From contig JAPOQK010000095.1 in NCBI GenBank assembly GCA_026710795.1, forward strand, positions 62,001 to 126,000: a DNA stretch of 64,000 nucleotides. Direction: 5' to 3'. Origin of the DNA: Candidatus Poribacteria bacterium (GTDB lineage: Bacteria; Poribacteria; WGA-4E; WGA-3G). The notes below the pieces were generated by a model. It saw only the letters and a program-made list of their open reading frames with translations, was not told where the DNA came from and made no database searches. The translations under genes and the position numbers were made by a program. This document shows positions 1 to 64,000 of this stretch, one piece after another. Numbering within the stretch: position 1 is the stretch's first letter; each line of letters starts with the position of its first letter.

Positions 1-480
1 CGCTCCGACCTACGAATCGTAGTATTTCCTCCGTTTAAAAAAGATACAGTTTTGTGCCTTTTTTCACATGACTGTATCTTTACTGTGTTGTGGTCTGGTT
101 GTTGTACCAGACTGGGTTTGTGGGTTGTTTTCACCGGTTTACTGTGTAAAAAAGAACTTGAAAAACTGTATCTTTTGTTTTTGGCTATTTGTCGTAGGTA
201 GGTTCTACAGAATGTAAGATGTTGGAGGTCGCTTTGCTCGCTCCGACCTACGAATACGGTTATGTTGGGTTTGTATGTGGTTTTGTTTTTCATAGTGATA
301 GTATTATAGCACGTGTTGTTGAGGGTTGGAAGGGGTTGTGGATTTTGGAACAATATATATCCAATATGTTTTATGTAGTTTTCAGTTTTCAGTTTTTTCA
401 GAATCAAGAAAATAAGCATGCAAGCATGAAAGCTGGTTTAGTTGATGCAAAAATTATACACACCCCATTTTATAACCACA
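1..480. repeat. Repeat-rich intergenic region at left edge
   Basis: No convincing gene lies here. The 17-mer CGCTCCGACCTACGAAT occurs at 1-17 and again at 239-255, bracketing the segment. Positions 224-252 are the reverse complement of a repeat seen again at 51931-51960 (core CGTAGGTCGGAGCGAGC). Between them AAAGATACAGT (about 38-50) and ACTGTATCTTT (about 70-80, and again near 165-178) form inverted copies. The open frame at 219-497 begins inside the repeat and looks accidental. Confidence 0.7.
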
Positions 481-510
481 TTGACAACACCATCTGAATG
501 GTGTTATTAT
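481..510 (+). promoter_or_regulatory. Sigma70-type promoter with palindromic operator in the spacer
   Basis: TTGACA at 481-486 and TATTAT at 505-510 are separated by 18 nt. The spacer is almost entirely a palindrome, AACACCAT-CTGA-ATGGTGTT at 486-505, an 8-bp inverted repeat around 4 nt. Transcription would begin near 517, 30 nt before the heparinase-like gene. A regulator bound here would block RNA polymerase, so this looks like a repressor operator. The repressor is not identifiable from the window. Confidence 0.6.
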
Positions 511-546
511 ATCACATACAATTATGGTAGTCAAGAGAGCAACAAT

Positions 547-2715
547 ATGTCAATAGATGAATATACGACAGTTCAAACCGAACATGTTGCGATGTTAGCA
601 TCAGAACTTGCAAAACGAGAGATACCAATAATTGACCAATTTGAACCGATTGCAGATTTTGAAGAACTCATCACATTTGCAGAAGCAAACCCTACACCAA
701 TTGAATATAGTGACCAACACCGTGCATGGCAACTTGAATCAGTTGCAGCACGCGTTATTGAGGTTCTCGGTATTGCAGCGCATGAAACACTTTACAAACC
801 AGCATGGGAACCGTTGGCAAGAATACTATTAGATCATATTGAGTATTTATATACTTTTCCTGAAGCACCGACAGCACGTGAGCGGTTGGCAGCCGGGAGT
901 GCGTTGGCATTAGCAGGTAGCGTCTGTTCTATATTACCACAATCTGAACTATGGAGATTGGCTGGATTTGGACGTATTGCTGCAAACCTCACTGAAGTTA
1001 ACCCAACTTCTACAGATACACATATAATTCAACCAATAGATTCAGCATTTTTGCTTGCAAGTAACCTCAACCTACCAATTCTGGGTTCAGCGAAAAAATG
1101 CTATAATTCAGTCCTTAATCGCAATTTTACGTTTCAGAATCAAATAGAGTTTCCGTTAAGTGATGAAGCCATCTTAGGTTATCTCAATCTGGAATATGAC
1201 GGATTAGAAGATGTCCACTCTGCTGTTATGAGGGGGGACAACACGGCTGCAATGTCTGCATATACAACCTATCGTAAAGAGTATATCAAGCACTTTGACG
1301 GTATCCTATATTTGGCAAAAACGGATACAATTAATGCAACAAAATTATATCTGGAATGTTTGCTAAAATTGTCCATTTATCCTACACCATCTATTTTAGC
1401 GACAGCAGAAATTGGTATTGCTGCGCTTCTCTTCCCTGAATTTCGTATTAGTGCACAACTCCTCATATTGGCATCTCGTCGATATAAGTGGATAGTTAAT
1501 GCCTACTTTTACCCGGATGGTTTTCATAAAGACATATTACTGCGTTCACAAGTAGAAGCAATTACCGATTTTTCAAGATTTCTAACAGTTTTTGATAGGG
1601 TTAAGGAGACTTGGCAATTTGAATGTGTTGATGAACTACAGAATTTATTAGAGAAGTTGGAAAAAGCATGCATCTATATTTGTCAACCAGATAAATCTTT
1701 TCCACCTTTCGGTGCTAATTTCCTTGACAATACAGATGTTATTGAACTGCGGAATATCACTAATTTTAATCGGGATAATAGTGAGTTGCAGACATTATCA
1801 TACGCACTACCTTATACTGGTTACTATGTAATGAGAGATAGTTGTGAACCTGACGCACAATATCTCTGTTTTGATAGTGGACCAATCGATAATAAAGGTT
1901 ATGATGATAAGTTGAGTTTCGTGTTATTCGCACATGGAAGACAACTAATTAAGCACAACTATGGAAGTAAAGAAGAGAATGAATCCAGTACAGCAAGCGA
2001 AGCACATAACGTTGTTCTGATTGATGGAAAAAGAGAACTAACGCAACCAGATATTGTTCCGGACCCTGATTCTCGGTGGATTACAACCTCTACTTATGAT
2101 TTTGTTGAGGGGTGGTATAAGGGTTCTGAATGTCATCATAAACGCTCTATCTTTTATATAAAAGGGGAATACTTCATTTTACATGACCTTATTCTCGGTG
2201 AAGGGGAACATATAATACAACAGGTTTTTCACCTAAACACAACAAATATAGTACAGAATGTTGGACAAGTATGGACGCTTGAGCCTGGTCATAGTAATAT
2301 CTATATTGGCACTGCTGATAATATCAACCTTAACCTGCAGATGAATGATAATAAACTTACTTTTAACGCAACACGCAAATTACCCGCGGCTTTAAATGTT
2401 ATCATGTTTCCAATGAAACCTAAAGTGGAACACCAACCCAAAACCAATCCAATTTCTATCATAGCGGATGCTGACATTCTTGCTACCGGTTTCACAGTAC
2501 AGACACACGACGTAACCGATACATTCCTAATCTCTGATGACGGTATAGCAAAGATGTCAACATCCGATACAGATGAAAAAATTGAGTTTGAAGGAGAATA
2601 TCTGTTTCTCCGTGGAGAGAAATTTGTGATGCTCAACGGCAGGTATCTCAAAGTTGGGACAAATGTCCTTGCCGATTTAGATGAACCACGAGAACATTTT
2701 ATGAATATACAATAG
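547..2715 (+). CDS. Heparinase II/III-like polysaccharide lyase family protein
   Basis: The 722-residue product has an N-terminal helical region (about residues 1-400, expected alpha/alpha toroid) and a C-terminal beta-rich half. The family signature runs from YYVMRDS through CFDSGP, a DDKLSFVLFAHGR segment and EAHNVVLIDGKRE. Relatives cleave acidic polysaccharides such as heparin or alginate; the substrate here is unknown. The start at 547 is preferred over an in-frame ATG at 442 because a promoter lies at 481-510 and AAGAGAG precedes 547. No signal peptide is evident. The usual His-rich stretch before D-x-LSF reads KGYDDKLSF here, so activity is uncertain. The next gene follows after 103 nt on the same strand. 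Confidence 0.8.
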   Translation: MSIDEYTTVQTEHVAMLASELAKREIPIIDQFEPIADFEELITFAEANPTPIEYSDQHRAWQLESVAARVIEVLGIAAHETLYKPAWEPLARILLDHIEYLYTFPEAPTARERLAAGSALALAGSVCSILPQSELWRLAGFGRIAANLTEVNPTSTDTHIIQPIDSAFLLASNLNLPILGSAKKCYNSVLNRNFTFQNQIEFPLSDEAILGYLNLEYDGLEDVHSAVMRGDNTAAMSAYTTYRKEYIKHFDGILYLAKTDTINATKLYLECLLKLSIYPTPSILATAEIGIAALLFPEFRISAQLLILASRRYKWIVNAYFYPDGFHKDILLRSQVEAITDFSRFLTVFDRVKETWQFECVDELQNLLEKLEKACIYICQPDKSFPPFGANFLDNTDVIELRNITNFNRDNSELQTLSYALPYTGYYVMRDSCEPDAQYLCFDSGPIDNKGYDDKLSFVLFAHGRQLIKHNYGSKEENESSTASEAHNVVLIDGKRELTQPDIVPDPDSRWITTSTYDFVEGWYKGSECHHKRSIFYIKGEYFILHDLILGEGEHIIQQVFHLNTTNIVQNVGQVWTLEPGHSNIYIGTADNINLNLQMNDNKLTFNATRKLPAALNVIMFPMKPKVEHQPKTNPISIIADADILATGFTVQTHDVTDTFLISDDGIAKMSTSDTDEKIEFEGEYLFLRGEKFVMLNGRYLKVGTNVLADLDEPREHFMNIQ

Positions 2716-2818
2716 AACTTACGGTTTTAGAATTCAAAATCAATAGATTATCTATAATTGAGTTAAACCATCAAATCTGTAATATAACACACATAATCTG
2801 AATTTAAAGAGGTATAAT

Positions 2819-3475
2819 ATGCTTTTTTTACGCAGCATCGTGGTATGGTTTGCATCATTGGAATCTGGTGCATCATTTCAAAAATGGATACAAATTATCC
2901 TCAGGATTTTGGGTGTAGTTGCGTTTGTTTTCATAATTGTATCGAGTATTCTCCTTGTTGTAACCGTTATTGCAGAAATAGAAAGCATCAGTTCATTATT
3001 GTTCCACTTGAGTGGTTCAATATTAATTGCATTATTCACCATAGCTGTTGGAATAATCCTAATATTGCTTATTTGGAACAGATGTAACAAAATCAATACA
3101 CTTCAGAATGAATCTGATTTTACTTTATTGAATATCGCTGTTATCTTGGTAAGGTTATCAGGGGAAGTAGTATTAATTGTAAACGTTGCTACATGTTTTC
3201 ATTTGTTGTTGGGTGGTATTTTTGGAATAGGGATGCATGGTATGATTAGTTTTCTTTACAACCCAGTTATCGTTGTAGAATCAATATCTATTGGTTGGTC
3301 TTTCGACTGGTCTATCAGAGTAATATCGATTATTACCTTCGCTATAAATGGAATTACTATATTGATTTCTTCTTATGTCATTGCTGCGTTACTCAATTTG
3401 GTAGTAGGAATGGCAAAAGATCTCAGAAATATCGATGCCACGTTGTCAACTGAGGAAACAACGTCTGATTCATAA
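2819..3475 (+). CDS. Four-helix membrane protein, unknown function
   Basis: The 218-residue product is strongly hydrophobic, with four likely membrane helices at about residues 26-50, 60-86, 103-135 and 165-195. Its ends are polar, the last being rich in Thr and Glu. No family motif was recognised. The start is supported by AAAGAGG about 6 nt upstream. It lies between the heparinase-like gene and the alpha/beta hydrolase on the same strand, so co-transcription is possible. Function cannot be inferred. Confidence 0.75.
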   Translation: MLFLRSIVVWFASLESGASFQKWIQIILRILGVVAFVFIIVSSILLVVTVIAEIESISSLLFHLSGSILIALFTIAVGIILILLIWNRCNKINTLQNESDFTLLNIAVILVRLSGEVVLIVNVATCFHLLLGGIFGIGMHGMISFLYNPVIVVESISIGWSFDWSIRVISIITFAINGITILISSYVIAALLNLVVGMAKDLRNIDATLSTEETTSDS

Positions 3476-3559
3476 AAGATGGGATTGTCTTGTCTGGTAA
3501 TTCCTTCAAAGGAACAACTGGGTACGACATCCAACCTTGTTTCTATGGAGGAATATATA

Positions 3560-5569
3560 ATGCCTGAACAACACCATGAACTTGCTCACGTTTTCACTGA
3601 TCCATCACAAACCGTAAACGACGCACGAGGTGCTGCCTCCCGTGACTTGAACACACCTTACACCTTTCCAGATTATACAAAAGCAGCGTGGACAGAAAAA
3701 TCCGAAGCACTACGCCAACAGATACGCGTTGCCAACGGCTTAGTGCCAGAGCATGAACCTACCCCACTAAACGTCCAGATCTTTGGAAAAATAGAACGTG
3801 AGGATTATTCCGTAGAAAAAGTTCATTTTGAACCTTTTCCCGGATTTTTTACTACGGGAAATCTCTATCGACCAAAAGGTAAGACAGGTCTGTTTCCGGG
3901 TATTATTAGTCCTCATGGACATTGGGGACGCGGACGCATAGAGGATATAGAACGCGGCTCAATTCCCGCACGATGCATCAACTTTGCTAAACAGGGATAT
4001 GTTATCTTTGCTTATGATATGATAGGTTACAATGATAGCGCAAAGCAGCTTGAACATCGCTTCGGAGGGACACGAGAAGCATTGTGGGGTTTAAGTGCAA
4101 TGGGACTGCAACTCCAGAACGGAATTAGAGCCATTGATTTCTTGCAAAATCTGCCTGATGTTGACAAGGATCGTATCGGCTGCACAGGGGCATCTGGTGG
4201 AGGATCACAAACATTCATTCTAACTGCTATAGATGAACGCATCAAGGTATCTGCTCCCGTGAATATGATTTCAGCAACAATGCAAGGTGGGTGTCTATGC
4301 GAAAACGCTCCAAATTTGCGGTTAGATGTAAGTAACCTTGAAATCGGAGCATTGATGGCACCGCGTCCACTCCTACTTGTATCCTGCACTGGGGATTGGA
4401 CATCCAATACACCAACGGTTGAATATCCCGCTATCAAAAGCATCTATGCACATTTTGGTGCGGAGGACAAAATCCATCAAGTTCAGGTGGATGCAGAACA
4501 TAATTACAATAAGGAGAGTCGTGAGGCAGTATATGCATGGTTCGCAAAATGGTTGTTGGATGCAGAGGATACGACTGCATTTAAAGAAGTGCCTTATCAA
4601 GTTGAATCGGATGATGATCTGTTGGTTTTCTCTGATAGCGATTTACCGAGGCATGCATTCAAACAGGAGGACATCCTGGGTGCTTGGGGAAGACTATCTA
4701 ACAAAGCATTACAACAACGTAAACCGACAAATAAAACTGAACTGCAAAATTTTAAAGATGAGGTGGGGAGTGCCTTGCAACATTCCCTCGGTTTGCACAT
4801 TCCAAACAGCAATGAGATAACACTTTCAGAACCCGATGGTGCATTTCCAACCACATATCATGCAGATTTTTCTGCTCAACACATTGTCATCGGTAGGAAA
4901 GGTGTCGGAGATGCAATCCCAAGTGTCCTATTTCGTACAGAACCTTTAGTAGGACATGACCCGGTGGTTGTCATCGTACATCCTGAAGGTAAAGAGAAGT
5001 TAATCAATGCGGAAACAGGTCAGCCTTTGCCGTTGATTAAAGAACTGATTAATTCTGATCGGAAAGTCCTCATAATAGATGTCTTTGATACAGGAGAACA
5101 TGCGGAGTATGAAAGATCGGTAGACACTAACTATTTCACTACCTATAACAGAACTACCGCAGCGTTACGCGTTCAGGATATATTAACAACTTTGATGTAT
5201 TTTTCAACAAGAGGTGACGTTTCAGATGTCAGTTTAATTGGAATAGGGGAAGCAGGTTTGTGGACTTTACTGGCAGCGGGATTTACAAACATCAAAAACG
5301 TTGTCATTGATGCGGCACAATTTGATACCGAGAGTGATGATGCTTATTTACAGACGTTTCCAATTCCGAGTTTGCGTAGAGTGGGAGATTTCCGCACAGC
5401 AGGAACACTAATTGCTCCCAGAAATCTTATCATCCATAACACTGGCGATACCTTCAACACAACATGGATTGAAGAGGTGTATCGGAACATTGGCGCGGAA
5501 GAGAATCTAATTGTACGGAAAGAAACAATGGCTGAGGCTGAAATCCTTGGAAGGATAGTTGAATTGTAA
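3560..5569 (+). CDS. Two-domain alpha/beta hydrolase (acetyl xylan esterase-like)
   Basis: The 669-residue product carries an N-terminal alpha/beta hydrolase domain with nucleophile motif G-A-S-G-G (Ser212), likely acid Asp279 (SCTGDWTSN) and His314 (AEHNYNKES). This arrangement is typical of acetyl xylan esterase and dienelactone hydrolase relatives that deacylate carbohydrates. The C-terminal part (about 430-669) looks like a second hydrolase fold in which the nucleophile elbow reads GIGEAG, with Glu replacing Ser, and is probably non-catalytic. The start at 3560 was chosen because GGAGG sits about 7 nt upstream; in-frame ATG at 3479 lacks a ribosome site. No signal peptide is visible. Confidence 0.78.
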   Translation: MPEQHHELAHVFTDPSQTVNDARGAASRDLNTPYTFPDYTKAAWTEKSEALRQQIRVANGLVPEHEPTPLNVQIFGKIEREDYSVEKVHFEPFPGFFTTGNLYRPKGKTGLFPGIISPHGHWGRGRIEDIERGSIPARCINFAKQGYVIFAYDMIGYNDSAKQLEHRFGGTREALWGLSAMGLQLQNGIRAIDFLQNLPDVDKDRIGCTGASGGGSQTFILTAIDERIKVSAPVNMISATMQGGCLCENAPNLRLDVSNLEIGALMAPRPLLLVSCTGDWTSNTPTVEYPAIKSIYAHFGAEDKIHQVQVDAEHNYNKESREAVYAWFAKWLLDAEDTTAFKEVPYQVESDDDLLVFSDSDLPRHAFKQEDILGAWGRLSNKALQQRKPTNKTELQNFKDEVGSALQHSLGLHIPNSNEITLSEPDGAFPTTYHADFSAQHIVIGRKGVGDAIPSVLFRTEPLVGHDPVVVIVHPEGKEKLINAETGQPLPLIKELINSDRKVLIIDVFDTGEHAEYERSVDTNYFTTYNRTTAALRVQDILTTLMYFSTRGDVSDVSLIGIGEAGLWTLLAAGFTNIKNVVIDAAQFDTESDDAYLQTFPIPSLRRVGDFRTAGTLIAPRNLIIHNTGDTFNTTWIEEVYRNIGAEENLIVRKETMAEAEILGRIVEL

Positions 5570-6055
5570 GCCAATGTCAGTCCAGTGAAATCAAACGAGA
5601 TAGATGTCACGCTCCGCGTCCCGTATCCCATAACTTACGACGCCAAGGAAGAGATGCGTTCGTAAAAGAACAATTCGTTATATTCTGCCATTCGGTATTG
5701 ATTCTGTAATTCTGACAAATACTTCGTAGGTCGAAGCGAGCGTATCGACCTACGACATTGGAAACCCAACGAAATTACATGTGTTGTGGTTACTACGCTC
5801 GCACCGACCTACGGACATTCATAGAAAATCCTGGTTCAGACAATCAAAATAACGAAAGTCCAATCGTCTTGCTACCCACACATTTTCCATTGACAACCTA
5901 CACCTAAATTGATAGAATATAATCTGGTATTGCAGACTACATTTCGCTGTTATGCAGGTTAACCAACATCACCGATTCATCCTATAAAACAAGAAATCAA
6001 GAGACAAAATGCCAATAATAGTAGAATCACTCACAGAGGAGTTATAGTAATCATC
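5570..6055. repeat. Intergenic region with CGTAGGTCG palindromes
   Basis: No gene was seen. CGTAGGTCGA at 5725-5734 and TCGACCTACG at 5745-5754 form a perfect 10-bp hairpin stem. A degenerate copy (CTCGCACCGACCTACGG) lies near 5797-5814. The words GAAAATCCTGGTTCAGACAA at about 5826-5845 recur at 19508-19545 and 22760-22785. TTGACA (5890-5895) and TATAAT (5918-5923) both match consensus but are 22 nt apart, too far for an ordinary promoter of the gene at 6056. Confidence 0.65.
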
Positions 6056-7363
6056 ATGAAACAAATTGCATCCATATTCCTTGTCTTAATTACTGTCATA
6101 TCTATACAAATACAATTTGCAATCGCAGATGACTGGTCTCAGTGGCGCGGAGAGAACCGCGATGGTGTTTGGAAAGAAACTGGTATCATTGAAAAATTTG
6201 ATGGCACAGATATACCACACCGTTGGAGTGTTCCTGTTGGTAGTGGATATAGCGGACCAAGTGTCGCTGATGGACGCGTCTACATTACCGACAGACTTAC
6301 TAAACCGAAACAGGTTGAACGTGTACACTGTTTTGATTGGGAAACAGGTGATGAAATTTGGTCTCATACCTACGATTGTGTATACAAGATTGAATATCCA
6401 GTAGGACCTCGTGCCAATGTTACAGTTGATGATGGACTTGCGTATGCTTTAGGGGCAATGGGGCATTTGCACTGTTATGATGCTGCGACCGGTGAAATAA
6501 AGTGGAAAAAGGATCTAAACAGTGAATATAACATTAATATGCCTATTTGGGGAATCGCTTGTGCGCCTATCATTGATGAGAACCTTGTCATCGTGCAAAT
6601 AGGTGGCAAACCGGAGGCATGTGTCGTTGCCTTTGATAGAAAAACAGGTGAGGAAAAGTGGAAGGCACTTAGCGATAATGCCTCATATTCCGCACCGATA
6701 ATGATAACGCAGGCAGGAAAACGTGTACTAATATGCTGGACTGGACATAATGTCGCAGCATTAGATCCTCAGACTGGGGATGTACATTGGAAATACCCAA
6801 TTCCACCTACGCGATGGGAGATCGGAATCGCAACACCTATTGTAAAGAACAATCAGCTTTTCGTTACGAATTTCTATGAAGGAGCATATCTTCTGGAATT
6901 AGCGAATGATGAATTAGATGTAGAACTTGTATGGCACAAGCAAGGTAAAAACGAAAAAAATACAAAGGCAATCCAAACTACGATGTCAACACCTATATGG
7001 TTGGGAGATTATATTTACGGTGTAGATAGTCACGGTGAAGTCCGATGTATTAATGCACAGAACGGTGATCGGATATGGGAAGATCTAACTGCTGTTCCAA
7101 AAGCACGATGGAGCACCATACATTTTGTAAAAAACGCTGACAAAGTATGGATGTTTAATGAAAAAGGTGAACTTCTAATTACGGAACTGTCCCCTGAAGG
7201 ATTGAATATCATCAGTCGTGCAAAGTTGATCGAACCTACACGCGGACAACTAAATCGTAGAGGTGGGGTTACTTGGTCGCATCCCGCATTTGCATATAAA
7301 CACGTCTTCGCAAGAAACGATAAAGAACTTATTTGTGCAAACTTAGAAAAAATTAAAGAATAA
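6056..7363 (+). CDS. Secreted PQQ-type beta-propeller protein
   Basis: The 435-residue product begins with a signal peptide (MKQIASIFLVLITVISIQ, cleavage near ALA-D or IADD). It then carries repeated propeller strands of the type CYDAATGEIKWKK, AFDRKTGEEKWK, ALDPQTGDVHWKY and CINAQNGDRIWED, the signature of PQQ-like/BamB-like propellers. The mature start DWSQWRGENRDGVW is typical of these exported proteins. No enzyme residues of a quinoprotein dehydrogenase were recognised, so a binding or scaffold role is more likely. GAGG lies upstream of the start. It sits 14 nt before the M16 peptidase gene and is paralogous to the genes at 10434 and 11852. Confidence 0.85.
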   Translation: MKQIASIFLVLITVISIQIQFAIADDWSQWRGENRDGVWKETGIIEKFDGTDIPHRWSVPVGSGYSGPSVADGRVYITDRLTKPKQVERVHCFDWETGDEIWSHTYDCVYKIEYPVGPRANVTVDDGLAYALGAMGHLHCYDAATGEIKWKKDLNSEYNINMPIWGIACAPIIDENLVIVQIGGKPEACVVAFDRKTGEEKWKALSDNASYSAPIMITQAGKRVLICWTGHNVAALDPQTGDVHWKYPIPPTRWEIGIATPIVKNNQLFVTNFYEGAYLLELANDELDVELVWHKQGKNEKNTKAIQTTMSTPIWLGDYIYGVDSHGEVRCINAQNGDRIWEDLTAVPKARWSTIHFVKNADKVWMFNEKGELLITELSPEGLNIISRAKLIEPTRGQLNRRGGVTWSHPAFAYKHVFARNDKELICANLEKIKE

Positions 7364-7377
7364 ACATTGGAGGTAAA

Positions 7378-10300
7378 ATGGATACAAAACTTTCGGCTAA
7401 TATAGGCGGGAACCCGCACCCGCCCATTGACTTAAAACCCGGACAACAACTAAACGGCTTTGAAGTTAAAGCCATCACGCCAATAGACGAATTGCGGGCA
7501 GTAACAATTGAATTGACGCACAACCACAGCGGCGCACGTCTATTACATCTCTATACAGATGACTCCGAAAATCTCTTCTCAATCAATTTTCCAACGCCCC
7601 CCACAGATGACACAGGTGTTCCCCATATCCTTGAACACGCTGTCTTAGCAGGTTCACAGAAATTCCCCGTAAAAGAACCATTTTTTGAAATGATCAAAAT
7701 GAGCATGGCTACTTTCATTAACGCCATGACCAGTTCCGATCATACCTATTATCCAGTCGCAAGCAACGTTAAAAAAGATCTCTTCAACTTGGCAGAAGTC
7801 TACTTTGACGCAGTTTTTCATCCACTACTCACAGAGGAAACATTCAAGCGCGAAGGACATCATCTCGCTCCTGTTGACCCGGAAAATCCTACTGGAGATC
7901 TAAAAATAACTGGAATCGTCTACAATGAGATGAAAGGTGTTTTTTCTGATCCTGAATCGCGACTATACCGATCTATGACAAGCCGACTCTTACCGGACAC
8001 ACTCTACGCAAAAGAATCTGGTGGAGACCCAGACGCAATACCGGAATTAACCTATGAACAACTCAAAGGATTTCACGAAACATATTATCATCCAAGTAAT
8101 GGCTTCTTTTTTCTATATGGCGATATACCAACAAGTGATTACCTCGATTTCCTTGCAGATAAACTGGATAAAATTCCAAAAAATGAGACTATTTCATCGC
8201 TAAAACCGCTAAATGCGGATGTTACTCATCAACCCAGATGGAAATCACCACAGACAGTAACTGATACATATCCTGTTGCTCCCGATGAAACTCTCACTGA
8301 AAAGACATATCTGATGTTGAGTTGGCTTATTGGAGATGCAACTGATCCTGAGGATGTCGCAATGTGTTACATCGTGAGCCTAATCCTACTCGGAAATGAA
8401 GCAGCACCACTCAAAAAAGCGATTATCGACTCAAAATTAGGAGCAGATCTCATTTATTCAGGTGCAAGTTCTATTGGTCCAAATACCACATTTTACGTAG
8501 GACTTAAAGGCAGCGACGCAGACAGAGTTGAAGCATACACAAAATTGGTAAATGATACCTTAACCGAACTTGCTGATAACGAGTTAGATAGTGATTTAGT
8601 TGAAGCTGCTTTCCAACAATCAACCTATCACTACCAAGAAGTAGCACCAATGTTCCCACTCCGCATGCTTTTTAGAGTTATTGAAGCATGGATATACGAT
8701 AAGAATTCAGATACATTCCTTAAGATGGGAGAAAGTCTGGCTACAATTAGAAAACGTTGGGAAGAAGATTCTGGAATCTTCAACGAAATAATACGTGAAC
8801 GTCTTGTTGACAATCCACACCGTTTGACAAGTGTGCTTTCTCCAGACCCAAATATGCAGGCGAAACTTGACGCTGAATTAGAACAACGCACTAAGGAAAT
8901 CAGAGCACAACTTACGGATGAACAGACAAGACAAATTGCTGCTGATGCTGCAGAACTTGAACGGATGAACGGACAACCAAATCCCCCAGAAGCATTGGCA
9001 AAGTTACCACAATTGCAAGTCAACGATCTCCCAGATAAACCGAAACATATTCCTACGATAATTGAAAAAGTCGGTGAACAAGACGTACTCCGAAGCAATG
9101 TCTTTGCAAACGGAGTCAACTATCTTATTCTAAACTTTGATCTTCAAGGGTTTCCACAACACCTATGGACATATTTGCCAAGATACACTGATGCAATAAG
9201 AAAACTCGGTGCAGCAAACATGGATTTCACTGAGATGGCAAAACGGAAATCATCAGTTACAGGTGGGATCGGATGTGGCTCTGGATTTAACACCCATGCA
9301 CTTGATGTAAATCGGTCAATGCAATATATGAGGTTTAGTCTAAAAGCACTTGATGAAAACATGGAAAAGGCATTAGATGTATTACATGACTTAGTGTTTG
9401 CTGTAAACCCACGTGACAAAGAACGACTCCACGATGTAATGGTCCAGGCAGTGGCGGAGTATCGGACAGAAATGATTCACGATGGTTCAAGCACCGCAAT
9501 TCATCACGCATCACGAGGGCTTTCACCACAAGGATATCTGTCTGAAATTGTCTACGGACTACCACAACTTCGTACCAGTGAAACATTACTCAACAAATTT
9601 GACGAACTTAACACAGAGCTCATGGGTCACATAGAAGAGATACGTGATTTTCTATTAAACCGCGGTCGTGTTACCGTGAGTTTTACTGGCTCCGATAACG
9701 CATATCAAACAACAAACGCAAGAATCAGTGAATGGCTAAATGCAATGCAAGACGAATCAATCGATTCCGATATGATACCATTTAAACCTTTTGATTCTCC
9801 TCCGCGTGAGGGATTGGCAGGACCTATCCAGATTGCACACTGCGCACATGTAATGCCTGCACCGCATTATTCGCATACGGATTCTACGCTGCTTACTATC
9901 GGAACACATCTCGTACGTATGGATTACATATTGAGTGAAATCCGCTTTAAAGGCAACGCTTATGGTGCCAGATTATCCTACAGTCCGTTTGATACAGCAT
10001 TGTATCAATCTTCATATAGAGACCCGCATGTCGCAAGAACTATCAACGTTTTTGAGCAGACGGTAGACTACATCAAACAGGTAGAGTGGACACAAACGGA
10101 TATAGACCGTGCAATCATCGCAACAGCGAAAAGTGCAGAAAAACCGATACGTCCAAGCCAAGCTGCAAGTGATGCCCTTAGTCACCACCTTACAGGTCAA
10201 ACGCGTGAGATGCGTGAGGAACGCTACGCACAACTCCGACGGGCTACACCAACTGAAGTAAAACGCGCACTGCTTCAACTTTTTGAAGAAAATCAAGAAA

Positions 10301-10395
10301 ACGCATCTGTTTGTGTTGTTTCAAGCCGTGAAAAACTTGAAGAAGCAAACACCGAATTAGAACAACCGCTTGATATTGAAGATATATTATCTTAA
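7378..10395 (+). CDS. M16C-family zinc metallopeptidase (presequence protease-like)
   Basis: The 1005-residue length matches the PreP/falcilysin branch of the insulinase family. The inverted zinc motif H83-I-L-E86-H87 and the downstream ligand E184 (VYNEMKGVF) are present, as is the family block EPFFEMIKMSMATFINAMTS. Members are clamshell-shaped enzymes that degrade unstructured peptides. No signal peptide is visible, so a cytoplasmic location is expected. GGAGG lies 5 nt before the ATG. The gene lies between secreted propeller genes, 14 nt after one and 38 nt before the next, so it is probably in their operon. Confidence 0.92.
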   Translation: MDTKLSANIGGNPHPPIDLKPGQQLNGFEVKAITPIDELRAVTIELTHNHSGARLLHLYTDDSENLFSINFPTPPTDDTGVPHILEHAVLAGSQKFPVKEPFFEMIKMSMATFINAMTSSDHTYYPVASNVKKDLFNLAEVYFDAVFHPLLTEETFKREGHHLAPVDPENPTGDLKITGIVYNEMKGVFSDPESRLYRSMTSRLLPDTLYAKESGGDPDAIPELTYEQLKGFHETYYHPSNGFFFLYGDIPTSDYLDFLADKLDKIPKNETISSLKPLNADVTHQPRWKSPQTVTDTYPVAPDETLTEKTYLMLSWLIGDATDPEDVAMCYIVSLILLGNEAAPLKKAIIDSKLGADLIYSGASSIGPNTTFYVGLKGSDADRVEAYTKLVNDTLTELADNELDSDLVEAAFQQSTYHYQEVAPMFPLRMLFRVIEAWIYDKNSDTFLKMGESLATIRKRWEEDSGIFNEIIRERLVDNPHRLTSVLSPDPNMQAKLDAELEQRTKEIRAQLTDEQTRQIAADAAELERMNGQPNPPEALAKLPQLQVNDLPDKPKHIPTIIEKVGEQDVLRSNVFANGVNYLILNFDLQGFPQHLWTYLPRYTDAIRKLGAANMDFTEMAKRKSSVTGGIGCGSGFNTHALDVNRSMQYMRFSLKALDENMEKALDVLHDLVFAVNPRDKERLHDVMVQAVAEYRTEMIHDGSSTAIHHASRGLSPQGYLSEIVYGLPQLRTSETLLNKFDELNTELMGHIEEIRDFLLNRGRVTVSFTGSDNAYQTTNARISEWLNAMQDESIDSDMIPFKPFDSPPREGLAGPIQIAHCAHVMPAPHYSHTDSTLLTIGTHLVRMDYILSEIRFKGNAYGARLSYSPFDTALYQSSYRDPHVARTINVFEQTVDYIKQVEWTQTDIDRAIIATAKSAEKPIRPSQAASDALSHHLTGQTREMREERYAQLRRATPTEVKRALLQLFEENQENASVCVVSSREKLEEANTELEQPLDIEDILS

Positions 10396-10433
10396 CTTGT
10401 GTTGACCATTAGATTATAGAGGAAAGATTTATT

Positions 10434-11807
10434 ATGATAAAAAGAATTGCGTTGTTGCTGATGTGTATCTGTACTCTGTCTATATTAGCAGTATATACAT
10501 CAAATACAATCGCTGATAAACATGGAACAGAAGTTGAACTTACACAGAAGTTTGAGAAAAACTGGCATTACTGGCGTGGACCACTCGCAACAGGAATGGC
10601 ATTAAATGCAAATCCACCCACTACCTGGAGTGAAACTGAAAACATTCGATGGAAAGTACCTATACCCGGTATGGGGCATGCTACTCCCATTATCTGGGAA
10701 GATATGATAATTATTCAGACTGCAATACAAGGTGAGATGGCTAATCCTGATAACACAGAAGAGGATAACCGGTCCGATAGAAGACGCAGAAGAAGAAATA
10801 GGAACTTATCCTCATTTAAGTTTGAACTTCTTGTGCTAAACCGCAGTGATGGTAGTCCACGGTGGCAAAAAACATTAAAAGAAACCAAACCACACGAAGG
10901 TATACATGGTGATGCAAGTTTCGCATCCAATTCACCTGTAACAGATGGTGAACATATTTACGCCTATTTCGGTTCTCGTGGACTCTACTGTTTAGACTTT
11001 AAAGGGAATATCAAATGGGAAAAAGAAATAGGTATCATGCATAAGAGAAATACCTTTGGAGAAGGCAGCTGTCCAATTATCCATGGAGATACAATCGTAA
11101 TCCTACAAGACCACGAAGGACAATCCTTTATAATAGCACTTGATAAACGAACTGGTGATCAAATCTGGCGGATGGACAGAGATGAAGTAACAACCTGGAC
11201 ATCTCCAATCGTTGTTGATTACAACGGCATCTCACAAGTGATTGTTCCTGCATCCAATCGCACACGCAGTTACAATTTAGCAAATGGTGATTTGGTATGG
11301 GAATGTGGTGGATTGACAAGGAATGTTATCCCATCTCCAATGCATAAGGATGGACATGTATATGTTATGAGTGGACACGGGGGGTTCTCACTACAATCAA
11401 TTAACCTTGAACTTGCATCAGGAGATATTACAAGAACTGAAGCTGTTGATTGGCAATACAACGACGATACCCCTTATGTACCATCTCCGCTATTGAGTGA
11501 GGATACAATCTACTTCCTAAAAAGAAATGACAATATACTCACGGCTATGGATAGGAAAACAGGAGATGTGATCTTTGGTCCACAAAGGATTCAAGGTGTA
11601 TCCAATGTGTATGCATCCATTGTCGGTGCTGCAGGTCGGGTGTATATTGCAGATCGGAATGGAAGCGTCGCTGTTTTAAAAGACGGACCAAAACTTGAAG
11701 TTATCGCACTGAATTATCTTGATGACAGTTTTAACGCATCACCTGCAATCGTCGGATCAGAATTATATTTGCGTGGAACTCAACATCTCTACTGTATCGC
11801 AGAATAA
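10434..11807 (+). CDS. Secreted PQQ/BamB-like propeller protein, tandem copy 1
   Basis: The 457-residue product has a signal peptide (MIKRIALLLMCICTLSILAV) and propeller repeats such as CLDFKGNIKWEKE, ALDKRTGDQIWRM and AMDRKTGDVIFG. The mature N-terminus WHYWRGPLATGMALNANPPT is close to that of the next gene. About residues 98-125 form an Arg/Asp-rich insert (SDRRRRRRNRN) absent from simple propellers. The last residues read LYLRGTQHLYCIAE, almost identical in the neighbour, showing a tandem duplication. Role unknown; probably periplasmic or extracellular. Confidence 0.85.
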   Translation: MIKRIALLLMCICTLSILAVYTSNTIADKHGTEVELTQKFEKNWHYWRGPLATGMALNANPPTTWSETENIRWKVPIPGMGHATPIIWEDMIIIQTAIQGEMANPDNTEEDNRSDRRRRRRNRNLSSFKFELLVLNRSDGSPRWQKTLKETKPHEGIHGDASFASNSPVTDGEHIYAYFGSRGLYCLDFKGNIKWEKEIGIMHKRNTFGEGSCPIIHGDTIVILQDHEGQSFIIALDKRTGDQIWRMDRDEVTTWTSPIVVDYNGISQVIVPASNRTRSYNLANGDLVWECGGLTRNVIPSPMHKDGHVYVMSGHGGFSLQSINLELASGDITRTEAVDWQYNDDTPYVPSPLLSEDTIYFLKRNDNILTAMDRKTGDVIFGPQRIQGVSNVYASIVGAAGRVYIADRNGSVAVLKDGPKLEVIALNYLDDSFNASPAIVGSELYLRGTQHLYCIAE

Positions 11808-11851
11808 TCGTACATTCAACTTATTAAACGAAAACCAAGGAATTTTCTAAT

Positions 11852-13270
11852 ATGAAAAAAACAACAATCTTGACAATTTGTTTATGTGTCTTAGCAATGT
11901 TAGCAATGTATACAATACAAACCATTGCTGATCAACATGCAACGAAAACAGAGCATACCTCAAATTATGAAAACAACTGGCATCATTGGCGAGGTCCACA
12001 TACTAACGGAGTGGCAGTCAATGCCAATCCTCCACTGACTTGGAGCGAATCTGAAAACATACGTTGGAAAGTGCCTATTCCGGGGCTGGGTCATGCCACA
12101 CCAATCATCTGGGAAGATAAAATCTTTATCCAAACTGCAATAAAGGTAGACAAACCGGCGGAAGAAGAAAAAACTGAGAACACTGAGGAAAGCGATTCCG
12201 TAAATGAGAATCCTTTCAGTGGGTTTCTGCCGCAAAATCAACGTGACCGTCAAAGAGGTGAAGGTATAGGTGAATTATATCAGTTCAAACTTATTGCTTA
12301 CAACCGCAGTGATGGAAGTATTTTGTGGGAAAAAACACTTAAAGAAACCGAACCACATGAAGGCATGCATAATCATTCAAGCTTCGCGTCCAATTCCCCC
12401 GTGACTGATGGAGAATACATCTATGCATATTTCGGTTCACGTGGCTTATATTGCTTGGATATGAAAGGTAATATTAAGTGGGAAAAAGACCTTGGTCAAA
12501 TGCGTAAAGCAGGGACGTTTGGTGAAGGAAGTTGTCCTATTATTCATGAAGATGCAATCGTTATTCTGCGAGATCAAGAAGGACAATCCTTCATTGTTGC
12601 ACTTAATAAGCATTCAGGTGATGAAATATGGAAAAAAGAACGCAATGAACGCACTACCTGGACATCACCCATTGTCGTTGAACACAACGGAAAATCTCAG
12701 ATTATCGTTCCAGCTACAAATCGGACACGAAGTTATGATTTGGAAAATGGAGATGTGTTATGGGAATGTAGTGGTATGACACGAAATGTAATTCCTTCAC
12801 CAGTTTATACTGACGGACATGTATATGTCATCAGTGGGTTCCGTGGAAGTTCACTACAAGCAATTGACCTTGATATTGCCGATGGAGATATTACTGGTAC
12901 AGATGCTATCGTATGGGAATATAACCGTGATACACCTTATGTGCCATCACCACTATTGAGTGGGGATATAATATACTTCCTTAAGGATAATAACGGTATA
13001 CTCACAGCTATTGATAAGAATACGGGAATGGTGCACTATGGACCTGAAAGGGTAACAGGTATTTCAGGGGTTTATTCCTCAATCGCAGGTGCAGCTGACC
13101 GTGTCTATATAGCCAGTCGAAACGGGACTGTTACTGTCCTTAAGCACGGGCCAGAATTTGAAGTTTTAGCTGTAAACAAACTTGATGATAGTTTCAACGC
13201 ATCACCTGTATTCGTTGGAGATGAGTTATTCCTACGCGGAGCTCAACATCTCTACTGCATAGCAGAATAA
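11852..13270 (+). CDS. Secreted PQQ/BamB-like propeller protein, tandem copy 2
   Basis: The 472-residue product is a close paralogue of the preceding gene, aligned over its whole length. It shares the WRGP start, the WKVPIPG-GHATPIIWED segment, the FASNSPVTDGE block and the LFLRGAQHLYCIAE end. A signal peptide covers about residues 1-26. The insert near residues 95-135 differs: here it is Glu/Asn-rich, where copy 1 is Arg-rich, so this loop diverges fastest. The gene starts 44 nt after copy 1 and ends just before a GC-rich hairpin and a MITE-like element. Confidence 0.85.
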   Translation: MKKTTILTICLCVLAMLAMYTIQTIADQHATKTEHTSNYENNWHHWRGPHTNGVAVNANPPLTWSESENIRWKVPIPGLGHATPIIWEDKIFIQTAIKVDKPAEEEKTENTEESDSVNENPFSGFLPQNQRDRQRGEGIGELYQFKLIAYNRSDGSILWEKTLKETEPHEGMHNHSSFASNSPVTDGEYIYAYFGSRGLYCLDMKGNIKWEKDLGQMRKAGTFGEGSCPIIHEDAIVILRDQEGQSFIVALNKHSGDEIWKKERNERTTWTSPIVVEHNGKSQIIVPATNRTRSYDLENGDVLWECSGMTRNVIPSPVYTDGHVYVISGFRGSSLQAIDLDIADGDITGTDAIVWEYNRDTPYVPSPLLSGDIIYFLKDNNGILTAIDKNTGMVHYGPERVTGISGVYSSIAGAADRVYIASRNGTVTVLKHGPEFEVLAVNKLDDSFNASPVFVGDELFLRGAQHLYCIAE

Positions 13271-13293
13271 TCATTAACCTATACTTCGTAATG

Positions 13294-13313
13294 GGCGGGT
13301 CTTTGTACCCGCC
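13294..13313 (+). terminator. GC-rich hairpin after the propeller operon
   Basis: GGCGGGT at 13294-13300 pairs with ACCCGCC at 13307-13313 around a 6-nt loop, 23 nt beyond the stop codon of the last propeller gene. No long T-run follows, only TTATACC, which begins the next repeat element. It may act as a weak terminator or 3' end stabiliser. Confidence 0.45.
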
Positions 13314-13504
13314 TTATACCATTTCTAATAAATAAAGTGTCATTTGCTGAGGACTACTTGTAGGATCGACCCGGTGAATGCCTTAATGGCATTCATACCG
13401 TTGATTTACTGGTCGCGACCGGGAGGTCGCTCCTACAGAAGAAAGATTTCCAATCATTAACAATGGTTGAATCCAGTAATGGGACAATATTAGAATTGGT
13501 ATAA
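13314..13504. mobile_element. MITE-like element, copy A (17-bp terminal inverted repeats)
   Basis: The ends TTATACCATTTCTAATA (13314-13330) and the complement of TTATACCAATTCTAATA (13488-13504) match at 16 of 17 positions. The 191-bp element has no coding capacity. Its centre holds GGTCGCGACCGGGAGGTCGCTCCTAC and a nested hairpin at about 13371-13399. A second copy in the opposite orientation lies at 19320-19477, with flanking words such as CAGTAATGGGACAATA and GCTGAGGACTACTTGTA conserved. No transposase is present, so mobilisation would be in trans. Confidence 0.7.
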
Positions 13505-13560
13505 GTTGAAACGCTGTGAATGCCAACAGTGCATTCATAGCGTTGATTTATAGGTTTCGC
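13370..13560. repeat. Two related short hairpin repeats ending in TTGATTTA
   Basis: The first, at about 13371-13408, has arms CGGTGAATGCC and GGCATTCATACCG followed by TTGATTTA. The second, at about 13512-13546, has arms GCTGTGAATGC and GCATTCATAGC followed by TTGATTTA. The outer base pairs differ between copies but stay complementary (CGG/CCG against CGCT/AGCG), which suggests that the folded form matters. The first copy sits inside MITE-like copy A. Confidence 0.55.
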
Positions 13561-13585
13561 AAACTCAATCCAAACCATATACTAT

Positions 13586-14335
13586 CTAATACGTCGCCCG
13601 CCCCCCACTCACATCATAACACTGTCCCGTAACAAAACTCACCTCATCAGACGCTAAGAAATTTACAACAGAAGCAACCTCCTCCGGTCTTCCAACACGA
13701 CCTAACGGTATCTTACTTACCATATAATCAATCGTTGTCTGTTCCATACCATCCATAATCGGAGTTTCAATCACAGCAGGTGACACTGCATTTACTCGAA
13801 TGTTATAGTCCGTCACCTCTCTTGCAAGTGCCTTTGTCAAACAGATCACACCCGCTTTAGACACAGAATACGGAATCATTGTCGGGTTACCTTCTTTACC
13901 AGCAATTGACGCTATATTTACAATCCTACCATAATCCTGTGCAATCATGTGTCCAATAACTGCCTTACAACAGAGGAAAACACCCGACAAGTTCACACCA
14001 ATCACCGCATCCCAATCCGATTCTTCCAAATCAGTCAACGGCAATGTGCGACCTGCAATACCCGCATTGTTAACCAGAATATCAACACGTCCAAATTCTG
14101 ATAGAACTTTATCTACAGCAGCATTGACATCATCGGAATATGATACATCGGTTGGAATCGGAATTGACTGTCTGCCAAGTGTCTCTATTTCTTTGGAAAC
14201 TTCCTCGGCAGATGACAAATTTAAATCCAAAATGGCAACATCAGCACCCGCATTTGCAAGCCTAAGTGCAATCGCTTTGCCAATTCCTTGTCCCGCTCCA
14301 GTTACAATTGCTTTTTTGTCGTTAAGATTCATCAT
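13586..14335 (-). CDS. Short-chain dehydrogenase/reductase (FabG-like)
   Basis: This 249-residue classical SDR has the cofactor motif T12-G-A-G-Q-G-I-G19, the NNAGIAG motif near 89-95 and catalytic Ser143, Tyr156 and Lys160 (YSVSK). It ends with FVTGQCYDVSGGRATY. Asp37 after the second strand (AILDLNL) favours NAD over NADP. Substrate is unknown; relatives reduce 3-oxoacyl or sugar-derived carbonyls. Two adjacent ATGs (14335 and 14332) are possible starts. The first overlaps the stop of the upstream gene as TAATG, implying translational coupling. Confidence 0.85.
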   Translation of the reverse strand: MMNLNDKKAIVTGAGQGIGKAIALRLANAGADVAILDLNLSSAEEVSKEIETLGRQSIPIPTDVSYSDDVNAAVDKVLSEFGRVDILVNNAGIAGRTLPLTDLEESDWDAVIGVNLSGVFLCCKAVIGHMIAQDYGRIVNIASIAGKEGNPTMIPYSVSKAGVICLTKALAREVTDYNIRVNAVSPAVIETPIMDGMEQTTIDYMVSKIPLGRVGRPEEVASVVNFLASDEVSFVTGQCYDVSGGRATY

Positions 14336-15561
14336 TACTCACCTATAACAATACCGTATTCACCCACAACTGCACCTCTGTGTCCCGATTGATAATGTAG
14401 ATGCCTTTCACCAACAATCGGTTGCGAACTTTGTGCCTCAACAGAACCACGGACGTTACCCATAGCTGCTTCATCTACATCAGCACAACAGCGAGGTTTA
14501 ATCCGCCGATGCAACTGACGACGTACCTCTCCCTTTTTGTTCCGAACAATGATATTGACTAACGCATCTGCTTCACCAACGTTGAGAAAACGGAACCAGT
14601 CTTTTGCTCCACTTGCAATCTCTGGGAAAAACACACGAAGTCCTACATGTCCCCCTTCTTCTGAGGCACCAGGTAGATCAATCACAGCCGTACCACTATG
14701 CATATGTCTCTCCGCAACAATCGGTTGATCACTACGTATCAAGATCGAAGACTTAATTTTGATATCTTCCATCTTCGGTATCCAACATTCAAATGGATTT
14801 AATTCACGTTCCATTGTCGTCACTGGATCTCCTGTACCATCGTCATGTGCAATGAGTGTCACATCACCACGTTCTCTACCAACATTGACAATCACTGCCC
14901 AGTCTTGCCATGCAGGTCCTACTTCTGGAAAGTATAGAGTCCGTGGTGCATCTGTGATGACTTGACCATATTGACCGACACACGTTTTTCCTCCCTGATA
15001 ATGTAGATGTCTTTCACCAACAATCGGTTGTGTACTCTGTACTTCAAGCGTCCCTTGTACATTACCCATCAAACCATCGGCAACATCCCAACAGCAAAGC
15101 GGTTTGATAGAATGGTGATGTTGTCTCGTTATATCCCCGCGCCTATTACGGACAATAATATTTACCAATGCATCCGCCTCACCAACGTTCAAGAATCGAA
15201 ACCAATCTAAAGCACCAGGAACTAATTCTGGAAAGAATAAACGTAGACCGACCGTTTCATATTCTTCCGCTGCACCCACAAAGTCAAGGATGTTCGTCTT
15301 ATTATGCATATGCCGTTCCGCTGCAATCGGTTGGTCAGCAGAAAGTTGCATCGAGGAATTCTGCTTAATTGCCTCCACATTTGGAGTCCAACATTCAAAC
15401 GGTGAAATCTCTTTCTCATCTGTCCAAGTCGGTTGTCCATTAGCAGCATGTCTGGCTATTCCTGTCACCTTAGTCTCCTCAGTACCAACATTGATAACTT
15501 GAACCCAGTCCTCCCACTGTGGACCTACCTCTGGAAAATATAACGTTGTTGCAAGTGCCAT
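14335..15561 (-). CDS. Four-repeat protein with ERHxH motifs, unknown function
   Basis: The 408-residue product consists of four related units of about 100 residues arranged A-B-A'-B'. Each opens with L-x-FPE-(V/L/I) ... DW ... NVG and closes with QPI-(A/V)-x-ERH-(M/L)-H. B units also carry FRFLNVGEADALVNIIVRN and a CC pair (PLCCWDV, PRCCADV). The repeated H-x-H and CC residues could bind metal or stabilise the fold, but this is a guess. No signal peptide or membrane helix is visible. It is coupled to the SDR gene downstream through TAATG, so the two probably share a pathway. Confidence 0.7.
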   Translation of the reverse strand: MALATTLYFPEVGPQWEDWVQVINVGTEETKVTGIARHAANGQPTWTDEKEISPFECWTPNVEAIKQNSSMQLSADQPIAAERHMHNKTNILDFVGAAEEYETVGLRLFFPELVPGALDWFRFLNVGEADALVNIIVRNRRGDITRQHHHSIKPLCCWDVADGLMGNVQGTLEVQSTQPIVGERHLHYQGGKTCVGQYGQVITDAPRTLYFPEVGPAWQDWAVIVNVGRERGDVTLIAHDDGTGDPVTTMERELNPFECWIPKMEDIKIKSSILIRSDQPIVAERHMHSGTAVIDLPGASEEGGHVGLRVFFPEIASGAKDWFRFLNVGEADALVNIIVRNKKGEVRRQLHRRIKPRCCADVDEAAMGNVRGSVEAQSSQPIVGERHLHYQSGHRGAVVGEYGIVIGE

Positions 15562-15685
15562 TTATCTCTCCTTCTAATTTATTGATATGTTTTTGCTTGA
15601 TTATATATATGGATTCCACTACAATTTTAACCTAATTTGTTCTCAAATTCCACACAATTTTGGCTTCATCATACGGAGGAAATTC

Positions 15686-15976
15686 ATGGCACGTAAAAAA
15701 CTAACGGACACAGAAATACAAAGTAAATTGGGAAAACTCAACGGTTGGACAGTTGAAAATGGAAAACTTCATAAGGAATTCAAATTTGACAACTTCGTTT
15801 CCGCGTTCGGCTTTATGACACAACTCGCACTAATCGCAGAATCCATGAACCATCACCCTGAATGGTTCAATGTCTATAACCGTGTGACAATTGACATGAT
15901 GACACACGACGCAGATGGAATCAGTGATTTAGATTTTGAATTCGCAGCACATGCCGATGCTCTGAGTGAGAAATAA
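15686..15976 (+). CDS. phhB: 4a-hydroxytetrahydrobiopterin (pterin-4a-carbinolamine) dehydratase
   Basis: The 96-residue product matches the family in length and carries the active-site segment MNHHPEWFNVYNRVTIDMMTHDADGI, with the catalytic His pair and the THDxxG motif. The enzyme dehydrates 4a-hydroxy-tetrahydropterin formed by aromatic amino acid hydroxylases; some bacterial members act in molybdopterin or other pterin metabolism. GGAGGA lies 6 nt before the ATG at 15686, which rejects an upstream in-frame start. No aromatic hydroxylase gene is nearby. Confidence 0.92.
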   Translation: MARKKLTDTEIQSKLGKLNGWTVENGKLHKEFKFDNFVSAFGFMTQLALIAESMNHHPEWFNVYNRVTIDMMTHDADGISDLDFEFAAHADALSEK

Positions 15977-16264
15977 CAGATGAATACCACCTGTAACTAT
16001 CTGTAGCGAATACTGTATGGTTACGTCTAATCTATCAAAACTAATTTACTATCCTAATGCTGACAGATGTCTCTATTGAGAAAGCAACACATTTGTTGTT
16101 CTCTTTATGTTTGTTGTCAGATACGCATCAATAACCTAAACGGTCCTGTATATACCTATCGCAGGTCTGGTAAATTAACCAGCAATTTTGCTGTGGTGAG
16201 ATGTATTCATACGAAATCACTTGATGATATACAATCCAAAGATTGCAATAATGGAGAATAAAAT

Positions 16265-16708
16265 ATGAGAATATCCGTCAAATTGAGCTGCATTATGCTT
16301 GCCATACTTGTTATACTAAACGGATGTGACTGGTTCCGTGAATCAAAGCAGGTCGCTCAAGAAGAACTGGGTCCCAAGGAACTTCTACGCAAGTATGAAT
16401 GGTTCAAAGATGCATCAAGCAAACTTGATAAAAAACATGCAGATATAAAAGTCTATCAAAAACGTATTACAAATATGTCCAAAGATTATGCGGATGTCCC
16501 TCGCAATAAATGGCCTCGCGAAGACAGAGAACAATATAATCTATGGCAATCAGAAGTTGCAGGGATAAAAGCGAGTTACAATACACTTGCGTCAGAATAT
16601 AACGCACAGATGACGAAAATAAATTGGAAATTCACAAATATAGGTGAACTGCCAAAAGGAGCAGAAACACCACTTGCACGCGAATTCAAACCATATCAGG
16701 AGGAATAG
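16265..16708 (+). CDS. Predicted lipoprotein with helical charged domain
   Basis: The 147-residue product has a lipoprotein signal (MRISVKLSCIMLAILVILNGC) with a lipobox L-N-G-C. The mature part is Lys/Glu/Tyr-rich and probably helical or coiled coil (KYEWFKDASSKLDKKHADIK). No known family was recognised. It is followed after 7 nt by a second lipoprotein gene and then by a WD40 gene, suggesting a three-gene operon for a surface or periplasmic assembly. Confidence 0.72.
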   Translation: MRISVKLSCIMLAILVILNGCDWFRESKQVAQEELGPKELLRKYEWFKDASSKLDKKHADIKVYQKRITNMSKDYADVPRNKWPREDREQYNLWQSEVAGIKASYNTLASEYNAQMTKINWKFTNIGELPKGAETPLAREFKPYQEE

Positions 16709-16715
16709 AGAAATT

Positions 16716-17273
16716 ATGAAAAAAACAACAGGTCTACTTTTTGTTCTATTATGCGCACTTAGTATTTTCTGGGGATGTAATACAAGATCACGTGAACCTA
16801 TATCAAGTTCCGGCGTTAAACCTACTCAAGTAGATGTACCAGTAAATGCCGAAGGTATAACTGTAGAACAGCAGAATATCAGAGATCGCCTACTGATGGA
16901 CAACGAAATCGGAAGCATAAAACACCTATACGTAATTTCCGCATATAGTGGACAAACAATTATTTATTCCACAGTACGGGGAAAGGTGACAAGCAGTAGT
17001 AAGCGATTGTCACCGACATCCGTTGTCGTTGGAGCAAGTGGTGAATATAGACGACCAGGATTTTCCACTGGACAAGACAAGATGGTTACGGATGAAGTCG
17101 TACAAGATGATGGAACTTACGGATCATCTATCCCGTATCTATATTGGTGGGATACAAAAGGGGTCTACCATCAGCACTATGTCTCTGGTGGACAAATAAT
17201 CCATGTCTCTAATGAACCCGTCAGCGTAAAAGGGGTTGTCATAAATATGGCAATTGAAGAATCATCAGAGTAA
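16716..17273 (+). CDS. Predicted lipoprotein, unknown function
   Basis: The 185-residue product has a lipoprotein signal (MKKTTGLLFVLLCALSIFWGC) ending in W-G-C. The body includes a stretch resembling a small beta barrel: TIIYSTVRGKVTSSSKRLSPTS, a Tyr-rich segment and a Val-rich end. The start at 16716 follows AGGAGGAAT by about 8 nt, so the longer frame from 16644 was rejected. It lies between another lipoprotein gene and a WD40 gene. No family was recognised. Confidence 0.72.
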   Translation: MKKTTGLLFVLLCALSIFWGCNTRSREPISSSGVKPTQVDVPVNAEGITVEQQNIRDRLLMDNEIGSIKHLYVISAYSGQTIIYSTVRGKVTSSSKRLSPTSVVVGASGEYRRPGFSTGQDKMVTDEVVQDDGTYGSSIPYLYWWDTKGVYHQHYVSGGQIIHVSNEPVSVKGVVINMAIEESSE

Positions 17274-17312
17274 GTCTACCACTCAAACTCTACATTTCTT
17301 AAGGAATTAGGA

Positions 17313-19313
17313 ATGTCAACCGATGCTCAAAATCAAAATACTGTTTCTAAATTGACCACTCAAACAAATACATCCCAAGACTACACACAGTGGCACCTAC
17401 CCAACGGTGCCATTGCACGTTTAGGAAAAGGTGAAGTCAACGATATAAAATTCTCTCCAGACGGTTCACTCTTAGCTGCAGCAACCGCAATTGGAATTTG
17501 GCTTTACGATGCATATACCGGTAAAGAAATCACAATGTTACCACATCCCAAAAAAGTTAACACACTCGCTTTTTCAAACGATGGCAAAACACTCGCAGCC
17601 GGTGAATCCGAGTACCAAGGATATGAAAGTGCTGTCAGGTTATGGGACCTTGGAACAAAGAAAGTTATTTCGTCTGTAATAGGAAATTGGAAGGAGATTA
17701 AGGCGTTAGCATACACAGCAGATGGTAAGAATCTTGTTATTGCTGGCGGCAGTAAAGACTGGACTGAAGAAATTTGGACATGGAATCCTACAGCAGATAC
17801 ACATCAGCAAAACATTATAGATTTGTCCCATATGAAAAGTTTTCCAGGAACTACTTTGGCTCTATCTCAAAACGGACGTTTTCTTGCGAATGTCGTAAAA
17901 TCAAAGAATGATCCTAAATGGAAAATTGAAATGTGGGATGTCAACACAGGTCGACAGATATCTACATTGGACGATTCAGGGCTTGGATCCGTTTCAACGA
18001 TGGCATTTTCAACTGATGAAAAAACATTAGTTAAATCAGACGCTAGTGAAATTCAGTTTTGGGACATAGAAACCAGCAAATTAAGTTTCTATATAAACTC
18101 TCCAACTAATCTACATACCTTGACATATTCACCTGATGGCACCCACATTGCAACTGGCAGCCGTGATGGAATTGTACGTATGTGGAAAGTGCCTACTGAT
18201 GGGAATTCGATTTTGCAACGTGTCTGGAGTACTCTTTTAGGAAAACAGACAAAAATGTATTTTGGGCATGCAGAATCGTTTAGATTCAAAGCAATTACTA
18301 TCTCACCAGACAACAAAATGATTGCAAGTGCAAATACTGATGGAACTATCCGAACTTGGGATATAGATACCTCCACTGAGAATATTTCATTGACGCGACA
18401 TATTGGTAATGTAAAGACTATTGCATTCACCGAAAATAATAAACTCGCAAGCATCAGTCTGAATTACGGACAGATAATTGCAACTCTATGGAATACTTAC
18501 ACTGCCAAGGAACTCGCAAATGATATTATTGATGAAGGTTCTGGTAGAAATACAGTAGTCAGACTATCACCAAACGGAAGCATATTTGCAACAGAGAGTG
18601 CAAACGAATCAGTTCAGTTATGGGATGTAACTACAAATCGTTTTATATCTCTCTTGAAATCGAAAAGGGAGGATACCGTTCCGAGAAATGCTTTTGAGCG
18701 AACATTGGTGTTTTCTCCTGATAACACAATATTTGCGAGAGGACACTCCGACGGACCAATTCAGTTGTGGGATCTCACCAATCGACACTCTTTGCCAACA
18801 CTTGAAGGACACACTGGAAACTGCTATAGGTTAGTCTTTGCACCAGACAGCAAAATATTAGCAAGTACGAATTCAGACGCTACAACGCGCCTATGGGATG
18901 TTACCACAAACACCGAAATCGCACAATTTGAGGGAGAGGAAAGACGTACATTGGCGTTAGCATTCTCCCCAGATGGAAAAACATTCGCAAACGGAGTTAA
19001 TATCTATCGACTTGATGACAAAACCGATAGTTATGTTCACTTGTATCGTCTACAGAATGTTAAATATAATATAACCAATGGATTAACATTTTCACCAGAT
19101 GCAAGGTTCCTTATAGCCAGCGGATTTGGAAAAATTGAGATTTGGAATGCAACAAATGGCGAATATCTCTCTAAAATAAATGCACATACTGGTTGGATAG
19201 AAGAAATATTGTTCTCACCGGATGGCACAATACTTGCCAGTCGTAGCGAATATGATGGCACAATACTCCTCTGGGACTGGGAAAAAATCAAACCTAACAC
19301 CAATTCAAAATAA
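17313..19313 (+). CDS. WD40 repeat protein with 14 blades
   Basis: The 666-residue product is built almost entirely of WD40 repeats. Fourteen blade ends can be counted, among them IWLYDAYTG, VRLWDLGTK, IEMWDVNTG, IQFWDIETS, IRTWDIDTS, VQLWDVTTN, TRLWDVTTN, IEIWNATNG and ILLWDW. Most blades also carry the FSPDG turn. Fourteen fits two seven-bladed propellers in tandem. There is no signal peptide, so the protein is probably a cytoplasmic scaffold. AAGGA precedes the start, and the gene lies 39 nt after two lipoprotein genes. It ends 6 nt before a MITE-like element. Confidence 0.85.
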   Translation: MSTDAQNQNTVSKLTTQTNTSQDYTQWHLPNGAIARLGKGEVNDIKFSPDGSLLAAATAIGIWLYDAYTGKEITMLPHPKKVNTLAFSNDGKTLAAGESEYQGYESAVRLWDLGTKKVISSVIGNWKEIKALAYTADGKNLVIAGGSKDWTEEIWTWNPTADTHQQNIIDLSHMKSFPGTTLALSQNGRFLANVVKSKNDPKWKIEMWDVNTGRQISTLDDSGLGSVSTMAFSTDEKTLVKSDASEIQFWDIETSKLSFYINSPTNLHTLTYSPDGTHIATGSRDGIVRMWKVPTDGNSILQRVWSTLLGKQTKMYFGHAESFRFKAITISPDNKMIASANTDGTIRTWDIDTSTENISLTRHIGNVKTIAFTENNKLASISLNYGQIIATLWNTYTAKELANDIIDEGSGRNTVVRLSPNGSIFATESANESVQLWDVTTNRFISLLKSKREDTVPRNAFERTLVFSPDNTIFARGHSDGPIQLWDLTNRHSLPTLEGHTGNCYRLVFAPDSKILASTNSDATTRLWDVTTNTEIAQFEGEERRTLALAFSPDGKTFANGVNIYRLDDKTDSYVHLYRLQNVKYNITNGLTFSPDARFLIASGFGKIEIWNATNGEYLSKINAHTGWIEEILFSPDGTILASRSEYDGTILLWDWEKIKPNTNSK

Positions 19314-19319
19314 TGATTA

Positions 19320-19477
19320 TTATACCAATTCTAATATTTATTGTCCCATTACTGGATTCAAACATTGTTATTGATTGGAAATCTTTCTTCTGTAGGAGCG
19401 ACCTCCTGGTCGCGACCGGGAGGTCGCTCCTACAAGTAGTCCTCAGCAATGGCACTTTATTTATTAGAATGGTATTA
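19320..19477. mobile_element. MITE-like element, copy B
   Basis: This is the inverted copy of the element at 13314-13504. The left end TTATACCAATTCTAATA is at 19320-19336 and the right end, complement of TAATACCATTCTAATA, is at about 19462-19477. The centre (about 19397-19433) forms a strong hairpin from GGAGCGACCTCC and GGGAGGTCGCTCC. It lacks the nested 35-bp hairpin of copy A. It begins 6 nt after the WD40 stop, so its hairpin could serve as that gene's terminator. Confidence 0.68.
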
Positions 19478-19484
19478 TATTCTG

Positions 19485-19545
19485 TAGGAGCGACCTCCGG
19501 GTCGCGATTTCTTATCCTGAAAATCTTGTAATCCTGGTTCAGACA
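19485..19545. repeat. GTAGGAGCGACC fragment and CTGAAAATC/TTCAGACA repeat
   Basis: A partial GTAGGAGCGACCTCCGGGTCGCG lies at about 19484-19506. It is followed by TTATCCTGAAAATCTTG and ATCCTGGTTCAGACAAATA up to about 19547. The latter words recur near 5826-5845 and 22760-22785. CTGAA and TTCAG can pair as a short stem. Confidence 0.5.
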
Positions 19546-19607
19546 AATACAATTTAATATACGAATAAATACCAATATATATCCAATAAGACATTTCACT
19601 TTTTAAT

Positions 19608-19636
19608 TTGACACCCACAAAAAGATACTATATAAT
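19608..19636 (+). promoter_or_regulatory. Consensus sigma70 promoter (TTGACA-N17-TATAAT)
   Basis: TTGACA at 19608-19613 and TATAAT at 19631-19636 are exact consensus hexamers separated by exactly 17 nt. Transcription would start near 19643, about 324 nt before the M48 peptidase gene. No open frame with a ribosome site lies in between, so it drives either a long leader or a small RNA. Confidence 0.7.
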
Positions 19637-19642
19637 TAACGT

Positions 19643-19966
19643 ATGTTTAGAATATAGGATTATATCGGGGACACGAGTTGAGATACGTTAGAAGGAGGTA
19701 TAAATACAAATTCACCATGTGTGTAGCACTTGGTTTTTGTGTCTAAGGGACTGTATATGGGTTTTCTAAGTTTCATGTCTTACAAATTGTGAAGGTAGAT
19801 CAAGACAAGAAAAAGACCAAAAAGGAGCAAAAAAAAAAGCGAAATTCGCGTCACATTCCTTATCCTGACTGGATTCTTAACGTCACAGTGACGTGCAAAA
19901 GGTCACAATTTATAAGTGTCCACACCAAAATAACATAACTTCACACAAGGATACCTAACACACAAA
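19643..19966 (+). ncRNA. Candidate small RNA or long 5' leader of the M48 gene
   Basis: This stretch lies downstream of a consensus promoter and codes for nothing convincing. An AGAAGGAGG at about 19690 is not followed by a usable frame. It contains a purine-rich run ending in A10 (near 19830), the short hairpin GCGA-AAT-TCGC and the palindrome ACGTCAC-A-GTGACGT at 19880-19894. It was compared by eye with 6S RNA, tmRNA, SRP RNA and RNase P RNA and does not clearly match. It could simply be an untranslated leader. Confidence 0.3.
19880..19894. promoter_or_regulatory. Palindrome ACGTCAC-A-GTGACGT
   Basis: This 15-nt palindrome has 7-bp arms around one central base, 73 nt before the M48 peptidase start. 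Such symmetry suits a dimeric regulator, but no regulator is known. A related GGTCACAA lies 7 nt further on. Confidence 0.35.
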
Positions 19967-21250
19967 ATGGGACAAACAAGCATCGTCCTAATCGCAGGAC
20001 TAATCTTTCTGCTACGCTATCAAGTACCTGAAGAAGGTGTAGAATTTAACAACACGTATATTATTTTGTGGACATGTATACTTACATTCACGCCTATACT
20101 TCTCACATATCTTACAAAAAGATTTACAGCATTGCGAACCACGATTGTATTTGACATTCTTAGTTTAGTGACTTACATTGTTGTCCTTCACAAGTTCAAT
20201 TTACCAGCATTCATCAATAAACATCTATTCTTTTTGGAAATAGTGCACCACTCGCGTGAGATTTTTTCACTCTTTCCACTATTTATCGGATTAATCGGGA
20301 TTCGGGTTGCAATGCATGAAACACCACATACCAATCATGAAAAACGGAGAGAACACATAAACTTTCATTTCAGACATTTACTTCTCCCAATAATTCCATT
20401 ATTAGTCTGGAATGGAGTTTTAGACTTTAGCCACTTTTTCCCTGAAGAAGTTGCAGCACTATTTGTCATCATTATGATTATTCCTTTGCTTGCGTTCCCA
20501 TATATCCTCGCACCGTATATGATGCAATTTTTATGGAAAACAAAACCGCTAACAGATACAATACTCATTAAAAAACTGGTTGAGTTGACAAAACGAAGCA
20601 AAATGAAGTTCCGAGATATTGCAGTATTGCAAACAGGGGATTTTGAGATAACTAATGCAGCTGTTGCAGGCATTTTACCGAGAAACAGACGAATCTTTCT
20701 AACAGATTCTCTCTTACGAAACTTTACGGACGAACAGATAGAGACAATTGTTGCACATGAAATCGGTCATATCCGACATAGACATCTACTGATATCCTGT
20801 TTCATTGTTTTCGGATATATACTAAGTTATGCGATCTTTTACCAATTAGTTGGAAAACCACTTATGTCGCTACTTGAAGGTTATCCAATTATTTCATCAA
20901 TTGTTACGCTGCTCTTTTTTGTATTCTATTTCAGGGTGTTCTTTAATTTTCTATCACGACGTTTTGAATATCAAGCTGATCTGTACGCGGCTGACCTAAC
21001 CAATAATCCTGAAGGATATAAATCAGCACTAAAGGACCTTGGATCGTATAGTGCATTTCCTAAACTGATTCGTTTAATAATTGAGTTGATAAATACGCAT
21101 CCATCCATTGATAGAAGAATAGAGTTTATTGATCAATCTATTAAGGATAATAACGCTATTCATAGATATAGAAAGTGCTTGCTTGAAGTAAAACTATTAT
21201 TCGCAATAATCCCAATTATGTTTGTTCTCATTTATCTGATAAACCTATAA
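19967..21250 (+). CDS. M48-family membrane zinc metallopeptidase
   Basis: The 427-residue product has the zinc motif HEIGH (IVAHEIGHIRHRH) with the downstream Glu ligand in RRFEYQADLYAADL. Several membrane helices precede and surround the catalytic segment. This is the layout of HtpX/Ste24-type peptidases, which cut membrane proteins from the cytoplasmic side in quality control. Length is greater than HtpX (about 290) and close to Ste24-like members. AAGGA lies about 17 nt upstream of the ATG, a long spacing. The gene appears monocistronic. Confidence 0.85.
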   Translation: MGQTSIVLIAGLIFLLRYQVPEEGVEFNNTYIILWTCILTFTPILLTYLTKRFTALRTTIVFDILSLVTYIVVLHKFNLPAFINKHLFFLEIVHHSREIFSLFPLFIGLIGIRVAMHETPHTNHEKRREHINFHFRHLLLPIIPLLVWNGVLDFSHFFPEEVAALFVIIMIIPLLAFPYILAPYMMQFLWKTKPLTDTILIKKLVELTKRSKMKFRDIAVLQTGDFEITNAAVAGILPRNRRIFLTDSLLRNFTDEQIETIVAHEIGHIRHRHLLISCFIVFGYILSYAIFYQLVGKPLMSLLEGYPIISSIVTLLFFVFYFRVFFNFLSRRFEYQADLYAADLTNNPEGYKSALKDLGSYSAFPKLIRLIIELINTHPSIDRRIEFIDQSIKDNNAIHRYRKCLLEVKLLFAIIPIMFVLIYLINL

Positions 21251-21312
21251 AATACAGAATCATTTACCTTATCTGTTTGATTGTTATATGGTTACCCAGT
21301 GGAGAGAAATAC

Positions 21313-21462
21313 ATAGAACGTATGTGTTAATCATAGACAAGCCCCAGCGGGGCGATAGATGTATAGAACGTATGTGTTAATCATAGACAAGCCCCAGCGG
21401 GGTGACAGGTATATAGAACGTATGTGTTAATCATAGATAAGCCCAGCGGGGCGACAGGTGTA
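21313..21462. repeat. Three tandem 50-bp direct repeats with a GC hairpin
   Basis: ATAGAACGTATGTGTTAATC begins at 21313, 21363 and 21413, exactly 50 bp apart. Each unit continues with ATAGACAAGCCCCAGCGGGG, where GCCCC and GGGGC can form a stem around AG. The third unit has lost a C. There are no spacers, so this is not a CRISPR array. It occupies most of the gap between the M48 and oxidoreductase genes. Confidence 0.8.
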
Positions 21463-21564
21463 TATTTACTATCTCATTGAATGTAAGATGTTTGACATAA
21501 CTAACTAACAATACTAACACTCTCTAAATAGTCTAAAGTTAAGTATTTATTGAAAGGACAAACC

Positions 21565-22644
21565 ATGAGTCAAAAGATATACCGGGCAGCAGCAATCGGA
21601 CATACGGGTGCTGGAAACTACGGACACGGATTGCATACTGCCTACAAAGATATAGAAAACGTCGAATTTATTGCCATATCCGACCCTGATGAAGCGGGAA
21701 GAAAAAAGGCTGTAGAAGAATCAGATGCAGCACGCAGCTATGCTGATTATCACGAGATGTTGGAGAAGGAGGAATTAGACATAGTAAGTGTCTGTCCGCG
21801 TTGGGTAACAGAACATCTTGAGATGGTAACTGCCTGTCTTGAAGCAGGATGTTCTGTCTACTGTGAAAAACCTATGACAGGTTCACTTGCAGAGGGAGAT
21901 AAAATCGTTGAAACTGCAAAAGCACACGGATTGAAGGTCGCAGTTGCACATCAAGCGGTATACCTCCCCGCAACACATACAATCAGACAGATGCTTAAGG
22001 ACGGTAAAATCGGCACTATCCAATCCATCCATGCCAGCGGTAAACAGGACAGACGCGGCGGTGGTGAAGATATGATTGTACTTGGAACACACCTATTCAA
22101 TATGATGCGTTTCTTCGTTGGAGATGTAGATTGGATGCAGTCCCACGTTACCAAGGACGGGGAAGAGGTGGCTTACGGGGATCACCATCAACCAACCGAA
22201 CCCGTCGGTCCTGTTGCAGGTGATTGCATTAATAGTTACTTCGCTTTCAAGAACGGTGTATCAGGTTTCTTTGAATCACGCAAAGATCAGGCTGGTTCTG
22301 GTAGATACGGCATGGAGATTGTTGGTAGTGAAGGCACTTTTTCACTTCGTGGAGATGTCGCCAATCGACTGATGGTATATCCGTATCCGGTTTTAGTTCC
22401 ATCAAATTCACAACAGGAATGGGAAGCGATTGACCTTGACCAAACACCTTTCTTTAAAGGCAACGAACTCGCTATTCTGGATCTGATTGACGCAATTGAA
22501 AATGACCGCAAACCGATTTCCGCAGCAGAAGACGCTGTCGGTGCGTTGGAGATGATTCTCGGTGCTTATGAATCACAACTCACAGGTAACCGTGTTCCAT
22601 TCCCAATTGCAAACCGAGAACATCCTTTAAGCCGTGGCATCTAA
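21565..22644 (+). CDS. Gfo/Idh/MocA family NAD(P)-dependent oxidoreductase
   Basis: The 359-residue product has an N-terminal Rossmann domain (AAAIGHTGAGNYG, then AISDPD) and the family EKP motif at 101-103 containing the catalytic Lys. The C-terminal domain includes LGTHLFNMMRFF with the expected active-site His. Members oxidise or reduce sugars, inositols and related compounds; the substrate cannot be read. The start at 21565 follows AAAGGACA; an upstream TTG at 21550 is less likely. The gene stands alone between a repeat array and a convergent gene. Confidence 0.88.
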   Translation: MSQKIYRAAAIGHTGAGNYGHGLHTAYKDIENVEFIAISDPDEAGRKKAVEESDAARSYADYHEMLEKEELDIVSVCPRWVTEHLEMVTACLEAGCSVYCEKPMTGSLAEGDKIVETAKAHGLKVAVAHQAVYLPATHTIRQMLKDGKIGTIQSIHASGKQDRRGGGEDMIVLGTHLFNMMRFFVGDVDWMQSHVTKDGEEVAYGDHHQPTEPVGPVAGDCINSYFAFKNGVSGFFESRKDQAGSGRYGMEIVGSEGTFSLRGDVANRLMVYPYPVLVPSNSQQEWEAIDLDQTPFFKGNELAILDLIDAIENDRKPISAAEDAVGALEMILGAYESQLTGNRVPFPIANREHPLSRGI

Positions 22645-22837
22645 ACTTCATTTCAACTTATGATTCGGTAGATTTAGAGTGTAATACCAATAACTGTCAT
22701 TTTCCGGTGAGCAGAAAATGTAGACGATAGCGGATTACTTTGCTGTTGCAGATATCTAATCCTGAAAATCCTGGTTCAGACAAAAAAGGAATCCTTAAAT
22801 ACACAATCATAGTAGCGAGTGTGTGAAACCCAATCTA
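22645..22837. repeat. Convergent intergenic gap with CTGAAAATCCTGGTTCAGACA repeat
   Basis: The gap between convergent genes carries AATCCTGAAAATCCTGG and TTCAGACAAAAAAGG at about 22760-22792. The same words occur near 5826 and 19508. The CTGAA/TTCAG arms can form a small hairpin followed by A-rich sequence, which could end transcription from the left. Confidence 0.5.
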
Positions 22838-24040
22838 TCATTTAGGGTTAGAAACAAGACCTGTATCTGATGAAATCGCCATGTCCCAATCAGCGGTAAA
22901 CAACCACCAATTCGTCATTGCACGCTTCTCATATTGAATAATGTTGTTATATCCCGGCATATTTTGCATCCAGTAAATATACCACTGAGATTCAATTCGT
23001 TGCTGTATTTTTTCAGGATTAGGTTCTTTCCAATCATACTTCAGATTTCCATAAGTATCAACATTAACCAACGTCTTTTTGCCGCTATTATCAGGAGTCC
23101 AATCTTCAATATCGCTTTCCACAGATGTCATCGTATCAGTATAGTCGTAATGTCTTGTGGTATTTGGCGGCATGTGTGTCCAACCTGCACGACCTGTAAT
23201 GAAGTTCCCGTCCTCATCCTGACCAACGAACTTCTTCCAAAAAAGGTCGGTATTCCCGAATTGCAGATGATTCGCATGACTTAATATCGCTTCTAACTGA
23301 TGTCCATGATTATGCACCGCTTCGGCATGGCTACGTCGAAAATTCTGTCCATACACTGTATATGTTGATTTGTAAATAGGCAAATCGGTATTATCGCGGT
23401 TACTGTTTGAAATGTCACCTGTCAAAGGACTCGACATATTTGATTCCCACCAGTTTCTGAAATCTTCCAACTTATGCAAAGCAGGATCATAACACGGAAA
23501 ATCAGAATTCACACCACCCATCCACATCCATATCTCTTTGACACCTAAATCGTTGACATAATGCTCCATATTAAATCGTTCAAATATCTTATGGTAATCA
23601 GGAGAATACAGCGGTGTTCCATCCTTTAGGTAAGTAGAAACTGGTCCTTGTGGTGTCTGTTCATATACAGTTATATATTCAACCACACGATAACCTATGG
23701 AAGGTACAGCAGAAGGGTTCTTATACCCTCTGAAACGAGTACCCTCTTCAAGCATAAACTTTACTCGTTTGTCATACAGATCAATCTTTGCCTTGAGTTC
23801 CTTCAAGGACATTTCCCCCAAATCATAAAAATCCGGTGCTTTGCTAACATCCACATTTTCACCATCTGCGGTAGGCAAAAACCGCATGATGACAACAGGT
23901 ATTTCATAATGATGTCCAGCTGCGGGTGTAGCCAAATAAGGATCAATCTCCTCAAATACTGGAGGTATTTCATTAGCACATACAGACATAGACTGCATCA
24001 GTATCACGATAACCACTCCTACAATGTATACATATTTCAT
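22838..24040 (-). CDS. Secreted protein of unknown function with HNHGH motif
   Basis: The 400-residue product begins with a signal peptide (MKYVYIVGVVIVILMQSMSV, cleavage near CAN-E). The mature protein is rich in Trp, Tyr and His, with segments EIWMWMGGVNSDFPCYDP, HAEAVHNHGHQLEAILSHANH and a Trp-rich end (WYIYWMQNMPGYNN). The clustered His and acidic residues could form a metal site. No known family was recognised. It starts 128 nt after the HMA selenoprotein gene with a terminator between, so it is probably a separate unit. Confidence 0.7.
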   Translation of the reverse strand: MKYVYIVGVVIVILMQSMSVCANEIPPVFEEIDPYLATPAAGHHYEIPVVIMRFLPTADGENVDVSKAPDFYDLGEMSLKELKAKIDLYDKRVKFMLEEGTRFRGYKNPSAVPSIGYRVVEYITVYEQTPQGPVSTYLKDGTPLYSPDYHKIFERFNMEHYVNDLGVKEIWMWMGGVNSDFPCYDPALHKLEDFRNWWESNMSSPLTGDISNSNRDNTDLPIYKSTYTVYGQNFRRSHAEAVHNHGHQLEAILSHANHLQFGNTDLFWKKFVGQDEDGNFITGRAGWTHMPPNTTRHYDYTDTMTSVESDIEDWTPDNSGKKTLVNVDTYGNLKYDWKEPNPEKIQQRIESQWYIYWMQNMPGYNNIIQYEKRAMTNWWLFTADWDMAISSDTGLVSNPK

Positions 24041-24062
24041 ATTATACCTTGAAATGATGATA

Positions 24063-24100
24063 TGAAAAAAGAATCCTCATGGGCATATAGCACATGAGGA
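24063..24100 (-). terminator. Intrinsic terminator after the HMA selenoprotein genes
   Basis: On the minus strand TCCTCATG (24100-24093) pairs with CATGAGGA (24081-24074) around an 11-nt loop. It is followed by TTCTTTTTTCA. The stem-plus-T-run lies about 70 nt beyond the stop codon of the HMA gene. Confidence 0.7.
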
Positions 24101-24168
24101 ACAAAACAATATCATTATAGTTTGAAATGTGTAATGGAGATATGAGATACCTCCATTACCATCAAAAT

Positions 24169-24537
24169 CTATTCAATTACTTGGGCTGTAAAACGCGGCT
24201 GATCATCAATTATTTCTGCTGCTGCAACCGCATCTACTAAAGCAGCAGTTTTTACTTTGTCTTTTTTAACTTTCACAACGGCTTTACCATCCGCTTGAGA
24301 AACACTGACAATCTCAGTAACACCTTCAACATTCTTAAGTGCAGACTGCACACTTGCGACACAATTACCTCATGTCATACCTGTTACTTGTAGACTAATT
24401 TCTTCAATAGCAACATTTGCTTCTACCTGTTCAGTTTCCTCAGTTGCTTCTGGTGTATTCTCTGCAGAGTCTTTCTGGTTAGCGCATCCAAAAATTACAA
24501 CTAACATTACTATGCAGATAAGTGATCTTTTTAACAT
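24169..24537 (-). CDS. Selenocysteine-containing HMA-domain lipoprotein, copy 1
   Basis: The 122-residue product reads through one in-frame UGA (24370-24372) as selenocysteine 56. A lipoprotein signal (MLKRSLICIVMLVVIFGC, Cys18) precedes a Glu/Thr-rich linker. A heavy-metal-associated domain follows, with the site G-M-T-U56-G-N-C59; relatives have GMTCxxC. The domain continues with SVQSALKNVEGV and the KAVVKV strand. The expected role is extracytoplasmic binding of soft metals (copper, mercury) or redox work. A hairpin after the UGA (24339-24351) fits a SECIS. The next gene upstream is a paralogue with the same recoding. A nonsense mutation is unlikely because both copies keep the frame intact. 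Confidence 0.85.
24339..24351 (-). promoter_or_regulatory. SECIS-like hairpin of HMA copy 1
   Basis: GTGCA and TGCAC form a 5-bp stem around the loop GTC, whose first G is 24 nt after the UGA (23 nt between). An alternative outer pairing AAGTG/CACTT is also possible. A G in a small apical loop at this distance suits the bacterial SECIS that recruits SelB. Confidence 0.65.
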
Positions 24538-24561
24538 TTCTAATTATTCCTTCGACTTAAG

Positions 24562-24608
24562 GATAGATTATAAACAGGAATTCAAAAGCACCTTGTTTAT
24601 AATCTATC
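24562..24608 (-). promoter_or_regulatory. Long AT-rich hairpin between the two HMA genes
   Basis: GATAGATTATAAACA-GG (24562-24578) is complementary to CCTTGTTTATAATCTATC (24591-24608) over about 17 pairs with one bulged base. It lies between the stop of HMA copy 2 and the start of copy 1, just upstream of the AAGGA ribosome site of copy 1. It could terminate, process or set the ratio of the two transcripts. No T-run follows directly, so a processing or attenuation role is possible. Confidence 0.55.
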
Positions 24609-24698
24609 TATTTACTGTACATCCGATAATCAAATGAAAATCGGTAGTATATGTAAAATATCAGATGGATGGCGAGTGATGTCCACCCTTTCAATTCG

Positions 24699-25082
24699 TT
24701 AATTAACAGATGACACTGTAAAACGAGGATCTGCCTCTACAGCTTTTATCAAAGCATCGTTACTTACTTTGCCTTTTTCGACTTTAACGACAGCCTTCTT
24801 AGAGTCTCTGTTAACACTCAAAACCTCAGCGACACCCGTGACCTTACTCAGTGCATCCTGCACTGCGGCGGGACACGATGCTCAAGTCATGCCCTCCACC
24901 TGAAGTGTCACTTCCTGATAGGATGATTTTTCTGGAGTCGGAACCGATATATCATCCATCGGTTTTTCTTCCGATGCCATAGTGGTATCTTCAGGCATCT
25001 CTGCCTGTTTACCAATCATACCACAACCTGTCAGGAGCGCAAAGGTAACGAGTGTAATCAGCGCAAATTTCGCGATTTTCAT
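24699..25082 (-). CDS. Selenocysteine-containing HMA-domain lipoprotein, copy 2
   Basis: The 127-residue product reads through an in-frame UGA (24882-24884) as selenocysteine 67. A classical lipoprotein signal (MKIAKFALITLVTFALLTGC, lipobox LTGC, Cys20) precedes an acidic, Met-containing linker. The HMA domain has the site G-M-T-U67-A-S-C70, then AVQDALSKVTGV and KAVVKV, ending in PRFTVSSVN. Start choice is firm: AAAGGAGG sits 7 nt upstream. It is paralogous to copy 1 over the domain but not the linker. Location is periplasmic, membrane-anchored. A soft-metal chaperone or detoxification role is inferred from the fold. Confidence 0.87.
24849..24865 (-). promoter_or_regulatory. SECIS-like hairpin of HMA copy 2
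   Basis: CAGTGCA and TGCACTG form a perfect 7-bp stem around the loop GGA, whose first G is 24 nt after the UGA (23 nt between). Position and loop match the hairpin of copy 1 exactly, and both fall on the codons for VQ-x-AL. Confidence 0.7.
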
Positions 25083-25111
25083 CGTTATACCTCCTTTGTT
25101 ATTACATATCC

Positions 25112-25141
25112 ATATTACCATATTATTACTTATATTGTCAA
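25112..25141 (-). promoter_or_regulatory. Candidate promoter of the HMA gene pair
   Basis: On the minus strand TTGACA (25141-25136) is followed after 18 nt by TAATAT (25117-25112), 4 of 6 matches to the -10 consensus. The start codon lies about 30 nt further on, giving a short leader with a strong ribosome site. Confidence 0.5.
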
Positions 25142-25218
25142 TTTATTTTTCAGTGGCAGATTGTTATTATTCATGAAATACTGTAATCAGATACAGTGTA
25201 TAGGTTTCTATGTTCGTG

Positions 25219-25968
25219 TTAGTAAGGTTCTTCTCTGTGTGCATCAAGAAAAGGAAATATCTTTTGAAGGCGCAAGAGTTGTTTATGCACTGCAGCAGCC
25301 TTTTCAAATTGTAGCATTGCAGAGGCACTATTCCGCCTCGCTACTAAATTTGACTGCACTTTTTCATATTCACCATCAAGTAGATTAATTATATTCATAA
25401 TCATCTCTCTATAGAGTTCACGGGTGATGAGTGCAGCACAAGGCGCATAACAACGTTTCATATCGTATTGCAGGCATGCCCTATATCCAGCATGTGGCGT
25501 AATCATTCCCTGACATGTCCTAACCATAAAAATCCGTTGTAAAACATCAATCGCCTCATCTGTCCACCTACGACTGGAAAGTGGACCGAAATACTTGGCA
25601 TCGTCTGCTTGTACCTCGGGAACTCTTTCAAGTAGTGGAAAATCGTCAGATACATCAATACGAATATACCACGTTTGTGTTCCATACTTCAACGCAGAAT
25701 TATATGAAGGTTGATGTTTTTTGATTAGACGCGATTCAAGGAAGAGTGCTTCTTGTTCAGATTGACACACCTGATAACGGACAGTAGCCGTCCATCGGAT
25801 AAGTCGTTTGATTTTGGAACGTCTATTCTTTACATTATGAACATAGGAACGAACCCGTTTACGCAGACATTTTGCCTTACCAATATATAGGATTTTACCC
25901 GATGCACCATGAAAAAAGTAGACACCCGGATCCAAAGGCGCACCTTCGACCATTTCTTTTGTCAGCAT
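25219..25968 (-). CDS. UvrC-like GIY-YIG nuclease, N-terminal half only
   Basis: The 249-residue product has a GIY-YIG domain (GVYFFHGASGKILYIGKAKCLRKRV) with Arg and Glu conserved downstream, then a Cys-rich segment (CLQYDMKRCYAPC). It ends with a UVR motif (ARRNSASAMLQFEKAAAVHKQL). It matches the first half of UvrC, which makes the 3' incision in nucleotide excision repair, but lacks the RNase H-like and HhH parts that make the 5' incision. Length is close to Cho-type proteins. It may be an accessory repair nuclease; a full uvrC could lie elsewhere. Confidence 0.85.
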   Translation of the reverse strand: MLTKEMVEGAPLDPGVYFFHGASGKILYIGKAKCLRKRVRSYVHNVKNRRSKIKRLIRWTATVRYQVCQSEQEALFLESRLIKKHQPSYNSALKYGTQTWYIRIDVSDDFPLLERVPEVQADDAKYFGPLSSRRWTDEAIDVLQRIFMVRTCQGMITPHAGYRACLQYDMKRCYAPCAALITRELYREMIMNIINLLDGEYEKVQSNLVARRNSASAMLQFEKAAAVHKQLLRLQKIFPFLDAHREEPY

Positions 25969-26284
25969 CTTAAATTCCGCAAATGTGGTAGTTGAGTATT
26001 TAATACATAAGTGTTGGGAAACTGGATGAATATATCACATCCAGAAGTCTTGACACTGTATTATATTTCTGCTAAATTTCTTTATTAGAAAATATTCGTG
26101 ATAATTCCTACTAAATTAACAGAAATCACTCACAACACCTGTTACAGTATAGTTTCCTAACTATAATATACCCTTTAAAACATCTACGTTAAAAATAAAG
26201 GAGTGGTTACAATAAAATGCATCTTTTGAATTAAAATATCATTTTAATGTAAATCCTATCCATCAAAGGAGAGATATTATATTT
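25969..26284. other. Divergent intergenic region with a candidate promoter
   Basis: This 316-nt AT-rich gap separates the UvrC-like gene (minus) from the PhyH gene (plus). TTGACA at 26050-26055 is followed after 17 nt by TAAATT at 26073-26078 (4 of 6), a possible promoter for the PhyH-sulfatase-redoxin operon with a 200-nt leader. No repeat or small gene was seen. Confidence 0.45.
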
Positions 26285-27139
26285 ATGTCGCATTGGCAAC
26301 CAACTGAGAAACAAAAAACAGATTATGAGTCGGAAGGATATTTTATACTCCACAATGTCATTTCTGTAGATCTCGCTGCTGAACTACGTGGAGTTATCCG
26401 TAATGTCATCATGTTGCCAGAACCCGGTAAGTTTGTTGATATTGATCCCATGAATCCAATGGAAGATTCACCACAAGGAAGAATCGCTCGGTATAGAAAA
26501 TTAGGGAATTTTTGTGTCCAATCACCGCTAATCTGGCATAATGTGTTTGCTGGTGAAAAATTCCTCAACATCACACGTCATTTTCTCGGTGATGATATTA
26601 TCGTTAAGTTCAACAGTTGTTTCCTCAAACCTGCTCACACAGGAAGTGCCACACCTTGGCATCAAGATAACGGACTTTGGCGGGATGGTGAGACTGAACC
26701 TTTGAACTTCTGGACACCACTTGAACCAGCAACACGAGAAAATGGGTGTATGCAGTTTATTCCCGGTAGTCATAAAACAGAGATAGTGGAGCATGTTCTA
26801 TATCCCGATAGTATTCACGGAGAACTACCACGTGAAGCTGTTAAGGAGATGCAGCAAAAACACGGTATACATCACATAGAATTAGACCCTGGAGATGTGG
26901 TGTTCTGGCACAGCAATATGTGGCACTATAGTCCACCGAATAAGAGCGCGCGGAGTCGTATCGCTATTGCAGGTGTCTGGACAAATCCTGAGATTGCCAG
27001 AAAAAGCAGACGTATCTGGCAGCAAGCACGTTGGGCAATGAAAAATGGGAATGTGTGCACCCAATTTCCACCAGAACCTGTTCAAATAGACGTCAACAAT
27101 ACTGAAACACTGAAACCGTTCCCAACAGCCAAGGATTAA
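26285..27139 (+). CDS. Phytanoyl-CoA dioxygenase (PhyH) family protein
   Basis: The 284-residue product is an Fe(II)/2-oxoglutarate dioxygenase of the PhyH type. The iron ligands are H126-Q-D128 (TPWHQDNG) and probably H214 (MWHYSPPN), with Arg223 or Arg225 for 2-oxoglutarate. Family members hydroxylate lipids, natural products and other small molecules; the substrate cannot be told. GGAG lies about 14 nt before the ATG. The sulfatase starts 3 nt after its stop codon, so the two are co-translated. Confidence 0.9.
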   Translation: MSHWQPTEKQKTDYESEGYFILHNVISVDLAAELRGVIRNVIMLPEPGKFVDIDPMNPMEDSPQGRIARYRKLGNFCVQSPLIWHNVFAGEKFLNITRHFLGDDIIVKFNSCFLKPAHTGSATPWHQDNGLWRDGETEPLNFWTPLEPATRENGCMQFIPGSHKTEIVEHVLYPDSIHGELPREAVKEMQQKHGIHHIELDPGDVVFWHSNMWHYSPPNKSARSRIAIAGVWTNPEIARKSRRIWQQARWAMKNGNVCTQFPPEPVQIDVNNTETLKPFPTAKD

Positions 27140-27142
27140 CGG

Positions 27143-28462
27143 ATGAAAAAACCGAACATTGTCGTATATCTATCTGACGATCATGGAAGGGAATACCTCG
27201 GTTGCTACGGAAATACACACATCAAAACACCACACTTAGATCGCATCGCTGAAGAAGGTATGCGTTTTACGCATGCATTTACACCAACACCTACCTGTGC
27301 TCCATCACGTTCCACACTATACACAGGACTATATCCTGCACGTCACGGCGCGATGGGAAACCATACTGAATGTCATTCAACGCTTGAGACCTTACCAAAA
27401 CTGCTACGCGATCAAGGTTACAGAGTTGCAATCGCAGGAAAAACACATGTGAAACCTGCGGAACTCTTCAATTTTGAATATATCGGTGGATTTCTACCAA
27501 AGCGGGAGGAACATAGACGTAAATACCGCGCCGAAGGTCTTGATACCGTTCCAGTTGAAAGATTTCTATCTTCACATCAGCAAGAAAACCCAGATCAACC
27601 AATCTGTCTTATTTTAGGCGATAGCAACCCACATGTTACTTGGGAACCGAACAAGATATATGAGCCGAACACACTACCTTTGCCACCCTATATAGCAGAT
27701 ACACCTATTGCACGGAAAGCACTTGCCAACTACTATCAGGACATCACTACGATGGATACACGTATTGGTGAGGTAGATAGAATGTTGGAAACACACGGAT
27801 ATTCTGATAACACACTTTTTATTTATACAACTGATCACGGATCCGAATGGACCCACTGCAAGTGGACATTGTATGATACAGGTATACATCTTCCATTGAT
27901 CGCAAGGTGGCAAGGTGTGGTTCCAGATTCTTCTGTTTCAGATGCGATGATATCTCATATTGATTTTCTACCAACACTAATAGATATTGCAGGAGGGGAA
28001 CCTTCTGAAGAGATAGATGGCAGAAGTTACAAGGAAGTTTTGTGTGGACAACAAGTAACTTTTCGTGATAAAATATACGGCACACATACACGCGATGGGA
28101 ATATGAACGTTTTCCCACAAAGATGTGTTAGAAATAACAAATACAAATATATCTTAAACCTTATGCCTGAAAATACTTGGACAACACATTTCACACAGGT
28201 AGAGGGTATACCAGAAAGCCATGCAGAAGTATGGAACAGTTGGGTAGAAAAAGCGAAACATGACCCAAAGACTGCAGAACTTGTTTATTTGACACAACAC
28301 CATCCTGTCGAGGAACTGTATGATATAACTGTAGACCCTTATGAATTTGACAATATAGCTTATGATCCAACATCGCATCCGATACTTGAACAGATGCGTG
28401 CTGATGTTCAAAATTGGATGCAAACACAAGGAGACGAAGGAGAAATTGAGTATGATGAATAG
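27143..28462 (+). CDS. Type I sulfatase (formylglycine-dependent)
   Basis: The 439-residue product carries the sulfatase signature C52-A-P-S-R with Cys as the residue converted to formylglycine, and the N-terminal metal residues (NIVVYLSDDHG). A second metal region reads YTTDHGSEWTH. No signal peptide is visible, so it probably acts in the cytoplasm on imported or intracellular sulfate esters. The gene lies between the PhyH gene and the selenocysteine redoxin, overlapping the latter by 11 nt. A formylglycine-generating enzyme is not encoded in the window. Confidence 0.92.
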   Translation: MKKPNIVVYLSDDHGREYLGCYGNTHIKTPHLDRIAEEGMRFTHAFTPTPTCAPSRSTLYTGLYPARHGAMGNHTECHSTLETLPKLLRDQGYRVAIAGKTHVKPAELFNFEYIGGFLPKREEHRRKYRAEGLDTVPVERFLSSHQQENPDQPICLILGDSNPHVTWEPNKIYEPNTLPLPPYIADTPIARKALANYYQDITTMDTRIGEVDRMLETHGYSDNTLFIYTTDHGSEWTHCKWTLYDTGIHLPLIARWQGVVPDSSVSDAMISHIDFLPTLIDIAGGEPSEEIDGRSYKEVLCGQQVTFRDKIYGTHTRDGNMNVFPQRCVRNNKYKYILNLMPENTWTTHFTQVEGIPESHAEVWNSWVEKAKHDPKTAELVYLTQHHPVEELYDITVDPYEFDNIAYDPTSHPILEQMRADVQNWMQTQGDEGEIEYDE

Positions 28463-29066
28463 ACTTATTAATGGTCTTGCATTTGCCGCACTAATTGCTG
28501 TGGCACTAATAGGTTTTGGATGCCTTGATACAAATATGCTTCCAGAAGATTTATTAACAAACCCGCAAGAACCCACTTTTGACCCGTTACCTGCTGGTGA
28601 AGGGTTATCAATAGGTGAGACAGCACCCGCATTTTCGCTTCCTGATGGAGATGGAAATATACATTCCTTAAACGACTATGCTGGAAAAGTGCTGGTACTT
28701 GCTTTTTATGCTACTGGAGGTTGACCGTTTTGTAGAGGACAACTCGGTGAGTTGCAAAATGGATATGAGAATATAAAATCAGCAGGTGCTGCTGAATTGA
28801 TTGCTATTAGTGCTGATACTCCAGCAGGTGCATCTAATACACGTAATAACGAAAATATAACTTATCTTCTACTTTCAGATGATGACAAACTGACTATTGA
28901 TGACTACAATGCCTTTGATCAGAATGGTTCAGGATTAGCACGCCCTACAACCTACATTATTGATGAAAGTGGTAAGATTGCTTGGAAAGACCTCGGTGCA
29001 AGGTATGGTCATCGAACATCTTCGGATCAGATTATCACAGCATTAAATGAATTGGAATCACAATAG
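28452..29066 (+). CDS. Selenocysteine-containing AhpC/TSA-type redoxin lipoprotein
   Basis: The 204-residue product reads through an in-frame UGA (28722-28724) as selenocysteine 91 in FYATGG-U-P-F-C94-RGQLGEL. This is the place where thioredoxin-like and peroxiredoxin-like proteins carry their reactive Cys. N-terminal residues 1-24 form an export signal ending in G-F-G-C, a plausible but not ideal lipobox. The redoxin fold follows: GETAPAFSLPDGDG, the U-P-F-C motif, ELIAISADTP and RPTTYIIDESGKI with the cis-Pro segment. Expected role is peroxide reduction or thiol exchange outside the cytoplasm. AAGGAG precedes the ATG by 9 nt, within the sulfatase gene, so translation is coupled. Confidence 0.87.
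28740..28754 (+). promoter_or_regulatory. SECIS-like hairpin of the redoxin gene
   Basis: CAACTC and GAGTTG form a perfect 6-bp stem around the loop GGT, which begins 22 nt after the UGA (21 nt between). A GGU apical loop is the arrangement expected for SelB binding. Confidence 0.72.
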
Positions 29067-29153
29067 GTAATACTAACAAACTCTAGAAATTTTTGTGTTG
29101 GTTTCACATTAATCAGTCTAACTCCATAACTGATAAATAATACGTCTTTTGTA

Positions 29154-29174
29154 GCACAAACTGTTAGTTTGTGC
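29154..29174. repeat. GCACAAACT hairpin repeat
   Basis: GCACAAACT and AGTTTGTGC form a 9-bp stem around GTT between the redoxin gene and the LamG gene. Related sequences lie near 52109-52135 (decayed) and 63116-63172. It may end transcription of the redoxin operon. Confidence 0.6.
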
Positions 29175-29263
29175 CGTGATATCATATTCTACGATAATAG
29201 GCAAATAGGACATAATTTATCTGATATGGTATAACCTATCCGACTCAACACACATACTAACAA

Positions 29264-29296
29264 AAAACGAAAAAGGGCAGAGTTACCTCTGCCCTT
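29264..29296 (-). terminator. Intrinsic terminator of the LamG gene
   Basis: On the minus strand AAGGGCAGAG pairs with CTCTGCCCTT over 10 bp around a 4-nt loop, followed by TTTTTCG and TTTTTTG. It starts 23 nt beyond the LamG stop codon. The symmetric stem could also work on the plus strand. Confidence 0.85.
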
Positions 29297-29318
29297 ATAT
29301 GCTATACCTAACCCTAAC

Positions 29319-30098
29319 CTATTTTTTGTGTTCAGCTTTTATAAAACCCCATCTTGTCGCCAGTTTATCCGCAGGTTCAACAGATAAAAAGGCACCATCT
29401 TTAACCATGCTTATTTCATCAACGGAAAGGATGCGATTAAAGAGATACACTTCGTCAATTATCCCCGTAAAGAACTCAAGACCTGGATGTCTTGCTCCAA
29501 CCATTACTGAACCGTCAATCTGAATAATTGCTGGTGGCTTTGGTCCACCACCTACTTTTTTCCCGTCATAATAAATACTTACATCTGTACCTATATCATG
29601 AGTCACAGCAATATGTACCCAATCTTGGGGTTGGTTTTCATCGGTAATACCTTTTCGTGTCCATCCTGGTGCTTTAGACCAAAAATAAGTTTTTTGGTCA
29701 CCACTATTAAATATAGTTGCCCATACAAGTGAACCAGCAGAAACCATATAGTTCCAGTTAGCAGCTTGAACAGGACCACGTTTAACCCAAAATGCAATAG
29801 AGAACTTTTCTCTTAACTGCAATGTATCATTTATAGGAATTTTAACATATTGACTTTTTGATCCATCAAATTCAAGTGCTTGACTGTCAAATTGTCCATC
29901 AACCCATGAAGGGTTGGCAACAAGTTCCCCGTCATGTTTGTAAATAGAACTATCCTTTGCTTTGTTTCCATTACCTTCATCAAAGGATAGGTACAACACG
30001 AGTGATTCATCATCTAAACCTGCAAACGAGTCAGCAGCTACGATGAACATTGACAGAAATATGACCAATACCATTGTGTATTTTACCCATTTTAACAC
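29319..30098 (-). CDS. Secreted LamG (concanavalin A-like) domain protein
   Basis: The 259-residue product has a signal peptide (VLKWVKYTMVLVIFLSMFIVAADSFA) and one LamG/pentraxin-type jelly-roll domain, from SLVLYLSFDEGNG through VHIAVTHD and FTGIIDEVYLFNRILSVDEI. Such domains bind carbohydrate or protein. The GTG start at 30098 follows GAGGAGG by about 9 nt; a longer frame would overlap the upstream gene without a ribosome site. Its C-terminus SVEPADKLATRWGFIKAEHKK resembles that of the LamG gene at the right edge, so the two are paralogues. Confidence 0.85.
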   Translation of the reverse strand: MLKWVKYTMVLVIFLSMFIVAADSFAGLDDESLVLYLSFDEGNGNKAKDSSIYKHDGELVANPSWVDGQFDSQALEFDGSKSQYVKIPINDTLQLREKFSIAFWVKRGPVQAANWNYMVSAGSLVWATIFNSGDQKTYFWSKAPGWTRKGITDENQPQDWVHIAVTHDIGTDVSIYYDGKKVGGGPKPPAIIQIDGSVMVGARHPGLEFFTGIIDEVYLFNRILSVDEISMVKDGAFLSVEPADKLATRWGFIKAEHKK

Positions 30099-30129
30099 TG
30101 TGAGTCCCTCCTCATAATCCAGTAATTGT

Positions 30130-31872
30130 TTAACAAGCACCGCATTTTTTACAGACAGTTGTATCGCATTGGCTTGTCATATAACCTTTTTCGTGTTTGT
30201 TGTGTTCAAGTTGTAAAAATTGGGGTTTAACGTTTAGGTCAAGATGATCCCAAGGGTTTACTTCGGTAAAACCACGTTTACGAAGCGCATAAAAATCTGG
30301 GGCTAATCCATGTGTGCGGAATGCGTTGTTCCAAGTATTCCCTTGTGCAAGGTCAAGAATAACCTTTCCAAGTCGACGGTCTCCTCTGGCAAATACTGCC
30401 TCTTGGTGTGCCATCCGGGCACTTGCAGAGGATACTTTGATACTGCCAAGTCTGTTTATCTCCCGCTTCAGATAATCAAGTTTTTTTGCTATTGTTTTTG
30501 GTGGTTCCATAGGCACCCATTGAAATGGTGTATGCGGTTTTGGTACCATAGGTGAAATTGTAAAACTGACACGACCTATTTTTCCAGAACGCTTAGCATG
30601 TGGTAACAGGATAGTCCGCATCTCTTTCGCCATATCCACGATTGCTGTTACATCCTCTGGTGTTTCATGCGGAACACCAATGAGGAAATATAATCGGAGG
30701 TTAAGAATATCTCGTTTCAACGCCTCTTCAAAAACATAATAGAGTCGTTCTTTGGGGATTGCTTTGTTCACAACCTTTTGTAGTTCTTCGGTTGCTACTT
30801 CCGGTGCGATGGTGATTGTGCCTTGATCGCTATCTGCCAGTGCATCAAGCAAAGGTGCCTCAACTGTTTCTGCACGCAGCGAAGCACATGAGATACGGAA
30901 TCCTCGATCAACTAAACCAGATGCAATCTCGTTTATCTGCGGATGGTCAGAAATAGACGCTCCAACCAACCCGATTCTGTCAGTAATACCTCGTGCTTTT
31001 TCTGCAAGTTCAAGCGTGTTATCTACGGTACGGTGTCTAGGCCATCTACGCGCATAATCCGCCACACAGAAACGACATTGCCTACCACACCCGCGTACAA
31101 TTTCAATCAAGTGTGCGTTGGAAAACTCTGTGTTGGGTGTATGTATATGCGTACAGGTCTCCACATCATTGAGAACTGGTACTGCTGCGGAACGAATTTT
31201 TTCTGGAAATCCTGGCTTTGCACGGACTTGTTCCACAGTACCATCTGTATGGTATGTAACATCATAAAAACTTGGGACATACAAACCTGGTTCTTTAGAG
31301 AGGGATTCTAATAAGTCAACTTTAGGGGTGTTCGACTGTTTCCAATCGTTAAATTTGTCCATTAACTCATGGATAATGTGTTCTGCTTCACCTACAACAA
31401 AGACATCTATAAAATCCGCTAACGGTTCTGGATTATATGAGATGTTTATTCCACCTGCGATGATAAGCGGATCCCATTCTGAACGTTCTTCAGATAACTG
31501 CGGTATCTTACCTAACTCCAAGGCACGTACGATATTTACATAATCAGATTCAAAGGAAACTGAAAATCCGACAATATCAAATGCGTTCAGAGGGGTTTGT
31601 GTTTCTAATGAGAAGAGTGGAATATTCTTCTTGATCAATTCGTGAACATAATCCGATTCTGGAATAAAAACACGTTCACAAGCAGTATCCAGACGACGAT
31701 TCAACGTAGCATGGATTACCTGTACCCCTAAACTTGACATACCAAGTTGATATGTGCTCGGATAAACCAATGCGAATCTGTTAGATTTTCTATACTGTAT
31801 TGATGCACGTTTGTCTTCAACTGTGTATTTTTCTGTTTGTAGTAGTTGAAGTGTGTGCTTGCGTAAATCCAA
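30130..31872 (-). CDS. B12-binding-domain radical SAM protein (TIGR03960-like)
   Basis: The 580-residue product has an N-terminal cobalamin-binding-like region (residues about 30-180, ALVYPSTYQLGMSSLG), then a radical SAM core with C262-x3-C266-x2-C269. The block SISDHPQINEIASGL and RISCASLRAETVEAPLLDAL is typical of the TIGR03960 family. It ends in the Cys-rich tail CDTTVCKKCGAC. Members are uncharacterised and often lie near ribosome or division genes. No export signal. It follows ftsZ after 43 nt on the same strand and may be the last gene of the cluster. Confidence 0.85.
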   Translation of the reverse strand: MDLRKHTLQLLQTEKYTVEDKRASIQYRKSNRFALVYPSTYQLGMSSLGVQVIHATLNRRLDTACERVFIPESDYVHELIKKNIPLFSLETQTPLNAFDIVGFSVSFESDYVNIVRALELGKIPQLSEERSEWDPLIIAGGINISYNPEPLADFIDVFVVGEAEHIIHELMDKFNDWKQSNTPKVDLLESLSKEPGLYVPSFYDVTYHTDGTVEQVRAKPGFPEKIRSAAVPVLNDVETCTHIHTPNTEFSNAHLIEIVRGCGRQCRFCVADYARRWPRHRTVDNTLELAEKARGITDRIGLVGASISDHPQINEIASGLVDRGFRISCASLRAETVEAPLLDALADSDQGTITIAPEVATEELQKVVNKAIPKERLYYVFEEALKRDILNLRLYFLIGVPHETPEDVTAIVDMAKEMRTILLPHAKRSGKIGRVSFTISPMVPKPHTPFQWVPMEPPKTIAKKLDYLKREINRLGSIKVSSASARMAHQEAVFARGDRRLGKVILDLAQGNTWNNAFRTHGLAPDFYALRKRGFTEVNPWDHLDLNVKPQFLQLEHNKHEKGYMTSQCDTTVCKKCGAC

Positions 31873-31915
31873 TATTATTCCTCGTTATTAAAATTAGATA
31901 AAGATTTAGATAAAT

Positions 31916-33244
31916 TTAATTTCTTCGTTTATCCCGTCGCTGTTGAACACGAAGAAATGCTGGGATGTCCCACTGTTTTTCTCTGTTCTGTTCTTGTTCT
32001 TCGTTTTCTGACTGATCATTTTCCGGCTCTTCTTGTGCGTTTCGTTGCGGTTGCTGCCGTTGAGGTGCAGGTGTTCTTGATTGTGTAGGTGCGGGTGCTC
32101 TATCGTCCTTTCTATCTTGTGGTTGTCTGTCCCATGTGGGTCGCTGTGTACCCTGTTGACCAGGTCCTGATCCACTGGATTCACTATTCCGAATACGACT
32201 GCCTTGGAACATAGGCTTCTGTTGTGCACCTCCGCGATTAAATCCACCACCTTGGCTTGTTGAATAACCTAAATCAGGAGGTGGATCAAATCCTGTAGCA
32301 ATTACAGTCACCAACACTTCATCGTTGAGTTCCAATTCATCCTTATAGACCAAGCCAAAGATCGGTTGTGCGTCTTCGGATGCTTCTACAATTACCCGCA
32401 TCGTGTCATCCAATTCCGCCATTGTAAAATCTGGTGGCGATGTGATATTTACGATCATCCCAACAGCTCCTGCGATACTGTTTTCTTCAAGTAGGTTTGA
32501 GGAAATAGCCGCCGCTGCAGCAGCTTGAGCTCGATTATCTCCAGTGGCTCTTCCCATTCCCATCAAGGCTGTTCCCGCATCACGCATGACAGTTTCAACG
32601 TCGGCAAAGTCCACATTAATCTCACCAGCCTCTGTAATAATATCGGAGATGCTCTGAACACCATGCAATAAAATCTCATCTCCTATCTTGAATGCTTCTG
32701 GGATAGGAAGTTTTCTATCAATGGTATCAATTAAACGTTGGTTAGGAACAACAATGACAGAGTCGGCACTTGAACGAAGTTCTTCCAATCCAATTTCAGC
32801 TTTTTCTGCGCGATGCCTACCTTCAAAATTAAATGGACGTGTAACCACACCAATCGTTAAAGCTTGCTTCTCCTTAGCGAGAGCTGCTACAACTGGTGCT
32901 GCTCCAGTTCCTGTGCCTCCACCCATACCTGCTGCAACAAAAACCATGTTTGCAGAATCAACAATTTCTTGTAAAACTTCTCGGTCTTCATCAGCTGCCT
33001 TTTTACCGATCTCAGGATTTGCACCTGCCCCCAATCCATTGGTTGTGCTCATTCCAATTGGAATTTGTTTCGCACCATGGCATGTGCTAAGTGCCTGTTG
33101 GTCAGTGTTTACAGCATAAAACTCAATGCCGGTGAGACCTGCTTCTATCATACGTCTTACAGCATTTCCACCTGCTCCACCAACACCAATAACCTTTATT
33201 TTTGCACTGGCATTATCAAATTCTTCTTGTTCAAAATCTATCAT
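31916..33244 (-). CDS. ftsZ: Cell division GTPase FtsZ
   Basis: The 442-residue product has the tubulin-type GTP loop GGGTGTGAAP, the NTDQQAL and VGGAGGNAV motifs and the T7 synergy loop (NVDFADV). Residues after about 325 form a Gln/Pro/Arg/Asn-rich linker of nearly 100 residues ending in the conserved peptide WDIPAFLR, which docks FtsA, followed by a basic tail. It polymerises at midcell to build the Z ring. AAAGGTGA precedes the start. A 579-nt spacer separates it from ftsA, so it probably has its own promoter. Confidence 0.98.
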   Translation of the reverse strand: MIDFEQEEFDNASAKIKVIGVGGAGGNAVRRMIEAGLTGIEFYAVNTDQQALSTCHGAKQIPIGMSTTNGLGAGANPEIGKKAADEDREVLQEIVDSANMVFVAAGMGGGTGTGAAPVVAALAKEKQALTIGVVTRPFNFEGRHRAEKAEIGLEELRSSADSVIVVPNQRLIDTIDRKLPIPEAFKIGDEILLHGVQSISDIITEAGEINVDFADVETVMRDAGTALMGMGRATGDNRAQAAAAAAISSNLLEENSIAGAVGMIVNITSPPDFTMAELDDTMRVIVEASEDAQPIFGLVYKDELELNDEVLVTVIATGFDPPPDLGYSTSQGGGFNRGGAQQKPMFQGSRIRNSESSGSGPGQQGTQRPTWDRQPQDRKDDRAPAPTQSRTPAPQRQQPQRNAQEEPENDQSENEEQEQNREKQWDIPAFLRVQQRRDKRRN

Positions 33245-33823
33245 TATTTTTTTTAGTCACCTTTGGACAACTCATCATTCGGTGCTTCCCATCATAAAAC
33301 ATCCGATTTTGATTAGTTATATAACATAGTCTTTCCAACGGTAACCTTATTCCTCCCTCTTCGTAAGTATTTCATTTTTCAAGCACCATCACAGTGTGAA
33401 TTCTTATACGTAATAGTCTGCTATTAGTTTACTTTAAAATTCCTAACACCACCCCATTTACCCCCGCGGTGCCAAGTAGCCGTTTTTTTGTCAGTAAAGA
33501 AATGTTGATTTATTCAAGGATCCGTTTTCGCTTTATTCCATATTTACTAATTACGATATAAATATCTACATTAAATTTTATAAATCTGTGAATACTTCAG
33601 TTCGTGTGATACTACTACTAACATAGTGATTCTATTAACTTTTAAATTATACATTAGTATTTAATTTAAATCAATACATTGCTTGAGTTATAGAAAAGTG
33701 AATATCAGTAGCAGTTTAGTATCTTTCTGAATTAATCATTTTTTACAATATAGATGATTACATTTGTGTTTATGGAATTCAGATTGTATGAGCATCAATG
33801 TGTGTTGAATGTTGCTTTTATTC
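33245..33823 (-). other. Long leader region of ftsZ
   Basis: This 579-nt spacer between ftsA and ftsZ is very AT-rich and has no gene. It holds a promoter (33646-33674) and, about 160 nt further downstream on the minus strand, a GC-rich island at about 33443-33482. The island includes TTGGCACCGCGGGGG and AAATGGGGTGGTG, giving several G-runs. The transcript leader would be about 395 nt. The island may be regulatory RNA or a repeat remnant. Confidence 0.5.
33646..33674 (-). promoter_or_regulatory. Candidate ftsZ promoter (TTGATT-N17-TATAAT)
   Basis: On the minus strand TTGATT (33674-33669) is followed after exactly 17 nt by a perfect TATAAT (33651-33646). The -35 matches 4 of 6 bases. In such AT-rich DNA chance matches occur, but position and spacing are good. 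Confidence 0.5.
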
Positions 33824-35059
33824 TTAATAACCGAACCATTCCTTGATAGTACGGAAAAATCTTCCTAACCAATTGGTATTACGTCTTAATGATTGAGCTT
33901 GTTTCTCTTCACGACGCAAGGCTTCTCCATACATTGCTAACCCTAAACTCGTGGAGTACATTGGATAGTTAACACGATCTGTTAATCCTTTCAGTTCTTT
34001 TGGATATCCGACTTGGACGCGTAATTGTAATATTTGTTCTGCGAGTTCTGTCAAACCATCCATCAGGGCAGTTCCACCGGTTAGCACAAGTCCACCAGGA
34101 AGTTGCATGTCACCAAGTTCGTTGGCAATTGCTTCAAGAATTTGAACCATTCGATATTCAATGATTTGTGCTAATTCGTAACGACTGATAAATCGTGGGG
34201 GTGTTGAACCTGTTGTAATCGGAACAGGGTTAGTATCTTCTTCAGTTACCCACTCAGACCATGCACATCCTCGATGAAGTTTCAGTTCTTCTGCCACAGG
34301 GAGTGTTACTTTTAAATATTGAGCAATGTCGTTTGTTATGTGTTGACCACCAACTGGAAATACAATTACATGTTCAATGCCATCTTCTTTGTATACAATT
34401 ATTTCAGTTGTTTGGTCTCCAATATCTGCGAGAGCAATACCCACTTCACGTTCATCTCTCTGTAGAACAGCTTTAGCAGATGCTACAGGTGCAATGACAA
34501 GAGTTTCTACGCTTGGAATTTCTGCACTTTCAACGCTATTTAGTAGACTTTGAATTCCACTTGAATTTCCGGTTATTATATAAGCGTTTGCTTCCAAACG
34601 AGAACCAGACATGCCAATTGGATCTTTAATCCTGTTGTCCATATCAATAATAAAGTTCTGTTCAATCACATGAAGAATATCATGACCTTCAGGGATAGCA
34701 GCGATTGTTCGTGCAGATTGTACCGCACGGTCGACATCATCCTTTGTAATCTGAGCATTATTTTTTACTGTTACAACTCCGCGGGAAGTTTGTCCAAAAA
34801 CATGCTCTCCTGAAATCCCTAAACACACAGATTCAATATTAACCCCTGCCATGAGTTCAGCTTCTGAGATTGCCTCTCGAATTGCACCTGCAGTTAGATT
34901 GATGTCGGCTACGACTCCTCTTCGTAACCCCTTTGAACTTGCAGCACCGACTCCGATAATTTCCATCTGTCCATCTAAGCTTGGTAGAGCATGGCATACT
35001 ACTACAGAGATTTTACTCGAGCCGATATCCAAGCCGGTGATAATTGTTCCTTTTGCCAT
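33824..35059 (-). CDS. ftsA: Cell division protein FtsA
   Basis: The 411-residue product is an actin-like ATPase with phosphate loops GLDIGSSKISVVV near the N-terminus and ALADIGDQTTEIIVYKEDG in the middle, and VLTGGTALMDGL near the C-terminus. The final stretch NWLGRFFRTIKEWFGY is an amphipathic helix for membrane binding. It tethers FtsZ to the membrane. Its ATG immediately follows the ftsQ stop (35060), so the two are coupled. Confidence 0.96.
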   Translation of the reverse strand: MAKGTIITGLDIGSSKISVVVCHALPSLDGQMEIIGVGAASSKGLRRGVVADINLTAGAIREAISEAELMAGVNIESVCLGISGEHVFGQTSRGVVTVKNNAQITKDDVDRAVQSARTIAAIPEGHDILHVIEQNFIIDMDNRIKDPIGMSGSRLEANAYIITGNSSGIQSLLNSVESAEIPSVETLVIAPVASAKAVLQRDEREVGIALADIGDQTTEIIVYKEDGIEHVIVFPVGGQHITNDIAQYLKVTLPVAEELKLHRGCAWSEWVTEEDTNPVPITTGSTPPRFISRYELAQIIEYRMVQILEAIANELGDMQLPGGLVLTGGTALMDGLTELAEQILQLRVQVGYPKELKGLTDRVNYPMYSTSLGLAMYGEALRREEKQAQSLRRNTNWLGRFFRTIKEWFGY

Positions 35060-36016
35060 CTATCTGCTTTCTCCTCCTAAAAATAGTGTGTCTTTATATC
35101 GTGCATCTAAATATGTTATTGTATCTGGTATGATAATATCCTTTTTATTACCACGGTTATTCACTAATGTTGTTCTTGTTATATGCATTTTTTCTCTTTG
35201 CAAGATATGTAGACCTTGTTGTTTTATGAACAACCAAATATGGTGTAAACCAACCTCAATTAAATCCGACGCAATCCATGCTGGCATTGGTAAGACACCA
35301 ATATTAATAGTTATCATATCAGACACTCGTGCATCAATACTCGTTAAATGTTTACTGAGTTCAGGTCTTCTCAACCTTAATAGTTTGACGATATGTATAC
35401 CACGTTGAGTTGTTCCGGATTTGATTTGTTTCCCAATTTCTGGTTTCTGTGTCCCTTCATCCAGAATTAGTGTCAGGTGGTTGTCTTTTTCTGGTGTAAT
35501 AACTTCTAACACATATCCTGCATCGTCTATTAAATAATGTTGATGTTTGTTTTTGTTATCAGTGTTGTTCTGATAAGAGTCATTTGATTTCTTTTCAGTT
35601 AATAGAATGTGTTTTAAACGTGCGAAAGGCACACGCTCAGTAATTTCAATAGTCAACTGTCGTTTGACATAGTTTTTGGATACGTAAGCATCTTTGACAT
35701 AACTCAGATTTTTCTTCAAATATGTTACAGTTTTTGTTTCAGAATCTGTAATGATATTATCAAGATTATCTCCTAATACATCGTAAATATTACCTTCTTT
35801 GTAATTAGAATTACTCGCAAGTACGATGGAAACATGTACGTGTTGTAAATCAAAAAACCCAAGGAGAATCTTTCCTATAAACAACAGCGTTATTATCACA
35901 GTTCCGACTATCACCATCCTTCGGACACGAAAACTTGCGTTCCGATTACCTTTCGGTTTTATAATACGATGCACAGGACCATCATTTCTATGTTTTCGGT
36001 CTTTAAGTGTTTCCAT
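35060..36016 (-). CDS. ftsQ: Cell division protein FtsQ/DivIB
   Basis: The 318-residue product has a short basic cytoplasmic N-terminus, one membrane helix at about residues 33-52 (MVIVGTVIITLLFIGKIL) and a POTRA-like domain (VLGDNLDNIITDSETKTVTYLKKN), then the FtsQ beta domain. It links FtsL/FtsB and FtsI to the divisome. Sequence is poorly conserved, as usual; the position between murC and ftsA supports the call. The gap to murC is 10 nt. Confidence 0.88.
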   Translation of the reverse strand: METLKDRKHRNDGPVHRIIKPKGNRNASFRVRRMVIVGTVIITLLFIGKILLGFFDLQHVHVSIVLASNSNYKEGNIYDVLGDNLDNIITDSETKTVTYLKKNLSYVKDAYVSKNYVKRQLTIEITERVPFARLKHILLTEKKSNDSYQNNTDNKNKHQHYLIDDAGYVLEVITPEKDNHLTLILDEGTQKPEIGKQIKSGTTQRGIHIVKLLRLRRPELSKHLTSIDARVSDMITINIGVLPMPAWIASDLIEVGLHHIWLFIKQQGLHILQREKMHITRTTLVNNRGNKKDIIIPDTITYLDARYKDTLFLGGESR

Positions 36017-36026
36017 TGTATCAACT

Positions 36027-37394
36027 TTATTCTGAGGAACGTCTACTTAAAAATTTATGTCCTACATTTACAATATCGCCAGCTCCAAGTGTGATAACTA
36101 AATCATTGGGACGTGTAATTTCCAACAAGTGGTTAACTACCGCATCCATTTCGGATATGTAGATTACGTTTGTATGTCCATGTGCTTCTATGGCATTTGC
36201 AAGGTTTTCACCTGTTACATTCTCTATCGGTTCTTCACCAGCTCCATAGATAGAGGTTACTATCAGGACATCAGCCTGATAGAAAGACCTTGAGAATTCT
36301 TCTGCAAGGTCACGAACTCGTGCGTATCGATGCGGTTGAAAAACTGCTACTATGCGTCTGTTATACCCCTCTCTTGCCCCTCGTAATGCTGCCATTAATT
36401 TTGCGGGATTGTGTGCGTAGTCATCAACGACAACAATATCATCTACTGTTCCTAACACCTCGAATCGCCTATGAACGCCTTGAAAGGATTCAAGTGCTTG
36501 TTGTATATTTTCGAATGAGATGTCCAATTCAAGTCCAACTGCAATAGCAGCTAAAGAGTTTGAAATGTTGTGTCGTCCGGGCATTTTAAGATGCACTTTT
36601 CCACACAGTTCTCCGTGGTGACGTACTTGATAATGAGAAGTGGGACCATCTATCTTAATTTCCTCAGCGATCAAATCTGCGCGAGTATCAAGACCATAAG
36701 TTAGAAATTTCTTATGAACTTGTGGAATGAGTTTTTGTATGTTTTCTTGGTCAAGACACAAAACAGCTGAACCATAAAACGGTACCTTGTTAATGAACGT
36801 AAGAAAAGTTTCTCCGATTTCCTCAACACTGTCGTAATAGTCCAAATGATCTGCATCAACTGATGTGACAACAGCGATTGTCGGATAAATCATATCTATG
36901 GAACCGTATGCTTCATCTGCTTCAATTACCATCACATTCCCATGGCCGCTACGTGCGTTACTACCATCAACTAATTTACCTCCGACAACTACTGTTGGAT
37001 CAAGTGTTGACAAAACAGCGGCAGTCATTGCTGTAGTCGTTGTTTTACCGTGTGTTCCACTCACTGCAATACTATACCGCATACGTGTTATTTCATTCAG
37101 CATTTCAGCTCCCCTAATGATAGGGATTTTGGCAAATAATGCAGCCTGTAATTCTGGATTATCCGTTGGAATTGCTGGTGACATTACAACAACATCTGCT
37201 CCATTAACTTGACAAGCAGCGTGACGATACCATATTTTAGCACCACATGACATTAAATGTTCTGTTGTTGCAGTCTTTTTAATGTCTGAACCGGTAACAT
37301 CAAAATTATGGTCAAGAAGAACCTCTGCAATTCCACTTAAGCCTGCTCCACCAATACCTATGAAATGGATGTGTTGAGTCTTTCCAAACAACAC
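36027..37394 (-). CDS. murC: UDP-N-acetylmuramate--L-alanine ligase MurC
   Basis: The 455-residue product has the Mur ligase P-loop GTHGKTTTTAM, an N-terminal Rossmann motif (IHFIGIGGAGLSGIAEVL) typical of MurC, and the C-terminal DDYAHNPAKLMAAL and FQPHRYARVRDL segments. It adds L-Ala to UDP-MurNAc in the cytoplasm. It lies between murG and ftsQ; murB, often next to it, is missing. Confidence 0.97.
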   Translation of the reverse strand: MLFGKTQHIHFIGIGGAGLSGIAEVLLDHNFDVTGSDIKKTATTEHLMSCGAKIWYRHAACQVNGADVVVMSPAIPTDNPELQAALFAKIPIIRGAEMLNEITRMRYSIAVSGTHGKTTTTAMTAAVLSTLDPTVVVGGKLVDGSNARSGHGNVMVIEADEAYGSIDMIYPTIAVVTSVDADHLDYYDSVEEIGETFLTFINKVPFYGSAVLCLDQENIQKLIPQVHKKFLTYGLDTRADLIAEEIKIDGPTSHYQVRHHGELCGKVHLKMPGRHNISNSLAAIAVGLELDISFENIQQALESFQGVHRRFEVLGTVDDIVVVDDYAHNPAKLMAALRGAREGYNRRIVAVFQPHRYARVRDLAEEFSRSFYQADVLIVTSIYGAGEEPIENVTGENLANAIEAHGHTNVIYISEMDAVVNHLLEITRPNDLVITLGAGDIVNVGHKFLSRRSSE

Positions 37395-37456
37395 TTACCT
37401 CCAGCAACCGTACACTGAAATAAATAAAACAGCATGTTTTAGGTTTATGTTTACAG

Positions 37457-38698
37457 TCATTCTGTAAGTTTATAAAGGGACTTGGCAATTGTATCGCATG
37501 CAAACGGGCGACCTAAGTTCTCGGATGCAGTCCTCATCTGTTGATATGTTTCTTCTTCTGTTAAAATATTAAATAATTGTTCTACAAGGACATCGGGTGT
37601 AAACATATCCTGTTCAAGAACCACGGCAGCACCAGCATTTGCTACTGATTTCGCATTGGTTACCTGGTTATTTCCTATTGCAGCGGGTAATGGGATGAAG
37701 ATTGCCGGGATGCCACAAGCGGTTACTTCAGATACCGTCATACCGCCAGCTCTACAAATCATTACATCTGTAATACTATATATTTCTTCTACAGTATCAA
37801 AAAAAGATTGAACATGGTGTGGAATTCCATGTTGATCATACGCATCTCGTACTTCCTCAACTTGGGATTTACCAGTTTGATGTACAATTTGGATTTTACA
37901 CGAATATGAATTATTAACTGGAACTATACTGTCTCTATTCATTTTCCGCTCAATAGATGTATCAAACATATTTATTAATGGACATGCATCAATCATCGCT
38001 TCATTTATGGCACGTGCACCTTGACTACCTCCCATAACAAAAACCGTTTTACGATATGGAGATAGGTTGTATTTCTTGTAAGTCTCATCATTCCGCGGGT
38101 GATCTGTTATACCAGGACGAATCGGGTTTCCTGTTATCTGAATAATATGCTCAGGGAATCGTTGGGTATTTGGTGGTAATGCAAGATACGCTGCCTTTGC
38201 CCAACGGGCAAGAATACTGTTCGTCAAACCTGGTGAAACATTTTGTTCCTGAATTGCTATCGGAATATCCATTAACCAAGCAGCAAAAAGAACGGGTCCT
38301 GATACATATCCTCCTGTTCCGATAACAACATCGGGTTTTAATTCCTTCAAATATTTTAACGACTGCATCACTCCCTGACAAACTTTTATTATAACAGTGA
38401 TCCACTTCAATGTCAAGCTACGTGGGAATCCTTCTACGGCAATAGGTAGAAAATGGAAACCTTGTTGTGGAACAAGTGTTGATTCTAATCGGTCGTGCCC
38501 ACCTATAAAAACAAGGTCTATCTCTGGGTAGAGACGTTGAAGGGCTTGGGCAATACCAACGGCAGGATAGATGTGTCCACCTGTACCACCTCCGGCAAAT
38601 ATGAACCGTTTCACTTGTATTTTGCTATTTCTATTTTTATTAAGAACGTCTTGAAGTTTCTGTTGTGTATTTTGATTATTCACATCAACTAATATCAC
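37457..38698 (-). CDS. murG: UDP-GlcNAc transferase MurG
   Basis: The 413-residue product has the GGGTGGHIYPA motif, the VIGTGGYVSGPVLFAA segment and VMGGSQGARAINE, all MurG hallmarks. It transfers GlcNAc to lipid I at the inner membrane face to give lipid II. It is about 50 residues longer than E. coli MurG, from an N-terminal extension of about 30 residues and a Ser/Asn-rich insert (about 250-275). The GTG start at 38698 lacks a clear ribosome site; a start close to VKRFIFAGGG is also possible. Confidence 0.95.
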   Translation of the reverse strand: MILVDVNNQNTQQKLQDVLNKNRNSKIQVKRFIFAGGGTGGHIYPAVGIAQALQRLYPEIDLVFIGGHDRLESTLVPQQGFHFLPIAVEGFPRSLTLKWITVIIKVCQGVMQSLKYLKELKPDVVIGTGGYVSGPVLFAAWLMDIPIAIQEQNVSPGLTNSILARWAKAAYLALPPNTQRFPEHIIQITGNPIRPGITDHPRNDETYKKYNLSPYRKTVFVMGGSQGARAINEAMIDACPLINMFDTSIERKMNRDSIVPVNNSYSCKIQIVHQTGKSQVEEVRDAYDQHGIPHHVQSFFDTVEEIYSITDVMICRAGGMTVSEVTACGIPAIFIPLPAAIGNNQVTNAKSVANAGAAVVLEQDMFTPDVLVEQLFNILTEEETYQQMRTASENLGRPFACDTIAKSLYKLTE

Positions 38699-38770
38699 TT
38701 ACATCTATATGGTTAGGTCTATCCAAATACGAATGTTATTTTTTAGAGTGATTATAATTCATTATTTAAG

Positions 38771-39973
38771 TTATGTCTTTCTTGTTCTTGGAGATGATCT
38801 CGTAGCACTCCGAGATATATTTAAGATAATACCCACACTGACCAAACTTATTACAAGAGATGAACCTCCATAACTGAGAAATGGAAGTGTAATACCTTTT
38901 GTTGGTAGTAGTCCTGTTACAACACCGATATTGATGAAGGCTTGTAGTCCGATAATCATCGTAAGTCCGGTTGCAAATAGTGCACCAAACCGGTTCTCAG
39001 TACGTCTGGCAATAGATATCCCGCGCCACACAAATATCATAAAGATAATTGTAACACTTGCGGCACCAATAAAACCAAATTCTTCTCCTAATACAGAGAA
39101 GATAAAATCTGTATGTGGATATGGTAAATAATTAATTTTTGCAGCACTGTCATCAATACCAACACCAAATAGACCACCCCATTTAAGTGCTTCTAATGAA
39201 CGTCCTAATTGAAAACTCGTAGCATCTGGTGATTGTAAGGCTGCCCAATAATCTGTCAGTCGTTTTAGTCTATAAGGACTACTAATAATAAATCCTGCTA
39301 ACAATGATACGCCAGCACCTACTAATATGAACGTGTGCGATAATCTTATGCCACCGATGAATAGAAGACATCCTGCGGTTGCTGCTAATAGTACTGCTGA
39401 ACCAAAATCAGGTTGTCTTGCAACTAATCCGAACATCAACCCAATTATAAGTATGTTAGGTAATACTCCATGGAAAAAACTCTTAATGCGATCAGGCTTT
39501 CTTGCTAAGAAATGTGCTGTATGAATGAGCAGGACAATTTTCGCAAATTCCACAGGTTGAAACCGGATACTTTTTATTGCAATCCATCGTCTAAAGATAC
39601 CACCTTCTGCTCCCCGTACTCCCATACCTATAGGTGTGAATACCAAGACCAGCAATACAAAAGCAAGAAAAAGTAGCAAGTTACTGTGCTTTTCGTAGAG
39701 TCTATACGGGATGTACGAAGCAACACCCATCCCAACCAAACCTATTAGGCAGGCTATGGTTTGAATCCGCAAGTAGTGATAACTGTTTCCATACTGATTG
39801 TATGATAATACATGACCTGCACTATAGACCATCAACATACCAATGCCTACCAAGCATAGCGTGACAGCAAGCAAACCGGTATCCACTCTGCCGATACCTG
39901 TAATTTGTGGACGATCTTGATCAGATGAAATAACTGACGGATTGACATAATTTAGTGTATTCTGATTTTGCAT
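38771..39973 (-). CDS. ftsW: SEDS glycosyltransferase FtsW
   Basis: The 400-residue product is a polytopic membrane protein of the SEDS family with about ten helices. Signature segments are FQPVEFAKIVLL and KGITLPFLSYGGSSLVISL. With FtsI it polymerises septal peptidoglycan from lipid II. The position between murD and murG and the partner ftsI in the cluster favour FtsW over RodA. A basic tail (RSATRSSPRTRKT) faces the cytoplasm. Confidence 0.95.
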   Translation of the reverse strand: MQNQNTLNYVNPSVISSDQDRPQITGIGRVDTGLLAVTLCLVGIGMLMVYSAGHVLSYNQYGNSYHYLRIQTIACLIGLVGMGVASYIPYRLYEKHSNLLLFLAFVLLVLVFTPIGMGVRGAEGGIFRRWIAIKSIRFQPVEFAKIVLLIHTAHFLARKPDRIKSFFHGVLPNILIIGLMFGLVARQPDFGSAVLLAATAGCLLFIGGIRLSHTFILVGAGVSLLAGFIISSPYRLKRLTDYWAALQSPDATSFQLGRSLEALKWGGLFGVGIDDSAAKINYLPYPHTDFIFSVLGEEFGFIGAASVTIIFMIFVWRGISIARRTENRFGALFATGLTMIIGLQAFINIGVVTGLLPTKGITLPFLSYGGSSLVISLVSVGIILNISRSATRSSPRTRKT

Positions 39974-40010
39974 ATTTTTATATCTGTGTGTTAATTTCGT
40001 GTGTGTTTAA

Positions 40011-41480
40011 TTAGGTTTCAAGTGATTTTACAACTCTTTTGAAATCTTCACCACGTTCTTTGTAATCTGTATACATATCAAAACTCGCATTGGCTGGGGA
40101 CAAAAGTACAATGTCCCCTTGTGTTGCGTGAGAATGAGCAAATTCAACTGCTGCTTCCATTGTCGCAGCATGAAATATTTCAGCACAACCGGCAAGTTTC
40201 TTTCGTATGTTGTGTGTATGGTCTCCAAGCAATATCAAAATTTTAACTTTGGTGTAAACCAGTTCAATAATGGCTTCGTAATCGTTACCTTTATCAAAAC
40301 CACCAATAATTAAGATAACCCGTTTAGTTTTCCCATTCAGATTTGTTGATACTTTGATTGATTCAAGTGCAGCGTATGTTGCTAAGACGTTTGTTGCCTT
40401 CGAATCGTTTATGTAATCTACTCCATTGATGACGCTTACGTTTTCAAAAGCATGATCAAGGGCAGGATGTGTCCGGTTGAATTCAAGGATAGCATTTCTG
40501 ATGTCTGAAGGATTAACATCGTGGATAGTACCAATGACAGCTGAAGCAAGTGCGTTACGAACATTATGAGCACCTGCTAATGGCATTTCTGCAGTATTAC
40601 ATATCCAATGTTCTTGGTTATCTCTATATGTGTAAATGCCAATGTTGTCTGCATCGCTTCGCAGACGTGCTCCTGTCTTTGATGCTAATCTTTGACATAT
40701 TAAACTCAACTCCTTCTCACCATTTTCAAGATTATCAGTAAAATAAGCTTTTTTCGCATCTGTGTCATTGTTAAGTCGTTTTACAATTGGGTCTGATGCA
40801 TTCAATATGATCCACTCCGTGTCAGTCTGGTTAACGCATATTTTGCGTTTGGCATTGAAATATGACTCCATTGTTTTATGACGATCAAGATGATCCCGCG
40901 AAAAATTCAATACAACACTCACTTCAGGGCAGAAAGTATATGTGCTTTCTAATTGAAAACTGCTTGCCTCCACAACTACGATATCATTCTTCGCTAATGT
41001 TGCCACCTTACTTGCCAACGGAACACCTATATTTCCAGCAACTACCACAGAAGAAAAAAGGGCACTCTTCTCAAGAATTGCTGCAGTCATAAGGGTTGTT
41101 GTAGATTTTCCTTTTGTGCCTGTGATGGCTACAATACGAGCTTGACATAAACTTGCTGAGATTTCCAATTCACCCAAAATGGGTATTTCCCTTTTTTTTC
41201 CTTCAACTAAAATTGGTATATCCAATGGAACACCTGGTGAAACGACTATTAACTCTGCATTAGCAATACAGGCTTCATCATGTCCGCCAAGGTAATATTG
41301 TATTGGTAAACCATCCAATTGAGAGATTTCTTTACTCAAAGCACCTGAGTCGCGGGTATCTGTAAGGGATATAATCGCACCAAGGTCAAAAAGTAACCGA
41401 GCAATTGCGATGCCACTACGATTAGCACCAAAAATTGTGATTCTTTTTCCCGCATATCTGTCCATGTTAGGATGTTTCAC
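40011..41480 (-). CDS. murD: UDP-MurNAc-L-alanine--D-glutamate ligase MurD
   Basis: The 489-residue product has the P-loop GTKGKSTTTLM, an N-terminal Rossmann-like domain (ITIFGANRSGIAIARLL) and the C-terminal VDYINDSKATN motif characteristic of MurD. It adds D-Glu to UDP-MurNAc-L-Ala. Near residue 240-290 it has an extra stretch of about 30 residues (KELSLICQRLASKTG) compared with E. coli. It lies between mraY and ftsW. Confidence 0.96.
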   Translation of the reverse strand: MKHPNMDRYAGKRITIFGANRSGIAIARLLFDLGAIISLTDTRDSGALSKEISQLDGLPIQYYLGGHDEACIANAELIVVSPGVPLDIPILVEGKKREIPILGELEISASLCQARIVAITGTKGKSTTTLMTAAILEKSALFSSVVVAGNIGVPLASKVATLAKNDIVVVEASSFQLESTYTFCPEVSVVLNFSRDHLDRHKTMESYFNAKRKICVNQTDTEWIILNASDPIVKRLNNDTDAKKAYFTDNLENGEKELSLICQRLASKTGARLRSDADNIGIYTYRDNQEHWICNTAEMPLAGAHNVRNALASAVIGTIHDVNPSDIRNAILEFNRTHPALDHAFENVSVINGVDYINDSKATNVLATYAALESIKVSTNLNGKTKRVILIIGGFDKGNDYEAIIELVYTKVKILILLGDHTHNIRKKLAGCAEIFHAATMEAAVEFAHSHATQGDIVLLSPANASFDMYTDYKERGEDFKRVVKSLET

Positions 41481-41534
41481 ACATTTACCTCATCTGAAGA
41501 ATATGTAAGCAGGAATAATTTACAGCATACGATA

Positions 41535-42653
41535 TTATCCCAATCTCAATGTACTTAGTGCTATCAACATTAATATCAGCGCAACAATCCAAAAACGGAT
41601 TACCACCTTAGACTCCTTCCATCCTGATAGTAGAAAATGGTAATGAAGAGGAGACATCTTTATGACACGTTTCCCAAAAGTTCTATACGACCAAACCTGT
41701 ATAATAACTGATAATGCTTCGGCAACAAATATACCACCCACAATGATAAGTAGAAATTCTTGCTTAATTAACAACGCAGAAGTTCCAAGCGTCGCACCAA
41801 GCGGTAGAGATCCTGTATCTCCCATAAATAATTGAGCGGGATGTCCGTTATACCATAGAAAACCTAAACCCGCTCCTGCTAAAGAAGCGCAAAAGATTGC
41901 AGTTACTTCACCACCGATAGGTAAATGAGACAAGTTAAGGTGTTCTGCAATCAGATTATGGCTTGTTAAATATCCCAACGCACCAATTGTCGCTGCGACG
42001 AATAATGTACACCCAATCGCCAATCCATCCATACCATCTGTCAGATTCACAGCATTTGATGTGCCAACAATCACTAAGGTTGCAAATGGGATAAAGAGAA
42101 ATCCAAGATTAGGCTGGATGTTTTTTATAAATGGAATATGTAATACCGTGCGACTTGCTGCATCATTTGCTTCAACAGGACCCCATTGATAAAGATAGCA
42201 TGCAATCGCCAAAGCACCTATTGTTTGCAGGACTATTTTCTGCCAACCGCGTAAACCAAGCGATTGTTTCCTGCTAATTTTACACATATCATCTAAAAAC
42301 CCAAGTCCTCCAAACCAGAGTGTCGTAAAGATCATCAGGTAGATAAAAGGCTGATTCAACTTCGCCCAAAATATGATGGATATCAATACCGCAACAATAA
42401 TTAGGATTCCTCCCATCGTTGGTGTTCCCGACTTGTTCTGATCCTCATTTTGCTGCTGAGCTTTTTCTACCTCCTCTTGAATATGTTCCCCAATTCGCAA
42501 CTGTTTTAACCGTTTAATCATAAACGGTCCCAATACAAGCGAAATAACGAGAGCTGTGGCTGTTGCATATACGGCACGAAAAGGAATTGAGCCAAAAACT
42601 TCAAATGGCTGAAATATACTACCAAGTGTTTGAAAAAATAGATGGTAAAACAT
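41535..42653 (-). CDS. mraY: Phospho-MurNAc-pentapeptide transferase MraY
   Basis: The 372-residue product is polytopic with the motifs SGTPTMGGILI, NAVNLTDGMDGLAIG and FMGDTGSLPLGATLG of the active site, and the C-terminal HYHFLLSGWKES segment (usually HHHFEL). It forms lipid I on undecaprenyl phosphate in the inner membrane. A Gln/Glu-rich loop (about 58-75) is longer than usual. It is between ddl and murD. Confidence 0.96.
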   Translation of the reverse strand: MFYHLFFQTLGSIFQPFEVFGSIPFRAVYATATALVISLVLGPFMIKRLKQLRIGEHIQEEVEKAQQQNEDQNKSGTPTMGGILIIVAVLISIIFWAKLNQPFIYLMIFTTLWFGGLGFLDDMCKISRKQSLGLRGWQKIVLQTIGALAIACYLYQWGPVEANDAASRTVLHIPFIKNIQPNLGFLFIPFATLVIVGTSNAVNLTDGMDGLAIGCTLFVAATIGALGYLTSHNLIAEHLNLSHLPIGGEVTAIFCASLAGAGLGFLWYNGHPAQLFMGDTGSLPLGATLGTSALLIKQEFLLIIVGGIFVAEALSVIIQVWSYRTFGKRVIKMSPLHYHFLLSGWKESKVVIRFWIVALILMLIALSTLRLG

Positions 42654-42767
42654 TTAAATGCTGCTTTCTAATATCACAGGCAGGTAAGGGTTATGACAGT
42701 TATCTGGTAAAGTTCTATATGATGGTCTGCAGTTTTCATGGATAACCATTAACCGCAGATCTATAAT

Positions 42768-44003
42768 TTAGGTGGTTTCCTCTGGTTTCGAGTTGTCATT
42801 ACCTTTTAACTTACCAAAACTCGCTCCAGCTTGACTTAACAAATTGGTTGAATATGAATAGATTAAGCGATTTTTCTCTTGATGTGTTTCTATGGCAAGC
42901 ATAACTAATTGAGATACCAATTCAGGAAATGATATTCCTATCGGTTCCCATAAGTAAAAACTGAAAGACCCAGGTACAGTGTTGATTTCATTCACATAAA
43001 CCTGTTCCTCGCTGTCTACCAAGAAATCAATTCTGGCAATACCAGTACAATCAAGTATATGAAATGCATCAGTTGCAAGTTTCTGTATATGTAACGTTAA
43101 TTCATCTGAAATTGGTGCAGGTATTTCACGTTGGGCTCCTGCCATTCCAGTAGTAACATTTGACTCAGGTGTTACATCGGCATTTGATTCAGCGTCCGAA
43201 TTTTCATGGATATATTTGTCGTCAAAACTGAGGAAGTCTGTGCTTGAAATCGGTTGTTCACAAACTGAGGCTGTTGGTTCATGAGTACCCATCACTGAAC
43301 AATTAATCTCATATCCGTTTTGAATAGCCTGCTCAACGATAATACGCCGGCTATACCTACATGCAAGTTCAATTGCATCATGCAGTTCGTCTTGACCCTT
43401 AACTTGACTTACACCGATGCTGGATCCGCTGATCGCAGGTTTAACATACATTGGGTACGGCATTGTCTCTTCAATAACATTTATTATCTCCTTGTTTGCT
43501 GAATCCCAATCATGTTTTGTGAACGGTATATACGGAACAATAGGAAGTCCGTTCTCGTTTAGAACAGCTTTCATCATGATTTTATCCATTCCTACACCAG
43601 AACCCACAACCCCTGCCCCTACATAAGGTATATCCATCAGTTCAAGAAGTCCTTGAAGAGAACCATCTTCACCGTTAACACCGTGAATCGCGGGAAATAC
43701 AACATCAATGGAGAGTTCCCGCTTTTTACTGAAGAACCCACTTCTTTTCGGTAAGACAGTGAATTTAGCGGATGTTTCAAATTCAATACTAACAGAGTCA
43801 AAATCATTTGCATGTGGGAGTGTCCCTTCAGTGAAGGTATTCAACTCATTGAGTTTATCACCTGTTAACCATGCACCATCTTTTGTTATATAGATTGGAA
43901 TAACGTCATGCGTTTCTGACAAAGCAGCATTGACTTGGTGTGCGGTAACTATAGAAACTTCGTGTTCAGGAGATCGTCCACCAAAAATGAGAGCCACATT
44001 CAT
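42768..44003 (-). CDS. ddl: D-alanine--D-alanine ligase
   Basis: The 411-residue product has the N-terminal FGGRSPEHEVS motif, the PAISGSSIGVSQV loop and VNEINTVPGSFSFYLWEP near the C-terminus, as in ATP-grasp Ddl enzymes. It makes D-Ala-D-Ala for MurF. It is longer than usual (about 310-370) because of an acidic low-complexity insert at about residues 260-290 (HENSDAESNADVTPESN) and a C-terminal tail. Its place between murF and mraY is unusual; it normally lies after murC/murB. Confidence 0.95.
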   Translation of the reverse strand: MNVALIFGGRSPEHEVSIVTAHQVNAALSETHDVIPIYITKDGAWLTGDKLNELNTFTEGTLPHANDFDSVSIEFETSAKFTVLPKRSGFFSKKRELSIDVVFPAIHGVNGEDGSLQGLLELMDIPYVGAGVVGSGVGMDKIMMKAVLNENGLPIVPYIPFTKHDWDSANKEIINVIEETMPYPMYVKPAISGSSIGVSQVKGQDELHDAIELACRYSRRIIVEQAIQNGYEINCSVMGTHEPTASVCEQPISSTDFLSFDDKYIHENSDAESNADVTPESNVTTGMAGAQREIPAPISDELTLHIQKLATDAFHILDCTGIARIDFLVDSEEQVYVNEINTVPGSFSFYLWEPIGISFPELVSQLVMLAIETHQEKNRLIYSYSTNLLSQAGASFGKLKGNDNSKPEETT

Positions 44004-44093
44004 GTTATATTATTCCTTAGTAATACAATTGATTGTCGTAACATCTATTTTAAAATAAGGATATTGTCTAAACTCGCAATCAATTGAGGTGTA

Positions 44094-45725
44094 TTAAAAT
44101 GCTTCATTGTAATTGTCTGGTAAATCGTTTTCAAAAAGCACTACATCGCCTGATGCCACGTGTTGAGTAAGGTGTTGCTGTGCTTCATCAAGGTTATTCG
44201 CTACATATATCTGTTTTTCAGGATAGTTAGCATTCTTGAGTCCATCTAATATCGGAGCTGTTCTTGAGGGACCTACAAGAATCACCAGATCACAAACTTT
44301 AGATGCTTCTATACCAAACTGTCTGTTTTCCTCATACTCAAGTTCACCAAGCTCCACCATACCCGGTGTAACCAATATCTTATTTCCTTCTTTTTCACTT
44401 ATAAAGTCGGTGAGCACCTCAAGAGCAGCCTTTGCGCCTACAGGATTCGCATTGAAACTATCATCAATCACAGTTACACCTGCTGCACCAGGTATTAACT
44501 GTAAACGGTGTGGAACAGGTTCTAATGCCTTAAACGCATCTGTTATTTCCTGCAATGTCATATCACAATTTAGGGCAACACCAATTGCAGCAAGTATATT
44601 AGAAACATTATGTTTTCCCAACAACCGTGTTCTTATTTCAGTTGTACCTGCGACTTTGTCTACTACAGTAAAAGTCAATCCCTTATCGCTCTGTGTTATA
44701 TTGTGTGCTGTTAATCTTAATGATGTGTTTTCAGAAACGTTAGTTTCAACACCGTATCGTATTACAGGTACACTATCCGTTTTGTCTGCTAAACCGGCAC
44801 AGATCTCATTATCAACATTGAATATTGCTAACCCATTAGTTGGTAATGCTTCAATTAATTCATACTTTCCACGTGCAATGTTTTCTATACTTTTAAATCG
44901 TTCCAAATGTTGAGGTCCAACAGCAGTGAGTATCCCAATCTCAGGTGGTGTAAGACGACACAACTCGCGGATATCGCCACGTTTATACGCACCCATTTCA
45001 ACAATAAAAATCTCATGTTCTGGTAATAAGTCACCTCTGATTACCTTACAGATTCCCATAGGTGTATTATAACTATCTGGTGTCATCAAAGTCTTAAATT
45101 TCTGTGATAATATTTGGTGAAGAATATATTTGGTGCTCGTTTTGCCATAGCTGCCTGTAATGCCAATGATTTTTGGTTGAAGTGTTCTTATACGTTTTCT
45201 TGCGTCACGTAAATAGTATCCGTTTATTAATTGCTCGATAGGCAAAATTAAGTAACTGCTTACAACGAGAAGCGGTACACTAAGTTCACTGAACAAAAAG
45301 ACACTGATCTGCAAATGGTTTTCTGTAATAAACATACCGATCAATACAGCAGTTACAGAAAGTAGCGTGAGTGCTAATCCAAATAGTCGTTTTGCCCGAG
45401 CAGTGTAAACCAACGGTTTTTTTGCTTTTGTCTTTTTTCTCCAGATTATCTTATAGACTTGATACACTGTCAAAACGAGAAAAAGTGTAGAAAAAAACCA
45501 TTCGGTCTGAATGTCTGGAATAAATGACACAGATATAAAAACTAAAGCAATGAAAATTATCTCAATAATTTCAAAACAGTGCTTGATATGTGTCAATATC
45601 CATTTCAGATACCGTCCGGGTTTATACCCATCAAGTTGTAGTATGTGGAGTCCACTGTTTATCCTAATGATTCCTCTAACGTAACAGGTGACTACCAGAA
45701 CATAAAATAGTATAGTACTGACCAT
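44094..45725 (-). CDS. murF: Membrane-anchored MurF-type Mur ligase
   Basis: The 543-residue product starts with about 180 residues holding five likely membrane helices (about 2-19, 52-72, 78-94, 114-134, 146-165). The Mur ligase P-loop GITGSYGKTST (188-198) and the C-terminal ligase domain (DDSFNANPVGAKAAL, VTPGMVELGELE) follow. It would add D-Ala-D-Ala to the UDP-MurNAc-tripeptide. The membrane region replaces the soluble N-terminal domain that binds the UDP substrate in E. coli MurF. Position after murE and before ddl supports MurF. A distinct membrane ligase cannot be excluded. Confidence 0.82.
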   Translation of the reverse strand: MVSTILFYVLVVTCYVRGIIRINSGLHILQLDGYKPGRYLKWILTHIKHCFEIIEIIFIALVFISVSFIPDIQTEWFFSTLFLVLTVYQVYKIIWRKKTKAKKPLVYTARAKRLFGLALTLLSVTAVLIGMFITENHLQISVFLFSELSVPLLVVSSYLILPIEQLINGYYLRDARKRIRTLQPKIIGITGSYGKTSTKYILHQILSQKFKTLMTPDSYNTPMGICKVIRGDLLPEHEIFIVEMGAYKRGDIRELCRLTPPEIGILTAVGPQHLERFKSIENIARGKYELIEALPTNGLAIFNVDNEICAGLADKTDSVPVIRYGVETNVSENTSLRLTAHNITQSDKGLTFTVVDKVAGTTEIRTRLLGKHNVSNILAAIGVALNCDMTLQEITDAFKALEPVPHRLQLIPGAAGVTVIDDSFNANPVGAKAALEVLTDFISEKEGNKILVTPGMVELGELEYEENRQFGIEASKVCDLVILVGPSRTAPILDGLKNANYPEKQIYVANNLDEAQQHLTQHVASGDVVLFENDLPDNYNEAF

Positions 45726-45919
45726 TGTTATATATTCTTAAATTTGTGCATTATTGTGAAGATAACAAAATACGCAATGGAATGTCTTTCACTAAGAGGA
45801 TTCAGCAGACACGTTCATTGCGCAATAAAAGATAATTTTGGATAAGCAAACAAATTAACTATTCTTACATCATTCTTAATATAATCTAAATGGCAATACT
45901 TGCCACTACTTAGGGATGT

Positions 45920-46681
45920 TCAATCTAAAAAATTAGACACAATCTGAAAAAATTGCTGAGATTGGTCAAGAAACGAGTAATGTCCAGCATTATCAAGAAC
46001 CACTAATTTTGCCTGTGGAATCTCCTCCTCCATTATCTTACCATCAGATACAGGTGTATCAATATCATTTTCTCCCCAGATTAACAATGTCGGTGCTTGT
46101 ATCCTCGGTAAAATAGGTCTCAAATTTTGATTCACCGATTTCACAAGTGTTGCTCTCATTGCCCCTGCTTCCTGATAATCCCTTGAACCTGCACGATGTG
46201 CTAATCTATCAGCAATTCTATTACCAAACGTTCCGCAATGCCTGATTAAACGTCCTATTTTTGAGATGCTAATTCGCAAATGGTACTTTACAGTTCGTCG
46301 TGGTATGATACCTGCACTATCCACCAAGATTAGTTTACTAACCTTTTCTGCTTCCTCAGCTGCCAACACTATTGAAATCCTTCCACCATATGAGTGTCCT
46401 ATCAGATGGGCTTTATTGATATTGAGTTTGTCAAAGAATGAGGAGAGCAATTTAGCGTAGTCTGATGCATCCCAGGCGGTTGGTGGATTCTCACTCAGAC
46501 CGAACCCGGGCAAATCAAGGGCATATACTTGATGTGAATTTGATAGCGATTCAAATACAGATTTAAATGTATTAGCTTCGCAGCCCCATCCATGCAGGAG
46601 TATAACAGGATGACCGATTCCTTCAACTTGATATGCAATCTTGAGTTGATCAATTTCTATAAATTTTACTCGGTTCATCAT
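45920..46681 (-). CDS. Alpha/beta hydrolase inside the dcw cluster
   Basis: The 253-residue product is a typical alpha/beta hydrolase with oxyanion region HGWGCEANTF, nucleophile motif G-H-S-Y-G, likely acid in WGENDIDTPV and His in AGHYSFLDQ. No signal peptide is visible. Substrate is unknown. It lies between murE and murF, with about 185-195 nt on either side, an unusual place, and could be a cluster-linked esterase or peptidase of cell-wall precursors. Confidence 0.82.
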   Translation of the reverse strand: MMNRVKFIEIDQLKIAYQVEGIGHPVILLHGWGCEANTFKSVFESLSNSHQVYALDLPGFGLSENPPTAWDASDYAKLLSSFFDKLNINKAHLIGHSYGGRISIVLAAEEAEKVSKLILVDSAGIIPRRTVKYHLRISISKIGRLIRHCGTFGNRIADRLAHRAGSRDYQEAGAMRATLVKSVNQNLRPILPRIQAPTLLIWGENDIDTPVSDGKIMEEEIPQAKLVVLDNAGHYSFLDQSQQFFQIVSNFLD

Positions 46682-46865
46682 GAATGCCTGTTCGAATTGT
46701 GTTTATTTTCAACTATCTTGATTTTGACAATTGTGTTATTCATATTATTTTTGTTGTGACTATTACGCGAGTTCGGTATAAGAAAGATGAAGATCTAATT
46801 ATTCTGATTGATACTTTTATTATCCGGTAGGTGTGGTATTCTAACCCACCGATTCCTAAAATAAC

Positions 46866-48434
46866 TTATACAGAGTTCATGTTAACAATTTCTTGTTGAG
46901 ACTGACTTGATAGATTGTGTAGTATTTCCGCAGCAATCTCTCGGTCATCAAACGGAAAACGTTTTCCGTTAATTTCTTGATAATTTTCGTGACCTTTACC
47001 AGCAATTACCACGACATCCCCAGGTTTTGCCTCCAAAATTGCATGTCGAATTGCCTGACGTCGTTCTGAAATACACATAAATGCTGCATCATGTGGCAAA
47101 ATTGACACAATTTCTGAGATGATGTCATCGGGATTTTCTGTTCTCGGATTGTCAGAGGTAATCACACTCATATCAGCAATTTGTGTAGATATTGCTCCCA
47201 TTTTTGGACGTTTCCCACTATCTCGATCACCACCACACCCGAACACAGAGATTAATCTGCCTTCAGCAATATCACGCGCAGCTGATAATACATTTTCCAA
47301 TCCATCAGGGGTATGTGCATAATCTACAATAACGGCAAAGTCTTTTGCAGGTTTTCCATTTACATTTATTCGTTCAAACCGTCCAGGAACAACTGTTGAA
47401 GTAAGACCAGCACGAAATGACGATTCACTGCATTTATAACGTAATCCTACTCCAATAGCGGCAAGTGCATTGTATATATTATATTTTCCAAGCAACTTAA
47501 TTGTCGTCTGTATCTCCTTAAACAAACTTTCTGAAAGGTTGATTCTGATGTTCTTATTGACAACTGCGGTGAATGCTAACTGGTGTAATGTACTTACTAC
47601 ATCCCGCGCTTTTAAATCCGCTGCTTTCTCAAGACCATAAGTTAGAATATTTTTGTTTTGAATATGTTGTATAATACGAGATGTAGCAGTTGAATCAGCA
47701 TTTAAAATTGCAATGCCAGTAGGACTTAGTAGTTCAAATAACATCATTTTCGCAGCGAGGTAATTATCCATCGTTCCATGGTAATCCAGATGGTCCTGTG
47801 TCAGGTTGGTAAAGACGGCAGTATCAAAGGTAAGTCCAGTTAATCGATGTTGTGCAAGTCCCTGTGAAGAGGTTTCCATAACAACATATTCAACACCGGC
47901 ATCTGCAATCTGTTTTAACATTGCATGGAGTTGAAAAGCATCTGGAGTTGTCAGAAGGGCTGGAATATCTATCTGTAATGGTTGTTTGCCATTTGATGTC
48001 GCATCAAACGTATGTCCAACTGTCCCTAATACAGCAGTTTTATGACCATTTGCATGGAGAATACCGTATGTTAAATGTGCTGTTGATGTTTTACCGTTTG
48101 TACCAGTGATGCCGATTAACTTTAGTCGTTCTGCAGGATTACCGAACCAATTTGCAGCACAAAGGGCTTGTGCTTTTCGTCCATTAGGGGTCACTACACC
48201 AGTTATATCGTTAGGTAGGTCTTTGGTCCTTTTTTCTGAAATAATAACGCTGGCACCGTTCTTAATCGCAGCGGAAATAAAGGAATGTCCATCTACATTT
48301 AGTCCTTGATAGCAGACAAAAACATATCCGGGCTTGACTTGTCGATGGTCACTCACAACACCCACAATTTCCGGATTCTGGTCACCTGTGATTTCACTAA
48401 CTTCTATTCTGTCCAGAAGTTTTTGGAGGTTCAT
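46866..48434 (-). CDS. murE: UDP-MurNAc-tripeptide synthetase MurE (meso-DAP type)
   Basis: The 522-residue product has P-loop GITGTNGKTSTAHL, the N-terminal substrate domain (VVSDHRQVKPGYVFVC), and the C-terminal SDNPRTENP motif. DNPR is the signature of enzymes that add meso-diaminopimelate; lysine-adding enzymes lack it. The start codon overlaps the ftsI stop as ATGA, indicating translational coupling. The product feeds MurF. Confidence 0.97.
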   Translation of the reverse strand: MNLQKLLDRIEVSEITGDQNPEIVGVVSDHRQVKPGYVFVCYQGLNVDGHSFISAAIKNGASVIISEKRTKDLPNDITGVVTPNGRKAQALCAANWFGNPAERLKLIGITGTNGKTSTAHLTYGILHANGHKTAVLGTVGHTFDATSNGKQPLQIDIPALLTTPDAFQLHAMLKQIADAGVEYVVMETSSQGLAQHRLTGLTFDTAVFTNLTQDHLDYHGTMDNYLAAKMMLFELLSPTGIAILNADSTATSRIIQHIQNKNILTYGLEKAADLKARDVVSTLHQLAFTAVVNKNIRINLSESLFKEIQTTIKLLGKYNIYNALAAIGVGLRYKCSESSFRAGLTSTVVPGRFERINVNGKPAKDFAVIVDYAHTPDGLENVLSAARDIAEGRLISVFGCGGDRDSGKRPKMGAISTQIADMSVITSDNPRTENPDDIISEIVSILPHDAAFMCISERRQAIRHAILEAKPGDVVVIAGKGHENYQEINGKRFPFDDREIAAEILHNLSSQSQQEIVNMNSV

Positions 48435-50323
48435 AAACCCACTCCATTTTTCACAAGAGTGTTGTCAGGGATAGAGGTGTTTTGTGGGTTTTCAGATGAA
48501 GGGTTTTTCGTAGGTTGGCTGGTGTAAGTACCAGTTGTAGACGTATTTCTTCTGTTTTTCTCTACATATTGTCTGCTGATATTGTTTCTATTTCTTGGAA
48601 CGGAGTCAAATAACCCTATTCTGTCACTATATTCAAGCGTTTGCTGAGCAATCCGTTTAAAGACAGGGGCAGCAACAAGTCCACTAAATCTTGCACCACT
48701 GGGTTCATCAATCGTTACAATAATTGCAATCTTGGGGTTGTCAGCGGGGAGAAATCCCATAAAAGACATTACCTCTTTACCCGCAGCATAACCTTTACCT
48801 TTTTCTGCTTTCTGCGCTGTTCCGGTTTTACCAGCTATACTAATACCTTCAATTCTTGCTCTCATTCCACTGCCCTTTTCAACGACACCAACAAGAATTT
48901 CAGTCATCTTTCTGCTAGTTTCTGAATGTAATACTCTCCGAACTTGTATAGGTTGATTCTTTTTAATAAGATTACCTCGGTCATCGCGTATTTCTTTTGT
49001 AATATAAGGTCGGTGCAGTGTTCCACCATTCGCTATAGCAGCTAAAGCGTTCACCATCTGTAACGGGGTAACAGAGATACCCTGTCCAAAAGGGACAGAA
49101 CCAAGTGAGTTTGTATCCCATTTTCTTAGTGTATATAAACTTCCTATTTGTTCATAGGGCAAGTCAACACCTGTCTTTGCTCCAAATCCAAACCTATCAA
49201 CATATTCTTGGAATAACCTAGGTCCTAACCTTTCAACTACCTTAATCATGCCAATGTTACTTGACTTCTGGATCACCTCTGTAAGACTCAAGTCACCTTT
49301 TGCCGAAATATCCTTAATAACACGACGATTAGGAAGACGGTAACGACCATTTTCACAGAAGACTGTAGTTCCTGGTGTCATGATACCTTCATTCAATACA
49401 GCAGAGGATGCGACCACCTTGAATATTGAACCCGGTTCAAAGAGATACCAAATTCCGAGGTTTCGTTTTGATTCTTCATTGGCATTTGCTTGGTTATTTA
49501 TATCATAACTGGGACAACTTGCCATAGCTAATATTTCTGAGGTATCTACTGCAAGTACAATTGCCGTTCCTTTAGACGCATTCCATTTTTTACACGCTTG
49601 TTCAAGTTCTTTTTCTGCTATGTCTTGAATAATTTCATCAATCGTAAGAACTACATTACATCCGCTATTTCCAAGGGTTGCAGTAGATGAAGTGTCTTGT
49701 AGAGAGACAGATTGTAACCCAACTTTTCCTTGTGGTAGAGGGGAATGTACTTTCTGAAGAAAAGTGTGATATTGGTATTCGATTCCTTCGCCATGATTTA
49801 GATCATTCAGGTATCCAATGACCTGTGATGCCAACTGCTTTTTTGGATATAAACGTTCAGGTTCAATCTCAATTTTAAGCCCTCGGTGTTTATTAGTAAT
49901 GTTAAGAATATCGTCATACCTATCGTATTCTATACCTTTTTTAAGCCAAACAAATTCGACGTACTCTCCATTTCGTTTGCGTTTGAGTGTTGATAATAAT
50001 TCGGAGGTAGTGCTATCCAATAACGGTGCCAATGCTGAAGCAACGGTATGTGCGTTAGATTTTCTATTAAAGGTTTTGGGGTCCGCACTCACCGATATTA
50101 AGTCTTGGCTAATACCTAAAACAGTACCATGCCTATCAAGTATCTTCCCTCGTTTTACATCATTTTTATCTGAAGTACGCCAATCGTGTCTGGATGCTTC
50201 TGAGGTACCACCCATAGGTATCTGTAGTTTGAATAACTTGCCTATCAATAGTAAAAACCCTAATTGCAAGACTATTAGGATAACTACCAGTCGTCGAATT
50301 GAAAGATATGTATTATTTTTCAT
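48431..50323 (-). CDS. ftsI: Septal peptidoglycan transpeptidase FtsI (PBP3-type)
   Basis: The 630-residue product is a class B penicillin-binding protein. It has one N-terminal membrane helix (about 8-32), a pedestal region with RGKILDRHGTVLGIS, and a transpeptidase domain with S-I-F-K (EPGSIFKVV), S-S-N and K-T-G (AGKTGTAQK). The C-terminal 60 residues are Asn/Ser/Thr-rich without PASTA repeats. It cross-links septal peptidoglycan with FtsW. The start at 50323 (MKNNTYLSIRR) gives a normal short cytoplasmic segment. It ends in UGA, an ordinary stop, within ATGA shared with murE. Confidence 0.95.
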   Translation of the reverse strand: MKNNTYLSIRRLVVILIVLQLGFLLLIGKLFKLQIPMGGTSEASRHDWRTSDKNDVKRGKILDRHGTVLGISQDLISVSADPKTFNRKSNAHTVASALAPLLDSTTSELLSTLKRKRNGEYVEFVWLKKGIEYDRYDDILNITNKHRGLKIEIEPERLYPKKQLASQVIGYLNDLNHGEGIEYQYHTFLQKVHSPLPQGKVGLQSVSLQDTSSTATLGNSGCNVVLTIDEIIQDIAEKELEQACKKWNASKGTAIVLAVDTSEILAMASCPSYDINNQANANEESKRNLGIWYLFEPGSIFKVVASSAVLNEGIMTPGTTVFCENGRYRLPNRRVIKDISAKGDLSLTEVIQKSSNIGMIKVVERLGPRLFQEYVDRFGFGAKTGVDLPYEQIGSLYTLRKWDTNSLGSVPFGQGISVTPLQMVNALAAIANGGTLHRPYITKEIRDDRGNLIKKNQPIQVRRVLHSETSRKMTEILVGVVEKGSGMRARIEGISIAGKTGTAQKAEKGKGYAAGKEVMSFMGFLPADNPKIAIIVTIDEPSGARFSGLVAAPVFKRIAQQTLEYSDRIGLFDSVPRNRNNISRQYVEKNRRNTSTTGTYTSQPTKNPSSENPQNTSIPDNTLVKNGVGL

Positions 50324-50468
50324 AGTCTGATTTTCTCTTTCAGATATAATGTGACAAGACACGAAAGTTCTAAACAAATGATTGTGTGTCGTCCGAGGTA
50401 TTGAACAAGCCTTTCTGATATATTCAATGCAAGATATGTTAACTAATCTTACAATCTATCCAGTCATG

Positions 50469-50792
50469 CTATCTATCGTGAAGTTCTAATGATTTAAATA
50501 AAGGTTCAACTAAGCCTAATTCCTTTATAAGTGATCGAACCCTTTCAACATCGGTTAATGCGTTTTCCTCCAACTCAAGTTTTCGGATTTCGTCTTGTAT
50601 TTTCTCACGCTGCTTTTCAAATGTAGGTTTACGTTGTAGAAAAACGCTTTTGGCATAAGATGAAAACCATACACTTGCGCCAAATACACATAGAGATAAC
50701 CCTAACACCAAATAAACAAATAACATTGCAACTTTTGGTTCCGGATCTGGCTTTTGATTAAACAACGGACTGTAAGTTGTCGGATTTTGCAT
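50469..50792 (-). CDS. ftsL: FtsL-like division protein
   Basis: The 107-residue product has a short cytoplasmic end, one membrane helix at about residues 21-42 (VAMLFVYLVLGLSLCVFGASV) and a charged coiled coil (EKQREKIQDEIRKLELEENA). This is the layout of FtsL/septum initiators, which are too divergent for reliable motif calls. Position between rsmH and ftsI is the strongest support. Confidence 0.8.
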   Translation of the reverse strand: MQNPTTYSPLFNQKPDPEPKVAMLFVYLVLGLSLCVFGASVWFSSYAKSVFLQRKPTFEKQREKIQDEIRKLELEENALTDVERVRSLIKELGLVEPLFKSLELHDR

Positions 50793-50849
50793 TTTATAAT
50801 TTATACGATAGATTTTAAATATTGATACAAATTTTCAGATCAAATATAG

Positions 50850-51809
50850 TCAAACCCTAATTGCAACACGCAATTTACCACTACGCGCTCGTGGATTTGC
50901 CTCAATTTCACTTTTTGATGGCACTAAAGGTCTGTTTGTAATGATATCCAACGACTTTTTATGTTCACAGATACAAACAGGTGTTTTCGGTGGACATATA
51001 CAAGATTTTGCGTGTTTTCGATATATTTGCTTAACTATCCGATCTTCAAGTGAATGAAAACTGATAATACAGATACTTCCACCAATTTTTAACATTGAGA
51101 TAGCTGACTCTACACCTAATTTTAGATTTTCAAGCTCGGAGTTAACTTCAATCCGTAACGCTTGAAAAACTCGAGTGGCAGGATGAATGCTTTTTCTTTT
51201 ATGTAGGGATGCTTTCGAACGTTTGGCATTGTTTGAATATACGTTTTCTATTATGTCTGCAAGTTGTCGGGTAGTCGTTATCTGTTGCTCAGAACGTACT
51301 GCGACAATCTTGCGAACAATCTGTTTCGCATAACGTTCTTCGCCATATTCTCTAAATATCTGAATCAGTTTGTCTGGAGAACTATTGTTGATGACATCTG
51401 ATGCTGATATAGATATCTGTGTATCCATCCGCATATCCAAGGGACCTGATTGTTGAAAACTGAATCCTCTTGCCGGAGAGTCCAGCTGCAATGAAGATAC
51501 ACCCAGATCCATCAATACTCCATCAACTTTGGAAATACTTTGCAATTCCAATAACTGCTGAAGTTGGGCAAAGTTCCCATGTATCAAACTGAGCCGATCT
51601 TTGAAGGAGTGCAGTCTTTTCTTAGCAATTGCAAGTGCATCCACATCCCTGTCAATGCCTATCAACCGCCCAGAAGGCAGAGATCTCTGTAAAATCCAAA
51701 GACCATGTCCACCTAATCCGATTGTTGCATCAACGTAAATCCCTTCTGAATTCGGTTTGATAAAATCAAGTATTTCGTTACGTAAAACAGGGATGTGTGT
51801 TTCCGACAT
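50850..51809 (-). CDS. rsmH: 16S rRNA (cytosine1402-N4)-methyltransferase RsmH
   Basis: The 319-residue product has the HIPVLRNEIL start, SAM motif VDATIGLGGHG, the segment DLGVSSLQLDSPARGFSF and the C-terminal RPLVPSKSEIEANPRARSGKLRVA, all RsmH (MraW) signatures. It methylates C1402 of 16S rRNA. It opens the dcw cluster here; mraZ, which normally precedes it, is absent. Confidence 0.97.
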   Translation of the reverse strand: MSETHIPVLRNEILDFIKPNSEGIYVDATIGLGGHGLWILQRSLPSGRLIGIDRDVDALAIAKKRLHSFKDRLSLIHGNFAQLQQLLELQSISKVDGVLMDLGVSSLQLDSPARGFSFQQSGPLDMRMDTQISISASDVINNSSPDKLIQIFREYGEERYAKQIVRKIVAVRSEQQITTTRQLADIIENVYSNNAKRSKASLHKRKSIHPATRVFQALRIEVNSELENLKLGVESAISMLKIGGSICIISFHSLEDRIVKQIYRKHAKSCICPPKTPVCICEHKKSLDIITNRPLVPSKSEIEANPRARSGKLRVAIRV

Positions 51810-52623
51810 AAGTCACCTACAAACATAATATAGCAAGAATGATGCCAATTATTCTATAGTAGGAGGGAACTCCGATTCCCGAATATCAATCTAATTATAA
51901 TGAATTCTAAAGATAATTAGATATTACACACGTAGGTCGGAGCGAGCAAAGCGATCTCCGACATGGGGTAAACCCAATAAAAACATACGTGTCGTAGGTC
52001 GCTTCGTTCGTTCCGATCTCCGGTTTTTGTTAATAAGTCGCGTAATCCTCGCTGAACATTTCAATAATTGTTTATTATAACAATTCTGATGATATGGGTT
52101 ATCTTTTCTTCTACAAGCTTTTAGTTTGTGCCGTATTACACTACCACCCAAAACCGGTAATGGGATATTATATTTAGAGTCATTCCTGACTAATATTGTC
52201 ATAAATAAGCCGTTATCCCAGTTGTAGTAAGGGTTTGTGGCTTTATACAAAAATTGCCAAAATTGTAATTGACTCTAAAAACTCTAAAGTATGACATTTT
52301 AGACCAGTCAATTATCGCGAATATATTCTAAAAGAGTTTTCTTAAACTTATTATGTGTGCAGAGGTAAAACTTGCTTGAAATCAAGCCTATCCTTCCTAC
52401 TTTATTTTTATTCATCGTTGAGAAATAGGACAAATTGAATGACTGATTCACATCAAAATTTATCTTGTATTTTGTTCTTGTTATTGGTATACTTAAAATC
52501 TGAATCCTCGTAAAATTATTCGGTCTATTTACACATTATGTGTCAAATTTAAGACACATTTCAATGTACAATTGTAGATTATAGATCTGTTTCTTTTTTG
52601 GTCAGCATGCTAATAATAAATAG
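51810..52623. repeat. Divergent intergenic region with CGTAGGTCGG repeats
   Basis: This 814-nt gap between the dcw cluster (minus) and nadD (plus) holds no convincing gene. Two copies of the repeat lie at 51931-51960 (CGTAGGTCGGAGCGAGC) and about 51993-52023 (CGTAGGTCGCTTCGTTCG), linked by ATGGGGTAAACCC. A decayed GTTTGTGCCGTA motif is near 52124-52135. On the minus strand GGGAA-TCGGAG-TTCCC at about 51867-51882 is a hairpin in the rsmH leader. An ACACAT/ATGTGT cluster lies at 52531-52559. Confidence 0.6.
52531..52559. promoter_or_regulatory. Cluster of inverted ACACAT/ATGTGT half-sites before nadD
   Basis: ACACAT-T-ATGTGT forms one palindrome at 52531-52543, and ATGTGTC and GACACAT (52538-52544 and 52553-52559) form another around 8 nt. 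The middle half-site is shared. Such overlapping sites suit a dimeric regulator of the nadD operon, whose start is about 65 nt further on. Confidence 0.4.
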
Positions 52624-53205
52624 ATGAAAATAGCAATCATGGGGGGCACATTTAATCCTATCCATTATGCACATTTGGTAAGTGCCGAACAGGTGCGTGA
52701 GGGTTTAGGTTACGATAAAATACTGTTTGTTCCCGCAGCACGTCCTCCACACAAAATCCAACCGGATATCGTTTCTGCTGAGCATCGCTATCAAATGGTG
52801 AAGTTAGCAACTGCAGATAATCCATATTTTGAAGTGTCACGGATTGAATTGGATCGCGCAGGACCCTCTTACACAATTCAGACTATCAAAACGTTAAGAA
52901 AACTGTACGGTGAATCAACTGAACTTGCATGGATTATAGGCGCGGATTCTTTGATTGAATACAATATATGGAAAGATTTTGATGAAGTCCTCAAACAGTG
53001 TACAATGATTGCTACAACGCGTCCAAATTACGATTTAGAACTTGTTCCATCAGAAATCAGAGACCGCGTGATTACTTATCGAATTACAGGTTTTGACATG
53101 TCAGCAACTGAGATACGAAATCGTATTCGTAATAACACTTCTATCAGATATCTTGTTCCCCAAGCAGTTGCAGCTTATATTGACCAACAGCAATTATATA
53201 GATGA
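52624..53205 (+). CDS. nadD: Nicotinate-nucleotide adenylyltransferase NadD
   Basis: The 193-residue product has the nucleotidyltransferase motif GGTFNPIHYAHL and the C-terminal SATEIRNRIR segment, as in NadD. It forms nicotinic acid adenine dinucleotide in NAD synthesis. It ends in UGA used as a normal stop. No clear ribosome site precedes the ATG, so a leaderless or weakly initiated transcript is possible. It heads a nadD-yacG-yqeK-rsfS group. Confidence 0.96.
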   Translation: MKIAIMGGTFNPIHYAHLVSAEQVREGLGYDKILFVPAARPPHKIQPDIVSAEHRYQMVKLATADNPYFEVSRIELDRAGPSYTIQTIKTLRKLYGESTELAWIIGADSLIEYNIWKDFDEVLKQCTMIATTRPNYDLELVPSEIRDRVITYRITGFDMSATEIRNRIRNNTSIRYLVPQAVAAYIDQQQLYR

Positions 53206-53278
53206 GAAGAGAATAAATAGATCATAAAAGACAATTATTCCACTATATAAGCTAAGAATTAGTTTGAAAAGGAGTAAT

Positions 53279-53536
53279 ATGCAACTGAAATGTAGCCTCT
53301 GTGGAAAACCTTATGAATTTGTTTATATCAAAGATGAACCTTTACCAGCACATTTTCCGTTTTGTAGTAAAAGGTGTAAGTCGATTGATTTGGGTAAATG
53401 GCTAAACGAGGATTATCGTATTAGCACTCCATTGCCAGAATCTGAAGAATTAACGAAACTTGACGAAGAAACCTTTTCAGAAAAACAGGTAGAAACACTT
53501 CTAAAATTACTTGAAAATGAAATGGATACAGAATAA
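53279..53536 (+). CDS. yacG: Zinc-binding DNA gyrase inhibitor YacG-like protein
   Basis: The 85-residue product has a four-Cys zinc site (C-S-L-C ... FPFCSKRCKSIDLGKWL) and the DLGKWLNEDYRI segment typical of YacG. An acidic tail follows. YacG binds GyrB and inhibits gyrase in E. coli; in this lineage the role is inferred. AAGGAG lies 5 nt upstream of 53279, so the in-frame ATG at 53264 was rejected. Confidence 0.9.
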   Translation: MQLKCSLCGKPYEFVYIKDEPLPAHFPFCSKRCKSIDLGKWLNEDYRISTPLPESEELTKLDEETFSEKQVETLLKLLENEMDTE

Positions 53537-53607
53537 TCGATTATCCATTCATTCAACAAATTCTGCGTGAGCCTATTCTATGGAATGTATGCAATATTAA
53601 TAGAAAC

Positions 53608-54270
53608 ATGACCATAACAAAGATAAATACAGTAAACAGAAACATTGTTTTTTCGTTTCCAACATTATCAGAACTCAGGGAACATCCAAAATCTGTAGAA
53701 ATACAGCGTCATCTTACAGAGAAACTTTCTCCAGAACGTTATGAACACGTTATCTCTGTTCAGGAAACCGCAGTAGGATTAGCAAAATGTCACAACGCGG
53801 ATCTTTGGAAAACAAGTTTGGCTGCACTGTTACATGATATAGCAAAATGGATGAGTGATGATGAACTGTACAAGGCAGTATCGCTTTATGGAATAGAACT
53901 TGACCCGATTGAAAAGATAATGCCAGCGTTATTACACGCCATCGTTGGGGTGAAATATGCAATTGATTTATTCGAAATAACTGATTTGGACATCCTTGAA
54001 GCAATCCGATGCCACACAACAGGGAACGCATCAATGGGTTTAACAGCAAAATTAATATATGTCGCAGATTTTGCAGAACCGAACAGGGAATACAAAGAGG
54101 CTGCACAAGTAAGATTATTAGCAGAAACCGACTTAGATCAAGCTGTCCATACAGTTGCTCAATATAAGATTAAATATCTGCTGCAAAATGGTGGTATTAT
54201 TCATCCAAATACTATCAATACATATAACAGTACTTTAGTCAAGACCCGAATAGATAACATTAAAAGTTAA
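53608..54270 (+). CDS. yqeK: HD-domain nucleotidase YqeK
   Basis: The 220-residue product has an HD-type metal site, from YEHVISVQETA through LLHDIAKWM to CHTTGNASMG and YVADFAEPNR, matching YqeK, which hydrolyses Ap4A symmetrically. The first 25 residues are not typical and the true start may be later. Gene order nadD-yqeK-rsfS is widely conserved, which supports the call. Confidence 0.92.
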   Translation: MTITKINTVNRNIVFSFPTLSELREHPKSVEIQRHLTEKLSPERYEHVISVQETAVGLAKCHNADLWKTSLAALLHDIAKWMSDDELYKAVSLYGIELDPIEKIMPALLHAIVGVKYAIDLFEITDLDILEAIRCHTTGNASMGLTAKLIYVADFAEPNREYKEAAQVRLLAETDLDQAVHTVAQYKIKYLLQNGGIIHPNTINTYNSTLVKTRIDNIKS

Positions 54271-54343
54271 TCTTGCTGCAGATGAAAATGAATAATTATA
54301 AGTCCAGGGAATTGATTTATCTAATGATTAGGAGAACTATTTG

Positions 54344-54793
54344 ATGGAAACAAATAACACTTTAGAAATAGTAAAAGATGCTGCATCGGCAGCCGTTAGT
54401 CGTCGTGCACAGGATCCCGTGATTCTTGATCTGCGTGAACTGGATTGTTTTACCGATTATTTTGCGATTTTCAGCGGTATCTCAGATGTACAAGTTGAAG
54501 GTATTTCAGAAGCAATCTTAGAGGAGCTTCAAGAAAAATGGCATCAGCAACCATGGCATCGGGAAGGTGCGAATAAAGCGGATTGGATATTATTGGACTA
54601 TGTTGACTTTGTTATCCACATCTTTTTGAATGAGAGACGTTCTTACTATAATCTGGAACGTTTATGGGCAGAAGCACCGCATATAGATTTACCAGAGATG
54701 GAAGGCATACCAGTGATGGATATACAAGAAGAATATGATGAGGATGAACTGGTGCTTGGACTTGTTCCTGATGATGGAAAAGGACAATCATAA
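54344..54793 (+). CDS. rsfS: Ribosomal silencing factor RsfS
   Basis: The 149-residue product has the family core DLRELDCFTDYFAIFSG, GANKADWILLDYVDFVIHIF and YYNLERLWAEAP. RsfS binds protein L14 of the large ribosomal subunit and blocks subunit joining when nutrients are scarce. The ATG at 54344 follows AGGAG by about 9 nt. An acidic C-terminal tail of about 30 residues exceeds the usual length. It converges on the PP2C gene. Confidence 0.95.
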   Translation: METNNTLEIVKDAASAAVSRRAQDPVILDLRELDCFTDYFAIFSGISDVQVEGISEAILEELQEKWHQQPWHREGANKADWILLDYVDFVIHIFLNERRSYYNLERLWAEAPHIDLPEMEGIPVMDIQEEYDEDELVLGLVPDDGKGQS

Positions 54794-54845
54794 GGTTAGA
54801 CGATTGTTGAATAGGTTGTAAAATAATGTTGGAAAAGCAAAGAAT

Positions 54846-55580
54846 TCAATCAACATTACTGAGGAGGACGGTGACATTATCAGTGCCACCATAAGCAAGT
54901 GCTCTACTGATTAAGTTTTCGCTGGCAGCTTCAAGCGAGGGGGCTGATGAGATGATATTGCGAGTTTCCGTATCATCGGTTATTAGGTCGTGTAAACCAT
55001 CAGTACATGCAAGAACAATATCGCCAGGGGCAAGTGGAAAGATGTCCGTGGCAGGAGTTATCTCTTCCGATAAACCTACAGCTTGGGTAATGATATTTCG
55101 TTTCGCGTGGATACGTCCTTCTTCGGGGGTAATCTCACCCTTCTCAATCATTTTTTGAACTAATGAGTCATCGGTTGTAATCTGAGTAAGAATGTCATTA
55201 TGGAGGACATATAGACGGCTGTCACCAATATGAACATAGGCAAGATAACTCGGTGTGACAAAACCTGCAGTTAGTGTGGTTCCCATCCTTTGATATTGAA
55301 GAGACTCCTGGCCCATGTTATATACCCGCTGATTTGCTTCAATGGCAAGTTTTTGTAATATATTAAGTCTGTTGATTGGTCCTAAATCACTTGCAGGAAT
55401 TGGTGTTTCGGCAACCCATTCCTCAAAGACTTGGAGTGCAATCCGACTTGCTATATCACCACGCGCATGTCCACTCATACCGTCAGCAATCGCAAACAGT
55501 CGGTTTTTTTCATCAAAAAAGTATGAATCTTCGTTTCTATCACGAAGATTACCTATATCTGTTTTGGCTATAAAGTTCAT
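54846..55580 (-). CDS. PP2C-type serine/threonine phosphatase (Stp1-like)
   Basis: The 244-residue product has all main PPM motifs: DRNEDSY, ADGMSGHARGD, HIGDSRLYVL, CTDGLHDLITD and GGTDNVTVLL. The Asp residues bind two manganese ions. Bacterial Stp1 enzymes reverse phosphorylation by Hanks-type kinases; no such kinase is in the window. No membrane segment. The start at 55580 follows GGGGAAGG; the frame from 55610 would overlap the upstream region. Confidence 0.93.
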   Translation of the reverse strand: MNFIAKTDIGNLRDRNEDSYFFDEKNRLFAIADGMSGHARGDIASRIALQVFEEWVAETPIPASDLGPINRLNILQKLAIEANQRVYNMGQESLQYQRMGTTLTAGFVTPSYLAYVHIGDSRLYVLHNDILTQITTDDSLVQKMIEKGEITPEEGRIHAKRNIITQAVGLSEEITPATDIFPLAPGDIVLACTDGLHDLITDDTETRNIISSAPSLEAASENLISRALAYGGTDNVTVLLSNVD

Positions 55581-55666
55581 AGAATGATAGCCTTCCCCTT
55601 TTGTTAACATGTTATAACGTTAACATTGTTGGGTTGTTTCAAAATGTCAATATTTGGTGTATGTAT

Positions 55667-56806
55667 ATGACTTTTAACTTCGGATCTAACTTAAAACTAA
55701 GTAGGCTTTCTTCTCCACCCAAACACCACTTCTTCGGTTATTACGGCATTAATCCGTGGGATAAAACAGGTCAGTATCATCTTGCATTGGAAACAGATTT
55801 TCATGCGAATCGTCCGATGGAATCTGATATTGCTAAAGTTGGATTGGTTGACTGTGATACACACGTATTTATTTCATTAGCTCAAACTTCTGCTTTCAAT
55901 CTTCAGCAAGGAAGTATGATGCACTGGATAGGTGAGGAATTTACATATAATGATTGGGACAATGGAAATCTTGTTTCACGTGCTCTGAATCCAGAAACCA
56001 AACAGATGCGCACCATTCAAGGTGCTATTGCCGCAGTTTCCCCAACGGAACAACTTGCTATAGGACTGAACTATCAACGCATGGCACTCTGCCGAAGCGT
56101 TGTAGGATATGCAAGCTCACTACAACCTACGGAAATAAAGGCACAACCTGATGATGACGGTTTATATCTATTAAATCTTCAAGATGGCACATCAAAACTT
56201 GTTCTATCAATTGCAGATGTTGTCTCAAAAGCAAACGATGAAAGACTTGACGGAGGACGTACTTGGTTTAATCATGTCTTATTCAATACAGATGGAACAC
56301 GAGTTCTGTTTTTTTGTCGTATTAGGATAGATAATGGTTTCCTGTCGTCACTATGGACAGTAAATCCAGATGGGACGGATCTGGAGATGCAGATCCCATT
56401 TGGGTATCGCGTTTCTCACTTTGATTGGAAAACACCTACACAAATATTAGTTTCTTCAGATATATTAAATGAGATGGGTTTTGTTGAATTTACAGACGGA
56501 ATGCGAAATTTTACGCCTATTGGACGCGGTGTGTTGCCAAACGATGGACACGCTTCGTTTTCACCTGACAGACAATGGTTGTTATGCGATACATATCCAA
56601 AAGGTCCTTCTCGATTGGCAGAACTAATGCTATACGATATTGAAGAAAACAGAAAATATATTCTCGGGGAATTTCATCACGATGAGCAGTTTAGTGGGGA
56701 CGTTCGGTGTGATTTACATCCGCGATGGTCATCAGATGGAATGACAATTACATTTGACTCTGTTCATGAAGATTCAAGACAAATATATTGCATTGATCTA
56801 ACCTAA
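55667..56806 (+). CDS. TolB-like propeller protein (oligogalacturonide lyase-like)
   Basis: The 379-residue product has repeated propeller strands with TolB-type turns (ASFSPDRQWLLCDTYP, DLHPRWSSDGMTITFDS, VLFNTDGTRVLFF). The start HHFFGYYGINPWDKTGQYHLALE is typical of a family of cytoplasmic propellers related to oligogalacturonide lyase. Catalytic residues could not be assigned. No ribosome site is clear; ATGs at 55661 and 55667 are both possible. The dipeptidase gene follows after 75 nt. Confidence 0.72.
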   Translation: MTFNFGSNLKLSRLSSPPKHHFFGYYGINPWDKTGQYHLALETDFHANRPMESDIAKVGLVDCDTHVFISLAQTSAFNLQQGSMMHWIGEEFTYNDWDNGNLVSRALNPETKQMRTIQGAIAAVSPTEQLAIGLNYQRMALCRSVVGYASSLQPTEIKAQPDDDGLYLLNLQDGTSKLVLSIADVVSKANDERLDGGRTWFNHVLFNTDGTRVLFFCRIRIDNGFLSSLWTVNPDGTDLEMQIPFGYRVSHFDWKTPTQILVSSDILNEMGFVEFTDGMRNFTPIGRGVLPNDGHASFSPDRQWLLCDTYPKGPSRLAELMLYDIEENRKYILGEFHHDEQFSGDVRCDLHPRWSSDGMTITFDSVHEDSRQIYCIDLT

Positions 56807-56881
56807 TGTAGAAATACAATAGAACCTGAATACTATTATGTCTTGCAATGAAGTATTATTGTAATAAAAAGGAATTAACAA

Positions 56882-57934
56882 ATGTCAGAATCCATTTCAA
56901 TTCATGATTTACATGCACAATCTATCGTAATAGATTCACACAATGATTCCATCGTTGCCCATATACGTCGTGGGAACATAAGTCTGGCAGATGAACATAC
57001 AAAAAATCCAAACTTACATAGTGGAACAATTTCCTACTTACGTGGACGAGTTCCTCCAGAAGAGGATGCTATTGGTATTCAGCTTAATATACCAAAGATG
57101 CGTGAGGGTGGGATAGATGTAGCCTTTTTTGCGGTTGATGTAACACGCGCATGGAAAAATCATCTCTCTTATGCATTAGACGCGTTTGGTTGGTTCAATG
57201 CAGAGGTCGAAGCGAACGCAACGGATATCCGTATTGTTCGAAAAGCAGCTGATATCCGTGCTGCCAAGGTAGAAGGTAAACTTGCAGCTGTTCTTGCAAT
57301 AGAAAATAGTGAAGCTGTCGAACGTAGCTTAAATATACTGAAATCACTTTATCTGCTTGGTGTCCGCTCAATTGGATTAACACATAACCCCAACACATGG
57401 GCATCTACTGGAAATGATGAGGGAGAGACTGGAGGAGGATTAACAAAATTCGGAATTCAGTTGGTTAAAGAGATGAACAAACTCGGTATGCTGGTAGATG
57501 TATCACATATTAGTGAACGCGGATTTTGGGATGTACTGGATATAACAGACGCACCCATCATTGCTTCCCATAGTAACTGCATGACCTTATGCAATCATGC
57601 TCGTAATTTAACCAATGAGCAACTCAAAGCAATCACCGCCAACGGTGGTGTTGTAGGTATTACATTTGTTCCAGGATTTATCACTGAGGACGGTTGGAGA
57701 AAAAGACCACCCTTTGCACAACTGCTCAATCACATTGAATATGCAATTGATGTCGCTGGACTTGATCATGTCGGTATCGGTTCAGATTTTGACGGTGGTG
57801 GAGATCTGCTAAAGGATGCAACTGAATATCCCAAAATCACCGAAGGTTTGAGTGAACGCGGATATACTGATACGGCAATTCAGAAGATATTGGGCGGGAA
57901 TCTATTACGAGTTTTTGAAACCGTATGTGGTTAA
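56882..57934 (+). CDS. Peptidase M19-family membrane dipeptidase
   Basis: The 350-residue product has the zinc residues H20 and D22 in the segment VIDSHND (commonly DGHND), the bridging Glu in AIENSEA, and His in DVSHISERGF and IASHSNC. GIGSDFDGGG near the C-terminus completes the signature. Members cleave dipeptides, including D-amino-acid-containing ones. No signal peptide is visible. It lies after the TolB-like gene and converges on the glycosyltransferase gene 44 nt away. Confidence 0.93.
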   Translation: MSESISIHDLHAQSIVIDSHNDSIVAHIRRGNISLADEHTKNPNLHSGTISYLRGRVPPEEDAIGIQLNIPKMREGGIDVAFFAVDVTRAWKNHLSYALDAFGWFNAEVEANATDIRIVRKAADIRAAKVEGKLAAVLAIENSEAVERSLNILKSLYLLGVRSIGLTHNPNTWASTGNDEGETGGGLTKFGIQLVKEMNKLGMLVDVSHISERGFWDVLDITDAPIIASHSNCMTLCNHARNLTNEQLKAITANGGVVGITFVPGFITEDGWRKRPPFAQLLNHIEYAIDVAGLDHVGIGSDFDGGGDLLKDATEYPKITEGLSERGYTDTAIQKILGGNLLRVFETVCG

Positions 57935-57978
57935 CTGTTGATTATAGATATTCCACAATGGAGTTTAAAGATAATATT

Positions 57979-58989
57979 CTATACGTTGATTCGCTGCCGA
58001 TCAAGAATCCGGCAGATAGAATCCCACACTTCATCAACTGTAATTTGTTTCATACAGATATTATTTTTACATTTTTCAGTAAACTGTTTACATGGACTAC
58101 ACGGCACATCATGACGAATAACTGTGTTTAATTCACCAAGTGGTTTGAAACGGATATGATTACCTGGTCCAAAAAGCGCAACTGTGGGTGTTTTGACTGC
58201 AGCAGCAATATGCATCGGACCAGTGTCATTTGTTAGAAAAAGATCACACTTTTCTATGCAAGCCGCTAACTGACGTATCTGAAGATTACCTGCAAACGGT
58301 ATTGCTGGATGATGCATCAGATTCGCAACAGAACGAACAAGTTCCCCTTCTTTTGGTCCACCGAAAATGATAACTTGGGCATCATACTTTTCTACAAGTT
58401 TATCTCCAATTGAGGCAAAACGATCAGGCATCCACTCCCGCAACTTCCATCCTGCACCTGGGAATAGTCCCACTTTTAATTGCATTTCCGATATTCCAGC
58501 TTCTTCAAATACATAACAAGCATCGGCACGTTCAGATTTGGATAGGAACATCTCTAACTCACGGTTTTCCGCTATGATCCCAGCAGCATGCAGTAGATCA
58601 AAATAGTTTTCCGTTGCGTGTTTGTTCACTTCCTTTGGCACACGAATAGTACAGAGTCTTCCTTTCCCAACACGCTCAGAGGCACCACTGAAATACATTA
58701 GAAGTTCTGTGCGAAACTTACGTTGAAAATCTAACGTAAGCGCAAATTTTCGCTGACGTAAGATACGGATAATACGTAACATCTCTCCCGTATCCTTATC
58801 TCTTGCAGTCCGATTGAATTGAATAATCTCATTCAGGTGGGGGTTCTGTAGGAGAACATCAGCCGATTGCTTAGCAACTAACATCGCAATATAGGCGTGC
58901 GGAAAGTGAGCGCGGACGGCTCGGATTGCTGGTGTCGTTAACACAATATCGCCTAAAGAACTTAGACGAATAAGTAATATCTTATCCAT
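57979..58989 (-). CDS. Glycosyltransferase family 9 (heptosyltransferase-like)
   Basis: The 336-residue product starts with ILLIRLSSLGDIVLTTPAIRAV and contains FGGPKEGELV, FLTNDTGPMHIAAA and TVALFGPGNH, the layout of ADP-heptose:LPS heptosyltransferases (WaaC/WaaF/WaaQ). It transfers a heptose to lipopolysaccharide core at the inner membrane. This supports an outer membrane in the host. A C-terminal Cys cluster (CSPCKQFTEKCKNNIC) may bind a metal. It is a single gene between convergent and codirectional neighbours. Confidence 0.9.
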   Translation of the reverse strand: MDKILLIRLSSLGDIVLTTPAIRAVRAHFPHAYIAMLVAKQSADVLLQNPHLNEIIQFNRTARDKDTGEMLRIIRILRQRKFALTLDFQRKFRTELLMYFSGASERVGKGRLCTIRVPKEVNKHATENYFDLLHAAGIIAENRELEMFLSKSERADACYVFEEAGISEMQLKVGLFPGAGWKLREWMPDRFASIGDKLVEKYDAQVIIFGGPKEGELVRSVANLMHHPAIPFAGNLQIRQLAACIEKCDLFLTNDTGPMHIAAAVKTPTVALFGPGNHIRFKPLGELNTVIRHDVPCSPCKQFTEKCKNNICMKQITVDEVWDSICRILDRQRINV

Positions 58990-59081
58990 AAATCTGTGAA
59001 CTCCTTGTTAACGTGGTTGAATACCGCGAATTCCACAGTCTAAATAGAATAAAACTATTACACTAAATCATCACAAAATTA

Positions 59082-60260
59082 CTATTCATAGGAAAAACTA
59101 ATAACCTGTTTCTCAATCCCCTTAATTGCATCTTCAACAAGTGCTGTGATATCTAAGCCTTTCTCTGCTTTGTCTAACTCTTCATGTGACGCATGGGTCG
59201 CAGGATGCTTAGGAACAAAAAGGGAACAACAGTCTTGATGCGGGAGCGTTGATACATCAAAAGTACCTATCTCTTCTGCCTTTTCAATTATTTCAACCTT
59301 ATCAAAACCGATGAGTGGACGGAGGATCGGTATCTCAGCAATCGCTTCAATTGAACGAAGGTTTGGGAGCGTTTGCGATGCTACTTGTGCAAGACTTTCT
59401 CCTGTCACGAGTGCTTCAGCATCTACAAGTGCAGCAACATGTTGAGCAATTCGTGTCATAAACCTACGATACAACAGGACTCTATACGGTGCTGGTGTTT
59501 TTGTTACAATGTTTTGTTGTAGGTCACCAAATGGAACCAGATAAATAACACTCCTATAGTTTGATTCCGACAAGATTCGGGCTAAGTCTATCACTTTTTC
59601 CAAAGAGGCTTTGTCGGTATATGGATAACTATAAAAGTGAATAAATACCGCTTTCGCACCGCGTTTTACCATTTGCCATGCTGCAACAGGGGAATCAATC
59701 CCACCAGAGAGCATCACCAATACTTTGCCACTAACACCAACAGGTAGTCCTCCTATTCCTTGAAGTTTATCAGTATAGATGTAGGTGTCGTTATGTGAAA
59801 TATTTATCCAAAAACGCAGATCAGGATTGTGCATATCTGCTTGTGCACCGGTCTTTTGGATCAGGTACCCGCCAACCTCCCGACTAATCTCAGGTGAAGT
59901 TAATGGAAATGTCTTATCTGACCGTTTTGTTTCTACTTTAAGTGTCTCAAAAGTTTGTCCTTTTGTCAACTCAAAAGCAGTCTTTTTTATCGCTGATATG
60001 TCCTTGTCGGCACGGACTACAAACTCATAATGTGCGATACCCATGACCTTCCGCAGACGATTCTCAATTTCAGCAATATTCGTTTCTGGTTTAAGATGCA
60101 CAACGATTCTATCATGGAGTCTTTTTACCTCGGCATATTCTGTACCACGTAAGGACAGTCTAATGTTTCTGGCAAGTTTCTTTTCAAAAAATACTCTGTT
60201 TTTTCCCTTAAGTCCTACCTCACCGTAATGTATGACAAAGAATTTTTCTGCATTAGACAT
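59082..60260 (-). CDS. thiI: tRNA 4-thiouridine synthase ThiI
   Basis: The 392-residue product has an N-terminal THUMP region (about 60-165), the PP-loop SGGIDSPVAAWQMVKRG and the conserved PHQDCCSLFVPKHPATHAS segment. It adenylates and thiolates U8 of tRNA and may help make thiazole. The C-terminal rhodanese domain of E. coli ThiI is missing, as in most shorter homologues, so sulfur must come from another carrier. It is 69 nt from the RNase HIII gene. Confidence 0.95.
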   Translation of the reverse strand: MSNAEKFFVIHYGEVGLKGKNRVFFEKKLARNIRLSLRGTEYAEVKRLHDRIVVHLKPETNIAEIENRLRKVMGIAHYEFVVRADKDISAIKKTAFELTKGQTFETLKVETKRSDKTFPLTSPEISREVGGYLIQKTGAQADMHNPDLRFWINISHNDTYIYTDKLQGIGGLPVGVSGKVLVMLSGGIDSPVAAWQMVKRGAKAVFIHFYSYPYTDKASLEKVIDLARILSESNYRSVIYLVPFGDLQQNIVTKTPAPYRVLLYRRFMTRIAQHVAALVDAEALVTGESLAQVASQTLPNLRSIEAIAEIPILRPLIGFDKVEIIEKAEEIGTFDVSTLPHQDCCSLFVPKHPATHASHEELDKAEKGLDITALVEDAIKGIEKQVISFSYE

Positions 60261-60329
60261 TGCTTTTGCACCATTGACTTGTAGATACTATTCTGATTAT
60301 CATTTAATCCCATTTTCTATACGATTGCA

Positions 60330-60983
60330 TTAACCGATGACTTGCTGTGTAGTTCGAAAATGAAGTTTTGCTACATTCCGCAACGATTCTTCACCATTCA
60401 ATTTGACAAATTCTCTTCCAGCATCTATCACCTGGGATGCTCCTCGTGGCAATTGAAACTCATACTTATTTGATAAGGATTCCATTCCAGCCAAGAATCT
60501 ATCCCGTGCAATTATTGAGGCAGCAGCAACAGCAATATCTCTTTCTCCTTTAGTAACCAGTTTTATCTTAATATCCTGTTGTGGGATCAATGATGTTTTG
60601 TCATTATACGGAAACTTATCCACAAGAGCGTGCTTCACCTCAAAACGTTTAGAAAGTGTTTGAATGACACTGATATGCAGATTAGCAAGTATCCTGGATG
60701 AATTCTCACCTCTAATAATGAGGTTGTCATACTCCTTATTATATTCATCTGGCATTTTTTCTTCAATCTGAATATGACCTTCGTAATTAATCCACATCCA
60801 ATCAGCAAGTTTTCTGACAAGTGAATTTGAGATCTTCTTTCCGTCTGTGATACCAATTTCTAATAATTTACAACGACATTCAGGTTCAACATAAACACCA
60901 GCCACGACAAGAGGACCAAAATAGTCACCTTTTCCAGATTCATCTGTACCAATCCATCTTTTCCAATTGTGTATTTCATTCAT
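60330..60983 (-). CDS. rnhC: Ribonuclease HIII-type enzyme, short form
   Basis: The 217-residue product has the RNase HIII signature GTDESGKGDYFGPLVVAGVYV with catalytic Asp14 and Glu15, and further acidic residues in ALVDKFP and the AAASIIARDRFL segment. It cleaves RNA in RNA-DNA hybrids. Typical RNase HIII has about 300 residues with an N-terminal TBP-like substrate domain. That domain is missing here, and the ATG at 60983 leaves only 9 nt to the next gene's stop, so the short form looks genuine. Confidence 0.88.
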   Translation of the reverse strand: MNEIHNWKRWIGTDESGKGDYFGPLVVAGVYVEPECRCKLLEIGITDGKKISNSLVRKLADWMWINYEGHIQIEEKMPDEYNKEYDNLIIRGENSSRILANLHISVIQTLSKRFEVKHALVDKFPYNDKTSLIPQQDIKIKLVTKGERDIAVAAASIIARDRFLAGMESLSNKYEFQLPRGASQVIDAGREFVKLNGEESLRNVAKLHFRTTQQVIG

Positions 60984-60992
60984 ATTTTGTGT

Positions 60993-61574
60993 CTACATCT
61001 TTCCAGAATTGTATAGCGCAGCATACTTTGTAACTTGTTGACCAACTGACTTGACTCGGTTAGTCAATTCCTGGTCATGCAAGTTGCCATTTTCATCAAA
61101 TGCCTCGGACGCCTGCGCAATAGATGCATCAGTTGGAATGACAAAAGCACGTAATGTTGCACTCACCGTCCTCAGCATAGAGATTGCATTACCTGCCCCC
61201 ATCTTACCACCTGAAACGCCGATTAACCCGACTACTTTATTTTCAAATTCCTCAAACCACATCAGATCTAATGCGTTTTTTAGCACTCCACTGAAACTAC
61301 CATGATACTCAGGTGTGCCGAGAAGTATTCCGTGTGCATGTTTTACTTTTTTCTTCAGTTTGAATACATCCGGAGGATATTCAGATTCATCAACAACTTC
61401 GCCATGGAAAATGAGTCTGTATTCTCTCAGATCAATTAATTCTACTTCTGCCCCTACCTCTTCTGCACCAGAGAGTGCAATCCGTAGTGCCGCATGAGTG
61501 GTGCTACCTTGACGTAAGCTGCCACATAGACCTACTACGCGTATCTGATTTTTCACGACCATTTCAGTGTCCAT
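60993..61574 (-). CDS. NADPH-dependent FMN reductase family protein
   Basis: The 193-residue product has a flavodoxin-like fold, with the FMN phosphate loop GSLRQGSTTHAALR and the segment GTPEYHGSFSGVLKNALDLM. Members reduce FMN, quinones, chromate or azo compounds using NAD(P)H. It is only 9 nt before the RNase HIII gene, so they are probably one transcript. No export signal. Confidence 0.92.
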   Translation of the reverse strand: MDTEMVVKNQIRVVGLCGSLRQGSTTHAALRIALSGAEEVGAEVELIDLREYRLIFHGEVVDESEYPPDVFKLKKKVKHAHGILLGTPEYHGSFSGVLKNALDLMWFEEFENKVVGLIGVSGGKMGAGNAISMLRTVSATLRAFVIPTDASIAQASEAFDENGNLHDQELTNRVKSVGQQVTKYAALYNSGKM

Positions 61575-61632
61575 GATTGAGTATCAATTATATTCTTAAC
61601 TTCTTCTACCTATTTATACCTGATGATATTGT

Positions 61633-62970
61633 CTATTCTCTTGTGCCATTTTTCTTTTCTTTTATTGCAAATTGTATTTTTGTCCGCATGTTGACATAAG
61701 CAGGAACGTCCGCTGAAATTGAAAGCGCACGGTTAATTGCATCCAATGCTTCACCGAACTGAGCGTTATGATAATAAGTATATGCAAGTGTATCATAATG
61801 TTTTGGCGTTGGTGACAATTCTACTGCTTTTTTTGCATACTTAATTGCCAAAGTAGTGTTCGTTCCAAGACCTGCATAAAGTCGGGCTAAATTGTTATAA
61901 GCTTCAGCAGATGTTTCATCAACAGTAATTGCCTGCTTGAATGCAGAAATAGCAGAATCAAACTGTTTTAAATTAATTTCAATCACACCTAACTTTAACC
62001 ATGCATGTACATTATCTGGATCTATTTCTGTAACTTTTTGATATACAGATTTTGCTTTCTGTAAATCTCGACCATTAATATATATCAGACCAAGACGGTG
62101 GTATACCGGTGTAAAAGTCGGATGTATTTTGGTAGCAATCTCATATACACGTTGTGCATCTGCGAAGTTGTCATGTCTTTCGTGAAGTTCTCCTAACTTA
62201 ACATATAATATTGGCAATCTTGGATTCTTGTAAATCGTCTCGCGAAACCGATGCACATTATCCGAATAGCTCTTCATCCGTTCAAACTGTACCATCGCTG
62301 CTCTTGAATCTTCATATTTCTTCAGTTTCCTATATACCAGTGCAATACGATAATGTAACATAGGGTCATACGGGTTGTGGCTAATTGCTTTACGGAAATA
62401 CTCCGTAGCCGAAATGTAATCGCGCTGCATTTCGGCTAATCTTCCGAGTCCATAATAAGATTCAATAAAATTCGGGTTTAGGTCGATGCTCTTACGGTAT
62501 TCATATATCGCCTTTTCATATTTGCGTTGAAGTAGAAATAACTCGCCAAGGTGTATATGCGCTTCAGGGGTATCTGGATTAAGAGTTAACGATTCCCTAA
62601 GGTGGGTTTCAGCATGTTTTAACTTTCCTTGTGCCTTAAAGACTATACCTAAATGTAGGTGGGCACTGCAATGTATTTGTGGTGAAGCTTTAAAGGTAAG
62701 GGCATTCTTGTACGCTTCAACCGCATCACTCAACCTGTTTTGCTCCTGCATTACCATACCGATATAACAGTAAATCACACTACTTGGAGCTTGTTTTCTC
62801 ACTGCATCAAAAGCAGACAATGCCTTATCATATTGTTCCAATTGAAAATAGTGTTGTCCTAATGTAAATGTATCCCTAACAACTGTATCGGTTTCACTCC
62901 ACACACAAATCGTTACATGCTGAAAAAATAGGATTAAAAAAAAGGACAAAATTGTGCGATACGGTATCAT
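61633..62970 (-). CDS. Secreted TPR-repeat protein
   Basis: The 445-residue product has a signal peptide (MIPYRTILSFFLILFFQHVTIC, cleavage near VWS-E) and about ten tetratricopeptide repeats. The repeats carry motifs such as AHLHLGIVFKAQGKLKHAETHL, YGLGRLAEMQRDYISATEYF and NNLARLYAGLGT. It would act as a protein-binding scaffold in the periplasm. It is 58 nt upstream of the FMN reductase gene. No partner can be named. Confidence 0.88.
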   Translation of the reverse strand: MIPYRTILSFFLILFFQHVTICVWSETDTVVRDTFTLGQHYFQLEQYDKALSAFDAVRKQAPSSVIYCYIGMVMQEQNRLSDAVEAYKNALTFKASPQIHCSAHLHLGIVFKAQGKLKHAETHLRESLTLNPDTPEAHIHLGELFLLQRKYEKAIYEYRKSIDLNPNFIESYYGLGRLAEMQRDYISATEYFRKAISHNPYDPMLHYRIALVYRKLKKYEDSRAAMVQFERMKSYSDNVHRFRETIYKNPRLPILYVKLGELHERHDNFADAQRVYEIATKIHPTFTPVYHRLGLIYINGRDLQKAKSVYQKVTEIDPDNVHAWLKLGVIEINLKQFDSAISAFKQAITVDETSAEAYNNLARLYAGLGTNTTLAIKYAKKAVELSPTPKHYDTLAYTYYHNAQFGEALDAINRALSISADVPAYVNMRTKIQFAIKEKKNGTRE

Positions 62971-63000
62971 GCTTAGAAACTCGAAGGATGGGTAGGAATG

Positions 63001-63038
63001 TTTTGAGGGGAAAATACGATGCTACTTTCCCCTCAAAA
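63001..63038 (-). terminator. Strong hairpin between the LamG and TPR genes
   Basis: TTTTGAGGGGAAA (63001-63013) is fully complementary to TTTCCCCTCAAAA (63026-63038), a 13-bp stem around 12 nt. No long T-run follows on either strand, so termination may be weak or bidirectional. It lies upstream of the TPR gene. Confidence 0.5.
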
Positions 63039-63087
63039 CTTTTACCTATTAATGTCAAATACTAAACTTTTGGACTACAATTAAATG

Positions 63088-63256
63088 CTAATGTTAACTC
63101 AAGTTGCTACCTATGTAGCACAATCTGTTAGATTGTGTCCGAATAGACGCAAACTAACAGTTTGCGCTACAATATTTCGAGAATAATACCCTTTTTTGAT
63201 TAAAACAGTATCCGCATGTCTAAAAATTTGTAGGTAGCAACTTGGGTTAATGTTAG
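63088..63256. mobile_element. MITE-like element with 25-bp imperfect ends
   Basis: CTAATGTTAACTCAAGTTGC (63088-63107, continuing TACCTAT) is nearly the reverse complement of the right end 63231-63256 (TAGGTAGCAACTTGGGTTAA continuing TGTTAG). The ends enclose 169 bp with internal hairpins of the GCACAATCT and GCGCAAACT type (63116-63172). No transposase is encoded. The right end overlaps the stop codon of the LamG gene (63253-63255). Confidence 0.62.
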
Positions 63257-64000
63257 TCACGTTGGGTTTTAAGAATACCCCATGTTGTTGTTAACTTATT
63301 TTGTGGTTCAACAGAAGTTAATAGTCCTTCCATAATATCTGACACCTCGTTACCAGAGAGTGCTCGGTTGAAGAGAAAAAAGTCGTCTATGTAAAATGTA
63401 GCAGACCTATAGGTCGTACTTCCTATATATAATTTTTCCTCACCTTGTGCATGTGCAGCAGGGACATCATATTCACCAACTTGTATAGCATCTATATAAA
63501 AATGAAATTTACCCCCTGCCTTAACACCAGCTATATGATGCCATTTACCGGTTTCGAACTGTTGGTCCTCGCCACCGGGACCGGCACATTGAGAACCTTG
63601 GTTTCCTGGATTAAATCGATAATGGATATTCAAGGAATTTGGACAGGTCCACACACCCGGCGAACGATCAGAACCAGGGGCTTTTTTCGCGAAAATTTGA
63701 CTCCATGCACCATTATGACCTTGTATGAAGTGGAGCCAAAACACAAAACTATTGTCCTGATATTCTTCTAATTCCGGAAAAGATTCAACTTGCAAACTGG
63801 CATTTTGATCTAACATTTCCAAAGATCCATTACCAACCTTCTTTTCATCGGTATTGATACTTGCGTTTGTTAGCGTACCGTCATGACCTTCACCAGTACC
63901 ATCAATGACAGAACCACCGGTCTCATAGTCAAAACCAAAGTATAGGATTAAGCCATCGTCTAATGCAGCATGTGCAGAGAGAGTGCCTCCAACACAAAAC
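63253..64000 (-). CDS. LamG (concanavalin A-like) domain protein, 5' end beyond window
   Basis: The reading frame is open up to the right edge, so the start lies beyond 64000. The visible 248 residues begin after a signal peptide tail (GTLSAHAA) and read LDDGLILYFGFDYETGGSVI, GEGHDGTLTNA, then KWHHIAGVKAGGKFHFYID and IDDFFLFNRALSGNEVSDI. This is a single LamG jelly roll, as in the gene at 29319-30098, and the C-terminus SVEPQNKLTTTWGILKTQRD matches its paralogue. Probably secreted and carbohydrate- or protein-binding. The stop codon lies inside a MITE-like end. Confidence 0.85.
   Translation of the reverse strand, partial: FCVGGTLSAHAALDDGLILYFGFDYETGGSVIDGTGEGHDGTLTNASINTDEKKVGNGSLEMLDQNASLQVESFPELEEYQDNSFVFWLHFIQGHNGAWSQIFAKKAPGSDRSPGVWTCPNSLNIHYRFNPGNQGSQCAGPGGEDQQFETGKWHHIAGVKAGGKFHFYIDAIQVGEYDVPAAHAQGEEKLYIGSTTYRSATFYIDDFFLFNRALSGNEVSDIMEGLLTSVEPQNKLTTTWGILKTQRD

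Follow-up and report, generated by a model that had tools for sequence, protein, structure and literature searches.

The M48 locus and its promoter

Within the window (the whole 64,000-nt stretch of DNA analysed here), a WD40-repeat-like gene is followed on the plus strand by a gene that the earlier note had named an M48-type peptidase, and whose translation carries a HEIGH motif, which we take to be in keeping with that name (Table 1). Between the two lies a sigma70 promoter whose hexamers, TTGACA (19608-19613) and TATAAT (19631-19636), are both exact consensus at a spacing of 17 nt, and behind it, as had been described, 330 nt without a credible gene separate TATAAT from the M48 start (19967). 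A promoter scan of positions 17000-22000 returned 21 promoter-like sites, this one being the sole 12/12 match, while the shuffled control for the same region gave 18.6 sites of at least 9/12. The rarity claimed for the promoter in the window also stands, with one further exact TTGACA-17-TATAAT among 100 listed places, on the minus strand at 38388-38416 (100388-100416 of contig C60), whose spacer is unlike that of the element described below. Across the 4.70-Mb genome the exact arrangement occurs at 107 places, compared with 1 for a reversed control pattern, so that perfect promoters, as a class, are not a matter of chance in this genome; at least 46 of the 107 belong to copies of a dispersed element.

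The A10 run and palindromes reported for the interval are likewise present, the first palindrome being GCGAAATTCGC at 19839-19849. We also observed inverted repeats of the TGTAGGAGCGACCTCC type at 19391-19434, 19480-19507 and 13409-13440, which are common in these intergenic regions. Beyond the M48 gene, at 21318-21465, a tandem repeat with a unit of about 58 bp (CGTATGTGTTAATCATAGACAAGCCCCAGCGGGG) was noticed by eye.

Table 1 Features of the M48 locus in the window, with the evidence for each
Feature	Position	Strand	Evidence
WD40-repeat-like gene, upstream	17313..19313	+	named by inspection
Left unit (L), with promoter and start of the presumed transcribed stretch	19530..19660	+	at least 41 own-genome matches; in 49/90 core copies examined
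Sigma70 promoter, exact consensus hexamers, 17-nt spacer	19608..19636	+	sequence inspection, promoter scan, conservation among copies
Middle unit (M), non-coding, common to type-A copies; different middles elsewhere	19661..19791	+	copy comparison
14-nt inverted repeat around R (arms 19779-19792 and 19903-19916)	19779..19916	+	inverted-repeat search
Right unit (R)	19792..19914	+	copy comparison
Core of R, about 93 nt, common to all copy classes	19819..19911	+	k-mer counts; alignment of 102 distinct copies
A10 run inside core	19829..19838	+	length differs among copies (alignment)
15-bp palindrome ACGTCACAGTGACGT	19880..19894	+	sequence inspection; variants in other copies
GTGAC/GTCAC stem of core (arms 19888-19892 and 19902-19906)	19888..19906	+	one of two alifold-predicted helices
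M48-type peptidase gene, downstream	19967..21250	+	ORF; match in 17/18 genus genomes, own included

A dispersed modular element that includes the site

What stands at this site is a single copy of a dispersed, promoter-bearing intergenic element, whose core is present about 92 times in the genome. An own-genome search with 19540-19966 gave at least 47 matches, and the matching was modular; a 31-mer from the core with up to 3 mismatches was found at 82 places and a 25-mer with up to 2 mismatches at 92, with 0 for the reversed control of each. The coordinates given in the earlier note were correct, but the unit itself runs from about 19530 to 19914, ending 52 nt before the M48 start codon.

Among the 90 R copies that we located in fetched own-genome loci, 49 have L upstream of R, and 22 of these (window included) are type-A copies, while in the other copies with L some 25-350 nt of other sequence joins L to R. 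Many copies without L are preceded instead by other sequence, containing a palindrome and a short frame; most of these lie at the ends of contigs, probably because the assembly was interrupted by repeats. In such copies (for example L036, L047 and L052) the palindrome varies on both arms together (GTTACC..GGTAAC vs. GATACC..GGTATC) upstream of the short frame MKFNDIHKQFAVKSFAKMMTRSEI, a combination that may perhaps represent a leader peptide or an operator. The short frame MKFNDIHKQF..., which runs into the core in many of these copies, was not called a gene because the frame beyond the R start differs among copies.

The element has no coding capacity. The only ORF of at least 40 aa in the interval is a 49-aa GTG frame (19789-19938), which could be placed in 21 of the 22 type-A copies (window included) and measures between 7 and 70 aa there, and a 9-codon ATG mini-ORF occurs in the window copy alone among the 22; we dropped a coding role for both, neither being kept in other copies. 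At locus L040 (2971-4060, C26), L and R enclose a gene of 241 aa that has a good Shine-Dalgarno sequence and stands directly behind a perfect promoter. The idea of a cargo-carrying cassette that this gene raised was abandoned because no second cargo case was seen.

The promoter is retained while surrounding DNA drifts

Mean column conservation, taken over the 21 type-A copies other than that of the window, is highest in the promoter hexamers (0.99 for the -35 and 0.98 for the -10), followed by 0.97 for core positions 19839-19874, 0.94 for M, 0.92 for the spacer and 0.88 for the sequence upstream. We then compared promoter retention with that of neighbouring positions, leaving out L091-L099, some of which had been fetched via the promoter pattern. 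All 12 hexamer bases are kept in 39 of 42 left-unit copies, related copies being treated as independent, where the divergence of 45 neighbouring bases predicts 12.9 (sd 2.7), and none of 5000 random 12-site sets of neighbouring positions reached 39 (maximum 33). Several neighbouring columns are invariant too, so the comparison is if anything conservative. Even among copies more than 15% diverged, 13 of 13 have a perfect promoter (0.87 expected).

Retention so far above the roughly 13 copies expected from drift argues that the promoter is under selection: it appears to be kept by natural selection while the surrounding DNA drifts, which is good evidence for transcription of the element, at present or until recently, to some benefit of host or element. 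Retention of the hexamers could serve the spread of the element itself and not the host.

Own-genome copies with 460 nt of upstream sequence have a 12/12 promoter in the forward direction in 45 of 64 cases (promoter-fetched loci included) and in the reverse direction in none, and the relatives' copies do so in 4 of 35 vs. 0. At a threshold of at least 10/12, the relatives' copies give 16/35 forward and 14/35 reverse, so that in these copies only the 12/12 threshold discriminates; many of their cores are without a good promoter.

Structure and terminator evidence for the core

The covariance search that the earlier note had proposed turned up no RNA family, Rfam 15 giving no match at gathering scores and none at E values up to 1, and the predicted fold of 19643-19966 is no more stable than shuffled sequences (z -0.17). 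On the core, alifold gave -7.1 vs. -0.07 (sd 0.27) for column shuffles with a covariation of about 0.01, so that conservation, not compensation, drives this energy. An xxGAC..GTCxx stem is found in 82/86 own and 15/16 relatives' copies, and in two of the relatives' copies (L116 and L117) it is changed on both arms (AGGAC..GTCCT). Overall, the structural evidence is thin.

A terminator-like end (loop up to 9) occurs in 31/86 own and 1/16 relatives' copies, and with only 31 of the 86 own copies showing it we rejected the core as a general intrinsic terminator. In the window, no terminator-like hairpin lies between the element and M48, and the sole promoter-like site between R and M48 is a 9/12 match overlapping the start codon. 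With the promoter intact across diverged copies, the interval non-coding and nothing terminator- or promoter-like of note before M48, the part of the earlier note that proposed a transcribed non-coding stretch here has indirect support.

One possible though rather unlikely reading is that the copies form a trans-acting small-RNA family, each being a small-RNA gene with the core as the regulatory part, acting on RNAs or a protein. Such genes would have their own promoter, seemingly kept by selection, and a core that is the best conserved part outside the promoter (0.97) and is common to copies with differing middles and upstream stretches; in 8 of the relatives' 35 copies the distance from a TTGACA promoter to the core downstream is fixed at 109-113 nt. 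The scarcity of terminator-like ends, missing from the window copy as well, argues against this, as do the practically nil covariation, the lack of an Rfam match and the absence of the core pattern from 11 of the 17 other genomes of the genus. That sequence is conserved more than structure in the core, which contains, in addition to the palindrome, three GTCACA half-sites spaced by about 32 and 20 bp, is what one would expect of a site for a DNA-binding protein, the promoter then serving for upkeep or being incidental; we consider this unlikely, as it leaves the independent conservation of the promoter unexplained. The core may act as part of an RNA, as a DNA site or as both.

Distribution across genomes and signs of mobility

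Poribacteria are uncultured, and many are sponge symbionts. The core pattern was found in 7 of 59 genomes (own included), all of them among the 18 of the genus, that is, in 6 of the 17 other genus genomes and in 0 of 41 outside it. Copy numbers were 92 in the own genome, 14 each in G002 and G014, 10 in G010, 3 in G004, 2 in G008 and 1 in G003. The named core matches (11 stretches) all came from Candidatus Poribacteria MAGs, and a scan of viral contigs for the core gave 0 matches, which suggests that the window is itself poribacterial.

The tandem of WD40 gene and M48 gene is also present in G014, G008, G001 and G002, and at the 19 other M48-family loci fetched from the genus nothing of L, M or R longer than 18 bases is present. 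The two closest M48 orthologues (82% identity) align with the window over the bases that precede the start codon, and in them about 34 other bases replace the element after a common TGGTTCAGACAA-like stretch. The M48 site is thus empty in relatives, through either a gain here or a loss in the two close relatives. At the tilS locus the element is present in the own genome only (0 of 7 relatives), and at the rplM locus R is found at the same place in 1 of 6 relatives (G014), with different sequence upstream of R, so not all copies are recent. Collectively, the three loci indicate that copies come and go, with some shared.

On the best reading, the element is mobile or formerly mobile. It has in common with MITEs its many dispersed copies, its lack of coding capacity and the element-free M48 and tilS sites in relatives. 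Speaking against a simple MITE, an inverted-repeat search found no terminal inverted repeats at the ends of the window copy, for which no transposase was found either. Inspection by eye of the junctions of this copy and of nine longer copies showed no target-site duplication, about 34 bp being replaced at the M48 site. Other copies do carry, inverted at both outer ends, a 16-bp motif A (AAAACTAAATAACCCT), which is found at the outer ends of many copies, but motif A is also present at places that have no element.

Most of the copies examined are intergenic, and the same element precedes unrelated genes at dozens of loci. Of 90 copies, 80 have the nearest downstream ORF on their own strand and 9 on the opposite strand, and 1 has none; the count of 80 is in part trivial, since 39 of the 80 lie in divergent gaps, where either orientation would give this result (for another 25 the upstream gene is not known). 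Tandem gaps alone give 16 same-strand vs. 4 opposite cases, some of the opposite ORFs looking spurious by eye. We rejected this orientation bias as proof of function, the divergent gaps being uninformative.

With many copies just 7-11% apart and specific to the lineage, the element might be seen as the inert remains of a recent burst of repeats, with its promoter yet to decay. We regard this as quite improbable: it is contradicted by the perfect promoters of the diverged copies, unless mutation otherwise spares the 12 sites, and gene conversion would homogenise the spacer too, yet the spacer varies. Least credible of all is a riboswitch-like or otherwise gene-specific leader of M48, one sense of the regulatory leader that the earlier note had proposed, since, even though the transcript would pass straight into M48 over the short terminator-free gap beyond R, the reading is contradicted by the 0 of 19 other M48-family loci and by the element's presence before unrelated genes, the lack of an RNA family match also being against it.

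Comparison with known dispersed repeats

Nearest in kind is QMITE1 of Coxiella burnetii, which is described as a MITE of 300-400 bp with about 50 copies and internal sigma70 promoters that is transcribed and a source of small RNA (PMC5896051), and which is thus likewise a dispersed element with a sigma70 promoter inside. QMITE1 has short direct repeats and commonly overlaps reading frames, whereas no terminal or direct repeats were found for the Poribacteria window copy, and the Poribacteria element is mostly intergenic and modular, with a shared core that is not the promoter (PMC5896051). Correia repeat enclosed elements (CREE) of Neisseria, described as 69-151 bp long with 26-bp inverted Correia repeats and 100-250 copies per genome (PMC5039591), are similar in copy number, intergenic location, restriction to one genus and possession of promoters, and they lie close to non-coding RNAs; they are defined by inverted repeats, which sets them apart from an element with none found at its window-copy ends (PMC5039591). 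The BRE of Betaproteobacteria, a mainly intergenic repeat of about 90 bp found via a small RNA, resembles the element in size and placement, but has at most 29 copies, is spread over several Betaproteobacteria and, in the sections of its report consulted, is described without a promoter as part (PMC3110155).

We therefore file the element as a promoter-bearing dispersed repeat that is a member of neither QMITE1 nor the Correia elements, differing from both in being modular, in the lack of terminal repeats at the window copy and in having a non-promoter core as one of its most constant parts. Among openly licensed PMC papers, we found none on such repeats or on small RNAs of Poribacteria.

Proposed working of the element

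The reading that we favour, and consider probable, is that of a genus-limited, mobile or formerly mobile promoter-bearing element that makes a non-coding RNA and that, at M48, amounts to an acquired promoter and leader. Judging from the sequence, sigma70 RNA polymerase would start near 19643, and the resulting non-coding RNA would be about 180-330 nt long, with the conserved core as its 3' part. At many loci the element is followed by more sequence and by a promoter that belongs to the host gene itself. At the M48 locus, where no terminator-like hairpin or second promoter was found before the gene, transcription most likely continues into M48, with the element probably serving as the gene's promoter and an untranslated leader of about 320 nt; in relatives the gene simply follows the WD40 gene.

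Motif A often lies 18-20 bp upstream of host -35 boxes

We collected 76 distinct motif A sites (up to 3 mismatches) in own-genome loci, and scored as promoters TTGACA with at most 1 change combined with a -10 of at least 4/6. A promoter begins 18-20 bp after motif A at 31 of the 76 sites, 8-10 bp after it at 4 and 28-29 bp after it at 3, with all other offsets to 80 bp giving 16; on the opposite side of motif A there are 10 promoters in all, 3 of them at 20 bp. The 18-20 bp spacing is seen at 18 of 39 sites with an element near and at 13 of 37 without one (at worst 9 of 33, four loci having been fetched for the spacing). Genome-wide, the exact motif A pattern gave 13 matches, mostly spaced 18-20, 10 or 29 bp (reversed control 0). 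The window copy is without motif A.

The motif's presence before promoters that lack an element weakens the idea that it is a terminal inverted repeat; it may represent an activator site or a placement rule. Motif A stands before the -35 boxes of many unrelated genes, such as those at L027, L022 and L021 and, in relatives, L172. A second motif, motif B (AAAACTTTACACACCC), forms inverted pairs around the core-bearing stretch in G002 loci L116, L141, L143, L145, L146 and L147, lies about 15-16 bp before TTGACA in some G002 loci, and abuts motif A in L146.

More tentatively than the reading favoured above, we suggest the possibility of a large family of short transcription units just upstream of the promoters of other, in many cases housekeeping, genes, which would have kept a strong promoter and a 3' core of about 93 nt with many different middles, and in which motif A would stand in helical phase with the host -35 (about 9, 19 and 29 bp), as though contact with RNA polymerase bound at the promoter, or with an activator, had placed or kept the units there. 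Gene-less promoters are usually dismissed, and the core and the phased motif are concrete sequences testable in a metatranscriptome. If true, such a family would constitute a genome-wide regulatory layer operating via upstream transcription or the core RNA.

Follow-up and report, generated by a model that had tools for sequence, protein, structure and literature searches.

Two adjacent genes of a Candidatus Poribacteria genome, located in a window of 64,000 nucleotides (the whole stretch of DNA analysed here), probably encode selenoproteins in which an exported HMA site, composed of one selenocysteine (Sec) and one Cys, would most likely bind mercury or copper outside the cytoplasm. The assignment of both in-frame UGA codons as selenocysteine codons is strongly supported by comparative sequence evidence.

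The gene pair and its predicted products

Genes A and B are arranged head to tail on the minus strand (Table 1). In the product of each gene, an export signal containing a lipobox-like Cys precedes a low-complexity linker and a single HMA domain, and in both cases the HMA domain is complete only with readthrough of the UGA. The UGA stands where the first Cys of the metal site belongs (GMT-U-ASC in gene A and GMT-U-GNC in gene B). A previous sequence-only reading of this DNA had given the residue numbers 56 and 67, the motifs and the PRFT tails as they are found here; the pair that it placed at 24339-25082 is real, but the start of that range drops the last part of gene B. The GGNATGACNTGANNNNNNTGY pattern occurs twice in the window, compared with no occurrence in 100 shuffles. 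Judged by eye, the lipobox of gene A (LLTGC) is a textbook example, with its GC conserved among relatives, and that of gene B (VIFGC) is weaker.

Table 1. Features of the gene pair and its surroundings (window coordinates)
Feature	Position	Strand	Remarks
Gene A, predicted Sec-HMA lipoprotein	24699..25082	minus	127 aa, U67, GMTUASC
Gene B, predicted Sec-HMA lipoprotein	24169..24537	minus	122 aa, U56, GMTUGNC
Gene A UGA codon, predicted to be read as Sec	24882..24884	minus	UGA in all orthologues examined
Gene B UGA codon, predicted to be read as Sec	24370..24372	minus	
Gene A predicted SECIS hairpin, AGUGCAGGAUGCACU	24850..24864	minus	columns 21-35 of alignment A1
Gene B predicted SECIS hairpin, UGUGCAGUCUGCACU	24338..24352	minus	
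GIY-YIG domain protein	25219..25968	minus	upstream of pair; adjoins it in almost every relative compared
AhpC/TSA-type redoxin with in-frame UGA	28362..29066	plus	UGA 28722-28724, U121, TGGUPFC; candidate second selenoprotein locus

With Cys written for Sec, the two proteins score 37.0 and 40.5 bits against the Pfam HMA model (PF00403; gathering cut-off 24.8). A pair of Cys ligands (CxxC) is typical for this family and is not required for the Pfam score; here the first ligand is Sec and the second is Cys, and the typical CxxC is absent. The AlphaFold model has a pLDDT of about 90 within the HMA domain and shows the beta-alpha-beta-beta-alpha-beta fold. The closest solved fold is that of MerP (1osd; TMt 0.89, 42% identity), with a further MerP structure, 1afi, also near.

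Evidence for selenocysteine decoding

The sequence-only reading had proposed checking the genome for selA, selB, selC and selD. In the 4.7-Mb assembly selA, selB, selD and tRNA-Sec are all present; the tRNA-Sec (query RF01852) adjoins selB, and selD itself carries a UGA. The same reading had called for homologues to be compared for Cys or Sec at the site, and this comparison also came out in its favour: the relatives keep the UGA, which is therefore not a sequencing error, and the frame downstream is under purifying selection (after the UGA, the median dN/dS is 0.24 across 15 genomes for gene A and 0.25 across 12 for gene B, and there are no other stops). In the relatives search, each close orthologue of gene A contains exactly one in-frame UGA. 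Matches were found in 80 of 85 genomes of the phylum search, and among the matches listed about 70 of the 73 order-level Poribacteria genomes have at least one UGA-containing copy, whether single-domain or tandem; the order genomes without one, again among the matches listed (G010, G022 and G065), are incomplete or fragmented assemblies. The in-frame UGA is both conserved and aligned with Cys in homologues, a pattern by which bacterial selenoproteins are recognized.

A hairpin of the form (A/G)GUGC-A-G(G/U)N-U-GCACU lies 22 nt downstream of the UGA. The published bSECIS model specifies a stem of at least 4 bp, a loop of 3-9 nt, a G in loop position 1 or 2 and a distance of 16-37 nt from the UGA, and the hairpin conforms to it as regards the length of the stem, the loop G and the distance. 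All 116 distinct Sec sites retain an intact four-pair core, and the first loop base is invariably G (116/116). At one of these sites (L147:2103-2162), a compensatory change from G-C to A-U has altered both codons. At 115 of the 116 sites Val in the stem is encoded by GTG, a codon that accounts for only 15% of the Val codons in window genes. Among 18 related Cys sites, of which one is a spurious short frame, only 4 have an intact core; since the Sec and Cys sites are phylogenetically related, these counts are not independent. In the tandem proteins of L136, L191 and L192 (see below), a single Val-codon change breaks the stem in Cys domains that sit beside nearly identical Sec domains.

When the 62 nt after each UGA were folded one sequence at a time, their stability was not above that of shuffles (z +0.98 and -0.43), and so the case for a SECIS element is comparative only. 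Covariation between columns is modest, as the core is almost invariant, and the argument rests on codon choice and on the contrast between Sec and Cys sites. An Rfam scan of the window gave no match. On this comparative basis, the short hairpin probably acts as the SECIS element directing UGA decoding in the pair. Near position 2106-2170 (plus strand) of locus L153, which lies outside the order, a Sec-HMA frame contains an in-frame UAG within the hairpin stem, at a codon that specifies Gln in relatives; candidate readings of this UAG are error, decay and recoding.

Two other interpretations of the UGA codons have to be considered. The UGA might be a true stop, with the frame downstream a relic or the product of an assembly error. 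In favour of this, UGA does act as a regular stop at other places in the window, where it terminates 6 of 37 long ORFs, mostly with short extensions; however, dozens of genomes keep the codon, selection on what follows it is purifying, the hairpin is conserved and the Sec machinery is complete. The comparative evidence already rules against a true stop, which we consider very unlikely, to the point of being negligible. The frame would equally be open in any code in which UGA has sense, and UGA could then specify another amino acid throughout the genome. The six ORFs that end at UGA contradict such a code, which would also leave the Sec-linked hairpin unexplained, and we give it almost no credence. 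Stop-codon relic, sequencing error and altered code were accordingly rejected on the conserved UGA, dN/dS, stop usage and the hairpin.

Sec-HMA domains elsewhere in Poribacteria

Related domains also occur in tandem. Secreted proteins of L135, L138 and L192 contain four HMA domains, three with Sec and one with Cys, and that of L136 contains five, three with Sec and two with Cys. The largest number of Sec residues is found in L191:7149-8573 (plus strand), where four Sec domains, each with its own hairpin, are followed by a final Cys domain without a hairpin. In all five of these arrays the last domain is a Cys domain.

The window's own genome has a third Sec-HMA gene, whose 563-aa product combines a CxxCH motif and WD40 repeats with a Sec-HMA domain at the C-terminus. 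A locus with this combination is L155:7062-8750 (minus strand). In the WD40 fusion, families f1 and f3 have Sec and family f4 has Cys. The sequence-only reading had taken the adjacent duplicates for a dedicated system, a view borne out by the lineage-wide conservation, the tandem multi-Sec proteins and the third Sec-HMA fusion.

Long P-type-ATPase-like frames with HMA domains are mostly without UGA, and Sec therefore appears to be largely confined to exported proteins. The Sec-HMA lipoproteins of family f3 (L148, L150 and L208) have UGISC or UGVSC, that is, UxxxC, which is one residue longer than the normal loop. The non-Poribacteria loci of the protein scan contained no Sec-HMA motif.

Genomic neighbourhood

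The UGA-split redoxin is kept at about 2-7 kb from the pair in most relatives compared, and the genome contains three more redoxin copies, each interrupted by a single in-frame UGA. A dioxygenase and a sulfatase are also found within about 2-7 kb of the pair in the relatives compared, among which the neighbouring genes showed no metal link. An exported 400-aa protein without a Pfam match adjoins the pair (window 22838-24040, minus strand) and is kept across much of the genus. Nothing points to a mer operon: MerA was below cut-off in all 40 genomes, and a MerT search gave no match, although its positive control was likewise silent.

Comparison with known systems

The pair scores far below the cut-offs of all named family models. 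The UxxU metal-binding (seleno)protein NF041115 reportedly stems from a study of an Olavius symbiont. It resembles the pair in having an HMA-type domain with Sec as first ligand, and differs in its two Sec residues (UxxU) and 74-position model, whereas the window proteins have UxxC and a lipoprotein leader; against this model they score 48.0 and 50.7 bits (cut-off 95), and the UxxU motif is absent. NF041115 is listed as an HMA-type selenoprotein in a 2026 catalogue of 119 families, which has no entry for a single-Sec HMA lipoprotein form (PMC13188914). The selenoprotein HMA domain is thus already known as an idea, and it is the single-Sec UxxC lipoprotein form that is uncatalogued.

MerP (TIGR02052; 35.9 and 49.0 bits for the pair, cut-off 92.55) is likewise a periplasmic HMA domain and the closest solved fold, and has a Sec form, two Sec "MerP" sequences having been described in the GOS survey (PMC2398784); the window proteins differ as a lipoprotein pair for which no mer operon was found. 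Sec also occurs in the heavy-metal transport proteins NF045683 (MerT/CopZ fusion-like selenoprotein) and the UxxC E1-E2 ATPase, but these are membrane transporters and the pair has no transporter part. CopZ, Atx1 and ATP7A/B share the ferredoxin-like HMA fold and the GMTxxxC loop, and ATP7A/B also has tandem domains; in contrast to the Sec-containing pair with its export signals, these proteins are Cys-only and cytoplasmic. The CopZ model NF047957 gives 49.4 and 52.9 bits against a cut-off of 85.

Discussion

A scheme for the pair can be proposed as follows. tRNA-Sec and SelB would decode the UGA, which occupies the position of the first ligand in the HMA metal loop, under the direction of the short putative SECIS hairpin 22 nt downstream. 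Judging from the signal peptide and lipobox, the precursors would be exported and lipid-anchored, such that the Sec-Cys ligand pair, held in a MerP/CopZ-like fold, would face outside the cytoplasm. The ligand pair would most likely bind a soft metal more tightly than a Cys-Cys site, and the lipoproteins would then hold the metal or pass it on. The strongest candidates are Hg(II) and Cu(I), since MerP and copper HMA domains come nearest in structure and both ions are strongly bound by selenolates. In an oxidising compartment, Sec may also be easier than Cys to re-reduce after oxidation. The three- and four-Sec tandem proteins of relatives could represent higher-capacity scavengers. Counting against this scheme are the lack of any sign of a mer operon, the neighbouring genes with no metal link, and family f3, in which UxxxC in place of UxxC would alter the metal loop.

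The main rival is a redox function, in which UxxC would cycle between selenol/thiol and selenenylsulfide, or would reduce partners such as copper-site proteins, possibly with the nearby Sec redoxin as its partner. UxxC is a usual redox motif among selenoproteins, the site is extracytoplasmic, the redoxin is retained at a short distance in most relatives compared, and one fusion links an HMA domain to a protein bearing the CxxCH haem motif. The fold and motif, however, are those of metal binders rather than of thioredoxin-fold oxidoreductases, and several Sec residues per tandem protein fit binding capacity better than catalysis; we therefore regard redox as the main job as rather unlikely, while taking it seriously. 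We rate still lower a copper chaperone that serves not detoxification but the assembly of a copper enzyme or cytochrome enzyme outside the cytoplasm. CopZ-type models are among the best NCBIfam matches and the fusion of CxxCH and a WD40 propeller exists, but no copper enzyme was recognized adjoining the pair in the relatives compared, and such a role seems improbable.

Returning to metal binding outside the cytoplasm, a broader proposal can be put forward, more tentatively and at slightly less than even confidence: that Poribacteria evolved an exported selenol metal-capture system from one recoded HMA module. It would take the form of lipoprotein pairs, of poly-HMA proteins in which as many as four Sec residues are each under their own SECIS, and of the cytochrome-motif/WD40 fusion, while the cytoplasmic ATPase HMA domains keep Cys.

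In most known selenoproteins, Sec is believed to serve redox catalysis. Throughout the present lineage, a single module in which Sec is probably a metal ligand has been retained, duplicated and built into arrays. The closely similar Cys copies that share a polypeptide with it are natural controls, making the contribution of Sec to metal binding directly testable, and the four-Sec protein is an unusual case of repeated UGA decoding within one short message. Standard annotation is expected to cut all Sec-HMA proteins at the UGA. If the proposal is true, the exported selenol capture system would operate outside the cytoplasm as a selenium equivalent of metallothionein or MerP.
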